Translations under genes and position numbers: made by a program
Shown here: piece after piece, positions 1 to 40,730 of the stretch
How positions within the stretch are numbered: the first letter of the stretch is position 1
Layout of the letters: each line of letters begins with the position of its first letter
IMG/VR virus record: IMGVR_UViG_3300036827_000022
Span: 1 to 40,730 of that record
Direction: 5' to 3' (one strand)
DNA length: 40,730 nucleotides
DNA from: a virus
Notes under the pieces: model-generated
The model's database searches: none
What the model was told of the DNA's origin: nothing
Seen by the model: only the letters and a program-made list of their open reading frames with translations

Positions 1-400
1 CGCCGGAGTCGCCTGAGGCGTGGCAGGGGTAAGTCGTCCCCCCTTGGTTCGCAAAATTGGGAGTGACCTGGTACGGGCCCATTGTGGGCCCTGTGATCGT
101 GCCGGAGCCGTTCGATCCGGTCCCGACAGTGATCCGTATGACTGGCGCAGTCGCGCTAAATCCGTATTCGACCTTCACGTAAATCGGAGTGGTGCTCGCC
201 TGCGAGTCCGCCGCCTTCCAGATTTCGTAGACGTACGCGCTCGAAGGGACTGAGGCGATCGTGCCCCAGTTCACCTGTCCCGTATCGCCGGTCTGCGTCC
301 ATCCGGCCGTCGCGAAGAAGTTGGAGATGAACTGCGCCCAGGATTTGAAATTCGCAAGCGTGGAATTGTCAGCCACCACGTTGGAAGTTGCCGTCGCCAT
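1..400 (-). CDS. Virion-associated tail protein, partial (C-terminus beyond the window)
   Basis: An open minus-strand frame starts at ATG 398-400 and runs off the left edge without a stop, giving 133 visible residues. It begins MATATSNVVADNSTL and is rich in Ser, Thr and Gly with aromatic residues, typical of phage fibre or tail-tip proteins. The start lies directly after the TAA (401-403) of the J-like tail hub gene, so the two are probably translationally coupled. The position at the distal end of the tail-tip module suggests a fibre or receptor-contact protein. I recognise no named domain, so the role is inferred from context and composition. Confidence 0.7.
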   Translation of the reverse strand, partial: MATATSNVVADNSTLANFKSWAQFISNFFATAGWTQTGDTGQVNWGTIASVPSSAYVYEIWKAADSQASTTPIYVKVEYGFSATAPVIRITVGTGSNGSGTITGPTMGPYQVTPNFANQGGTTYPCHASGDSG

Positions 401-3400
401 TTAGCTCTCCAGTACTATTGTGGCTTCCCATGCACTTGATCCGCTCGTAATGTCGATGGTGAATACGTCATCCGCTGCCACAGGGAGCGGCACGGAAGTG
501 AGAGTAGTAAACGTGCTCACTGTTCCTCCCGCAGTTCCAGCAGCGACGGTCGGATCGGCGGAGAAGACATCCACGCCGTTTTGTTTGATTTTGAACGTCA
601 GGTCTATCGCCCCGTCGCTCGTTTTCGTTACCACCTTACATTTGTTGATTTGCCCTGCATGCGGCGCGGGGAGTTCCGGCCCCACGTTGGTTCCAGTTGA
701 ACCGTCCAGGATGACGTACTGGACAGTGAGCGGAGAACCGGGAGAGACGGGGACGCCGCCAGAGCCGGAGCCTGTTCCGCCGCCGGCTGGAAGCGCGATG
801 ATCGAGCCGATGTACACGTTTCCAGGAACGCCGACGAGCGAGTTGGACGTCTGCGCGGTAGCCACGAGATTCGTCATCGTTCCGGTATCACCGAGGAAAC
901 CGGGGTCCGCGATTGTCACGTAGTAAGTCGTCGGCACGGATGGCGCAGAAATCGTGAACGTCCGCGCGTTGTAATTCACCGAGCTTGAGGGAGACGTCGC
1001 CGTGGCCTGCGCCATCGCTATCGTCGTGGAGGTGGGCTGCGTGAGTGCGCCGCCGGTGATGGCATAGGCCGTTGAGTTCGGGTTCTGGTTTCCTGCCGGG
1101 CAGCCATTTGGCACGTAGGTGTAGGGCGTGGCGTCGGCCTGATCTTGCATATTTTGCCCAAGCTGATTGATCGCCAGAAACTTGAAGTAAAGTGTCTGTC
1201 CAATCCAGCGCGGGTCCATGTTCACTTTGAATATTCCGAATCCCAGTGGGTTGAGGAATGCGAATCGTGAGCCGTCAGGATGATCGACGCCGATTCCTCC
1301 GGTGGGCCCGGGCGCGCCAAACACTCCGCGGCGCAATTCGTTCGTTCCGCCGCCCGTCGCAGGCAGGGTGTAGTGGTTGGCGAAGGTGAGCGTGGCGATG
1401 TCGTAGGCGCCGATTTCATAGGGAATACACGTCGTTCCCCCGGCCACGTAAAAGAGCGGGACGAAGTTGTCGCGGTCCGCCGCCGAATAGGTATCGAGCG
1501 TTCCGAGAGATTCAGTCAGATCCACGGCTAGATCATTCGTCGTGTCAGGGTCATTGGCGGCAGGCCAATCGCCGACTGTGACTCCGGTATCGGCGTTGCC
1601 CTGGATCGCTCCGATTGCCGTATAACTTGATCCTCCGTCCGTCGAGAGCAGCACCGAGCAGCCGCCGTAATTCGGGCTCGGTGCCGAAACCACGAACCAT
1701 AGTTGCGCCTGATTTTGTTGGGCAATGAGTCTCGGCACGGGCTCAAAGATGATCGGAGTATTCACGCTGCCGGGATCGCCGCCGTCTCCTGGCGTGTAGG
1801 GAGCCACAGCCGTCACCGGCAAAGTCGTAGGAGAATTTGCCCCATAGACGAAAGGATCCGCTTCGATCTCCAATTCAAATTTGTCGTTCTCGGCAACCTT
1901 GGTAAGCCGCACTGGTAGTTTGTTTATGCCGATCTTGGAATCGGTGATCGTGATGAGGTCCATCGCCTCGAGCGGCGCCCATTTCGCCATTGCCGTGAAC
2001 TTGTAGGTGTTCCGCAAAAGGCTGTAGCGATTGGCGCGAATGGTGTTGATGAGCCGCGCGACGGACGGGTCTTGAATCTCCGGCAGGTCGAGGGGCTGTT
2101 CCTTGCGCGGACCATATAGCGCAATAGCTCCGTTCAATGGCTCTGAGGCCGTCGATGGGTTGTAGTCCGCATTCCTGTCAAAGAACTGCGCCTGAATGAT
2201 GTTGTAAGAATCGACCTGAGCCTTGCGCTCTACGGTGATCAGCGGCGAACTCTGGTCGCCGATCAAATCATCTTCGGTGAGGTTGGCAACCGGCCCAGAA
2301 GAAGTCGGCGAAACATAAATCTGCGCATTCCCTACCGTTGATACTTCGCTCCACGCTATCGACTTCAGATGAAACCCACTCCATACCGGAGCCGCATTTG
2401 CGCACTGGTAGAATTCTTTGAGCCAATCGGAGGCGGCCTTCTGCGAGCTCATGGTGACCGATCCGAATAGACTTGTAGCTTGGCACTGTGCACGCACATT
2501 CATAAGCGAGGAGCCGTCGAGGATGTTTCCGAGCGCCTTCGGATAAGGAACGGGCTGCGCCGACTTGTAAGCGAGAAGGACCAGTCTCCAACCGCTGCCG
2601 CCAACGGGGAAGGAAACCTTGAAGGTGCAAACTCCCGGCTTCGCTACGATCCGCGAATATATCTCCACTCCATGCGTACGATCGTCCGGGAATACGCTCG
2701 TCCATCCCGTAGGAGGATCGGGGAATACTCCCCTGCCCGCGAATACAATCGCCAACACATAGGTCGGTTCGCCGGTGACGGGGATTGATCCGGTGATCGT
2801 CCCAGGCGTGGGACCCGAAAAGACTTTGTAGTTGTCGAGGACCGTCGAGCCTTGATCGAGTTCCAGGATATGGAGGGAGCGCAACCCCCCGTTAACATTG
2901 TCCGTCGTGACGGTATTTCTGGCGGGGGAGCCGACCGATGTGGCGACGAATACGCTATCCCCGTCCCCGGAGTTGGTGATCGTCCCCCATATATCCCCCG
3001 CCGTATCGCTGATCGTAGCGGTGCTCGTGCTGTGCTGGAGAACGGCGATCAATTGGTTCCCGACCGTATTCGGCTGGTAATATTTAAGTGTCGTAAATAC
3101 GCTGCCGATATTGGATGCCATCCGGCTAGTCTGGACCGGACCCGGTAGGGAATTGAGATTGACGCCGCGCTGGATGAGTCCGAGTTGCGAGCCTACTTGC
3201 AACATGCCGCTTTTGATTGTGTCTTCGATCATATCGGCGAAATCCGCATCTCCGCGCGGATGCCAGCGCTTGAACGCGCCCATCGTCTCCAGTTTTATCG
3301 AAGGGATTGCGGCCGCGCTTCCCAAATCAATGTTCGGCGATCCGGCACCGGCATACGGTGGATAGAGAATCTGTTGCGAACTAAGTCCTGCATCGGCGTA

Positions 3401-4114
3401 TTCCGTGCCATCCCCAAGGACAGGCTCGAAAGTCAGACAGCATTTAAGTAGCGGAGCCTCCCTTTGGTTGGCCGCTGAAACCTGTGCGTAGTAGACCTTT
3501 ATATTGCCCGTGAATCCTGGTATCGAACCATCTTCTGGCGGAAACGGGAAATCGACGACGCCGCCATCGCCCGGGGCCCATACGTATACATAGGGATAGT
3601 TACGGGTCACACCAGGATCGAGGAGGTCTGGGCCGTGCTGCGTCGCGTTCCATAGTGGGTATTCGGAAACGAAGTCGTAGTCGAAAGGCCCGTTCGATCC
3701 ATAATCGAGCAAACTTCCGGTAAGGTGGTATTCCCAAGTCACGGCGACCACAGCGTATAGATACGGGTCTGTGATCGTAACGTGCGCGCCGCCGCCGAAG
3801 AAAATCCCTGAAAATGATTGCGAGACGAAGTTCAGCGGATATTTCGTCGCATTGTTCCAGACTTGCAGCACACCCTCGATGGGATTCGATCCGATGAGGA
3901 AATCAATGTTCTCAACGTAGGTCGGCGGAGCTTTCTTCTTTTTCCCCTTTTTCTTCTTTCCGTGGCAGCTTCCCTCTCGCAGATTGGCCGCCCAAATCGC
4001 TAGGACGGAAGTCTGGGTCGTCCCGTAAATCGTCGGGATTGCCAAGCCATAGGTTGCAGCCTGGAGCAAAGTCCCTAGAGCAGTCGGCTTTTGTGCGGAT
4101 ACTTTCCCGATCAT
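401..4114 (-). CDS. GTA-like/J-like tail tip hub (host specificity) protein
   Basis: This 1237-residue protein follows the NlpC/P60 gene with an ATGA overlap, the position of the large hub protein in gene transfer agents and related siphoviruses. The N-terminal part has a hydrophobic stretch and a lysine-rich loop (GKKKKGKKKK, residues 52-61) before an IDFLIGSNPIEG segment, matching the GGK-rich loop and 'EGP'-like region I know from J-type proteins. Residues of about 525-800 resemble the hub and TIM-barrel-like core, with ASDWLKEFYQCANAAPVWSG near residue 561-580. An extra beta-rich domain sits at about residues 320-525. The C-terminal third is Gly/Ser/Thr-rich and fibre-like. It should form the distal baseplate and contact the host receptor. 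Family assignment rests on order plus motif memory. Confidence 0.8.
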   Translation of the reverse strand: MIGKVSAQKPTALGTLLQAATYGLAIPTIYGTTQTSVLAIWAANLREGSCHGKKKKGKKKKAPPTYVENIDFLIGSNPIEGVLQVWNNATKYPLNFVSQSFSGIFFGGGAHVTITDPYLYAVVAVTWEYHLTGSLLDYGSNGPFDYDFVSEYPLWNATQHGPDLLDPGVTRNYPYVYVWAPGDGGVVDFPFPPEDGSIPGFTGNIKVYYAQVSAANQREAPLLKCCLTFEPVLGDGTEYADAGLSSQQILYPPYAGAGSPNIDLGSAAAIPSIKLETMGAFKRWHPRGDADFADMIEDTIKSGMLQVGSQLGLIQRGVNLNSLPGPVQTSRMASNIGSVFTTLKYYQPNTVGNQLIAVLQHSTSTATISDTAGDIWGTITNSGDGDSVFVATSVGSPARNTVTTDNVNGGLRSLHILELDQGSTVLDNYKVFSGPTPGTITGSIPVTGEPTYVLAIVFAGRGVFPDPPTGWTSVFPDDRTHGVEIYSRIVAKPGVCTFKVSFPVGGSGWRLVLLAYKSAQPVPYPKALGNILDGSSLMNVRAQCQATSLFGSVTMSSQKAASDWLKEFYQCANAAPVWSGFHLKSIAWSEVSTVGNAQIYVSPTSSGPVANLTEDDLIGDQSSPLITVERKAQVDSYNIIQAQFFDRNADYNPSTASEPLNGAIALYGPRKEQPLDLPEIQDPSVARLINTIRANRYSLLRNTYKFTAMAKWAPLEAMDLITITDSKIGINKLPVRLTKVAENDKFELEIEADPFVYGANSPTTLPVTAVAPYTPGDGGDPGSVNTPIIFEPVPRLIAQQNQAQLWFVVSAPSPNYGGCSVLLSTDGGSSYTAIGAIQGNADTGVTVGDWPAANDPDTTNDLAVDLTESLGTLDTYSAADRDNFVPLFYVAGGTTCIPYEIGAYDIATLTFANHYTLPATGGGTNELRRGVFGAPGPTGGIGVDHPDGSRFAFLNPLGFGIFKVNMDPRWIGQTLYFKFLAINQLGQNMQDQADATPYTYVPNGCPAGNQNPNSTAYAITGGALTQPTSTTIAMAQATATSPSSSVNYNARTFTISAPSVPTTYYVTIADPGFLGDTGTMTNLVATAQTSNSLVGVPGNVYIGSIIALPAGGGTGSGSGGVPVSPGSPLTVQYVILDGSTGTNVGPELPAPHAGQINKCKVVTKTSDGAIDLTFKIKQNGVDVFSADPTVAAGTAGGTVSTFTTLTSVPLPVAADDVFTIDITSGSSAWEATIVLES

Positions 4115-4569
4115 TGTTTAGCCCACGGGTCGAGTACGACCACTTCCCTGTAAGACCAAAGCCCGTGATTCATCACGCAAGTCAATTCAACTTCCGGATC
4201 AACCGCATGGATGATTTGCGGCCACTTGATGATGATTCCGCCGTGGTTGAAGACTTTCGATTGCGCTGCTTTCGCAAGAATCAGGTTGCCAGGTTCCGGT
4301 TTCAACGAGCGGTTGCAGATTCCCTCCGCTACTTTATGCGCGTGCCTGAAGGCTCCCAGCGCATAGCGTTCGGTATTGGTGTTCTTGAACCAATCATGCG
4401 AATAACGCTCAGTCAGAGGATCGTCGCCTGAAACGATCCCGCACGCGCGATATACGGCATAGAGAAATGTGACGCAATCAATCCCTGCACCCTTAACCAT
4501 CTGCCCGAGCGCGTAGGGAGTCTTGAGCCAAGACAGGGCTTCTTTGACGACTTCTTGGCGCGTGATCAT
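4111..4569 (-). CDS. NlpC/P60-type tail tip peptidase
   Basis: The product has 152 residues, the usual size of the GTA/phage NlpC/P60 tail protein. The catalytic cysteine is C32 in GIDCVTF, and the catalytic histidine is H109 in FNHGGIII, followed by IIHAV with H121 as a possible third polar residue. Such enzymes cleave peptidoglycan stem peptides and help the tail penetrate the cell wall during DNA entry. It overlaps the DUF2163 gene upstream and the J-like hub downstream by 4 bp each (ATGA). This order (DUF2460, DUF2163, NlpC, hub) is the conserved GTA-like tail tip. Confidence 0.9.
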   Translation of the reverse strand: MITRQEVVKEALSWLKTPYALGQMVKGAGIDCVTFLYAVYRACGIVSGDDPLTERYSHDWFKNTNTERYALGAFRHAHKVAEGICNRSLKPEPGNLILAKAAQSKVFNHGGIIIKWPQIIHAVDPEVELTCVMNHGLWSYREVVVLDPWAKQ

Positions 4570-5501
4570 ATGGCCGCCACTGGCGAAGGCACATAGGGAA
4601 AGCCCTGAAATATTTCGCCCGCCGCGCTCGCTCCGGCCAAATCAAGAGCCGGCTGTACGGAAGCGTAAAAAGTATCTCCGGGGTCTGGCGCCCACGGGAA
4701 AGACGCGAAGGTCTGAAATTCGTTGTAATGAATCCCGCCTCCAGCGTTGTACGACTGATTGGCGGCAATCGGCGACCAGAAACCTTTAAGTGATCCTGAA
4801 GTGAATTGCAGGTAGCCGCGGATAAAGCGGTTCGTTGCATAAATCGAACCGGGATTCGGACCTGTGCATTGGCCGAGGATCTGATTCACATTCGACGGAG
4901 CCACAACCGCGAACGTAGGAACCTGAGTTTCGCCGTCCGGTGCCGAAGGAAAGGCTCCCGTGTAACTGGCGTAGGCATTCGAGGCCTCGATCACATTCGG
5001 AGGAACTTTCTGGTTCACCACACTAAGGAAACTTGCCACTGTGAACTTGACGTAACCTCTGCCGATCTCCGTGTCGTTGATCCACCCGCCGAACCATTCA
5101 CATGCTCCGTAGGTGTTGGCATCGCCTGCCGCAGGCATGACGCAGCGCCAGACGCGCACACGCCAGTTGTCGTAGACGCCGAGTTGCGCTTTCTGGTAGG
5201 GATTGGCCGTGGATATGGATGCTCCAAATGCGGTCAGCGGCGGGTGCCAGGTGACCTCAAGAGAATCCACTTGCAGGCCGATCTGCGAAGTCACCGTGCC
5301 GCGTTCGATCACCGAAGAATCGAATGTTCCCCAGATGGGCCAAGACAGATTAGATTCCCAGTTGGTCAGCCACACCGCTGCGGGATCGTCGACTTCTCCG
5401 ATTAAGTAGAGGTCGGCCAGACGAAATTGGTTTCCGCTCGCGAGATAGGCGAGCACCGCGCTCGTTGAATCGCTGCCGTCTCCTGCTGTGAAAGTTCTCA
5501 T
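4566..5501 (-). CDS. DUF2163/BR0599-family tail tip protein
   Basis: This protein has 311 residues. The N-terminal half carries the DUF2163 pattern (ADLYLIGEV, then VTWHPPLTAFG), and the C-terminus ends in the typical phage_BR0599 signature with GEIFQGFPYVPSPVAAI. In gene transfer agents the equivalent protein forms part of the baseplate hub. The ATG at 5499-5501 abuts the TAA of the preceding secreted-type protein. The stop overlaps the NlpC/P60 start by 4 bp. Confidence 0.88.
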   Translation of the reverse strand: MRTFTAGDGSDSTSAVLAYLASGNQFRLADLYLIGEVDDPAAVWLTNWESNLSWPIWGTFDSSVIERGTVTSQIGLQVDSLEVTWHPPLTAFGASISTANPYQKAQLGVYDNWRVRVWRCVMPAAGDANTYGACEWFGGWINDTEIGRGYVKFTVASFLSVVNQKVPPNVIEASNAYASYTGAFPSAPDGETQVPTFAVVAPSNVNQILGQCTGPNPGSIYATNRFIRGYLQFTSGSLKGFWSPIAANQSYNAGGGIHYNEFQTFASFPWAPDPGDTFYASVQPALDLAGASAAGEIFQGFPYVPSPVAAI

Positions 5502-7595
5502 TTAGAAAGTCGCGCACGCCTCGTTTGAATTGCCACTCGCTGGAATGGTGTAGGGCGGAGTCGTACTCAGCGCCGTCACCACGTAGCAGTAGGTGTTTCC
5601 GTGTACTGGAGTCGTGTCGTCGTAGACCACGACGTTCCCCGGGCTCGCGAGCAACGTGTAGGGGCCGCCACTAACCGCGCCCCTGTACACCGAATATCCC
5701 GTGACGCTAGAACTTATCGAAGCCGTCCATGCGAGGTGAATCTTCGTCGGGGACGCTACGCCCGTGCCCGTCAATACCTGCGTCGCCGATCCAACCGTTC
5801 CGCCGATAGAACCCCAATTAAGCGTCAGCGTCGCGGTTTTGGCGGCGGCGGTCGAGGCAGTAAAGGTCAGATTGAAAGTGCAGGTTTGGCCTGGACTACT
5901 CGTGATTCCGCTGCCGCTGTTTAGGAATTGACCATCCGCGCAAGTGCCGCCGGACAAGACAAAATCGGCTGCATTGGCTCCGGTGATCGTATAAAACGGC
6001 GTATCGAAATTGAGATACCCGCCGCCCTTGTTCTGAGCAGTAATCGTCCGAGTGGTGGGCGTCGATTCCGTGACTGATCCGAAATCGTATCCATCAGGGT
6101 TTAGCTGGAATACGCCGCTCAAGAGCGAAACTGAGGCTGTTGATGGATAGCTCTTGGTGAGACTCAGCGGCACGGACTGAGGATTGTTGGCCGCATTGCT
6201 GTTTATCGTCAGCGTCGCAGACTCGGATACGTTTAGAATGTAGAGTCCCTGGTCGGTCCATACCGCTGATCCATCCGTCGTCGTTGTGCCGCCCGACTCG
6301 TTCCAGGGATCGCCCCTCACAGCTTGATCGAAGGTGAGAGCGGTGATGTCCACAGTCATACCGCTCCCTGAGCCGCTCGTCGCTGTCGTAGCAACGTGGG
6401 TGCCGAGTGAATAACCGAGACCGGCTGCCGCATCTATGTTTATTCCGGTGGTCGCTCCGCCTCCTCCGATGGAAGTTACGGTACCGGCCGCGAGCGTCGC
6501 CCCTCCGTCCACGGTGAACGTGTCGTTCGCGGCGTAGCCCGTCCCAGCATCGTCTAGTACGGAGGTGAAAATCGCACCCGTCCCAAACCCTCCAGGCTCG
6601 ACTATGCCGGACGTTCCCGCCGTCGTAACTTTCTGTAAGTGCGGTGTGGCGTTAATATCCCGGTTACCGTTGTCCACGATCTCGAAATTCAGCGCGTAGG
6701 AATTATCTGGAGTCCAGCCGGGCGGCGGCGCCGGGAAAGCCGCCGGAGTGGCGGTAATCTGCGCGGTGCATCCGTTCGTTACGGTGATCAGTTTTCCGTT
6801 CGCGCAGGTTCCCCCGGTGTTTGAGAAGTCCGCGCTGTCCGGTCCAGCGATCGTGTAGAACGGGGACGAGAGCGTCACCGTTCCCTGCGCGGCGCGGATT
6901 GTCGCCGTGCCCGTAAGCGAAGTCCCGATCACCACGTTTGAAAGAGAAATCTGCGGCTGGTCGCTGACGATGACGTTCGCCCTTTGAATCGTGGCGATTG
7001 ATGCTGCGGTGAAAGGTCCGTCATACACAAGGATGTGGTGCGTGGCGTTCGTCGATGAGGCGATCAAGCTGCCGGGCACAGTTCCGGTCAGTTCGGTCGA
7101 AGATATGAACGTCGTGGTGATCGGCTGAAAGTCGAAAAGGATCGTGGCATCCGAGGGAAACTCCTGGCCGTAGACGGTGACAGGAGTGTTGACGGCGCTC
7201 GGGAATTGCGTGGGGCTATATTCCTTAAGCGAAGCAAGCGGCGAAAGCACACGGAAACGCAGAGAATTAGTTTGTGGGGTCGTATTGACGTATACGGGAT
7301 ACGCCCCGATTGCTTTGAGATCTGCGGCTGGTATCGTCGCTTGAATAGTATGCGCATCGATCACCGTAGCGGAGAAGCCGTTTCCGTTGAACACGATGAA
7401 GGGAAATGATTGGTGGTTCATGTTCGCGCCGTAAACGGTGAGAACAATATCTCCCGAACCGGCTATCACGTGATCCGGCGAAATCCAGTCGATCTGGTGA
7501 ACCTGTGCGCTGGCTAGGCTCGCGCACAGCAGTTCGATAAACGCGGCGCAGAGCACCGCCAGTAAAAATAGAATGAAGCGCGCTCGCCATCTCAT
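5502..7595 (-). CDS. Signal-peptide multidomain Ig-like/FN3 protein in the tail tip cluster
   Basis: I place the start at ATG 7593-7595, giving 697 residues, because it forms an ATGA overlap with the DUF2460 stop and the protein then begins with a clear Sec signal peptide (MRWRARFILFLLAVLC to ASAQ). The frame stays open to 7772, but that extension only shadows the upstream gene. After the signal come two IPT/TIG-like domains (VYGANMNHQSFPF and VYGQEFPSDATILF), then choice-of-anchor-D-like segments (DSADFSNTGGTCANG, NAADFVLSGGTCADG), a Gly-rich GTGYAANDTFTVDGG repeat, and a C-terminal FN3 domain (GYSVYRGAVSGGPY). Such architecture is typical of secreted bacterial proteins, not phage tails. It may be an exported adhesin or a decoration protein; the function is unproven. 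Confidence 0.85.
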   Translation of the reverse strand: MRWRARFILFLLAVLCAAFIELLCASLASAQVHQIDWISPDHVIAGSGDIVLTVYGANMNHQSFPFIVFNGNGFSATVIDAHTIQATIPAADLKAIGAYPVYVNTTPQTNSLRFRVLSPLASLKEYSPTQFPSAVNTPVTVYGQEFPSDATILFDFQPITTTFISSTELTGTVPGSLIASSTNATHHILVYDGPFTAASIATIQRANVIVSDQPQISLSNVVIGTSLTGTATIRAAQGTVTLSSPFYTIAGPDSADFSNTGGTCANGKLITVTNGCTAQITATPAAFPAPPPGWTPDNSYALNFEIVDNGNRDINATPHLQKVTTAGTSGIVEPGGFGTGAIFTSVLDDAGTGYAANDTFTVDGGATLAAGTVTSIGGGGATTGINIDAAAGLGYSLGTHVATTATSGSGSGMTVDITALTFDQAVRGDPWNESGGTTTTDGSAVWTDQGLYILNVSESATLTINSNAANNPQSVPLSLTKSYPSTASVSLLSGVFQLNPDGYDFGSVTESTPTTRTITAQNKGGGYLNFDTPFYTITGANAADFVLSGGTCADGQFLNSGSGITSSPGQTCTFNLTFTASTAAAKTATLTLNWGSIGGTVGSATQVLTGTGVASPTKIHLAWTASISSSVTGYSVYRGAVSGGPYTLLASPGNVVVYDDTTPVHGNTYCYVVTALSTTPPYTIPASGNSNEACATF

Positions 7596-8557
7596 GAGGT
7601 TGGCGGCCTCGCGGTTACGAAAGTCAGATAATTGGAGTTCGTTTCCTCCGGCCCGCCGATGGCCCACACGTCCGAGAGCCACTGATCGAACTCGCGCTCG
7701 TCCATGTCGAAGCGCACGCGGAAGTAGAAATTGAATTGCGCGGTCACTGGCCCCGACGGTTGGGCAACCCACAGCAGATACAAACCGATTGAGGAAAATC
7801 CCGGGAAGGATAGTCCTGGCCCATGAACCGAATAATCGGTCGGCGAACTCTTGGCGACGCCGTTGTCGTATACCTGAATCCCTCCATTGAGGTCGGTCAC
7901 GTCCTCATAGAATTGGCCTCCCATGTTGCGCTGGATCGGCGAATAGTAAAGCGTAACTGCCGTGATATCGGCCGTGGGCGATCCGGTGCCCGACCCACTA
8001 AGCACGGTGAGTGCGACTCCTGAAGTAGTGGTATACCCGCTCCCTCCTGCAACGATGATGAAGTTCGCAATCACACCTCCAGAGGCTGAGTTCACCTGAA
8101 GGATTGCGCCGGTGCCTCCGCCTCCGGACACGCCCAGCCAATCGCCTACGTTGAATCCAGTTCCACCTGAAGCGATGACGACCCCACTTACCGGATTCGT
8201 TGTGTCGCTGACGATCTGCAATTCAGCCTGAAGGTTCGGTACGCTGCCGTTCATGGCTGGCCCTACGGAGTCGTCAGTAGGATCGTCGTAGAGCCAGTCG
8301 TTGAACTGCCCCTGATGAGCCAAAACAAACCCCATCATCGTTCGCAAGTCGGTATATGTGAGGCTGATGGGAATGTCTGTAGGGCGGTCCTTCAGGTAGT
8401 TGAAAGTTAGATAGAACTTCCAGATCGGGTTTTGCGCCTGCGCGATGCGGATGCTATTCCCCGAAGGCGCTTCCTGCACGATGGTCGAGAACTTCGGCGA
8501 TTTAGTGGTATTGCGGTCGAGTCCGCGGACTGCTGTCGGGAAAACGTCATTGCTCAT
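7592..8557 (-). CDS. DUF2460-family distal tail protein with inserted Gly-rich domain
   Basis: The protein has 321 residues. The N-terminus (FPTAVRGLDRNTTKSPKFST) and C-terminus (VRFDMDEREFDQWLSDVW) match DUF2460, the distal tail protein that caps the tube in GTA-like tails. The usual family length is about 200-220 residues. The extra length comes from a Gly-rich insert between roughly residues 120 and 205, with repeats such as ASGGTGFNVGDWLGVSGG and AGGSGYTTTSGVALTV, plausibly a surface-exposed beta domain. It overlaps the tape measure stop by 4 bp and the next gene by 4 bp. Confidence 0.85.
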   Translation of the reverse strand: MSNDVFPTAVRGLDRNTTKSPKFSTIVQEAPSGNSIRIAQAQNPIWKFYLTFNYLKDRPTDIPISLTYTDLRTMMGFVLAHQGQFNDWLYDDPTDDSVGPAMNGSVPNLQAELQIVSDTTNPVSGVVIASGGTGFNVGDWLGVSGGGGTGAILQVNSASGGVIANFIIVAGGSGYTTTSGVALTVLSGSGTGSPTADITAVTLYYSPIQRNMGGQFYEDVTDLNGGIQVYDNGVAKSSPTDYSVHGPGLSFPGFSSIGLYLLWVAQPSGPVTAQFNFYFRVRFDMDEREFDQWLSDVWAIGGPEETNSNYLTFVTARPPTS

Positions 8558-11115
8558 AGCTGCGAGCGCCCGATGCGTCCCTGGCGCATTCCTTTGTTCA
8601 CGGCGGCGGCGATTTCATCGGTGCTCATCCGCCCGCCAGAAGAATTGATATTGATGGTTGGCCGGTAGTGATGGCTTACGTTCGTCGTCCTTCCGCCTGC
8701 CGCCGGAGGATTGCTCTGCATTGCATTGTTGAAATTCTGAATAGCTGGCACGGCGCCTTGGATGGCTGAGGAAATCGGCTTAGGCAGAACCATTTCCTGG
8801 TCGTGTGCGTAGATCATGCGGTTCCCCGGCACGATGCCGCCTTCTTCAAAGGCCAGTGCTGCGGCGAATACTAGTGGGCCCACGATGAGGTCGAGTGGGA
8901 ATCCAACGCTTGCCATCGCCTTCGCTGCGGCTGTTTTGGCGTCGTCCAATCTTTGAATAGCATTAGTCGCGAGTGTCGAGGCTGTCTGTGCTTGGTTGCT
9001 TGATTGCGAGACGGCTAGTTTCAAGAGTTCCGTGGCGATCCACTGTTCGCCCATCTTCAGCACATCGGTGATGAAAGACGCGACCATGCTGTTCCAGACA
9101 TTCGCCATCGTCTTGCCGAAGGACTGGCCCGTTTCAATCATCTTGAGAAATTGCTGATTGAAAGTATTGAATCCGGTGTTGAGCGCCTTCTGCATCGACC
9201 GCTCGATCTCTTGCCAGGAATTGACCATCTCCGCCTGAAGTTCGACTTGCTTGACCTTCAGTTGGCCGATGGCATTCGATAGCTGTCCGATAAGCTGTTC
9301 GGCTGTGCGTAGACGTTCTATTTCTTCCGGTGTGAGGATTCCGCCGCCGGCCAGTTTCGCTTGCAGTCCAGCCGCTTCGATTGTTGCTTTCCCAAGTTGT
9401 TCCGCTAGTCGTTGCAGTTCCGCGTCATATGCCTTTAGCTGCTCATCGTTGAATTGGTCCTTGAGTGCTTCGGTCAGCGGGCCACTGCCAAGGCCGGTCA
9501 TTGCGGCTTTGAGTTCCGCCTGCCGCAACTCCATCTGCCTCTTTTCTTCTGCGGTGATTTCTTCTTGCGCTCGTTTGTTCTCGGAGATCTGAAGCTCGGC
9601 CATGCGCTCGGCGGCTTTTTCCGCGTCGTCGGCCTGCCGAATCATCATTTCGCGGTATTTCGCTTCGAGTTCCCTGTTGGAGTTGGCGATCTTCTCGCTC
9701 GACGCGCGATTGATTTCGGCGACTTGCAGGTCGTAATTGGCAGTGTCCTGCCTTTGCTTGTCGAGGACTTTCTTGTATTCCTCGCTGCCTGCCCGGTAGA
9801 GCGCGAGTTCCTTGTTGGTCTCGGTGACTTTGATTTCGTAGAGTTGATCTGCCGCCGCGAGTTGCTGATCTCGTTCTTCGGCCAATGCTGTCGCAATAGC
9901 TGCTTTCTTCGCGTCGATATCTGGCAGCGAGAGTTCTGGCAGTGCGCGTCCGGATTCAACCGATGCGGCGGATGCGGCCTCGGCCTGAATAGCCGCGGTT
10001 TTAGAAATAGTCTCCTGTAGCTTTTCCTCTGCCTGAATTTCTCGCGCGGTCTGCGAGGCCAGATCCTTTGCGGCCTCGGCCTGCATGTTGCGGCTCTTAG
10101 ATTTGGTGATTTCCTGTTCGGTTTCGAGGTATTTCTTTTCTTCATTCAGCGCGTCGATAGCGTGTTGCGTTCGTTCGACGTCAAGATTCCTGCCAGCTTC
10201 CTTCTCGTCGTTCAGATATTTTTCGGCTTTGACGATTTCTAGGTTGATGCCGACTAGCGCGGAGCCTACGTCTTTATTCTGTTTTACTTTGTCGTTGATA
10301 GTGTCGATGGCTTTTTCGGCATCGGCTGCTGAGTAGGCGAACTCCGTCATGTGTTTGGTGTTTCCTACGAGGCCGAGTGTTCCGATGGCCGCTGCGACGA
10401 TGATGAAGTGCTGCGCTTCGGCGGCGAGAGAAGTCCATGCGTGGGACTCCTCCTCAAGTTCCTTCGTCAATACTTTAGTTTCGTTTGAGAGGTCCAGACT
10501 AAGTAGCGGAAGGTCTCTTATTTCTTTCTCATACGCCGCAATCGGACCTTGGGTGATGCGGGTGTATTCCTCGTCGAGTTTCAGCAATTCATCGTTCTGC
10601 TTCTGGGCTGCCTCGGCGACGGCGTGCTGCGCGTCGGCCAGATCTTGACTGGCCTTCATCAGTTTCTCTACTTCGGGTACGAACGCAGCAATTAGGGCGA
10701 TGGGCAGCGCAAGCTCAAAGGCGATGCCTAACCCCGGCAGGTAGGCCGCCAACCGACCCACGGCGCCGCCAGCCATGCCCAGGCCTGCCTCCATGCCCAG
10801 GATGCGGCCGCCAGCCATCGCTGCGGCCCGGTCAAAGCCTGTGAGTGCGACGGTAGCGACCTCGGTTTCAGCCGCCATTTCAGCCGCAGAGCCGCCCAGA
10901 GCGGCGACCGCAGCCGCAGCTTCCTTCGCGGTGTATCCCAGCCCTTGGAGTATTTTGACGTTATCTTCGGCGGTGACACCCTGAGCTGCAAACTTCACGG
11001 CCTGCTGCTCGATCACCGATCCCAGTTGTTGGAACGACGCGCTGGCCTGCTGCGCACCGGCTACAAGTGGGCCGACGTCGAATTCGGCTCCGACTCGCAA
11101 TGTTGAATCAGGCAT
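8554..11115 (-). CDS. Tail tape measure protein
   Basis: This is an 853-residue, alanine- and glutamate-rich protein, dominated by coiled coil from about residue 150 to 650. A hydrophobic Gly/Ala segment (about residues 100-150, MAGGRILGMEAGLGMAGGAV) is typical of tape measure proteins. The C-terminal part has the family-like run FNTFNQQFLKMIETGQSF near residue 650 and a Gly-rich end with GGIVPGNRM. GGAG lies 5 nt before the ATG at 11113-11115. The length suggests a tail of about 130 nm by the usual 0.15 nm per residue rule. The gene lies between the tail chaperones and DUF2460, the standard siphovirus order. Confidence 0.93.
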   Translation of the reverse strand: MPDSTLRVGAEFDVGPLVAGAQQASASFQQLGSVIEQQAVKFAAQGVTAEDNVKILQGLGYTAKEAAAAVAALGGSAAEMAAETEVATVALTGFDRAAAMAGGRILGMEAGLGMAGGAVGRLAAYLPGLGIAFELALPIALIAAFVPEVEKLMKASQDLADAQHAVAEAAQKQNDELLKLDEEYTRITQGPIAAYEKEIRDLPLLSLDLSNETKVLTKELEEESHAWTSLAAEAQHFIIVAAAIGTLGLVGNTKHMTEFAYSAADAEKAIDTINDKVKQNKDVGSALVGINLEIVKAEKYLNDEKEAGRNLDVERTQHAIDALNEEKKYLETEQEITKSKSRNMQAEAAKDLASQTAREIQAEEKLQETISKTAAIQAEAASAASVESGRALPELSLPDIDAKKAAIATALAEERDQQLAAADQLYEIKVTETNKELALYRAGSEEYKKVLDKQRQDTANYDLQVAEINRASSEKIANSNRELEAKYREMMIRQADDAEKAAERMAELQISENKRAQEEITAEEKRQMELRQAELKAAMTGLGSGPLTEALKDQFNDEQLKAYDAELQRLAEQLGKATIEAAGLQAKLAGGGILTPEEIERLRTAEQLIGQLSNAIGQLKVKQVELQAEMVNSWQEIERSMQKALNTGFNTFNQQFLKMIETGQSFGKTMANVWNSMVASFITDVLKMGEQWIATELLKLAVSQSSNQAQTASTLATNAIQRLDDAKTAAAKAMASVGFPLDLIVGPLVFAAALAFEEGGIVPGNRMIYAHDQEMVLPKPISSAIQGAVPAIQNFNNAMQSNPPAAGGRTTNVSHHYRPTININSSGGRMSTDEIAAAVNKGMRQGRIGRSQL

Positions 11116-11152
11116 CGGTGCTCCGTGATAACATCCTTAGTGAGGTACGTAG

Positions 11153-11680
11153 ATGGCTAATCAGCCAAGCATTGGAAGTGCTCTCGCGATAAGGTTCTGG
11201 AAAAAAGTCCGCAAGACTAGAAAGTGTTGGCTCTGGATGGGAAATCGCAACGATCTGGGATACGGAATAATGTGCGTTCTTTACAAGGCGACACGCGCTC
11301 ACCGTATTTCGTGGAAGATCAATCGCGGAGCAATACCAGCGGGTAAGAAGGTCCTTCATCGCTGTGACAACCCGCCATGCGTGAGACCTTCTCACCTGTT
11401 TATCGGAACACAGGCCGATAACGCTCAGGACATGTGGAATAAAAAACGCGGTCACGCTGGCATAGCAGGGCCGCGCGGAGAACGCTGGCACAAAAGTCAC
11501 GATGGGACTCTGCCGACCGGAGAGGACAACGCTAACTCCAAGTTGACCGAAAAAGACGTGCTCGCGATTCGCCGACTGGCTACCGGAGGTATGGAACAAA
11601 GGCCGCTTGCTAAAATGTTTGGGGTGACTCAAGCAACTATCTCCGTTGTGGTTTCCCGTCGGACGTGGCGCTTCCTTTAA
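11153..11680 (+). CDS. HNH homing-type endonuclease, opposite strand
   Basis: This 175-residue protein is the only convincing plus-strand gene. The HNH_3-type core is visible (AHRISWKINRG, VLHRCDNPPCVRPSHLFIGT, then DNAQDMWNKKRG), followed by a C-terminal DNA-binding tail with ENANSKLTEKDVLAIRRLA-like and helix-turn-helix (FGVTQATISVVVSRRTW) elements. This layout is typical of free-standing phage homing endonucleases. GAGG precedes the ATG by 7 nt. It lies between the tail chaperone and tape measure genes, is divergent from the tape measure (37-bp gap) and converges with the chaperone gene, overlapping its 3' end by 44 bp. It looks like a mobile insertion into the late operon. Confidence 0.88.
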   Translation: MANQPSIGSALAIRFWKKVRKTRKCWLWMGNRNDLGYGIMCVLYKATRAHRISWKINRGAIPAGKKVLHRCDNPPCVRPSHLFIGTQADNAQDMWNKKRGHAGIAGPRGERWHKSHDGTLPTGEDNANSKLTEKDVLAIRRLATGGMEQRPLAKMFGVTQATISVVVSRRTWRFL

Positions 11681-11906
11681 GTTCCTCGAATACATCGCGG
11701 ACTTGCTTTGGAGCATTCGCGAGTTTCGGCGCCACGATGTGTGGCTTCTCCTTCGGCTGATCTTCTTTCGGCACCGATTTGTATCCCATGTACGTCCTCA
11801 CCATCAGGTGCAGCGGCGGATATTCGGCCCAATACTCAAAAAGTTGCACGATGTCGGCGAAGGGCATTTCCTCGATGTCCTCGAGCTTCCAACCCATCGC
11901 CGTCAT
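11637..11906 (-). CDS. Tail assembly chaperone, downstream (T-like) part
   Basis: The predicted 89-residue product contains AMGWKLEDIEEMPFADIVQL, the pattern expected of the second tail assembly chaperone frame (lambda gpT-like). It lies just before the tape measure gene, apart from the HNH insertion. The frame is open upstream of this ATG, reading FNFRELEGCLMTAMGW across the stop of the preceding gene. It is therefore probably made mainly as a -1 frameshift fusion with the upstream chaperone. The 3' end overlaps the HNH gene on the other strand. Confidence 0.8.
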   Translation of the reverse strand: MTAMGWKLEDIEEMPFADIVQLFEYWAEYPPLHLMVRTYMGYKSVPKEDQPKEKPHIVAPKLANAPKQVRDVFEELKGSATSDGKPQRR

Positions 11907-11917
11907 TAGGCAGCCCT

Positions 11918-12265
11918 CTAGTTCGCGGAAGTTGAAGCTGCCTTGACTTCCCCCTCTGACGGCATTCGCAAACCGGATTTTTCGACGATGAAATCATGCA
12001 TTGCTGTTTGGGTTGGGAGGTCGAAAGACCGGATTTTTTCGGCATCCCACTCCGCATCCCCGTTTTTTCTGGCACGGTTCATAGAATCGGAGATAGTGCG
12101 GCGGCGGCGTTCCAACCATGCATCGTCTGGCAAAGCGGATGCTTTGTACTTTTCTGCCATCTCTACGCCTTCGGCTAGAAACTTCTTGACGATTTCTTCG
12201 CTCATGGATGCCAAGCGGATCGGTTGCTCCATGCCCTCAATTCGGAAATCGAATACACGAATCAT
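11918..12265 (-). CDS. Tail assembly chaperone, upstream (G-like) part
   Basis: A 115-residue soluble, charged protein (MIRVFDFRIEGMEQPIRL start) sits between the tail tube and the second chaperone frame, the position of lambda gpG-like tail chaperones. A Shine-Dalgarno AAGGAAGTGAAAG region precedes ATG 12263-12265. A G-rich slippery stretch at codons 104-106 lies 10 codons before the stop, and the -1 frame is open through the following chaperone gene. Such proteins bind the tape measure protein and recruit tube subunits. Assignment is by position and frameshift architecture, since sequence similarity is weak by eye. Confidence 0.75.
   Translation of the reverse strand: MIRVFDFRIEGMEQPIRLASMSEEIVKKFLAEGVEMAEKYKASALPDDAWLERRRRTISDSMNRARKNGDAEWDAEKIRSFDLPTQTAMHDFIVEKSGLRMPSEGEVKAASTSAN
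11947..11954 (-). other. Candidate -1 programmed frameshift site in the tail chaperone genes
   Basis: On the coding strand codons 104-106 read GAG GGG GAA, so the run GGGGGAAG allows the glycyl-tRNA to re-pair perfectly after a -1 slip. The -1 frame then has no stop and continues through ATG 11904-11906 into the second chaperone. This resembles the lambda G/GT arrangement, although the A-site re-pairing is imperfect, so it is not a classic XXXYYYZ heptamer. Confidence 0.5.
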
Positions 12266-12413
12266 CTTTCACTTCCTTTGTTATTTGGATTGTCCGGGCC
12301 GTGGAGCCCGTCCTACTGGACTACGTGAGGTGAGTGGGCCCTAGCAATCGCTTCCGTCCTCGCCTTGCGGTCTGGAGCTGTTCTAGCCGATCTTCGCGCC
12401 CATCGAAGCGTCA
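12266..12413 (-). other. 148-bp gap between tail tube and tail chaperone
   Basis: I find no convincing gene here. On the coding strand a small hairpin-forming stretch (GGGCTCCACGGCCC) lies about 40 nt before the chaperone start, followed by an A-rich leader with the AAGGAAG ribosome binding site. There is no strong U-tract, so I do not call a terminator. Confidence 0.4.
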
Positions 12414-13178
12414 TCAATCTTGATAGAGATCATACACCTTGCCAGCCGAGTTCGCGTATGCTTCCCCTTCGATGTCGCAAATGAGATAGTCGGCGCGCTT
12501 GAACGGCAGGCTGAACTTGTTCGCTTTGCAGGCGTAGAGATGCAAATAGTTCGGAACGCTCGCCGTCAACTCTTGATACGTCTCAGCCACATAAACCTCG
12601 AAGGTTGGCGACCAGCCTTGCTCGTGATTCTGCACGGTGACGATGGTTCCGGTGGTGACGGTGTAGCCGTAAGAAATCAGGACTGCGAGACCAGCATCGG
12701 CGGCGGCGAACGTGTATGTCCCCGCTGAACTCATGTACTGGCCCGTGCTGGGGCTCACGGTGACTCGCTGCAGCGGTTGGCCGACTTGCGCAGCCGTGCC
12801 CGTAGCGTAGAAAACTCCTAAGTCCTTGTCGAACGTTCCGCTGTGCGTGACCGTGACCGTGTAAGGAGATGATGCAGGGATAGTCTCTGCTTCCTGAACG
12901 ACGATGGCATCGCCGCCCGTGCTCTGCGCTTCCCCTGCGAACATGTTATTGAACAGATCGATGTCGAAGCGGCCAGATCCCAGCTTCCATGTGGCTTTCT
13001 TATCGACCGTCGCCGTGTCGTCGGGATATTGGAGATTCGAACGCAATTCTTTGATGGTTCCGGCATTCTCGAAGTTGAAGTCTTGGATCGAGCCGGGGAG
13101 ACGCGGCGAACTCGGCGTTGCGAGGTTCCCGCCCAGCGGAACGATGAACACGCGGCCAGTGCCGATTTGTATTCTCAC
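12414..13178 (-). CDS. Major tail tube protein
   Basis: A 254-residue beta-rich protein lies directly before the tail chaperones, where the tube protein belongs. It has tube-like features such as GSIQDFNFENAGTIKELRSN near the N-terminus and the acidic C-terminal LICDIEGEAYANSAGKVYDL. A central insert of about residues 95-170 (TVTHSGTFDKDLG to AGLAVLISYGY) looks like an extra Ig-like surface module. The start is GTG 13176-13178 with AAGGAG 7 nt upstream. The gene is immediately preceded by copy A of the repeated two-hairpin element, consistent with special control of an abundant structural protein. Confidence 0.85.
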   Translation of the reverse strand: MRIQIGTGRVFIVPLGGNLATPSSPRLPGSIQDFNFENAGTIKELRSNLQYPDDTATVDKKATWKLGSGRFDIDLFNNMFAGEAQSTGGDAIVVQEAETIPASSPYTVTVTHSGTFDKDLGVFYATGTAAQVGQPLQRVTVSPSTGQYMSSAGTYTFAAADAGLAVLISYGYTVTTGTIVTVQNHEQGWSPTFEVYVAETYQELTASVPNYLHLYACKANKFSLPFKRADYLICDIEGEAYANSAGKVYDLYQD

Positions 13179-13196
13179 GTCGTCTCTCCTTGGGCC

Positions 13197-13256
13197 AAAA
13201 AAAAGAGGCCAGCCAGGGCGTGAGCCCCAACTGGCCTCGGATTTCTTCCGTCAGCC
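13197..13256 (-). terminator. Repeated two-hairpin RNA element, copy A (upstream of tail tube)
   Basis: On the coding strand the order is GGCTGA (13251-13256), a short hairpin with arms CGGA/TCCG (13238-13250), then a 32-nt hairpin (13206-13237) whose invariant outer arms are AGGCCAGTT and GGCTGGCCT and whose apical arms are GGGGC/GCCCT with loop TCAC. A run of eight T follows. It lies between the tail-terminator stop (13266) and the Shine-Dalgarno of the tail tube. It looks like an intrinsic terminator, but shares exact blocks with two other copies. Confidence 0.85.
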
Positions 13257-13265
13257 GAAACTAGA

Positions 13266-13724
13266 TCAGATGCCTACCAAAACCGCGATTGGTATTAACA
13301 GTGCGCACTGCTGATCGAGAATTCCGGTATCTTCGAGCACGTCTCCGTCGATCCACGCATTGATTACCAGGCCGCCCAAAGTTTGCGCCTCTCCGTAAGG
13401 TCCGGAGCGCATGACGCCAACGATTGCTTTGAGCGCAGCATTGAGTTGCGTGGCAGGGATGGCAGACGGTATCGCATCGGCCCGAATGTACACGAGAACC
13501 CGGAAATGCAACTGCCATTTTTCTAAACCGTGTGCTTGATTTTGAACTACCGATTGACCGAGCTGCACGAGGCCGAGATATGGTTGATCTGCCTGGTTAA
13601 CTTTTTCTGGCAGCGCGCCTTTGCGGTCGTAGGTGTTGAACGCGAATCCGCTGGTCTGCAAAAGATTGAACAGCGCGACCGCGATTGTCTCGGGATCGAA
13701 CTCCGGGAAGGGATGACTGCTCAC
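13266..13724 (-). CDS. Tail terminator / tail completion protein
   Basis: A 152-residue protein (start SSHPFPEFDPETIAVALFNLL) lies between the HK97-gp10-like neck protein and the tail tube. This is the standard place of the tail terminator that caps the tube and joins it to the head. The fold cannot be proven by eye, but the VRVLVYIRADAIP-like strand followed by a helix (TQLNAALKAIVGVM) fits that family. The start is GTG 13722-13724, overlapping the previous stop (GTGA). Confidence 0.75.
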   Translation of the reverse strand: MSSHPFPEFDPETIAVALFNLLQTSGFAFNTYDRKGALPEKVNQADQPYLGLVQLGQSVVQNQAHGLEKWQLHFRVLVYIRADAIPSAIPATQLNAALKAIVGVMRSGPYGEAQTLGGLVINAWIDGDVLEDTGILDQQCALLIPIAVLVGI

Positions 13725-13948
13725 TTCGATCTCCGCAATGCGTTGCGACTCGTGATTGCTTTGAACTTGTCATCAAATTCCACTAAACACGAATTCATAG
13801 AGCCACGAGCGAGGACTCTGCACATTTGGCCTTTGCGTCCCATGCGGTTCCAGCGATAGATGTACCAGACCGCATGGGGCCTCGGAATTTTGACGGGCTT
13901 GGGTAATATTAGTCCCGCTGGTGCGCTTTGGTTTTCAAAGTAGCCCAT
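13721..13948 (-). CDS. Small hypothetical protein in the neck gene block
   Basis: This 75-residue basic protein (MGYFENQSAPAGLILPKPVK start) contains HAVWYIYRWNRMGRKGQMC. I do not recognise the family. It overlaps the tail terminator gene by 4 bp (GTGA) and follows the HK97-gp10-like gene by 15 bp, which supports it as a real member of the head-tail joining operon. GTGAG before the ATG is only a weak ribosome binding site. Confidence 0.65.
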   Translation of the reverse strand: MGYFENQSAPAGLILPKPVKIPRPHAVWYIYRWNRMGRKGQMCRVLARGSMNSCLVEFDDKFKAITSRNALRRSK

Positions 13949-13963
13949 TGGTTCTCACGAGCT

Positions 13964-14473
13964 TCATTGTACGAGCGCCGTCACTTCCGCATTCAGTTCT
14001 TCGATGATCTGCGCCTGCATGTCGTCAAGCCCTTGCTGCATGAAGGGCCGCGCCTTTAGGCCGGGATGTGTGACGCTACGCACTATGATTCTCTTGCCGT
14101 CTATCAGGAAACTCAAAGCCTTTTTGTTGAAAGGCAATATCTGGAAGCTGTGCGCGATGCCCGCGTGCTGCACGGCAGCGTAATCTACTGCAGCTCCTGA
14201 TTTCAGAGTTACTTTGGTCGTGCGCGGCCCGCCTGCCTGCACTTCCCCGTGGATGATGGTGCCGTCTACTTCTGCGGGAATGGCTCGCACGGATGCTGCG
14301 ATATTCGGCGCGCCTTGCGGGAACATCGCGGGGATTTCTTCGCCGACGATCTTCGATTGCAGCTTAAACATGAGCAGCGTCATTTTCTCTGTGAGCGCGG
14401 CGATGATCTGCGGACCTTTGGTGCGCAACCGCTCGATGTTATCGGGCGTTTGATTTATCTTGATTCGGAACAT
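13964..14473 (-). CDS. HK97 gp10-like head-tail joining protein
   Basis: This 169-residue protein carries the HK97 gp10-type ending: VDYAAVQHAGIAHSFQILPF, then HPGLKARPFMQQGLDDM. Proteins of this family act at the neck, completing tail attachment. The N-terminal helix (MFRIKINQTPDNIERLRTKG) is also typical. It sits between the connector and the tail terminator. A small frame (14455-14610) overlaps its start by 19 bp. Confidence 0.88.
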   Translation of the reverse strand: MFRIKINQTPDNIERLRTKGPQIIAALTEKMTLLMFKLQSKIVGEEIPAMFPQGAPNIAASVRAIPAEVDGTIIHGEVQAGGPRTTKVTLKSGAAVDYAAVQHAGIAHSFQILPFNKKALSFLIDGKRIIVRSVTHPGLKARPFMQQGLDDMQAQIIEELNAEVTALVQ

Positions 14474-14610
14474 TCCATTTCCATTCCTGTGCGGGTCATA
14501 AGGATTACTCTCGGAGGACGTTTAGGCTCGTAACGGCGGCTGTCTCTGAGTAGTTCAGGGAAATAAGTCTGGAAGCGCCGACTTGTCCCGCGAACGTCGT
14601 TGTTAAACAT
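14455..14610 (-). CDS. Possible 51-residue small protein
   Basis: The frame starts at ATG 14608-14610, immediately after the TGA of the next upstream mini-ORF (TGAGGATG junction), and overlaps the HK97-gp10-like start by 19 bp. The product is strongly basic (TSRRFQTYFPELLRDSRRYE). Coupled translation is plausible, but a GAGG lies too close to the ATG to act as its own ribosome binding site. It may instead be leader sequence for the gp10-like gene. Confidence 0.35.
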   Translation of the reverse strand: MFNNDVRGTSRRFQTYFPELLRDSRRYEPKRPPRVILMTRTGMEMECSESR

Positions 14611-14612
14611 CC

Positions 14613-14705
14613 TCAGGTAGTCTGACGCGGTGGCAGCGGATAACCTCTTAGACCTTGAAGGAATCCGTGGACGACGCGGCCGATGTAGTTCGCTATTCTG
14701 CACAT
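14613..14705 (-). CDS. Possible 30-residue mini-protein
   Basis: ATG 14703-14705 is preceded by GAGAGGAGAACGCA, a good Shine-Dalgarno at about 6 nt. The predicted peptide starts MCRIANYIGRVVHG and ends at TGA 14613-14615. It fills the gap between the connector gene and the downstream frame. Family unknown. It may be a genuine microprotein or a translational-coupling leader. Confidence 0.4.
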   Translation of the reverse strand: MCRIANYIGRVVHGFLQGLRGYPLPPRQTT

Positions 14706-14717
14706 TGCGTTCTCCTC

Positions 14718-15401
14718 TCAAGCAACTCTCCTGTCGTAATAGTGAATTGTTCGCTCGTCTTGCGGCTCCATCTCCCAAGTCGCATAGCTCACGGTTCCGG
14801 CACCCGCCGCCATCGCCTGAGAGCGCAGTCCGATCCAGTTTCTCTTTTTGTAATTCAGGGCCACAGACCGGCGCGCAGCCATTTCCAAATCGAATGGAAC
14901 CGCGGCGAATCCCGCCGAGTAAACGATCTCGACATTCTGCACGCCGTTGCAGAATCCCGGTCCTTGCGCGCGGAAGTTTCCGCGCCCTCCCTGATATGGA
15001 TAATTTTGGAAGGTGGCGACGGTGGCAGAGTATCCGCCGCGAATGGAAATGAATCTCTTGTCCTGGTCTACCACGAAGCCCCACACGTTCAGAGAAGTCG
15101 ATTGCGGGATGACTGAACCGTTCACGTTGACTGAGGAAACGGAGACGATGGGCCAGTTGCGAATGGGCTGCCGGAGCGTCCCTGAGCCGTCGTAAAATTC
15201 GTCGTAGTTGACAGGCGTGACGAACGGCGAAGCAGCGGGAATAGAACCGTCAGCGGGCCCGCGCCCGGTGAGATGCAGAACGTACGATGAAAAGGCCGTG
15301 ATCGCGTCTTGGATGGTTTGGTCATCGCTCGTGCTCGCGCCGACTTGCGCCCAACTCTTGACGTTTGCGACTGTCGTCAGATCAATGGGGTTGGTCGCCA
15401 T
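14718..15401 (-). CDS. Head-tail connector (gp6-like)
   Basis: A 227-residue protein (MATNPIDLTTVANVKSWAQV start) has the layout of phage head-tail connector proteins: an N-terminal helix with DDQTIQDAITAFSSYVLHLTG, a beta insert (QPIRNWPIVSVSSVNVNG) and a C-terminal helical part with PFDLEMAARRSVALNYKKR. It follows the capsid region and precedes the gp10-like neck protein, as expected. No clear Shine-Dalgarno precedes ATG 15399-15401. Confidence 0.8.
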   Translation of the reverse strand: MATNPIDLTTVANVKSWAQVGASTSDDQTIQDAITAFSSYVLHLTGRGPADGSIPAASPFVTPVNYDEFYDGSGTLRQPIRNWPIVSVSSVNVNGSVIPQSTSLNVWGFVVDQDKRFISIRGGYSATVATFQNYPYQGGRGNFRAQGPGFCNGVQNVEIVYSAGFAAVPFDLEMAARRSVALNYKKRNWIGLRSQAMAAGAGTVSYATWEMEPQDERTIHYYDRRVA

Positions 15402-15493
15402 CAGTTAGAGGGCGGGCAGCATTCGCGCGGTTCCTGCTTCCCCGCCCCGGAATCTCCTTTCGCAGAACTCCGGCGAATATAACACGAAACCCT

Positions 15494-15712
15494 CTAACGC
15501 AAAGTCTTATTGACCGCCATCACAATGAACCTGCGCTGGTCGCTCTTATAGCTCAACCCATTTCGGGTGAATATCTTGTGCAAGCGCCACTTTAGCGATC
15601 GATCCGGCAAATCGAGCCGCTTGGAAATGTCTTTATTGCAGAGTCCTTCGGCTAGGCAGGCGATGATCCGCCGGTCATGGAATCTGGGCGCTAGCTTCAT
15701 TTGAGAAGGCAC
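15494..15712 (-). CDS. Small LuxR-type helix-turn-helix protein
   Basis: This 72-residue protein consists almost only of a GerE/LuxR-type DNA-binding domain: RIIACLAEGLCNKDISKRL, then WRLHKIFTRNGL. There is no receiver or sensor domain. GTG 15710-15712 has GGAG 5 nt upstream; ATG 15700 is the alternative. It overlaps the end of the secreted FN3 protein gene by 38 bp and precedes the connector. A stand-alone transcription regulator inside the structural operon is unusual and may control late or host genes. Confidence 0.75.
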   Translation of the reverse strand: MPSQMKLAPRFHDRRIIACLAEGLCNKDISKRLDLPDRSLKWRLHKIFTRNGLSYKSDQRRFIVMAVNKTLR

Positions 15713-16574
15713 TCTCTCCGCTAGAATTAACGCCAGTCACGACGTAAAAGTACGTCAGTCCGGGCTGGACAGTGAGGTCCGTATAAGTGAGGGGCACGGC
15801 GGTGCCATAGCTCCCGATCTTGGTGAAAGGCCCGCTCGACGCAGTCCCTCGATACACGTTATAACCGCTAATCGGCGCTGCGCCTACGGGGATGGAGGAC
15901 GCCGCCCAGGACAGGGCGACGCTGTGCGTGACCGGAGGAGCAGCGGAATTAAGAGTCACCGTCGCACTGATGACACTCAAAGTCGGCGGCTGAGGCGGTA
16001 TGGCAGGGGTGATGTCGAAGAATATATCTGACAGGACCCCGTTTGAAACGGTGGGAGTGAACTGGACATTGACGTTCCCCGAAATATCCCAGATAAAGTA
16101 AGTCCCGTTCTGGAAATTGGACGCGACTTCCGTATCGAGCTTCACCCCGTTCGCGGCATTCGTTAGGGTGATCGTCTCGGAGCGCCCCTGCCTATCCCAG
16201 TCTAGGAGATAAAAGGAAAGCCGATGGACCTTGCCGTCCGTCAGATTGGCCGAGAAAGTAAAACCAGGCGTCCCGTTGGTGTTGTACCAGCACGAAGCCT
16301 GCGTTGTCGCGGCCCCAGTTGAACTTTGCGCCGCCCGCACGTCCGTGGTGCTAGAACTCCACTGGTAATAGCTCCCTGAGATGTTCCCGGTCGCGGCGTT
16401 GTACGACAGATAGGAAGGGGCAGACTTCGTATCGCCTGCCAGGAGCACGCCGTCCTTCCCGTATTTTCCGATCCAGTGGCCCTGTGTGGCCGTGTCCTGT
16501 CCGACGAACTTCGCGCTGGTTTGCGCCATCGCGGGTGCGGCCATAAGCAGGAGAGCCAATGCGATTTTAATCAT
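15675..16574 (-). CDS. Secreted FN3-domain protein downstream of the capsid gene
   Basis: I choose ATG 16572-16574 because AAAGGAG lies 11 nt upstream and the product then starts with a Sec signal peptide (MIKIALALLLMAAPAMAQ). The 299-residue protein has an N-terminal domain with QGHWIGKYGKDGVLLAGD, CWYNTNGTPGFTFSANLTDG, RLSFYLLDWDRQGR and NGTYFIWDISGNVNV, which I have seen in secreted Acidobacteriota proteins. It ends in an FN3 domain (GYNVYRGTASSGPFTKIG). The longer frame to 16646 is not supported. The gene may encode a capsid decoration or an exported adhesin. Confidence 0.85.
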   Translation of the reverse strand: MIKIALALLLMAAPAMAQTSAKFVGQDTATQGHWIGKYGKDGVLLAGDTKSAPSYLSYNAATGNISGSYYQWSSSTTDVRAAQSSTGAATTQASCWYNTNGTPGFTFSANLTDGKVHRLSFYLLDWDRQGRSETITLTNAANGVKLDTEVASNFQNGTYFIWDISGNVNVQFTPTVSNGVLSDIFFDITPAIPPQPPTLSVISATVTLNSAAPPVTHSVALSWAASSIPVGAAPISGYNVYRGTASSGPFTKIGSYGTAVPLTYTDLTVQPGLTYFYVVTGVNSSGESAFSNEASAQIP

Positions 16575-16602
16575 TCCCTGAACGGCTCCTTTGCACAAAT
16601 AG

Positions 16603-16668
16603 AAAAGGGCGACGAGAATTTCTTCCGGCCGCCCTTCGTTGACCATCCTTCGCCTGGGGTGAGGCGAA
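16603..16668 (-). terminator. Double hairpin after the major capsid gene
   Basis: Five nt after the capsid stop the coding strand forms a perfect 7-bp hairpin (TTCGCCT-cacccc-AGGCGAA, 16649-16668). A second hairpin follows (AAGGGCG/CGCCCTT, 16605-16636, 18-nt loop) with a short T-tract. The next gene's AAAGGAG follows. The layout resembles the repeated two-hairpin element, but the sequence is different. It probably is a partial terminator. Confidence 0.55.
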
Positions 16669-16672
16669 CTTT

Positions 16673-18568
16673 TTACGCGCTGCCGAGAATGCCGGTGCGA
16701 ATCGTCAGCAGCCCGGGGATGTAGTTTCCGTACGTCTCATGCACGTACGTTCCGAAGGTCCACGCGCGTGTCGTCACCGGCCACTCGATCCCGTAGTAAT
16801 CCCGCTGCACAAACATTCCGCTGACGCCCGGGATGCGCGAGTGCGGATAGGGATTTTGGGTCTTGCGATAGATTATGGTTCCCGGCGGCAGCATCGGGTG
16901 GATGTAGATCGGCAATTCCTCAGATCCCGTGGCCTTCATGCTGTACTGCGACTTGTAGCCGCTCACCACGAAGCCGCCGAGGATGTTGCCCTGCGCGTCG
17001 CGGCTCACTTCGAACCGATAGGCCGGAACGCCCGAAGTGTTCTTGAACAGCGCCTGTGCGATCGAGAGCTTGGCGTCCACCGAAGCCCAAATCTCATCTG
17101 CGACGGTCTGGAAAGACCCCCACTGCGCTTTGAGGTCGTATTCGATTTCCGCCACGGCAGGCACGGAGCTCGAGGAGTTGGTCATGCCGGGAGTCAGCAA
17201 GCCGGTGTTCGTCACGCCAGTGATCGCGCTCTTGGAAGTCAGGTCGCTCATGTTGATGAACGATCCGTTGTTCACGCACCAGGCGATGATCCCGGAGAAG
17301 TCGAGAGCCTGTTGGCTGTTGTCCGTGCTCAGACCGGTAGCCGCTGCGGTGTAGCTGGCATTCGCTGTGCCGTTCGCGAGATAGACGAAAGGAACAGTGG
17401 TGATGGCCACGAGGCTGGCATTGGCAGTCGTCGGCGTGGTCGCGTCCGTGACGTCCACGAACCATGCCCATGCGAATACGCCCTTCTTCGGCAGGACGTC
17501 GGCCAGCACGTACGGATAGCTGCTCGAGGCTGAAACCACGTTCGAGGCCGCGCTCACCGCGCCCATGCCGCCCTTGATTGGATCGGTCGTGCCATCGGCG
17601 TTCGTGCGCGTGAAGCTGGGAGTCAATCCGCTCGTGACTGTCGGCGCTGCCTGATAGCCGAATTGCGCGTTGTTCGGGTTGCCGAGCATGGTCAGCTCGA
17701 CGACGCGGACAGATACGTTCGTTCCGCCGCCGCCGAATCCGGTGCCGCCATCGGTCACGAGGCCAGCCGCTCCGCTGGGAAGTGCCGTGACTCGCGCTAC
17801 GGTCGGCGTGTTGGCTGTGCCGAGAGCGAATCCGTTGAGGCCGGCCGCAGTGCCAGCGTTGCCGCCCCACATGAGAGATTCTTCTTGGAGCCACAGTTCG
17901 TTAGCGCCGCGGATGTGCTCGTCGGCTACGTTATCGGTGTAGCCTTCGCCAGCAAACTCAGCCGTGAAGGTAACAGAGCGTTCGACGCCCAGTTCGGAGT
18001 ATGTCGCAATGGCGTTGTTCTCGTTCGGGGTTGCATACGCCACGCGCTCGCCTTCTTTGGCGCCAGCGTAGGAAGTTCCCGGCCCGAGGGAGGTGTACTT
18101 CCAGTTGACCGCCGTGCCATATCCGGCGTTGACTTTGCCCCAGCGCGGCAGAGAGTTGCGCAGCGGCGTGTTGAGCGGATAAATCAGGTACGCAGGTCCG
18201 CGCAGATCGTAGAAGTTGTATCCGAGAGCGGTTGAGACCCCGGCCTTCATCATCGCTTCGCGGTAGTCGGAGACGAGAGCCTTCAGCAGTTCGTTGGCGC
18301 GATCGGCGCGATCGTTGAACTCGCTCTCGATCTTTTTCAGGTCTGCTTGCCCGATATAGCCTTTGTTGACGATCCACTCGTTGATGCCGTCGGAGGTGCG
18401 CTTGAGAGCGCCCATGCTGCGCTTGTATTTGCGGAGTTCAGCTTTGCGGTCCTCGGTCCACGCCTTCAGGACTTTTTCGGCGACGACAAACTGCTGCGCG
18501 ATCTTGGCATCTCCGAGAGGTCCAGAGTAGGGAGCGAGTTGACCGCCGCCGCGTATTCCTGCGTACAT
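16673..18568 (-). CDS. HK97-fold major capsid protein
   Basis: This 631-residue protein has an N-terminal helical region (residues about 25-100, LKAWTEDRKAELRKYKRSMG) resembling the delta domain, then capsid-like core segments (SLPRWGKVNAGYGTAVNWKY; NVADEHIRGANELWLQEESL). It ends with GTIIYRKTQNPYPHS and DYYGIEWPVTTRAWTFGTYV, matching the end of HK97-fold capsids. It is much longer than the usual 300-400 residues, with a Ser/Thr/Gly-rich insert of about residues 250-420. ATG 18566-18568 has AAGGAG 6 nt upstream and copy B of the repeated element directly before it. Confidence 0.88.
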   Translation of the reverse strand: MYAGIRGGGQLAPYSGPLGDAKIAQQFVVAEKVLKAWTEDRKAELRKYKRSMGALKRTSDGINEWIVNKGYIGQADLKKIESEFNDRADRANELLKALVSDYREAMMKAGVSTALGYNFYDLRGPAYLIYPLNTPLRNSLPRWGKVNAGYGTAVNWKYTSLGPGTSYAGAKEGERVAYATPNENNAIATYSELGVERSVTFTAEFAGEGYTDNVADEHIRGANELWLQEESLMWGGNAGTAAGLNGFALGTANTPTVARVTALPSGAAGLVTDGGTGFGGGGTNVSVRVVELTMLGNPNNAQFGYQAAPTVTSGLTPSFTRTNADGTTDPIKGGMGAVSAASNVVSASSSYPYVLADVLPKKGVFAWAWFVDVTDATTPTTANASLVAITTVPFVYLANGTANASYTAAATGLSTDNSQQALDFSGIIAWCVNNGSFINMSDLTSKSAITGVTNTGLLTPGMTNSSSSVPAVAEIEYDLKAQWGSFQTVADEIWASVDAKLSIAQALFKNTSGVPAYRFEVSRDAQGNILGGFVVSGYKSQYSMKATGSEELPIYIHPMLPPGTIIYRKTQNPYPHSRIPGVSGMFVQRDYYGIEWPVTTRAWTFGTYVHETYGNYIPGLLTIRTGILGSA

Positions 18569-18586
18569 GGTGTTCTCCTTGACCGC

Positions 18587-18646
18587 AAAAACAAAAAGGC
18601 CAGCCGGGGATCGCTCCCCAACTGGCCTCTGAACTTTCAGTCAGCC
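18587..18646 (-). terminator. Repeated two-hairpin RNA element, copy B (upstream of major capsid)
   Basis: The coding strand reads GGCTGA (18641-18646), hairpin 1 with arms CTGA/TCAG (18629-18640), then the 32-nt hairpin 2 (18597-18628) with the same outer arms AGGCCAGTT/GGCTGGCCT but apical arms GGGGA/TCCCC closing a GNRA-type GCGA loop. A T-tract (TTTTTGTTTTT) follows. GGCTGA begins 4 nt after the stop of the 51-residue gene, and the T-tract ends 8 nt before AAGGAG of the capsid gene. Confidence 0.87.
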
Positions 18647-18650
18647 TTGA

Positions 18651-18806
18651 TTACTGGAACTTTATTTTCTGCGTCACGATCTCAGCGGCGCACGGTACCC
18701 CGTCTTGAATCTTTAGCTTCTCGATCTCTCCGAATTTCAGCTTTTCGCAGAACTTGATGAAATCGGCCCAGCGGACTTTCTTATCCGCGAACTGCTCGCC
18801 CTCCAT
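18651..18806 (-). CDS. Small 51-residue hypothetical protein before the capsid gene
   Basis: ATG 18804-18806 lies 10 bp after the stop of the protease-scaffold gene and has AAGGGTG about 4 nt upstream. The product starts MEGEQFADKKVRWADFIKFC and is charged and probably helical. It lies between the protease-scaffold and capsid genes, where small head proteins often occur. I do not recognise the family. The stop abuts the repeated RNA element. Confidence 0.7.
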   Translation of the reverse strand: MEGEQFADKKVRWADFIKFCEKLKFGEIEKLKIQDGVPCAAEIVTQKIKFQ

Positions 18807-18815
18807 CGGTCACCC

Positions 18816-20069
18816 TTAGACTGGTAGCGGATCGGCCTGCTGGATCTGTTCAGCCTTCTTGAGTTCGGCATCGCGCGGCACGGCGAACAGTCGGGCCGGT
18901 GAAGGAGCCGGAAGAGCATCGACCGCTTTCTTCACCGCATCGGCGATCAGCTTCTCGGCGTCGGCCTTCGTCATGGAATCGGATGTACCATTCGTCGCGG
19001 CGGCTGCGGCGGCTGCTTTGGCTGCGGCATCTTTCGCGGCAGCGTCGTCAACTGGTCGAAGTTCATCGAGCAGCGCCTTCAGCGCCTTCTCCGCTTCCTT
19101 TTCGTCCGAGCCCATCACGTCCTTAGCGGCCTTCATGCATTTGCCGAGATGAGTAGACATTTTCTCGTGCATTCCGCCGAGCGCCGTATGCGCCTTGTGC
19201 ATGGCGTCGTGATGCTCCATCGCGGATTCCATGTGGGCGTGCAGCGCGGCCAGACCCTTCTTGGCTTTGGCGAGATCGTCGGAGGGCACGAACTGCTTTT
19301 TGAATTCGTCCTCGCTGATGCCGAGGGCCGCTGCGCATTTCTTGATCTGTTCAGGATTCATGTTCGCTCCTGTTGCTGCGCTATGTTTTGCCATCAAACT
19401 ATCGACCAGCGCACGCAATTTTTCTACGTGTGTGTCTAATTCAGAATCACTCGCAAACGTGAAGGTCTCAAATTCCTTCGAGAGGTCGTCCATGAGTGCG
19501 GCAGCCTTCGGCTTTTCAAGAGATTGCGTTAGTGCTTTAGTGATCCGCTCGACATCCGCGTCGGTGAGCTTTTGCTCCGGCGTCTTGTACATCTCGACCG
19601 TGCCGTCCGCTTTGGCGTACTCGATGAATGCTCCCGGCAGACACGGGTTATCGACGAGAGATACTTCGCCAGGCTGCGCGGTGTAATATTTTTTGGCTCC
19701 TTCGGTCCATCGCTTGACATACTTTCCGCCTTGGCTGAATCCGAGAAGAACTTTTTCCGTGACCTTCTTCCACGTGGAATCGTCCACGACTTTGAAGGCC
19801 ATGCGGATTTGTTTCTTCGTATCGTCGAAGTCAATCGTCTTTCCGGCGCCGGCTGCGTGCAGTTGGTGCATCTCGCGCAGCGGCATAATGTTCTGGCCGT
19901 CGGAGGCTTTGCCTAGCTCATCGTTAACCGCTTTGTATTCTGGTTTGGTCGAATCGTAATGGCAGGTCTCGCCGTCCTTGTCCTCGGCCTCTGCCGTGAC
20001 GAGTCCGTAGACGAGGTGCTGCTCAAGATCGACTTTGACGAGGGGGAAAAACTTTAGGAACTTGTCCAC
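18816..20069 (-). CDS. XkdF-like prohead protease fused to a scaffold domain
   Basis: A 417-residue protein. The first 180 residues resemble XkdF-like putative serine proteases of phage heads (VYGLVTAEAEDKDGE, HQLHAAGAGKT, then GEVSLVDNPCLPGAFIEYAK). The remainder is Ala/Lys/Glu-rich helix with a His-rich stretch (HAHMESAMEHHDAMHKAH), fitting a fused scaffold. The likely start is GTG 20067-20069. The probable job is capsid maturation, with the C-terminal part acting as an assembly scaffold that is then cleaved. The position before the capsid gene agrees. Confidence 0.82.
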   Translation of the reverse strand: MDKFLKFFPLVKVDLEQHLVYGLVTAEAEDKDGETCHYDSTKPEYKAVNDELGKASDGQNIMPLREMHQLHAAGAGKTIDFDDTKKQIRMAFKVVDDSTWKKVTEKVLLGFSQGGKYVKRWTEGAKKYYTAQPGEVSLVDNPCLPGAFIEYAKADGTVEMYKTPEQKLTDADVERITKALTQSLEKPKAAALMDDLSKEFETFTFASDSELDTHVEKLRALVDSLMAKHSAATGANMNPEQIKKCAAALGISEDEFKKQFVPSDDLAKAKKGLAALHAHMESAMEHHDAMHKAHTALGGMHEKMSTHLGKCMKAAKDVMGSDEKEAEKALKALLDELRPVDDAAAKDAAAKAAAAAAATNGTSDSMTKADAEKLIADAVKKAVDALPAPSPARLFAVPRDAELKKAEQIQQADPLPV

Positions 20070-20154
20070 GCGCGCAGCATACCAGATGCGGCTATCGCTT
20101 TCTGTTCGCTGTGCTCAATTAGGAAACTCCGCGCTTCACGGTCTCGCGTAAGTT

Positions 20155-20694
20155 TTACGGCAACGCATTTATCGCAGCTCCAATTATAGGTGCTTCGTAC
20201 GTCGTCACCCCCGCTTCCGTGGGGTGAAGTTTATCGGAATTGAACCAAGTCGCATTAGTCGAACATCCATCGCACCCTAGGGGCGTTCCAGTGAAGTCCG
20301 CAATGCCGTCCGCGCCCGCTGAGTTCGCTAGAATTAGCGCGTTGTAAGAATTCTTCTGCGTCTCTTCCCCTGCCCGGCTGAGCATCGTCGGCACAATCAC
20401 CTTCCAACCTACTGCGTGGCGAGCAGCCACGTAGCTGGTCATATCTGCGTACACAGTGGATACTGACGTTCCAAAAAAGAAATCATTTGTTCCACCCCAA
20501 ATAACCACCACATTCTTCTGCCCAGTAACATAAAGACGGTCGATATTCGCCGGCGCATTTGCCAGCATCGTTGCCAAAGTCTCTCCGGGAATCCCCCAGT
20601 TGATGATGTTCCACGCACCATTGAGCGCCAGATAGCTCGTATATGGAGTAGGAGCCAAATCTCCAGACGTAATTGAATCGCCATCCGCAACCAT
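20155..20694 (-). CDS. SGNH/GDSL-type hydrolase next to the fibre gene
   Basis: With ATG 20692-20694 the product has 179 residues and no signal peptide. The ATG lies 13 nt after the stop of the fibre gene and has GGAG immediately upstream; the longer frame to 20763 overlaps that gene. The SGNH blocks are visible: GDSIT with S7, WGIPGETL, GGTND with N70, and SDKLHPTE with D154 and H157. Such enzymes remove acyl groups from sugars. With a fibre-like neighbour it may deacetylate the host surface glycan during adsorption, but this is inferred. Confidence 0.87.
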   Translation of the reverse strand: MVADGDSITSGDLAPTPYTSYLALNGAWNIINWGIPGETLATMLANAPANIDRLYVTGQKNVVVIWGGTNDFFFGTSVSTVYADMTSYVAARHAVGWKVIVPTMLSRAGEETQKNSYNALILANSAGADGIADFTGTPLGCDGCSTNATWFNSDKLHPTEAGVTTYEAPIIGAAINALP

Positions 20695-20707
20695 GTCTCC
20701 AGGAAGG

Positions 20708-22276
20708 TCAATTAAACACCATGTAACTAACGCAGGCCGGATTGGTCGCGAGCGTTGAACCAATCTGGATCGTAAAACTCGCTCCGGCGCTGCGGGCCGT
20801 CACGACAGGCTGCGTAAGAGTAGCTAGCGTGGTATTGCAGGTAACTCCGGAAATCGTCAGGCTCTCATCGATCGTTAGAACGATCCGGCTATTCGCCGTA
20901 ACTGCGGTAGTATTTACTTGCAGCGTGGGAGTCGAACCTGTCGGGATGGCGACAGCCCCCGATGCCGCCGATCCGCAGACGGCAGGAGATGCCCCATTCG
21001 CGCAATTCGTTTCCGTTGAGTACGATTTCGCGGAGAAATTCGTCTGTGCCGATCCATCGGCTAATTCAGCCTGGAGGCCGGTGCCGTTCACCTGAAATGC
21101 TGGGAAACTACTAGTAACTCCCCCGAAGTTAAGCCGAGTAAATCCTGTTGCGGCATTATTGAAGAATGTAGCGATTCCGTCGACGCTCGATCCCCACTTC
21201 GATCTAGTGTTGATAACAAACTGTGTCGTCGCTCCTGCTGTGACGGATCCGGACGAAAACAGCGTCTGGGCGCTTAATTGGCCTCCAGCTTGGAGAGCGA
21301 ATAAAGAACTTCCTCCGTTAGCGTGGAAGTCGAAAATCAACGCATTAGCGGAGAGTCCGGAGCAAGTATTGATTCCAAATACTGTCCCGTTCGTGTTCCA
21401 CGTTGACGGCTGCGTTGACCCGGCGCAATTCAGATAGTAGAGCGGGACGGTCGTCGTACCGCTTCCACCTGAAATTGGAGCACCGCTCAAAGTCCAAGCG
21501 GGAGCGGAGAGTGCTCCATTTTGAGCCGACGTGAGAGTTCCCGGTAACGTAAACGCCGTCGGGATTGACAAAGTAGGATTCGCTCCGCCCGTCGAGGAAA
21601 CTTGGTTGGCGGTGCCGCTAACGGAAGCGACGCCGCTGGCGCTACTGCACCCGCTACCGGCATTTGACAAATCACCGCACGCAATTGAGACATTTGAAGA
21701 TAGAGCGTGACCGGCAACAGTCGTCGAGGTAGGCACGGCACCGAGATCCGAATTTGTAACGGTCACGTTCCCGTTGAGCGCGTGCCCATTGACGGTAATC
21801 GTGTTCGGCACGGCTCCGGTTACTTGATCCACCGTGTAATCTCCGGACACGGAAACGACTATCCCCGTGCGCCCGAATACGGAGGAAACCGCACCGGCTG
21901 CTCCGGTCGGCGCAGTCGAATAAAGAATCGTCACTGTTGCCGTGCCGCTGGAATAGGACGATGGGCGGACGCGGAAGACATTCTGTGCGGTGATCGTATA
22001 GGTCGTCACGCCTGGCGATGTGATGCTCGAACCTGCCGAGGTCCACGTGTTCCCGCTGTCGGCCGATTGCTCTGGAGCAAGTGTTGCGCTGAACGTATTA
22101 CCCACGGTCACTGCGACGCTTGATGCGTTTACAGGAAGTGTCTGAATAACACAGGAGGAGTTAGATGTTGCCTGACACGGACCTGCCGCGGTGATGTTGC
22201 CGGTGATCGGGTTGACCTGGCCGCGCAGCAAGGTCGGACAGCAGAGCAGGAACAGCAGCCAAAGTAATCGTTTCAT
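20708..22276 (-). CDS. Signal-peptide fibre-like protein between portal and capsid genes
   Basis: ATG 22274-22276, preceded by GGAGGAG, gives 522 residues starting with a signal peptide (MKRLLWLLFLLCCPTLLRGQ). The central part has fibre repeats such as VFGRTGIVVSVSGDYTVDQV and VNGHALNGNVTVTNSDLGAV, familiar from phage tail fibres. The C-terminus is a Ser/Thr-rich beta region (SRIVLTIDESLTISGVTC). The longer frame to 22312 runs into the repeated RNA element, so I reject it. A Sec signal on a fibre is unusual: it may be a secreted accessory adhesin or a host-derived leader. Confidence 0.84.
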   Translation of the reverse strand: MKRLLWLLFLLCCPTLLRGQVNPITGNITAAGPCQATSNSSCVIQTLPVNASSVAVTVGNTFSATLAPEQSADSGNTWTSAGSSITSPGVTTYTITAQNVFRVRPSSYSSGTATVTILYSTAPTGAAGAVSSVFGRTGIVVSVSGDYTVDQVTGAVPNTITVNGHALNGNVTVTNSDLGAVPTSTTVAGHALSSNVSIACGDLSNAGSGCSSASGVASVSGTANQVSSTGGANPTLSIPTAFTLPGTLTSAQNGALSAPAWTLSGAPISGGSGTTTVPLYYLNCAGSTQPSTWNTNGTVFGINTCSGLSANALIFDFHANGGSSLFALQAGGQLSAQTLFSSGSVTAGATTQFVINTRSKWGSSVDGIATFFNNAATGFTRLNFGGVTSSFPAFQVNGTGLQAELADGSAQTNFSAKSYSTETNCANGASPAVCGSAASGAVAIPTGSTPTLQVNTTAVTANSRIVLTIDESLTISGVTCNTTLATLTQPVVTARSAGASFTIQIGSTLATNPACVSYMVFN

Positions 22277-22286
22277 CTCTCCTCCC

Positions 22287-22348
22287 AAAAAACAAAAAGG
22301 CCAGCCGAGCATTTCTGCTCAACTGGCCTCAGGTATTTCCTGTCAGCC
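22287..22348 (-). terminator. Repeated two-hairpin RNA element, copy C (upstream of fibre)
   Basis: The coding strand reads GGCTGA (22343-22348), hairpin 1 with arms CAGG/CCTG (22330-22342), and the 32-nt hairpin 2 (22298-22329) with outer arms AGGCCAGTT/GGCTGGCCT, apical arms GAGCA/TGCTC and a GNRA-type GAAA loop. A T-tract (TTTTTGTTTTTT) then runs into GGGAGGAGAG of the fibre gene. GGCTGA starts 7 nt after the stop of the portal-MuF gene. Confidence 0.87.
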
Positions 22349-22355
22349 TAAACTT

Positions 22356-24662
22356 TTATCCTTTGAAGCCGACGGCTTGCAAGATGCAATAGCACGCCGG
22401 ATGCGCCGTCGGATACTTGTCGCCGCTCGGGAACTCAGCGCCGAGAGCACGCTCCACACCCGCATTGCTTTCGCACACTGGGCAGGGATCAGGTCCAAGC
22501 GCCAGCCACTTCGTCTTTGTGACCAGTCCGCTTTGCTTCCACACTTCGAAGTTGGCGCCGACCTGTGCCCGTGAAATCTCGCTCTTGGCGATCATGGTCG
22601 CGCGCGAGTCGCTGAAAATGTCTGCGTTGCGAATGTCGTCTATGACTTCTGAGAATGGCGTCTTTTCCGCGAAGGCGTTCTTGACGATCTCGCGCAGCCG
22701 GTCGCGCGTCGTGTCGCTGATGGCCCACTTCGCGTTTGGATTCTTTATCAGTTCTCCTGAATCGTTGTACTTCATGCCTACGAGTTCCGCCGCGCGCTTG
22801 CTCGCATATTCCTGAGCAATCGTATTCACCGAAGACAGCAGGCCAGCGTCAGAGAGTTCGATCTGCAGGAACGCATCCGAGATTCCCGACTGCCCCGCTT
22901 GCTCAAGCGATACACGCGTTTCCGCCGGCAGCGTCAGCCAATCCGCCTCGACCGCATGATAGATAGCATCGGCTGTCGTATCTGACTCGTCCTCTTTAGC
23001 CTTGCGCATCTTCATCAATCGGCTGGCCTCGACTGCGGCTTTTTCCTTCTGCCGCATGAACACTCGCGAGAGAGCCGATTCGAGACGCGCTTGCGCTTGG
23101 CGCGTGTCCGGCGTGCGGCGGTCGGGATCAATGCGCGGAGTCTTGCGCTTCTCGACTGATTTGCCGTTGCCGCCCATCGGCTGCGGAGGCGGCTTGGCCG
23201 CGAACATATCTTTTGCGTGCGCGACTTGATCTCCCAAATCGACAGGGACCGTTCCGGTAGCCGTAGTGATCATGAGCTCGGCTGCGTCGCCACCCACTTC
23301 ATCCAAGCCGCGGGCCGTCCGCGCTTCGTCGCGAGTGATGATTCCAGAATCCACATCGTTCTTGTCCGCTGTGGACCGCTTGACGACATCGAGTTCTTTC
23401 TGCGCGTCGAAGGTAAGCTCGTACTCGTTAAATCCAAAGCCGAAGTGCTTGGCGATGATCCAATTCACCATTCCCGCCGCAGACAGAGCTACCGGCATCG
23501 TGCCTTCTTCTTCGGCTGATTCTTGGTTCGACTGCGCGCTCGCCCGGTTCATTTGCTTTAGGATTCGTTGCGCTGAGACGCCGACACCGTAGAATATTTT
23601 GCGGATGTGCATCTCATCGAATGGATCTGCGAACAGCTTTTCCTTGGGATTGACGAACTGGTCGCCGCTCGAAGCTCCGGGCTGCGCTCGATCGACGAAT
23701 CCCTGAATCAGCCGAATGGTCCCTGATCTCTTGAAAGCCTGACCGCTCAGTTCTGCCTCGATAGTTTTCTGCGTGGCGCTGATCTGGTCGGGCGAAACAT
23801 TCGGCGGAACGACATGCAGGAGATCAGGCATTTGCCCAGAGATGTACCACGCGAGAACGAAGTCGAGCCGCGCTTGCCCGAGTTGAATTTCTTCTGCGTT
23901 TTGCTCGGTCATGCTCATACCGTACAGAAAGCTAGAGACCGTGTTGCGCGGCACGATGTTTCGCGGCCGGTAGACTAAATCATTCATCGTAAGATTCGTG
24001 AAGGGTATTCCGCCGATGGTCGAAGGCGTTCCGCTCCATAGTTGCTGATAGGCCCACGGAGGATTATCGGTCGGCTGCGGCGTGTAGCCCCATTCGTCGA
24101 CCAGCCGCGTAATAAACGCGCCGTCGATCACTCGCAACTGACCAGGCTTGCCGCCGCGGGAGCGCCTCACCAGCACCGAAGCGGCGTCAATTGTGTAAAC
24201 GTATTCCAGCCATTCGCGTATCCACGTGGCCCAGTCATGCTCGCCGTCCGGGCAGTCGAATAAATCGTTGAGCATCTTGAGTGTGGTGTCGCCCTTGCTG
24301 CGCTTATCCACGTCCGAGTTTTTCTCTCCGGGTTTCTTCTTGGCGCGGATCTGACGCGGCAAGTTGGCGATGATGTCCTTCGCGTTCTCGATGGCGATGC
24401 GATGTAGCGGATAGAGTGAGAGGCTGCGGAGTTGCTGCGCGGTGAACTCCGCATCGGGCCGCGGCGTGAACACCATATTTTGGTTCACCCAGTATTGCCA
24501 GCCGCGAGCTTCGGTTCCTGGCGGCGCGATCGGCGCAACGGAGATGCCCGGCCCGAAGTAATTGGACATGTCACCATTCGACATTGCTGTCTGCGGGTTG
24601 TGGCGCGAGACGAGACGCGATAGGCCGGTCAACTGGCGAACGATTGCGGTGGATGGTGCCAC
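22356..24662 (-). CDS. Portal protein fused to a MuF-like minor head protein
   Basis: This 768-residue protein holds a portal domain (about residues 50-480; IAIENAKDIIANLPRQIRAK, then VLAWYISGQMPDLLHVVPPN and DEMHIRKIFYGVGVSAQRIL). A linker and a C-terminal MuF/SPP1-gp7 domain (about 520-768) follow, with ISRAQVGANFEVWKQSGLV, CPVCESNAG and the closing HPACYCIL motif. Portals form the DNA gate; MuF proteins are minor head proteins. Fusion in one chain is less common than separate genes. The GTG 24660-24662 start lacks a clear ribosome binding site; ATG 24584 and 24569 are alternatives. Confidence 0.9.
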   Translation of the reverse strand: MAPSTAIVRQLTGLSRLVSRHNPQTAMSNGDMSNYFGPGISVAPIAPPGTEARGWQYWVNQNMVFTPRPDAEFTAQQLRSLSLYPLHRIAIENAKDIIANLPRQIRAKKKPGEKNSDVDKRSKGDTTLKMLNDLFDCPDGEHDWATWIREWLEYVYTIDAASVLVRRSRGGKPGQLRVIDGAFITRLVDEWGYTPQPTDNPPWAYQQLWSGTPSTIGGIPFTNLTMNDLVYRPRNIVPRNTVSSFLYGMSMTEQNAEEIQLGQARLDFVLAWYISGQMPDLLHVVPPNVSPDQISATQKTIEAELSGQAFKRSGTIRLIQGFVDRAQPGASSGDQFVNPKEKLFADPFDEMHIRKIFYGVGVSAQRILKQMNRASAQSNQESAEEEGTMPVALSAAGMVNWIIAKHFGFGFNEYELTFDAQKELDVVKRSTADKNDVDSGIITRDEARTARGLDEVGGDAAELMITTATGTVPVDLGDQVAHAKDMFAAKPPPQPMGGNGKSVEKRKTPRIDPDRRTPDTRQAQARLESALSRVFMRQKEKAAVEASRLMKMRKAKEDESDTTADAIYHAVEADWLTLPAETRVSLEQAGQSGISDAFLQIELSDAGLLSSVNTIAQEYASKRAAELVGMKYNDSGELIKNPNAKWAISDTTRDRLREIVKNAFAEKTPFSEVIDDIRNADIFSDSRATMIAKSEISRAQVGANFEVWKQSGLVTKTKWLALGPDPCPVCESNAGVERALGAEFPSGDKYPTAHPACYCILQAVGFKG

Positions 24663-24680
24663 GACGAAAGTTGTACGTGA

Positions 24681-24887
24681 TTATTTCTTTTCAAACAAGT
24701 GAGGAGCGACTGGCGGTTGCGTAACGATACAACCACACGTCTTGCAGCGGCGGTTCACTTTCTTCGTTTCGGGCTGGTAGGCGAGTTCGCAGTCGCGGTG
24801 TCCGCACGCTGGGCAGGGAGAATCGAGAGGGATGAGCGGACCATTCTTCTGCTCTACCCAAACCATAGGCATTCGGAACATGAACAT
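24681..24887 (-). CDS. Small zinc-ribbon protein beside the portal gene
   Basis: From ATG 24885-24887 the product is 68 residues (MFMFRMPMVWVEQKNGPLIP); a GTG at 24917 would add 10 residues. Two Cys pairs (CPACGHRDC and RRCKTCGCIV) form a zinc ribbon. It lies between TerL and the portal. The function is unknown. Notably TerL also ends in a zinc-ribbon-like tail, so both may bind DNA or each other during packaging (inference). Confidence 0.7.
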   Translation of the reverse strand: MFMFRMPMVWVEQKNGPLIPLDSPCPACGHRDCELAYQPETKKVNRRCKTCGCIVTQPPVAPHLFEKK

Positions 24888-24917
24888 TTTAGTTTGCCGG
24901 TCTCTCCCGGCTGTCAC

Positions 24918-25038
24918 GCTTCCGGACTACGTTAGGGTGCGTTACCTTACTAGGTCAACGTCCGGATCATGTCCGGGTTCGGAGTTTCCTCGTACCCGGC
25001 CGAACCACCTTTGCCTTACGGCATCTCAAAAGTAAAAA
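24918..25038 (-). other. Gap between TerL and the zinc-ribbon gene
   Basis: About 120 bp without a convincing gene. It contains a short inverted repeat (CCGGA-TCATG-TCCGG, near 24960) but no U-tract or promoter I would trust. Confidence 0.35.
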
Positions 25039-26499
25039 TCATTTCATCAGGGCCCTTCCGCCGACCGCCGCCGGAGCAGGCGCGTTGCCCCACTCAGTGC
25101 CGCACGTATTGCAATGCTTCAGCGGCCCGCGCTGCACAACCGCCGTCGATCCGCAGATGCAGTGCTGCGCGTTGTCGGGCATGACCGGCTTCATCAGCGT
25201 TGAGGCTTGGACCTTCTGCGCTTCGGCTTTCTGCATTTCTTCTATGCGCGAGTCTACCAGACTGAGCCGCAGCCGCTCGGGGAATAGTTCGGTCAGAGCC
25301 CAGACCAGCCAATCCATGCGGTTCGGCGATGTCTTGCTCAGAATCGGCACGTAGGAGCATTGCTCGTCCTCTAGTTTTTCAAAAGTGCCCACGTGATGAA
25401 TAACTCCCTTTTCGTACAGAGCCGCGATCGGCTCGGCTCTCACGACTTTGCCGCGCGTTGCCGTGACGTCGTGATAGTTCACGTTTTCATCGACGGTGTG
25501 AATAACTTCTTTCACCATGTCGCCGCCGTAGTTTCGCTCACCCACCATGCGGTCAGCCTTCAGATGCCAGTAGAGCCATACCGCTTGCTGTGCCCACGCG
25601 CGCGACGTCGGCGCCAGCATTGATTCGTCGGCGAGAATATAGCCGTGGCCATCGCTTCCGAGAGCCGCCGCACCGATGCCCGCTTCGTTCGTTGAGCTTC
25701 CTGTCGGGTCCACAGCCACAACGACGCGAATGAATGGCAATGCTGCCGGCGGGACGGATGTCACGCGCGTCTTTTCAATGAGCGCGAGTGTCCAGAGCGC
25801 TCCGGGAACTTCCTCAATGTCTTCGGCCATGATTTCTTGCCGGATCGCGAGCTTCGTCATATCGGCGGAGACTTCGGCAATTCCTTCTTCCGAGACATGC
25901 GGGTTATCGTGCGAAGTCCAATGGATGCAGAGCCATCGCGGATCGTCTTTGTGCTCTTTGAACATGCGCGCGGCGTGGCGCTTGTCCGTGGCCTTCGATG
26001 CCGAGCGCGTGTGCAGCGACGGCGGCGTGTAGATCAGCACCGCATCGCCGTTATTGTCCATGAGCATCGGCAGACCGACGACGCCCCAGGCGTCCTCGTT
26101 CATCAACTGAAATTCGTCGAGGATTAAAAGGTCGGCGTAGTCGCCGCGGAGCGTGTCGGCGTTCCATGCTGTCTTGGCGCGGATGCGCTGCTCTGTGCCC
26201 GGGTATTCGATGATCTTGTCGGATTCGTATTTCTTGACGACGCCAAACTCTATCAGTTCGGCCATCGCCAGAACAACTTCATGCCAGAACCGAGCGATCT
26301 GATCGCCCGTCGGCACGGCGTAGAGCACGCGGCGCTTCTCTGTCACCAGCTTTTCAACTGCGAGGATTGAAACTCCGGTAGTCTTTCCGCTGCGGCGCCC
26401 GGCGCGCGCCATCTTGCGCTTGAGCGGCGAGTCTATGAATGCCCGTTGCTGCTTGAAGGGTTCGAGGAGGTGGACGGAATATTCAACGTGCTGGACGAT
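25039..26499 (-). CDS. terL: Terminase large subunit
   Basis: Numbered from the proposed start, Walker A is GRRSGKT (34-40), Walker B LLILDE (124-129), and nuclease acidic residues are D264 (VAVDPTG), E321 (VGERNYGG) and D396 (RMDWLVWAL). It pumps and cuts DNA during packaging. The C-terminus adds a zinc-ribbon-like CICG/CNTCG tail. The frame is open to 26799, but that part shadows TerS. No ATG, GTG or TTG lies in frame near the conserved N-terminus (HLLEPFKQQRAFIDSP). ATC 26497-26499 is 8 nt after GGAGG and is my provisional start, giving 486 residues, a normal length. Confidence 0.9.
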   Translation of the reverse strand: MVQHVEYSVHLLEPFKQQRAFIDSPLKRKMARAGRRSGKTTGVSILAVEKLVTEKRRVLYAVPTGDQIARFWHEVVLAMAELIEFGVVKKYESDKIIEYPGTEQRIRAKTAWNADTLRGDYADLLILDEFQLMNEDAWGVVGLPMLMDNNGDAVLIYTPPSLHTRSASKATDKRHAARMFKEHKDDPRWLCIHWTSHDNPHVSEEGIAEVSADMTKLAIRQEIMAEDIEEVPGALWTLALIEKTRVTSVPPAALPFIRVVVAVDPTGSSTNEAGIGAAALGSDGHGYILADESMLAPTSRAWAQQAVWLYWHLKADRMVGERNYGGDMVKEVIHTVDENVNYHDVTATRGKVVRAEPIAALYEKGVIHHVGTFEKLEDEQCSYVPILSKTSPNRMDWLVWALTELFPERLRLSLVDSRIEEMQKAEAQKVQASTLMKPVMPDNAQHCICGSTAVVQRGPLKHCNTCGTEWGNAPAPAAVGGRALMK

Positions 26500-26852
26500 A
26501 GCTCCTTCCTCCGGTCGTGCTTCACGAGGATCGTGATCACTTTTCGCTCCGTGCCCGTGATCTCTAACCGCATCGGAGCCTTGCCCTCGATCGACTCCCT
26601 GATTTCCTTCGATGATTGGTGGCCGTTCTTCGTCAGCGCGTCCAGAAATCTCCGGAGCGCGTTGGCTTGTGAGAAGGTCAGTCCCGCTGGCAACTTCATT
26701 TTTTTTAGGATTGACGCCGGAACTTCGATGTTTGCCAGAGCGAAGTATTCGTCGGTGATGGGCCTTTTTTTTGGGCGGCCGCCTGCGTTTCCTGTCCATT
26801 CCTTACCAGCCTTAAACGGTTTGAGATTTGCTGGTGTGCCGTTCGGATTCAT
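26433..26852 (-). CDS. terS: Terminase small subunit (GRPKKRP-type)
   Basis: A 139-residue protein begins MNPNGTPANLKPFKAGKEW and has GNAGGRPKKRPITDEYF, a signature of small terminase-type packaging proteins, followed by a helical region and KEIRESIEGKAPMRLEIT. It lies directly before TerL and overlaps its start by about 67 bp with a Ser-rich C-terminus. TerS recognises the packaging site and guides TerL. An A8 run in the GRPKKRP codons (26765-26772) is noted separately. Confidence 0.82.
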   Translation of the reverse strand: MNPNGTPANLKPFKAGKEWTGNAGGRPKKRPITDEYFALANIEVPASILKKMKLPAGLTFSQANALRRFLDALTKNGHQSSKEIRESIEGKAPMRLEITGTERKVITILVKHDRRKELSSSTLNIPSTSSNPSSSNGHS

Positions 26853-26860
26853 TCACAGTT

Positions 26861-27268
26861 TTATACCACAGTTTTGTGCGGTTTTGGAATTTGGGCTCCT
26901 GCTTCCCACATTAGAGTGCTCACCGTTTCCAGAATTAACGGTATTTCAGACCAGTACCAAGTTTTTTCTTTTAGATGTTCCTCCCAGTTTTCGGTTAAGC
27001 GATATAGTTGGATGGCGTAACCGCAGTCAGGTCCACAATCCGTGTGGCTGAGTACGGCGACGGGCTTCCAACCTGGAGAACTAAGGATGCTCGGGTATTT
27101 CATGGCCGAGCCGTCGAGTTTACGGCCGTATAACTCTAGCCAACCAGTGAGAATGTTGGTTATTCTTTTATCACAAAAGCCACAATGCATCCGGTGTTTT
27201 CCATCACGCCAATCAGTTAGGGATCCTGTCGCACGAATTAACGTGGTCGGCCATTTGATATTTTCCAT
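26861..27268 (-). CDS. Hypothetical 135-residue protein before the terminase genes
   Basis: The product starts MENIKWPTTLIRATGSLTDW and has two Cys motifs (HCGFCDKR and DCGPDCGY), suggesting metal binding. GGAG lies 9 nt before the ATG. It follows the repeat-bearing non-coding block and precedes TerS by 8 bp, so it is the first gene of the late operon as seen here. I do not recognise the family. Confidence 0.75.
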   Translation of the reverse strand: MENIKWPTTLIRATGSLTDWRDGKHRMHCGFCDKRITNILTGWLELYGRKLDGSAMKYPSILSSPGWKPVAVLSHTDCGPDCGYAIQLYRLTENWEEHLKEKTWYWSEIPLILETVSTLMWEAGAQIPKPHKTVV

Positions 27269-27518
27269 TTTTTACAGCTCCAGAGCTCGTAGGCCAAAGG
27301 CTCGGCGTCTGCTGAACGGAAGATTGTCCGCCGACCTCTGAAGCGGAGGAGGGCCCGATTGTAACCCTTGATTTGGAGTCCCTATTTATTGGGTCCTAAA
27401 ATGCGTCTACGAAGTGCGCACCGTGTCAACGCAGCACTACACAGCACTACACGGAACGACACGGAACGACACAGAGGCACACGCAGTACAACTCAGTACA
27501 AGTGGAAATATTTCATTT
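27269..27518. other. 250-bp non-coding block upstream of the packaging operon
   Basis: No convincing gene lies here. The block contains the 10-bp phased repeats (27432-27501). On the minus strand a perfect TTGACA (plus 27424-27429) points toward the terminase operon, but the best -10 candidates (CATTTT or TAAATA) are poorly spaced. It may hold the late promoter and/or the packaging site. Confidence 0.5.
27432..27501. repeat. Seven 10-bp phased tandem repeats upstream of the terminase operon
   Basis: Seven consecutive 10-bp units can be read: CAGCACTACA twice, CGGAACGACA twice, CAGAGGCACA, CGCAGTACAA, CTCAGTACAA. The first two pairs are exact; the others share the pattern C-N-C/G-A-G/C-ACA. 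A 10-bp period matches one helical turn, so a protein would meet each unit on the same DNA face. The location before terS suits a packaging (pac/cos) or origin-type binding site. Confidence 0.8.
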
Positions 27519-27755
27519 TTAACTTGACACATAATAGGGCGAAGTCTCGATTCCGCTGCAATAGCAAAACTGAGGGCAGTGCGGCCATTCACAGCTAAAG
27601 TGAGATCCGTCGGACGCTTTCAGGTAGTCGTGGACCATCGCCCAATAATTGATAGCTTCCGGCTGTGGCTCAATCAGTATTCGATTGGCGGCTTTGATAA
27701 ACGGTAAGGCGCCCATTGCTAAGAGCGCGTAGCTGAGGAAGTTTCTGCGGTGCAT
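27519..27755 (-). CDS. Small twin-arginine-type exported or anchored protein
   Basis: This 78-residue protein starts MHRRNFLSYALLAMGALPFI, a twin-arginine (RRxFL) motif followed by a hydrophobic segment as in Tat signals or lipid-less anchors. The rest holds several Cys and aromatic residues (HFSCEWPHCPQFCYCSGIE). It overlaps the glycosyltransferase gene by 37 bp at the end of the glycan cassette. It may be exported, a lysis accessory protein or a membrane anchor; the function is unknown. Confidence 0.65.
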   Translation of the reverse strand: MHRRNFLSYALLAMGALPFIKAANRILIEPQPEAINYWAMVHDYLKASDGSHFSCEWPHCPQFCYCSGIETSPYYVSS

Positions 27756-28402
27756 GGTCTAAGCCTTTCGATCATTTCCAAACGCCACGGATCGCGCGCA
27801 TCTTTCGAGTCCTGCTTGTTCGGCCGCCAGAGGTAATAATAAAGTGGGCTCGCGACGTAGTGTTCTGTCTTCACTTTGCCGCGCATGGCCGCGGCCCAGC
27901 GGCAGTCTTCGCCGATTCCGCCGCTCATAGGAACTTGCAAGGCCAGCTCTCGCCGCATGGGATTGATGTGAGAAATGTCTCGGCAGTACGATCCGCTTTC
28001 GCCCATCCGCCCGTTGACCGGATTGATCCATTTGCCGTGCTTCAGTGAATGATAGACAGGCGCCTCTTTCTTATGGCCCGAATACATTTCGAGTTCAAAT
28101 CCGATCTGGTCTACGCCGTCGAGCAGCGGCAGGATGCTGGAAATATAGTTCGGCGCGATGAGGTCGTCGTCATCGAGGAAGCAAATGTATTCCCCCGTGG
28201 ATTTCTGGCGCATCCATTCGCGCTTCGCTCCGAGTTCGGTGGCGCGCGAGATCATGCTTTCATCATCGGTGTGTACGTAAACATCCACCTGATCGAATTT
28301 ATTGAGGCCGAGCGCGCTGATCTGCGGCTCAAGCAGAGAGAGAAGCTGCGAGAGCATTTCTGCGCGATTGCGTTGGGTGAGGATAAGAAGTTGGAGCTTC
28401 AT
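27719..28402 (-). CDS. Family-2-like glycosyltransferase (first)
   Basis: A 227-residue GT-A-type enzyme: MKLQLLILTQRNRAEMLSQL start and acidic metal-binding motif FLDDDDLIAPNYIS at about residues 95-108. It transfers a sugar from a nucleotide donor. The ATG overlaps the stop of the 54-residue membrane protein gene by 4 bp. It belongs to a cassette with two further glycosyltransferases, an epimerase and a methyltransferase. The target (host lipopolysaccharide, capsule or virion) is not visible in sequence. Confidence 0.85.
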   Translation of the reverse strand: MKLQLLILTQRNRAEMLSQLLSLLEPQISALGLNKFDQVDVYVHTDDESMISRATELGAKREWMRQKSTGEYICFLDDDDLIAPNYISSILPLLDGVDQIGFELEMYSGHKKEAPVYHSLKHGKWINPVNGRMGESGSYCRDISHINPMRRELALQVPMSGGIGEDCRWAAAMRGKVKTEHYVASPLYYYLWRPNKQDSKDARDPWRLEMIERLRPCTAETSSATRS

Positions 28403-28563
28403 CGAAGAGCTACAGCCATCAGGATAAACACGATGCCGTCACAGATCATTTCTTCGCCACTTTTAGGCCAGAGGTTCCAGCCGAAGTGCGCTGTTTCAAT
28501 TAATGCGTAGAGCAGCGCGAGGGCCCACACCTTCCAGTTTATGTTTAGGTCGCTTATCTTCAT
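28399..28563 (-). CDS. Small 54-residue membrane protein between glycosyltransferase genes
   Basis: The frame begins at ATG 28561-28563 in an ATGA overlap with the upstream glycosyltransferase stop and ends in another ATGA overlap with the next gene. The product starts MKISDLNINWKVWALALLYA and has two hydrophobic segments, the second being IVFILMAVAL. A gene this tightly spliced into the operon is very likely real. It may be a membrane partner for the glycosyltransferases. Confidence 0.78.
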   Translation of the reverse strand: MKISDLNINWKVWALALLYALIETAHFGWNLWPKSGEEMICDGIVFILMAVALR

Positions 28564-29225
28564 TGGGCCATTACCGCACGCAATTTGTCCGCGTCTCTCT
28601 GGCGTTCTGCCAAACGATCGCGGTAGAGCGCTGCGGGATTATCTCGCGCATACCGCTCAAGATTCTCTTTGTAAACCTGATCGCACGCCGATTTGCCGAA
28701 GGTATGGTGCATGTGCTCAGTAACGATGGGCAGGAACTTCTTGCGCCCGATCATATCCGCGACGTCTTGAACCCACGTATCCGAATAATCTGCGGAGAAT
28801 CCGGGGCCTGTAAAATATCCCACAACTTCCGCCCACCGCCGCGAGATGAACGGCAGCGTCGCAAATACCTTTCCGGCTGGGCCGCCGTCGTCTCCGTAGC
28901 AGAGTAAGATTTTATCCTGCGATTCGGCGAACGCCGCTTCCACGATCACGTCCCAGTTCTTCGTGCGAAACAGTACGTCATCCGCGCAGAGCATAAATAT
29001 GTTTCCGGCTGCGTGCGGAATGAGCGCATTCCACAAATCCGACATGATCAGCCGCTCGCCGACGACGAAATGCACTTCGGGAAAGGCCAGCGGTTCGTAC
29101 GAATCATCCTCTGGCGTCACGTAGCAGAGGATTTCAGGTTTGAGGTACGCCGTCGCGAGCACGGAATCAACCATCGCGCGAAGGCGCTGCGGTCTCTTGC
29201 GTGTTGGGCAAAGCAAACTGATCAT
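28560..29225 (-). CDS. Glycosyltransferase-like protein (second)
   Basis: A 221-residue protein with the typical start MISLLCPTRKRPQRLRAMVD and an acidic motif FMLCADDVLFRT in the GT-A position. AAGGA lies about 6 nt before the ATG. It overlaps the small membrane protein gene by 4 bp downstream. The C-terminal half (FGKSACDQVYKENLERYARD) is a pattern I have seen in phage-encoded glycosyltransferase-like proteins. Substrate unknown. Confidence 0.78.
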   Translation of the reverse strand: MISLLCPTRKRPQRLRAMVDSVLATAYLKPEILCYVTPEDDSYEPLAFPEVHFVVGERLIMSDLWNALIPHAAGNIFMLCADDVLFRTKNWDVIVEAAFAESQDKILLCYGDDGGPAGKVFATLPFISRRWAEVVGYFTGPGFSADYSDTWVQDVADMIGRKKFLPIVTEHMHHTFGKSACDQVYKENLERYARDNPAALYRDRLAERQRDADKLRAVMAQ

Positions 29226-29244
29226 TTACTTTCCTTGACGGTTT

Positions 29245-29391
29245 CTATATTCCTATTAGTGACCCGCTGATGTCTTGAATCCTGTGACAGATCCCCATCA
29301 GTTCTTCGACATATTCAGACAAGTAGCCAGTGTCAAGTGCCTCATTAATGGAGGCGACCGCATCTTCAAGTTTATCTTTTGCTTCGTTCAT
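29245..29391 (-). CDS. Small 48-residue acidic helical protein
   Basis: ATG 29389-29391 overlaps the methyltransferase stop (ATGA). The peptide MNEAKDKLEDAVASINEALD is acidic and amphipathic, probably a helical hairpin. No known family. Coupling in the same operon supports its being real. Confidence 0.7.
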   Translation of the reverse strand: MNEAKDKLEDAVASINEALDTGYLSEYVEELMGICHRIQDISGSLIGI

Positions 29392-30041
29392 GGCTGAAAC
29401 CTCTCATTTTCCAAAAGAATATTGAATCCGAAATCTTGAATCAGTTTCCATCCCGTCGGCTGAAGCATGGCGATTAGTTCCGGCTTGAGTGCTTGACCGG
29501 CGTAGAGTTCAACTTCTTCCGCCTCCATGAAGCAGTAGCGCGTGCGGGCCAGAGCCTTTGTCCCACCGATTATCATTTCGCGTTCGGCACCTTGGATGTC
29601 TACCCACAGCAAATCTATCTTCGGCAAGTTCTCTCGCTCAAAGATTTCATCGAGGGTAAAACATTCGACAGGCTGCGTTACTTCGAAGGTGATCGACGGG
29701 AAATGTTCTTTGTGGCCGGTCGGCTCAAGGATGGAGCCCGACCCGCAAGCGCCGTCTCGCGAATCACGGGAACGCCGGAACATACGGTGTCCTCTGCTGT
29801 CGGCGATGGCTCCGCAAATCAGCCGGCGGTGCGGACCGAACGGCCGATGCCGGTTCCCTTCGATGAATCGGCAGTTCTCTGTGTCCGGCTCGACCATGAC
29901 GTGTACCAGATTCGGAGTCGAGTCCACCATGTTCTCGAAATTGTAAGTGTCTTCGCCGCGGTACGCACCGAGCTCGACGATCACCGGGTTCTCGATGCGC
30001 GTCATTAGATCATGCACGGCGTCAAATTCTTGCGGCGTCAT
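29388..30041 (-). CDS. FkbM-family methyltransferase
   Basis: A 217-residue SAM-dependent methyltransferase: VIVELGAYRGEDTYNF is motif I near residues 20-35, followed by VMVEPDTENC. The FkbM signature IDLLWVDIQGAEREMIIGG is near residues 140-160. Such enzymes O-methylate sugars or small molecules. It overlaps the epimerase gene by 4 bp, so it likely finishes the sugar made or altered by the cassette. Confidence 0.9.
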   Translation of the reverse strand: MTPQEFDAVHDLMTRIENPVIVELGAYRGEDTYNFENMVDSTPNLVHVMVEPDTENCRFIEGNRHRPFGPHRRLICGAIADSRGHRMFRRSRDSRDGACGSGSILEPTGHKEHFPSITFEVTQPVECFTLDEIFERENLPKIDLLWVDIQGAEREMIIGGTKALARTRYCFMEAEEVELYAGQALKPELIAMLQPTGWKLIQDFGFNILLENERFQP

Positions 30042-31078
30042 GCTCTCACCGGAGAAAGCATTTCTTCAAGTATTCTCTTGCTCGTATATCTAGGTTCCCA
30101 TCCATAGGCGGCGCGGAACTTACGGGAATTCGTCACCCACCAAATATGATCACCAGAACGGGCCGGGCCCGTCTGTGTTTCGAGTTTTCTGCCCAGCAAG
30201 TTCTCGCACATCACGATGGCCTCGCGCACTGAACAATTCGACATTCGTCCACCGCCGAGGTTGAATACTTCTCCGGCCGTCGGGTTGCGGTAGAAAGCAT
30301 CGAACGCCCGAACGAGGTCGGAGCTGTGAAGATTGTCGCGCACTTGCTTTCCGCTGTATCCGTATATCGTGTACGGGATGCCTTCACGCAGGCAGCGCGT
30401 CAGGTATGCGAGAAATCCATGTTGTTTGGCTCCGGCGTGCGCTGGCCCAGTCAGGCAGCCGCATCGGAAACAAACAGTTTTCATTCCGAAGTAGCGGCCA
30501 TATTCTTGAACCAGAACGTCGGCCGCGAGCTTCGACGCTCCAAAAAGGCTATGCAGAGACTGATCCACTGACATGCTTTCCGAAATCCCTTGCCAATATT
30601 CGTGGTTGACTGAAATCTCCCAGCGCGTCTCGCACTCGACCAGCGGCAGACTGTTCGTCGTGTCGCCATAAACTTTGTTCGTCGAAAGGAAAATGAAGAC
30701 GGCCTCTGGGCAAAATACTCGTGTCAATTCCAAGAGCGTGGACGTGGCGACTGCATTGGTCGTGAAGTCGATTGCAGGATACTTGCCGGCCCAGTCGTGC
30801 GATGGCTGCGCTGCGGCATGAATAACCAAGCTGATGTCTGATCCGTAATGGCGAAAAATTCGGGCGAGTTCTTGAAAATTCCTGATGTCCACAAATTCGT
30901 GCTTGTAGGTCTTGATGGATTCCAGCCTGATTTGCGCCGCTGAGGTTGAGGCGTAGCTGCCGAAATATTCCGCGCGCATGTCGTTGTCTATGCCGATGAC
31001 TTGGTGCGTATTGCTGAAATGTTCTGCCGAGGCAGAGCCTACGAGACCGCATGAGCCCGTTATGATCGCCACGCTCAT
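30038..31078 (-). CDS. CDP-paratose 2-epimerase-like SDR sugar epimerase
   Basis: Start ATG 31076-31078 overlaps the upstream stop by ATGA, giving 346 residues. The Rossmann motif is TGSCGLVGSA (residues 7-16). The substrate motif FGASKLAADVLVQEYGRYFG has Phe at the usual YxxxK tyrosine position, which I recall as common in this subfamily. Further family blocks are GYSGKQVRDNLHSSDL, GEVFNLGGGRMSNCS and RSGDHIWWVTNSRKF. The family inverts a sugar carbon on an NDP sugar, such as CDP-paratose to CDP-tyvelose. The exact substrate here is not proven. Confidence 0.86.
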   Translation of the reverse strand: MSVAIITGSCGLVGSASAEHFSNTHQVIGIDNDMRAEYFGSYASTSAAQIRLESIKTYKHEFVDIRNFQELARIFRHYGSDISLVIHAAAQPSHDWAGKYPAIDFTTNAVATSTLLELTRVFCPEAVFIFLSTNKVYGDTTNSLPLVECETRWEISVNHEYWQGISESMSVDQSLHSLFGASKLAADVLVQEYGRYFGMKTVCFRCGCLTGPAHAGAKQHGFLAYLTRCLREGIPYTIYGYSGKQVRDNLHSSDLVRAFDAFYRNPTAGEVFNLGGGRMSNCSVREAIVMCENLLGRKLETQTGPARSGDHIWWVTNSRKFRAAYGWEPRYTSKRILEEMLSPVRA

Positions 31079-31872
31079 ATCGTCTTGCCGTCCCACCCGC
31101 TCATCTCAGCGTCGGTTATCCTGTGGCCGAACAACTCCTTGCGCCGCTCGCGGTTCGTCAGCATCGCGCGGCATTGTGCTACGCGCTCCTGAAAAGTTCC
31201 AGTAGGCCGTTCGCGTCCTGGAGGCGAGTTGTAACCCCACCAACCAGCGTGAGTCGCAAGCGGAACAGGTGGGAAGAGAGTTTTCCATCCATGATGCTCA
31301 ATACAGCGTAGGAAAAATCCGTCTTGCTCTGCACCACCGCGCTTGTATTTTGAGTTTGGGAACATTTCTTCGTCGAGGACTCGCTGCATTTCTTCGCGCG
31401 ATGGTGAGAAATATCCAGGAACGATGTGCGTGAGGGCGTGACGCAAACACTCGGCATTCCAGCTCGCACAAGGGGATTCGTACCAGTTCTCGATGTGACC
31501 TGATCCGATGCGACCGCAGACCGCAGCGAATCGTCCTGTAGAAAGTTGCTGCCGAGCCCACGATAAATAGCCTTTGTGGATGATCGTGTCGTCCTCGATG
31601 AGATGGACAACTTCGGCGGCCGGACAGGATTCAAGAATATATTCGCAGGCCTTCATAAGATTCCAACTGTTGCCGTAAAAAGAGTGGTTCCAGCGCTGGA
31701 CGGCAAGAGCCCCAAACTTCAGGCACACTTTCTGCGCATCTCCGGACCAATGGTCGCGGTCGCTGAATACCTCGGCTGGAATCGTCTCGTCCTCCCTGCG
31801 AATGGCTTCTAGGCAAAGACAGAGTAATTCGTCCCTGTCCATCGCGGTCACGATTACAACGTCATTCCTCAT
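31075..31872 (-). CDS. Glycosyltransferase-like protein (third)
   Basis: A 265-residue protein with MRNDVVIVTAMDRDELLCLC at the N-terminus and VVHLIEDDTIIHKGYLSWA near residues 88-106, the acidic GT-A motif. GAGGG lies about 6 nt before the ATG. It opens the ATGA-coupled operon of the cassette. The substrate is unknown; the closest role is adding a sugar to a surface glycan. Confidence 0.82.
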   Translation of the reverse strand: MRNDVVIVTAMDRDELLCLCLEAIRREDETIPAEVFSDRDHWSGDAQKVCLKFGALAVQRWNHSFYGNSWNLMKACEYILESCPAAEVVHLIEDDTIIHKGYLSWARQQLSTGRFAAVCGRIGSGHIENWYESPCASWNAECLRHALTHIVPGYFSPSREEMQRVLDEEMFPNSKYKRGGAEQDGFFLRCIEHHGWKTLFPPVPLATHAGWWGYNSPPGRERPTGTFQERVAQCRAMLTNRERRKELFGHRITDAEMSGWDGKTI

Positions 31873-31949
31873 CTGCTACCCTCAGGAGCCTGTCGAGTTC
31901 TAGTTCAAAGGCTTTTTTGCGCGTAGAGCAAGGTCAAGTGCGCGCAAGG

Positions 31950-32150
31950 TCAATAAAGACAATCCAGAAGCTCCATGGCTTTCTCGTTAGGTATCAGACA
32001 GGTCTCTTTAGATTTTCCGAGCACCCAATAGAGAGCCTGTGCTCGTTGATTCAGTAGGGTAAATAAAGTTCCGGATGTCAATTTGCGCGAATCGATGACT
32101 TTCATAATGGACCGCAACTCATTGAATACTTCCTCCTCCGTCTTCATCAT
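31950..32150 (-). CDS. Small hypothetical protein at the start of the glycan cassette region
   Basis: A 66-residue protein starting MMKTEEEVFNELRSIMKVID, acidic and helical, with GGAGAG about 7 nt upstream; ATG at 32147 is the alternative start. It lies about 77 bp upstream of the first glycosyltransferase gene. I do not recognise the family. Confidence 0.65.
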   Translation of the reverse strand: MMKTEEEVFNELRSIMKVIDSRKLTSGTLFTLLNQRAQALYWVLGKSKETCLIPNEKAMELLDCLY

Positions 32151-32231
32151 TTGCTTCTCTCCTGGTGTTGCTCGCCGCCGATTTGGACGTCGATCTCACG
32201 GCGGCCTGATTCTGCCCTTGCCCTTGCCTCT

Positions 32232-32471
32232 CTACGCGGGCGGCTTCTTGACCTCTCGGATGGCCACCTGTTTCCCGCACGTAAATCCGAAGATTACTGC
32301 CGCGCAACCTAGTAAAAGTTCTCCCACAAACAGGCAGCCATGAACGCCAAGGTCATTTCGCATGGGGCACGGGTAGGTCGAAGCGTTAGCCGCTAGCAGT
32401 CCCATAATCCACAGGGCCAGCGAGCCGCTAAATCTAGCCGAATACGGTACGTGTTTACGTTCGTCGCTCAT
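32232..32471 (-). CDS. Small protein with two membrane segments, holin-like candidate
   Basis: From ATG 32469-32471, with AAAGGA 8 nt upstream and an ATGA overlap with the zinc-finger gene, the product is 79 residues. Hydrophobic segments SGSLALWIMGLLAANAS and CLFVGELLLGCAAVIFGF are separated by a short Cys-bearing loop, and the C-terminus is basic. Size and layout fit a class II holin, but no endolysin gene is visible in this window, so this remains a guess. Confidence 0.65.
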   Translation of the reverse strand: MSDERKHVPYSARFSGSLALWIMGLLAANASTYPCPMRNDLGVHGCLFVGELLLGCAAVIFGFTCGKQVAIREVKKPPA

Positions 32472-32647
32472 CGTCCTATTCCTTTCCTCGCGGCTGGCTC
32501 GGCGCACTTACATATCGGTCTTGGCTTGCCGCACTTCGGACAGTCTGGGATGTAGAGATTTGGGCTGCTCTGTGCGCGTCGTAGCCTTTCTTCAATATCG
32601 GGGCAGGTACAGTCACTCAGATCGTTACGACATTTCGCACACCACAT
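32468..32647 (-). CDS. Small 59-residue double zinc-finger protein
   Basis: ATG 32645-32647 has GGAGG about 8 nt upstream. The peptide begins MWCAKCRNDLSDCTC and carries a second Cys cluster (CPKCGKPRPICKC), so it probably binds two zinc ions. Its stop overlaps the following membrane protein gene (ATGA). The function is unknown; such proteins often bind nucleic acid. Confidence 0.75.
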   Translation of the reverse strand: MWCAKCRNDLSDCTCPDIEERLRRAQSSPNLYIPDCPKCGKPRPICKCAEPAARKGIGR

Positions 32648-32917
32648 TTACCGGTCCTCCTTGGCTGGCTCGGCGGGGGCGGAGAGGACGGCGATGCGCC
32701 GCTGGAATGCAGCAGCGTCCTTTTCGCTCAAGGTTGCTCCAGTTGCCCAAATAAGTTCATCGAGCCTCGCATCCCGCAGCGCGTTGGCGAGCCGTTGAGC
32801 GAGCATTACTGCAATCGCTGTTATCGGTTGTGGAGATAGAACCAACAAGGCGGTCTCCGCTGCCCACTTACAATGCTCCTCCGTTACGGGTGCATCCGGT
32901 CTAGCTGTGGTGGTCAT
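32648..32917 (-). CDS. Hypothetical 89-residue protein
   Basis: I choose ATG 32915-32917, which overlaps the Lar-like gene stop by ATGA, over 32932. The product (MTTTARPDAPVTEEHCKWAA) is Ala/Leu-rich and probably helical (AMLAQRLANALRDARLDEL). It is not recognised. The coupling supports a real gene. Confidence 0.65.
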   Translation of the reverse strand: MTTTARPDAPVTEEHCKWAAETALLVLSPQPITAIAVMLAQRLANALRDARLDELIWATGATLSEKDAAAFQRRIAVLSAPAEPAKEDR

Positions 32918-33123
32918 GGGCGAAGATTCCAATTCTCTAAAGCATTACGTCTGGTTGACCCGCACACACTAGGTGCAACTTTGCAGCAGTCATTGGCGCA
33001 GGAGATTAGTCTCTTCTGTGGCCCGCCACCGTGCCAGTACTGAATCATCGGCTGCTCGCCACAAAACGGGCACGGTTTAGCGTCCGATACGCTTAAAACT
33101 TGTTCCGGTCTAGCTGTGTCCAT
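32914..33123 (-). CDS. Lar-like restriction-alleviation zinc protein
   Basis: This 69-residue protein matches the Lar-like pattern: KPCPFCGEQPMIQYWHGGG, then a second Cys group (CANDCCK) and a closing ALENWNLRP. Lar proteins modulate host type I restriction in the Rac prophage and are often found in phages. GAGG precedes the ATG by 6 nt. The gene overlaps the HNH gene upstream by 14 bp. Confidence 0.75.
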   Translation of the reverse strand: MDTARPEQVLSVSDAKPCPFCGEQPMIQYWHGGGPQKRLISCANDCCKVAPSVCGSTRRNALENWNLRP

Positions 33124-33580
33124 TGTCAGCCTCTGAGTTCAAAAGATTTTGCGCGTGCTTCGAGCGGTGCGAGCTGTCTCTCAATCTTTCGCATACGTAG
33201 CAGCGCCGACCGCCACCATATATTCTGATATTTGCTCCTGCCAAGGCATGGCCGCGCTTACAGAACACCTTTTGAGTGTTCCCGTGCCGACCCTTGGCAA
33301 CCATGTCCTCAATGTTGAGTTTTTGTGTTCCTAGGAATAGATGCTTGGGGTTAAAACACTTTCGGTTATCGCAGTGATGTAAAACGAACAGCTTGCTTCC
33401 GCGTGGTAACCCTAAGAATAAATGCGCCGCGATGCGGTGGACGCACATCGCGACTCCGTAAAATCTCATCCGTCCATATCCAGAAGGGTACAGATTCCCC
33501 GTCCAGTTCCAGCATCCGGTGTCTGGATCGAAGATGTAATTGTTAATTAAATCGACGCGCCTTTTTCTCGGTAGTCGCAT
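33110..33580 (-). CDS. HNH endonuclease (early region)
   Basis: A 156-residue protein with HNH_3 features: DTGCWNWTGNLYPSGYGRM, VHRIAAHLFLGLPRGS, VLHHCDNRKCFNPKHLFLGT, and a C-terminal CKRGH/CYVCER zinc pair. GGAG lies 5 nt before the ATG. Likely a free-standing homing-type nuclease. It is on the same strand as its neighbours, unlike the late-region HNH gene. Confidence 0.85.
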   Translation of the reverse strand: MRLPRKRRVDLINNYIFDPDTGCWNWTGNLYPSGYGRMRFYGVAMCVHRIAAHLFLGLPRGSKLFVLHHCDNRKCFNPKHLFLGTQKLNIEDMVAKGRHGNTQKVFCKRGHALAGANIRIYGGGRRCYVCERLRDSSHRSKHAQNLLNSEADNGHS

Positions 33581-33610
33581 TGGTCTCCTGCCGTCACGCG
33601 GGCCAAATCC

Positions 33611-34297
33611 TTACTTCTTTGCCTCTTCTAAAACTCGGATGATCGGGGCGAGAGAGTCCGCACACCGCCTGAACGCGAATGCGGCATCAACGGAAGGGCT
33701 GGCCTCGTAACCAGCCATCCACGTATCCTTGCAGGCCCGCAGTTGCCCGAGCGCGGACGCGAGCGCAGCCGCCAGCACGACGACTTCAGGATTTAATGGT
33801 CCTTCCCCTTTATAGTCCGCCGCGAATACGATCCGTCCCATCATGGTTATCACGTGCGGAATCTTGGCGGCTCGCCGCACTATGCAAGTCGCGCAGAGAA
33901 CTCCGCCAACTTCTGGATGGATCAATTTCCACTGTTCGGCTGAGAGAGTAAAATCAAGATGCTGCGTTTCATAGTTCATGCCGCAGTCCAAGCAGCGAAT
34001 GGGAGCCTCCGCGTCGGCCACCTCGTCAACCAACTCCCGCGTTACCAGCGGATTCTCGATTGCTGTATTCCCGTAAGCGAAACTTCGTCGCTGTTCTTCT
34101 GCCCCAGTCAGGTTCACGCGCTCCTTGGCCAGCTTCGCGTGGGAAGGGTCATTGCAGTAGACGGCGGTTACTTCGTTGCGCGTGGGCATCTTGTGGCCAT
34201 CCCTGCAATACTGCCGACACTGTTCGGCTAACTCGGTATAGCCAGCGGCCTGATTCCAGTTAGCGTTCGATTCGCATTGCGGGCATATCTCGCTCAT
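33611..34297 (-). CDS. Hypothetical multi-zinc-site protein
   Basis: A 228-residue protein starting MSEICPQCESNANWNQAAGY. Cys pairs occur at CPQC, CRQYC, CLDCGMN and CATCIVRRA. It overlaps the next gene by ATGA. The N- and middle regions are probably zinc-binding, the C-terminus helical. No family recognised. Confidence 0.7.
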   Translation of the reverse strand: MSEICPQCESNANWNQAAGYTELAEQCRQYCRDGHKMPTRNEVTAVYCNDPSHAKLAKERVNLTGAEEQRRSFAYGNTAIENPLVTRELVDEVADAEAPIRCLDCGMNYETQHLDFTLSAEQWKLIHPEVGGVLCATCIVRRAAKIPHVITMMGRIVFAADYKGEGPLNPEVVVLAAALASALGQLRACKDTWMAGYEASPSVDAAFAFRRCADSLAPIIRVLEEAKK

Positions 34298-34749
34298 TTT
34301 CTAGTCTCCCCTTCCAACTCTCGGGTGATGGCGTCCCCGCGCATGAATGCTTCTACCTTTAGGGCGATGGCGTCCCAGTTAAAGCGGCACATTGCCCACG
34401 TGACTTCCCGCACTACACAATTGCGTTTCGCTATCTCCCGCAGCTTCTCGCCCGTGAGCTGCTCGCGCTGGGGTATGGCGGGTGGGGTGAGGGCACGGCA
34501 ATCTCGTGCTGCTACGGCAGACCAAAACTCATCATTGAGCGTTTCCATCTTACGAGCGCAAGTCTCGATGGCCTCCGCATAGGCTTGCTGGCGGATGAGC
34601 TCATCGCGCCATGTAGCCTGATCTCTTGGCGATGAAACATGAGCGAAGTGGAAGTTTTCGCAGCCGCATAAACACCGTGGCTTATGTTGCGAGCGGAAAT
34701 CACCGCAATAGCAAATATCTGAACCATGCCGCACTCGTTTGAGGCTCAT
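34294..34749 (-). CDS. Hypothetical Cys-rich 151-residue protein
   Basis: The N-terminus has the Cys/His pattern CYCGDFRSQHKPRCLCGCEN, likely one zinc site, followed by a long helix (DELIRQQAYAEAIETCARKM). It overlaps its two neighbours by 4 bp. I do not recognise the family. Confidence 0.7.
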   Translation of the reverse strand: MSLKRVRHGSDICYCGDFRSQHKPRCLCGCENFHFAHVSSPRDQATWRDELIRQQAYAEAIETCARKMETLNDEFWSAVAARDCRALTPPAIPQREQLTGEKLREIAKRNCVVREVTWAMCRFNWDAIALKVEAFMRGDAITRELEGETRK

Positions 34750-34961
34750 GATTTACTCCTCCCTTTCTTCGGGCGGGGCAGGCGCTCAACGATCTGTACT
34801 AATTTGACGATCTTGTAATTCGGGCGGCGGACCTCTGGTACGGTGCGCAAATATCTCTCAGCCGCAACGCGAACATGCCACACCTGCGGATAGTCTATCG
34901 AATGCAGTATTCCGGTAGCGCCATGGTATGCGAGCGCGTATAGCGTCAATCGTGTCCTCAC
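34746..34961 (-). CDS. Hypothetical 71-residue basic protein
   Basis: Start GTG 34959-34961, in a GTGA overlap with the upstream mini-ORF stop. The product starts MRTRLTLYALAYHGATGILH and ends in a basic tail PRPKKGRSKS. The family is unknown. Confidence 0.6.
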   Translation of the reverse strand: MRTRLTLYALAYHGATGILHSIDYPQVWHVRVAAERYLRTVPEVRRPNYKIVKLVQIVERLPRPKKGRSKS

Positions 34962-35008
34962 TTTGCCATCTCCTCCAGCTTCCGCCAGTCCTCGGGGCGC
35001 CGGTTCAC
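34958..35008 (-). CDS. Possible 16-residue mini-ORF bridging two genes
   Basis: The frame begins with GTG overlapping the upstream stop (GTGA) and ends with TGA overlapping the next GTG. The peptide (MNRRPEDWRKLEEMAK) is charged. Its strict fit between two overlaps suggests a translational bridge rather than a functional protein. Confidence 0.3.
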   Translation of the reverse strand: MNRRPEDWRKLEEMAK

Positions 35009-35349
35009 GTCCGCAACTCCCTCGTATTGAAGAAATCTCGCAGATCCGGCTCTTGGCTCATGATCTTGCGTGCGTAACGGCTGTAGTACCGATCGTCAAG
35101 TTTGAAATGTTCCTCAGGGCCGCGCGTGCCCGTATCGTAGTGCCAGCGCATCACGGCCCATATCGTCTTGATCGAGTACCGCGTGAATCCTCGTGCTTTG
35201 ATCTGCCGCGCATAGTTCACTAAAACTCTGTACACCTTCGGATTCTGCTGATGGAAATATTCAAAGCGTTCCTGGGCCGACGCGAAGTGCTTGATCAGCC
35301 GCGGCGTCTCGTCGAACAGGTTTAGAGTTGTTCCGCTTTGAGTGTCCAT
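35005..35349 (-). CDS. Conserved phage protein, replication-region type
   Basis: From ATG 35347-35349 the product is 114 residues, starting MDTQSGTTLNLFD. It carries RFEYFHQQNPKVYRVLVNYA, then TRYSIKTIWAVMRWHYDTGT and YYSRYARKIMSQEPDLRDFF, a pattern I recognise from a widespread uncharacterised phage protein found near replication genes. The longer frame to 35421 shadows the nuclease gene. The function is not known. Confidence 0.78.
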   Translation of the reverse strand: MDTQSGTTLNLFDETPRLIKHFASAQERFEYFHQQNPKVYRVLVNYARQIKARGFTRYSIKTIWAVMRWHYDTGTRGPEEHFKLDDRYYSRYARKIMSQEPDLRDFFNTRELRT

Positions 35350-35672
35350 GTCTTGCGTTTTCCGCGTGGGCCGCGCTTGGCCCACGAGTGAAGGAATATT
35401 TTCCCGCCGGCCGACTTCCACAGTTCCGCCAACGGTTCGGCCAGAATCTTTTCGCGCCGCGCATTGTGGTTGCTGCCGCTGGTCACCTGCACGAGTGCGA
35501 TTACTCCCTGAAACGGAATGACGTCGTCGCGCCGCGCAACCAAAAGATCACCGAATCCATAGCAGTCTTTCGTTACGAACTTTCCGGGGATCGGCAAGCG
35601 CTGCTCAACTCGGGCCACAATGAACCCTTCGTCGCGGAGAAATTTAGTGCTGCGGCTTGACGGAGAGGCCAT
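35322..35672 (-). CDS. PD-(D/E)XK/VRR-NUC-like nuclease candidate
   Basis: A 116-residue protein with the segments FIVARVEQRLPIPGKFVTKD, GFGDLLVARRD and IALVQVTSGSNHNARREKI. The order E...GD...QVT resembles small PD-(D/E)XK nucleases such as VRR-NUC or Holliday junction resolvase-like proteins, but Gln stands where Glu is normal. It may cut branched DNA during replication or recombination. Similarity is by eye only. Confidence 0.6.
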   Translation of the reverse strand: MASPSSRSTKFLRDEGFIVARVEQRLPIPGKFVTKDCYGFGDLLVARRDDVIPFQGVIALVQVTSGSNHNARREKILAEPLAELWKSAGGKIFLHSWAKRGPRGKRKTWTLKAEQL

Positions 35673-35878
35673 TAGCCGACATCCTCCAATTCAACTTCTT
35701 CGGGCGTGATCGTGCAGGGAATTCCTTTGCGCTCGGCCACGCGCGCCACGCGCATCAGCCACTCGTTCTTGTCGCCCGTGCGCACCTTGTCGGGAAACCA
35801 TATCCGGTTGCCTACTGCTTTCTTGAAGCGCTCACTGGCGGCAAAGCGGTCCTCGAGGATTTGTTCTTCGGGTGTCAT
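35672..35878 (-). CDS. Hypothetical 68-residue protein
   Basis: ATG 35876-35878 overlaps the upstream stop (ATGA). The product starts MTPEEQILEDRFAASERFKK and includes NRIWFPDKVRTGDKNEWLMR. The stop overlaps the nuclease ATG by one base (TAATG). The family is unknown. Confidence 0.68.
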   Translation of the reverse strand: MTPEEQILEDRFAASERFKKAVGNRIWFPDKVRTGDKNEWLMRVARVAERKGIPCTITPEEVELEDVG

Positions 35879-36351
35879 GCCGTTTTCCTCTGGCAGTTGT
35901 GGCGCTTCATGGCTGCCTTCGGTAGCCACGCATTGCAGAATTGGCATTGGACTTCCGGTTGGTGCGGCGGTTCTTTTCCTGTGTTCAATTCTCCTACTAT
36001 CCTATTGGCGCCTACCCTGGACCCTTTTCGGACTCTAAATGGACTCTTAACGGACTCCTTGGGGGCCAGACTTTGGACCCATAAATTGAACTTCGGGAGC
36101 GTATAGGAGTTGCTGTCTCCCCTAAATTTTCCTCCGCGAACGATGGTCAATTCTCCCACCCGCGCGAGGCTGTAGATGGACTCCACTACCGTTGAGCGAC
36201 CGAGCCTGGTTTCCTTGCAGATAGTCTTAATAGAGGGATGTGCCTCGCCTTCTTCGTCCGAAACATGATGCGCGATAACGAACATCACGAGACGGTCAGA
36301 GAGCCGAGATTCCGAATACCACGATGCCCACGTCGATGCCTGCCAACTCAT
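35875..36351 (-). CDS. Winged-helix replication-type protein with C-terminal zinc finger
   Basis: This 158-residue protein begins MSWQASTWASWYSESRLSDR, then LVMFVIAHHVSDEEGEAHPS and a winged helix-turn-helix (TICKETRLGRSTVVESIYSL). This is typical of phage replication initiator or helix-turn-helix proteins. The C-terminus carries a C2HC-type zinc finger (CQFCNAWLPKAAMKRHNC). It may recognise the replication origin. It overlaps the HNH gene upstream by 4 bp. Confidence 0.78.
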   Translation of the reverse strand: MSWQASTWASWYSESRLSDRLVMFVIAHHVSDEEGEAHPSIKTICKETRLGRSTVVESIYSLARVGELTIVRGGKFRGDSNSYTLPKFNLWVQSLAPKESVKSPFRVRKGSRVGANRIVGELNTGKEPPHQPEVQCQFCNAWLPKAAMKRHNCQRKTA

Positions 36352-36797
36352 ACACGCGCCCCTATCTGGCGTTTCCTTTCTTCGTAGCGCCTCGTCCTCT
36401 CACGGCCACAGGCATAGCAATCCCTACCTGTGGGGCGTATTTTGGTGTTCGAATCGTCAAAAGGGTGACCGTTCTTGCAGTGTGTCTTTAACGCGTTATG
36501 CGATGCTAGCGTGTCTCCGCGCAGTAGATTTTCCCTGCACGTTATAGGCTCCAAATGGCTAGGACGCACGCACCGGCGATTTCTACAAAGGTGGTCGGGT
36601 TGCAAGCCGATTCCCGCTGAGATTAGAAAATTGTGAGCTTGTATTTTTCTGGTTCCATCCCAAAATCTTCCGTAGCCGTCACCCGATATGTTGCCCTGCC
36701 ACAGCCAGCAATTGCCTAGATCAGGGAGATTCGCGGGAACCGAACCGTTCATATCCACGAGCGCCCAAAAACGTTCTACAACTGATAGCCTAGGCAT
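36348..36797 (-). CDS. HNH endonuclease (replication region)
   Basis: A 149-residue HNH protein: NCWLWQGNISGDGYGRF, AHNFLISAGIGLQPDHLCRN, RRCVRPSHLEPITCRENLLR, and a C-terminal CKNGHPF/CYACGRERT zinc pair. It overlaps its two neighbours by 4 and 8 bp. It probably is a homing-type nuclease, second of three in the early region. Confidence 0.85.
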   Translation of the reverse strand: MPRLSVVERFWALVDMNGSVPANLPDLGNCWLWQGNISGDGYGRFWDGTRKIQAHNFLISAGIGLQPDHLCRNRRCVRPSHLEPITCRENLLRGDTLASHNALKTHCKNGHPFDDSNTKIRPTGRDCYACGRERTRRYEERKRQIGARV

Positions 36798-37101
36798 CGC
36801 CCTCTTCTTTTTTTACTCGCACCTTAACGGATTCCTCCTCGTGCGTGATTTCGATCTCTACACCGTTATAGTGATATTTTTCTTTCTGGTGCGATTTCAT
36901 CAACCGAAGCAGGTCTTGTTTGAGGTCTACTTCTTGAGTGGTCAGTGCTTGCCGCCGATCGCGGATACTCGCGTAGCTCAATGCTGCATCGTGAAGTTCC
37001 TCGATCTTGGCGTCGTCCATCTCCGGCAGGCGTGCTTGCCGCGGTTTCCTACTGTGGTGCGGTGCCGGTTCGAGCTTGCGCTTCCTTGCTGCTTTTGCCA
37101 T
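36790..37101 (-). CDS. Conserved phage coiled-coil protein
   Basis: A 103-residue protein with a basic N-terminus (MAKAARKRKLEPAPHHSRKP) and a coiled coil (IEELHDAALSYASIRDRRQA), then the segment KYHYNGVEIEITHEEESVKV. I have seen this kind of small protein in phage replication regions. AGGAGG lies about 5 nt before the ATG. The function is unknown. Confidence 0.72.
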   Translation of the reverse strand: MAKAARKRKLEPAPHHSRKPRQARLPEMDDAKIEELHDAALSYASIRDRRQALTTQEVDLKQDLLRLMKSHQKEKYHYNGVEIEITHEEESVKVRVKKEEGDA

Positions 37102-37111
37102 CCGTTCCTCC

Positions 37112-37396
37112 TCAGGTGAATTTGAAATCTTTTTGCTTGGGCGGCGCGGGCCGCGTCCTGTCCTCGTGTTTTTTGTTGGCCGCGCGAAAGTCTTTTACGT
37201 TCCGGCAGACGGCGTGATGCGGCATGAGTTGCGAATCCGCTGTCGCCGAGAACGGCATCCACTTCCCGCTGCCGTCCGCTTTCTTCGGAGTCTTGAACCA
37301 AACCAGAGCAATTCCGCAGGAACACTGTTTGTTCGCATCTGGCACATGGACGTAACCAGCAGATTCAAGTTCTTGCAATGTGGCGGGGAATTTCAC
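37112..37396 (-). CDS. Small zinc-binding hypothetical protein
   Basis: From GTG 37394-37396, in a GTGA overlap with the upstream stop, the product is 94 residues: MKFPATLQELESAGYVHVPD, then CSCGIALVWFKTPKKADGSG and HHAVCRNVKDFR. The Cys/His set suggests one zinc site. The longer frame to 37600 shadows the upstream gene. Confidence 0.7.
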   Translation of the reverse strand: MKFPATLQELESAGYVHVPDANKQCSCGIALVWFKTPKKADGSGKWMPFSATADSQLMPHHAVCRNVKDFRAANKKHEDRTRPAPPKQKDFKFT

Positions 37397-37794
37397 CGCA
37401 GCCACTCCGGTATTTCTGCCTTCGGAGGCGATGGGCCTGGCTTCGGCCCTGTAGTCGTATCGTTCTCGCCCATCTCCAGAAGTTCCTTGATCCGCTCGGG
37501 CGTCAACTCTCGGAAGCAACGCAGTATTTCCTGGCCTACGATGTGCCGCGCCACCGTCACATTTACGATTTGCACAAGGATGCGATCCCATTCCAGCCAT
37601 ACTTGCCGATAGAGGTCGTTTGATTGCAGATCAAACGTGAAACGTGTTTTGTGGCCGGGCTTCTTACGCGCCTGCCGCTCCTGATCGACAAAGACGATGT
37701 GAGTCTTTTGATTCAGCGTGGCTTGATCATTCTTCGCCATCGCTGCGGCGACTTTTATTTTCAGCGCATTGAAATCTTCCAGGAGTGTGCCCAT
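37393..37794 (-). CDS. Hypothetical protein downstream of RecT
   Basis: A 133-residue protein (MGTLLEDFNALKIKVAAAMA) with FTFDLQSNDLYRQVWLEWDR and a proline-rich end (TGPKPGPSPPKAEIPEWLR). It follows the RecT-like gene by 1 bp and is coupled by GTGA to the next gene. The family is not recognised. Confidence 0.7.
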   Translation of the reverse strand: MGTLLEDFNALKIKVAAAMAKNDQATLNQKTHIVFVDQERQARKKPGHKTRFTFDLQSNDLYRQVWLEWDRILVQIVNVTVARHIVGQEILRCFRELTPERIKELLEMGENDTTTGPKPGPSPPKAEIPEWLR

Positions 37795-37795
37795 T

Positions 37796-38854
37796 TCATT
37801 CTCCAGGCTCGCGTTTCGGCGGCGGCCATTCGCGGAAGGGCACCTTCAAAAACTCGAATTGCGAGATCAGTTTGCCAAGCTGCGCTGGCGTGGCAACGAT
37901 GGCGCCGGCTGTCGGGCTCCACAGATCACGCAGCAAATCCCGGTGGGCCTGTTTCAGCGATTGCGCCCCGTCGATGGTGTATGTGCCCGACTCTTTAACA
38001 TGCACGTAGAACAGGCAGTCGGTTGGCCGGTCGATGGTCGCGTCGGCCATCTTGGACTTGACGACTTTCTGCTGGTCGGGCGTGAGCTTGCTGATGCCCT
38101 CGGCCTCGCGTTGCGCCCAGTTCTGTTCTGATGGCGAGAGCACTTCTACTGGCGTCACGATGCGGCCGCCCGGCGTGATGTCGGTGAACTCGCGCCCATG
38201 CGTTTCTTCGGGGATCAGCAGGCCGCCGGTAGTCTTTGGATAGGCTGCGCGGATGGCCTGAGCCTTCGCGCACTTGCCCAGCATCAGCCGAGGCATTCGG
38301 CGCACGAGCGGCGCGCGGTCGATGTCCGGATAGATTTCCGACCACCAAACTTTGCCGACGGTCGGCCGGGGATCGCCTTTTTTGAACGCCTCGATGCGCG
38401 CCCACTCGGGAGCCTTCAGCTTCGACCTACCCTCGTTGTAAGGGACGTCGACCATTGGCCCGTACTCGACTTCCGAGAACGATCCGTAATCGGCATGGTG
38501 GGACGCGGCCTGATAGCACAAACCGTCGATTGAGACTTGCGGCGTCCACACGTAGCTGCCCTTCTTGCCTTCGCTATTGAGGGCTTCGCTGTCCCACCGG
38601 CGCACGAACCATATTTGCTTCTGGAAGGGGTCGAACTCGTATCGCCGCGCGACCGTCAGGCAGAACTTCAACTCCTCGTCCGTGGCGCCCTTGCAGACCG
38701 CGTTCTTGAGGATCGTCACTTCGTCGGCGCTCAGGAGCCACGGCTTTTGCTGCGGAGCCGCCACGACCATAGCTGTCTGCGGCCCGGGCTTGCGGTGTGG
38801 CGCACGGCGGCGAGGGATGGCCTTGGACTTCATTTTGCGCTTGGCTTGCGGCAC
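37796..38854 (-). CDS. recT: RecT/Bet-type single-strand annealing protein
   Basis: A 352-residue protein whose core reads LKNAVCKGATDEELKFCLTV, ARRYEFDPFQKQIWFVRRW, YVWTPQVSIDGLCYQAASH, MLGKCAKAQAIRAAYPKTTG, typical of RecT/Bet annealing proteins. It promotes strand annealing in phage recombination and replication. The N-terminus is basic, the C-terminus Pro-rich. The start is GTG 38852-38854 with AGGAGG 4 nt upstream. A partner exonuclease is not seen here. Confidence 0.92.
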   Translation of the reverse strand: MPQAKRKMKSKAIPRRRAPHRKPGPQTAMVVAAPQQKPWLLSADEVTILKNAVCKGATDEELKFCLTVARRYEFDPFQKQIWFVRRWDSEALNSEGKKGSYVWTPQVSIDGLCYQAASHHADYGSFSEVEYGPMVDVPYNEGRSKLKAPEWARIEAFKKGDPRPTVGKVWWSEIYPDIDRAPLVRRMPRLMLGKCAKAQAIRAAYPKTTGGLLIPEETHGREFTDITPGGRIVTPVEVLSPSEQNWAQREAEGISKLTPDQQKVVKSKMADATIDRPTDCLFYVHVKESGTYTIDGAQSLKQAHRDLLRDLWSPTAGAIVATPAQLGKLISQFEFLKVPFREWPPPKREPGE

Positions 38855-38954
38855 GTGGCCTCCTAATGGGTTGGCCCCTGGCCCGCGGCATATGCCCGAG
38901 CCGGCGAAGGACTCTATGCGGTCACTAACCGCTTTGAGTTGCCCTGTAGGGGCC

Positions 38955-39743
38955 TCAGATTGAATCTTCCGTCCAGACGCGAATCCCGCCGATCTCCATC
39001 ATTGATTTCTCGGGGTTCTTGTCTGCGCGAACTCTTGCTCCGATTGCAACTAAATCGGGTATCTGGAATGCTCTGCCAACCTCGTTAGGATTAGTCACTT
39101 TGAATTTGAAATTCACCCGCGCTTTGATCCCGGCGACTTTGGGCACATTCGGCGCGACGGTGACTTGTGGCGCTGGCGCGGCCTTCGCTTCATCCGCAGC
39201 GGCAGAGGCAGCGGCGAGTGCGGCTTCTTCGTCCGCGCCAGCCAGCTTCAATAGTTTCTCAGCCTGCCGCTTACCGATGAGTCCGGCTCTCAGATCCGCG
39301 CGGATTTCGTCTACTTTTTCTTTGCGCTGTTCTTTGGCGATGCGCTCGGCTTCGATGCGATCTTCTTCGGCCTTGGCTGCGGCCACCCGCTGCGCCTCGC
39401 GGTTGATGCGGTCCTGCTCGACTTGCGCTTTCCGGCGTTCCTCCGCTTTCCATCCTTCGGCCTTCTGTGAGGCGGCTTGGTCGATGGCTTCGGCCGGCGC
39501 GAGATACGCCTTCATATCGTTCTGCAAGCGCTGCAAGTGCGTCTTGGCCGAATCAATCCCTGGCCCGAGTTTCGATTTCACGTCCCTCATGTACGAACGC
39601 GCATCGAGTGCGATCTGGCAAGCCAGGATGTAGCTCTCCTGGTCGTGGACGACTATGGCGTTGGCGCGGTCGCGCAGGCCGGTCAACGCCATTTCGATAT
39701 TTACTTTTACGAGATCGGTTCCGGTCGTGACTGCGGTTGACAT
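38955..39743 (-). CDS. Coiled-coil protein associated with the annealing protein
   Basis: ATG 39741-39743, with AAGGAG 7 nt upstream, gives 262 residues. A folded N-terminal part (DLVKVNIEMALTGLRDRANA, then SYMRDVKSKLGPGIDSAKTH) is followed by a long Lys/Glu/Ala coiled coil and a C-terminal beta part with AGIKARVNFKFKVTNPNEVG and GGIRVWTED. Genes like this often accompany recT in phages. The role (possibly SSAP partner) is inferred. Confidence 0.78.
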   Translation of the reverse strand: MSTAVTTGTDLVKVNIEMALTGLRDRANAIVVHDQESYILACQIALDARSYMRDVKSKLGPGIDSAKTHLQRLQNDMKAYLAPAEAIDQAASQKAEGWKAEERRKAQVEQDRINREAQRVAAAKAEEDRIEAERIAKEQRKEKVDEIRADLRAGLIGKRQAEKLLKLAGADEEAALAAASAAADEAKAAPAPQVTVAPNVPKVAGIKARVNFKFKVTNPNEVGRAFQIPDLVAIGARVRADKNPEKSMMEIGGIRVWTEDSI

Positions 39744-39745
39744 GT

Positions 39746-40132
39746 TTATTCTCCTTCGTACAAGCGTTTGAAATCTCTCACGGCTTCGTAGCGGTTCTCT
39801 CCGAATCGAACTTGCGGATGGCGCGCTCGATGGCATTCCGGGCAGAGGGCGCGCAAATTATGGAGACAGTCGCAGCGTCCGCTCGTGCCGCCCTTGATGT
39901 GATCCATCTCGAAAGAATCGAAAGTGATCGGCTTGCGGCATCGGCGGTTCTGGCACTTGCCCTTGCTGCGCGCCCACACGATGTTTCGCATCCGCGAACG
40001 GTCAGAGCCTTCCAGATGGAAATGAATCTTTCCCTCGACCGGCAGAGTTTGGAACGAGCCGCGTTCCATGAGGAAGCGATTCGCCTTGAGCGCCTTCGTC
40101 TGCTGCAAATCGCGTTTGAACCCGTGTGGCAT
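39746..40132 (-). CDS. HNH endonuclease (third early-region copy)
   Basis: The proposed ATG 40130-40132 overlaps the upstream stop (ATGA), giving 128 residues. The HNH core reads CQNRRCRKPITFDSFEMDHI, GRCDCLHNLRALCPECHRAR. It differs from the other HNH genes, being closer to the McrA/HNH_1 type. Three in-frame ATGs are possible, but the overlap decides this start. Confidence 0.83.
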   Translation of the reverse strand: MPHGFKRDLQQTKALKANRFLMERGSFQTLPVEGKIHFHLEGSDRSRMRNIVWARSKGKCQNRRCRKPITFDSFEMDHIKGGTSGRCDCLHNLRALCPECHRARHPQVRFGENRYEAVRDFKRLYEGE

Positions 40133-40353
40133 CAGAGCAACCATTTCAGGACTGCATAAATCCCGAAGCAGACAAGCAACGCAGAGATGAGTCCCAACAG
40201 GAAATCTATCGTCGCCATCCAATCGCGTTTGGGCTTCGCGCGAGGAATGATGATTTTTCCTCGGCCTTCGCAGTAGTCACATATTTGCAGACCCACGTAT
40301 CCGCGCTTGCAGCTTCGGCCGGGGCAAGTTATGAGATCGTAGTCGCGCGGCAT
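40132..40353 (-). CDS. Zinc-ribbon membrane protein
   Basis: A 73-residue protein. The N-terminal half carries CPGRSCKRG and CDYCEGRGK, a DnaJ-like zinc ribbon. The C-terminal half is one hydrophobic segment (TIDFLLGLISALLVCFGIYA). It probably is a membrane-anchored zinc protein of unknown function. It is coupled to both neighbours. Confidence 0.73.
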   Translation of the reverse strand: MPRDYDLITCPGRSCKRGYVGLQICDYCEGRGKIIIPRAKPKRDWMATIDFLLGLISALLVCFGIYAVLKWLL

Positions 40354-40354
40354 T

Positions 40355-40567
40355 TCAGAGCCACCCTGCCAGCTTGAGAAGACCGATGAGCAAGAGGCCG
40401 GTCATGCACGCATAGACCAAAGTTTTGCGGAGTTCGTAAAACAGTTTCTTCCGCCGCTGGCCTGCCCGGTATCCCTCGACGATGGCCCGGTAGAAGTCTT
40501 GCTCTGCGGCGCGCGCGTCCACGGCGGGATTCGGAGGAATCATAATTTCTTGCTGCTCGTCGATCAT
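40355..40567 (-). CDS. Small C-terminally anchored membrane protein
   Basis: ATG 40565-40567, with GGAG 8 nt upstream and an ATGA overlap with the preceding stop, gives 70 residues. It starts MIDEQQEIMIPPNPAVDARA and ends in one hydrophobic segment (YACMTGLLLIGLLKLAGWL). The function is unknown. Confidence 0.72.
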   Translation of the reverse strand: MIDEQQEIMIPPNPAVDARAAEQDFYRAIVEGYRAGQRRKKLFYELRKTLVYACMTGLLLIGLLKLAGWL

Positions 40568-40730
40568 TGGTTGTGCTCCGGTGTCTCTCGGTGCGCTTCG
40601 AGATCGTCCTGATACCGTTCCCATTCTTCGGCAGGATTCGGAGAGTCAGTGCTAGAAGGGGTAGACACTGACTCTCCATTCGCAGCAGCGCGGGAAGGCA
40701 GCGGCGAATCTTTGCCATACAGCATTTCCA
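40564..40730 (-). CDS. Partial gene running off the right edge
   Basis: The frame is open from the right edge to TGA 40564-40566 and overlaps the next gene start (ATGA). The visible end holds GESVSTPSSTDSPNPAEEWE and closes with ERYQDDLEAHRETPEHNQ. This is the C-terminus of an early protein whose start lies outside or close to the edge. Family not recognised. Confidence 0.6.
   Translation of the reverse strand, partial: EMLYGKDSPLPSRAAANGESVSTPSSTDSPNPAEEWERYQDDLEAHRETPEHNQ
40640..40677. repeat. Perfect 12-bp inverted repeat inside the partial gene
   Basis: The arms GGAGAGTCAGTG (40640-40651) and CACTGACTCTCC (40666-40677) are exact reverse complements with a 14-nt spacer. They lie inside coding sequence, within a Ser/Thr/Pro-rich linker. 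Confidence 0.75.

What the first reader, a model, noticed from the sequence alone, without database searches (positions are those of the whole stretch)
13197..22348. A three-copy, covarying two-hairpin RNA element before structural genes
Copies at 13197-13256, 18587-18646 and 22287-22348 (minus strand) share the invariant blocks GGCTGA, AGGCCAGTT and GGCTGGCCT and end in a T-tract. Hairpin 2 is 32 nt in all copies: 14 pairs, including two tandem G-U wobbles and a 4-nt loop. Its 5 apical pairs change in a compensatory way (GGGGC/GCCCT, GGGGA/TCCCC, GAGCA/TGCTC). Hairpin 1 arms covary too (CGGA/TCCG, CTGA/TCAG, CAGG/CCTG). Two loops are GNRA. Compensatory change with preserved blocks points to a functional RNA, not just a chance terminator. 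I know of no family with this pattern, but I could not search.
Basis: seen in the sequence. Interest (0 to 1): 0.87.

Follow-up and report, generated by a model that had tools for sequence, protein, structure and literature searches.

The report
Phage copies of a sulfur-gene RNA switch
Three short RNA elements in a soil phage look like on/off transcription switches (antiterminator versus terminator) in front of virion genes, and they belong to a widespread, apparently undescribed RNA family that sits next to a tiny protein gene (DUF2292/YezD) and before sulfur-metabolism genes in bacteria, which makes that small protein a candidate regulator.

Summary
In detail: three minus-strand copies, exact coordinates, each filling a stop-to-RBS gap. 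They are not only terminators. GGCU-GA-[hairpin 1]-A-GGCC folds alone as an antiterminator hairpin (-9 to -10.5 kcal/mol), mutually exclusive with the AGGCC...GGCCU-UUUU terminator (about -30). This explains the 'invariant' blocks GGCTGA and AGGCC. In 95 aligned copies both alternative folds covary. Rfam 15 has no match. Site 2 lies 4 nt after a 51-codon ORF (18651-18806) that weakly resembles DUF2292/YezD. The same element directly follows that ORF's homologues in two unrelated phage lineages. In bacteria, DUF2292 genes of Bacilli (21 of 30) and Desulfuromonadia (23 of 47) are followed by it on the same strand, and the two co-occur by genome (28/33 versus 6/84, p=3e-16). Bacterial copies also precede sulfur genes (metK, ssuD, ssuE, sulfurtransferase, NifH/NifB-like); phage copies precede portal, protease, tail-tube and sigma-factor genes. 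Best reading: an attenuator family whose likely trans-acting partner is the DUF2292-like protein, used by phages on late genes. The RNA switch is well supported; protein binding is inferred from linkage only. A metabolite riboswitch remains possible.

The parts
13197..13256 (-). Element copy 1 (GGCTGA, hairpin 1, terminator hairpin, T-tract), between 13266-13724 and the major tail tube gene 12414-13178
   Evidence: CM hit 58.6 bits
13233..13256 (-). Copy 1 antiterminator hairpin GGCU-GA-CGGA/UCCG-A-GGCC
   Evidence: MFE of the isolated 5' part, -10.3 kcal/mol
13206..13237 (-). Copy 1 terminator hairpin, followed by a T-tract
18587..18646 (-). Element copy 2, between the 51-aa ORF and the putative major capsid gene
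   Evidence: CM hit 64.2 bits
18624..18646 (-). Copy 2 antiterminator hairpin
   Evidence: -9.1 kcal/mol
18597..18628 (-). Copy 2 terminator hairpin
22287..22348 (-). Element copy 3, between the portal gene and 20708-22276; absent at the same place in the close relative IMGVR_UViG_3300037258_000066
   Evidence: CM hit 64.8 bits
22325..22348 (-). Copy 3 antiterminator hairpin
   Evidence: -10.5 kcal/mol
22298..22329 (-). Copy 3 terminator hairpin
18651..18806 (-). 51-codon ORF, DUF2292/YezD-like (LKFGEIEKLKIQDGVPCAAEIVTQKIKF); candidate trans-acting partner
   Evidence: homologues followed by the element; sub-threshold Pfam hit PF10055, E 0.039; profile comparison E 0.001
12414..13178 (-). Major tail tube protein, downstream of copy 1
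   Evidence: AlphaFold model pLDDT 82.7; Foldseek to tail tube protein 8xkn_B E 9.9e-13
16673..18568 (-). Putative major capsid protein, downstream of copy 2 (inferred from gene order; model failed)
   Evidence: phrog_13692, unknown function; relatives in the head module of Brevundimonas phages; model pLDDT 30
20708..22276 (-). Tail-like/lyase-like protein downstream of copy 3
   Evidence: phrog_23426 tail protein E 1.1e-6; PF24146 E 1.5e-4, under its cut-off
22356..24662 (-). Portal protein upstream of copy 3
   Evidence: phrog_2662 E 1.2e-59

Best explanation
The three elements are phage members of a widespread transcription-attenuator RNA family. As the RNA emerges from RNA polymerase, the first 23-24 nt (N-GCY-GA-[4-bp hairpin]-A-GRC) fold as an antiterminator that contains the 5' arm of the following intrinsic terminator. 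If nothing holds it, the far more stable terminator displaces it and transcription stops before the next gene; if it is held, polymerase reads into the downstream gene. The near-invariant asymmetric GA/A internal loop is the likely recognition site. The likely holder is the small DUF2292/YezD-like protein, whose gene is the family's most constant neighbour, as bglG is in the bgl operon (element-regulator-element-target). In the window phage the factor would be the 51-aa product of 18651-18806, acting on copy 2 beside its gene and on copies 1 and 3 in trans, so that capsid, tail-tube and a tail-like gene are fully read only once it accumulates. Shown computationally: the RNA family, the competing folds with covariation, the genetic linkage and the target genes. 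Inferred: transcription control in cells, RNA binding by the protein, and its sign (antitermination).
For: Competing folds: isolated 5' parts fold as the antiterminator in all window copies (-9.1 to -10.5 kcal/mol) and in bacterial copies, full elements as the terminator. Covariation of the antiterminator outer helix over 95 copies: 2-24 GC to AU, 3-23 CG to UA, 4-22 UG/CG; permutation P 0.0004 for 2-24 and under 0.0002 for 3-23 and 1-25; hairpin 1 is 98.9% paired with all 4 pairs changing on both sides; terminator stem. A6, A21 and G22 are (nearly) invariant. Linkage: an ORF search blind to the RNA found the element after every homologue; PF10055 searches blind to the RNA, then CM: 21/30 Bacilli loci and 23/47 Desulfuromonadia genes; genome co-occurrence 28/33 versus 6/84, p=2.9e-16. 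Phages lacking the ORF among the window's relatives also lack the element. Element both before and after yezD in an Oscillospiraceae MAG. Targets: sulfur genes in bacteria; portal, protease, major tail protein and sigma-factor genes in phages.
Against: No binding or transcription data. The window ORF is below the PF10055 cut-off, and the profile comparison is only suggestive (probability 22%, E 0.001; shuffled columns up to 11%). Some phage copies have no DUF2292-like ORF in the fragment held (L252, L221, L210), and 6 of 84 PF10055-negative genomes have a hit. Only about half of the Desulfuromonadia DUF2292 genes have an adjacent element in that search. The sulfur regulon could equally be read by a metabolite.
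Confidence: 0.6

Rival explanations
1. The element is a metabolite-sensing riboswitch-like attenuator of sulfur metabolism; DUF2292 is only a co-regulated first gene, and phages captured yezD-like gene plus element as a cassette.
For: Downstream bacterial genes are sulfur genes (metK, ssuD, ssuE, sulfurtransferase, NifB/NifH-like); the conserved internal loop could bind a ligand; several copies per sulfur cluster.
Against: The recognition part is only about 23 nt, small for an aptamer. In phages the only feature shared with the sulfur regulon is the DUF2292-like ORF, and the regulated genes are virion or sigma genes, for which sulfur sensing is not obvious.
Confidence: 0.22
2. Plain intrinsic terminators carried at the 3' end of a moron-like small gene and duplicated to other intergenic gaps, giving fixed partial read-through.
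For: Strong terminator hairpins with T-tracts; copy 3 is absent from the nearest relative at the same site, and ORF plus copy 2 are absent from G006, as for a cassette.
Against: A bare terminator needs neither GGCTGA nor hairpin 1, yet hairpin 1 occurs in 19 of 117 blind pattern hits against 1.6 expected, and the antiterminator helix covaries across phyla.
Confidence: 0.12
3. 5' mRNA stabiliser, RNase processing site or translation enhancer for highly expressed capsid and tail genes, the U-rich tract next to the RBS helping ribosome binding.
For: The hairpins and U-tract lie just upstream of RBSs of virion genes.
Against: Does not predict two mutually exclusive covarying folds; bacterial copies may lie 100-360 nt before the next gene.
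Confidence: 0.05
4. Target of a host ANTAR protein.
For: Two tandem hairpins, the second overlapping a terminator.
Against: ANTAR targets need hexaloops with A1 and G4 (PMC3369931); hairpin 1 loops here are 4 or 5 nt in nearly all copies.
Confidence: 0.01

Closest known systems
BglG/SacY/LicT ribonucleic antiterminator (RAT) systems (from general knowledge)
   Same: Small hairpin with internal loop overlapping the 5' arm of a terminator; regulator gene flanked by its own elements; targets downstream.
   Different: Hairpin sequence as recalled differs; partner would be a 50-70 aa DUF2292 protein with no room for CAT and PRD domains; targets are sulfur or phage virion genes.
ANTAR target RNAs (EutV, NasR, AmiR; PMC3369931)
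   Same: Protein-controlled antitermination at dual-hairpin leader RNAs.
   Different: No hexaloops with A1/G4; the antiterminator includes the conserved GGCU arm; no ANTAR gene implicated.
Unnamed attenuator cluster upstream of a sulfonate transporter operon in bacilli (Naville and Gautheret 2010, PMC2965389)
   Same: Premature terminator linked to sulfonate genes in bacilli; may be the same element.
   Different: Published as a one-sentence candidate; no link to DUF2292 or phages in that section; its alignment is in a supplement that could not be read here.
Sulfur riboswitches of Rfam (SAM, SAH)
   Same: Attenuators of sulfur genes.
   Different: No Rfam match at gathering level for the window, and none at all for the Nitrospirae yezD copy.
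Phage moron or mobile terminator cassettes (from general knowledge)
   Same: Small ORF plus terminator present or absent between homologous structural genes.
   Different: The terminator is a switch shared with bacterial regulons.

Membership tests
Intrinsic (rho-independent) terminator | G+C-rich hairpin directly followed by a T-tract | tested here: met
   All three copies rank first in the blind scan
Terminator/antiterminator attenuator | Two mutually exclusive folds, both supported by covariation | tested here: met
Any Rfam 15 family | Score above gathering threshold | tested here: not met
   No match on the window; only chance-level miRNA/sRNA scores at relaxed threshold; none for L301
ANTAR target RNA | Hexanucleotide loops with A1 and G4 | tested here: not met
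   Definition from PMC3369931; hairpin 1 loops of 4-5 nt in nearly all of 84 distinct copies
RAT (BglG/SacY/LicT) element | RAT consensus sequence and a BglG-family protein with CAT and PRD domains | not tested
   Resemblance of layout only, recalled from general knowledge
DUF2292/YezD (PF10055), for the window ORF | Pfam gathering score of 22 bits | tested here: not met
   14 bits, E 0.039; 3 of 4 aligned phage ORFs match below cut-off; profile comparison E 0.001. Called DUF2292-like only.
RNA-binding antiterminator protein (function claimed for DUF2292) | Direct binding to the element and effect on read-through | not testable with these tools
   Linkage only
Metabolite riboswitch | Ligand binding by the RNA alone | not testable with these tools
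   Sulfur gene context only

The most novel reading that the evidence does not exclude
DUF2292/YezD is an unrecognised class of very small RNA-binding antiterminators with its own RNA box, running a sulfur-acquisition regulon in several bacterial phyla, and phages have taken the protein-RNA pair to time expression of capsid, tail and sigma-factor genes.
Probability: 0.5. Interest if true: 0.93.

Novelty: new variant of a known kind. Interest (0 to 1): 0.85.

Why it matters
Antitermination switches are a known kind, but this RNA family is absent from Rfam 15, occurs in Bacilli, Clostridia, Desulfuromonadia, Acidobacteria, Planctomycetes, Nitrospirae and phages, and gives a first testable function to a conserved small protein family (DUF2292/YezD) for which the library searched holds no functional study. 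If true, it adds a control layer for sulfur genes and a new way for phages to gate late genes.

Tried and rejected
Loose terminator patterns brought back mostly chance inverted repeats. The first covariance model, R1, had a structure string one pair short and was replaced by R2. The ORF scan of genome contigs found nothing at its E-value, although the later DNA pattern scan reached Acidobacteria homologues. AlphaFold on the 631-aa putative capsid protein failed (pLDDT 30), and a profile search of solved structures gave nothing. PF10055 in 100 genomes of the order of a Bryobacteraceae MAG: none, consistent with their ORFs being the divergent phage-like type. A ribosome-position attenuation model was rejected because the stop-to-GGCTGA distance varies from 4 to about 58 nt. 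No cultured phage or plasmid homologue of the small ORFs was found.

Full report
Observation. Each begins 4, 4 or 7 nt after a stop codon and ends just before the next RBS. Copy 1 precedes a 254-aa protein whose predicted structure matches tail tube proteins. Copy 2 precedes a 631-aa protein that gene order suggests is the major capsid protein (portal upstream, head-tail adaptor downstream), but I could not confirm this by structure. Copy 3 lies between the portal gene and a tail-like gene.

Relatives. The nearest contig (IMGVR_UViG_3300037258_000066, handle G007; portal 96% identical) has copies at sites 1 and 2 but none at site 3, where portal stop and next ATG are 3 nt apart. Between the site-1 orthologues the apical and wobble pairs change (U-G to U-A, G-U to A-U, C-G to G-U) and every pair is kept. 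More distant relatives in the 631-aa protein (33-83% identical) lack the element upstream of that gene. In G006 the small ORF at 18651-18806 is missing together with copy 2.

The small ORF. A pattern scan for the element found one copy in an unrelated phage (L095), directly behind a 76-aa ORF homologous to the window's 51-aa ORF. Searching with the ORFs alone found one further phage lineage (L192/L193), again with the element directly behind it, although its hairpin 2 is too diverged for the first patterns (51.9 bits). All homologues found carry the element.

Bacteria. A looser pattern scan of viral contigs and bacterial genomes gave 117 distinct hits; 19 had a 4-bp hairpin 1 against 1.6 in shuffles. 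Behind many of them were DUF2292-like ORFs: the divergent phage-like type in Acidobacteria, Verrucomicrobia and Chromatiales, and the classic YezD type in Nitrospirae, Geobacter, Auribacterota and Oscillospiraceae. A model of 29 copies (R3) was then tested against searches blind to the RNA. In the class of a Geobacter MAG, 33 of 117 genomes have PF10055 and 34 have the element, 28 both (Fisher p=2.9e-16); 23 of 47 DUF2292 genes have an element within 400 nt downstream on the same strand; 78 of 121 elements lie within 90 kb of a DUF2292 gene. These are probably lower bounds, since that genome search scored at most 44 candidates per genome. In Bacilli, 21 of 30 DUF2292 loci have an element 9-234 nt downstream of the DUF2292 match on the same strand, and four more show it by eye. 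One Geobacter MAG has 12 elements within 77 kb, with two DUF2292 genes.

Mechanism. GGCU can pair with the GGCC of the terminator's 5' arm, leaving a GA/A internal loop below hairpin 1. Folded without the rest, the first 23-24 nt of every window copy adopt exactly this hairpin; the whole element adopts the terminator. In 95 copies the antiterminator outer helix covaries (GC/AU at 2-24, CG/UA at 3-23, U or C facing G at 4-22), beating permutation at 2-24, 3-23 and 1-25. The terminator stem covaries as well. A6, A21 and G22 do not vary or almost not. This is the anatomy of an attenuator with a recognition hairpin. Caveats: these alignments were fitted to the model, relatedness is not fully removed, R-scape was not available, and E-values of the models are rough.

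What reads it. Genes after bacterial copies include metK, ssuD-like, ssuE, a sulfurtransferase, and NifB-, NifX-, NifH- and NifD/E-like genes, that is, mostly sulfur acquisition as I read it; the nitrogenase-like genes could also belong to other pathways. Genes after phage copies include portal, protease, major tail protein and sigma-like genes. The two settings share the RNA and, in most cases, a DUF2292-like gene; hence the inference that DUF2292 is the trans-acting partner. An element both before and after yezD in one MAG resembles the bgl operon layout (general knowledge). No tool here can show binding, and a metabolite sensor stays possible. Homology of the phage ORF to classic DUF2292 is suggestive, not proven.

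Known or new. No Rfam family matches. ANTAR targets are excluded by loop size. The held literature has no functional paper on DUF2292 that I could find. The one possible precedent is a sentence on an unnamed attenuator before a sulfonate transporter operon in bacilli (PMC2965389); its alignment could not be read.

Noticed in passing
window 22276-22356 versus L185:16009-16069: Clean presence/absence of copy 3 between two phages with 96% identical portal proteins; the empty site has the portal stop and next ATG only 3 nt apart.
   Followed up: yes
window 20155-22276: Tail-spike/lyase-like and lipase-like genes lie between portal and the next head gene, an unusual place for tail-type proteins.
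   Followed up: no
L416-L420 (Geobacter MAG contig CALMBF010000155.1, 103-181 kb): Twelve copies of the element in a 77-kb cluster with nitrogenase-like, sulfurtransferase and corrinoid-protein genes and two DUF2292 genes: a candidate sulfur-salvage island.
   Followed up: partly
L209, L212, L210 (IMG/VR contigs): In other phages the element sits before a phage sigma-factor-like gene, in L209 and L212 behind a DUF2292-like ORF.
   Followed up: partly
window 71-40710 versus G007 (L184-L186): The two phage contigs are collinear but circularly permuted, and about 4.4 kb of G007 has no counterpart at the window's ends, so the window is probably not a complete genome.
   Followed up: no
L278:5141-6148, L306:1907-2890, L315:3309-4292: In Acidobacteria the ORF-element pair is followed by a protein that looks secreted and repeat-containing, of unknown role.
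   Followed up: no
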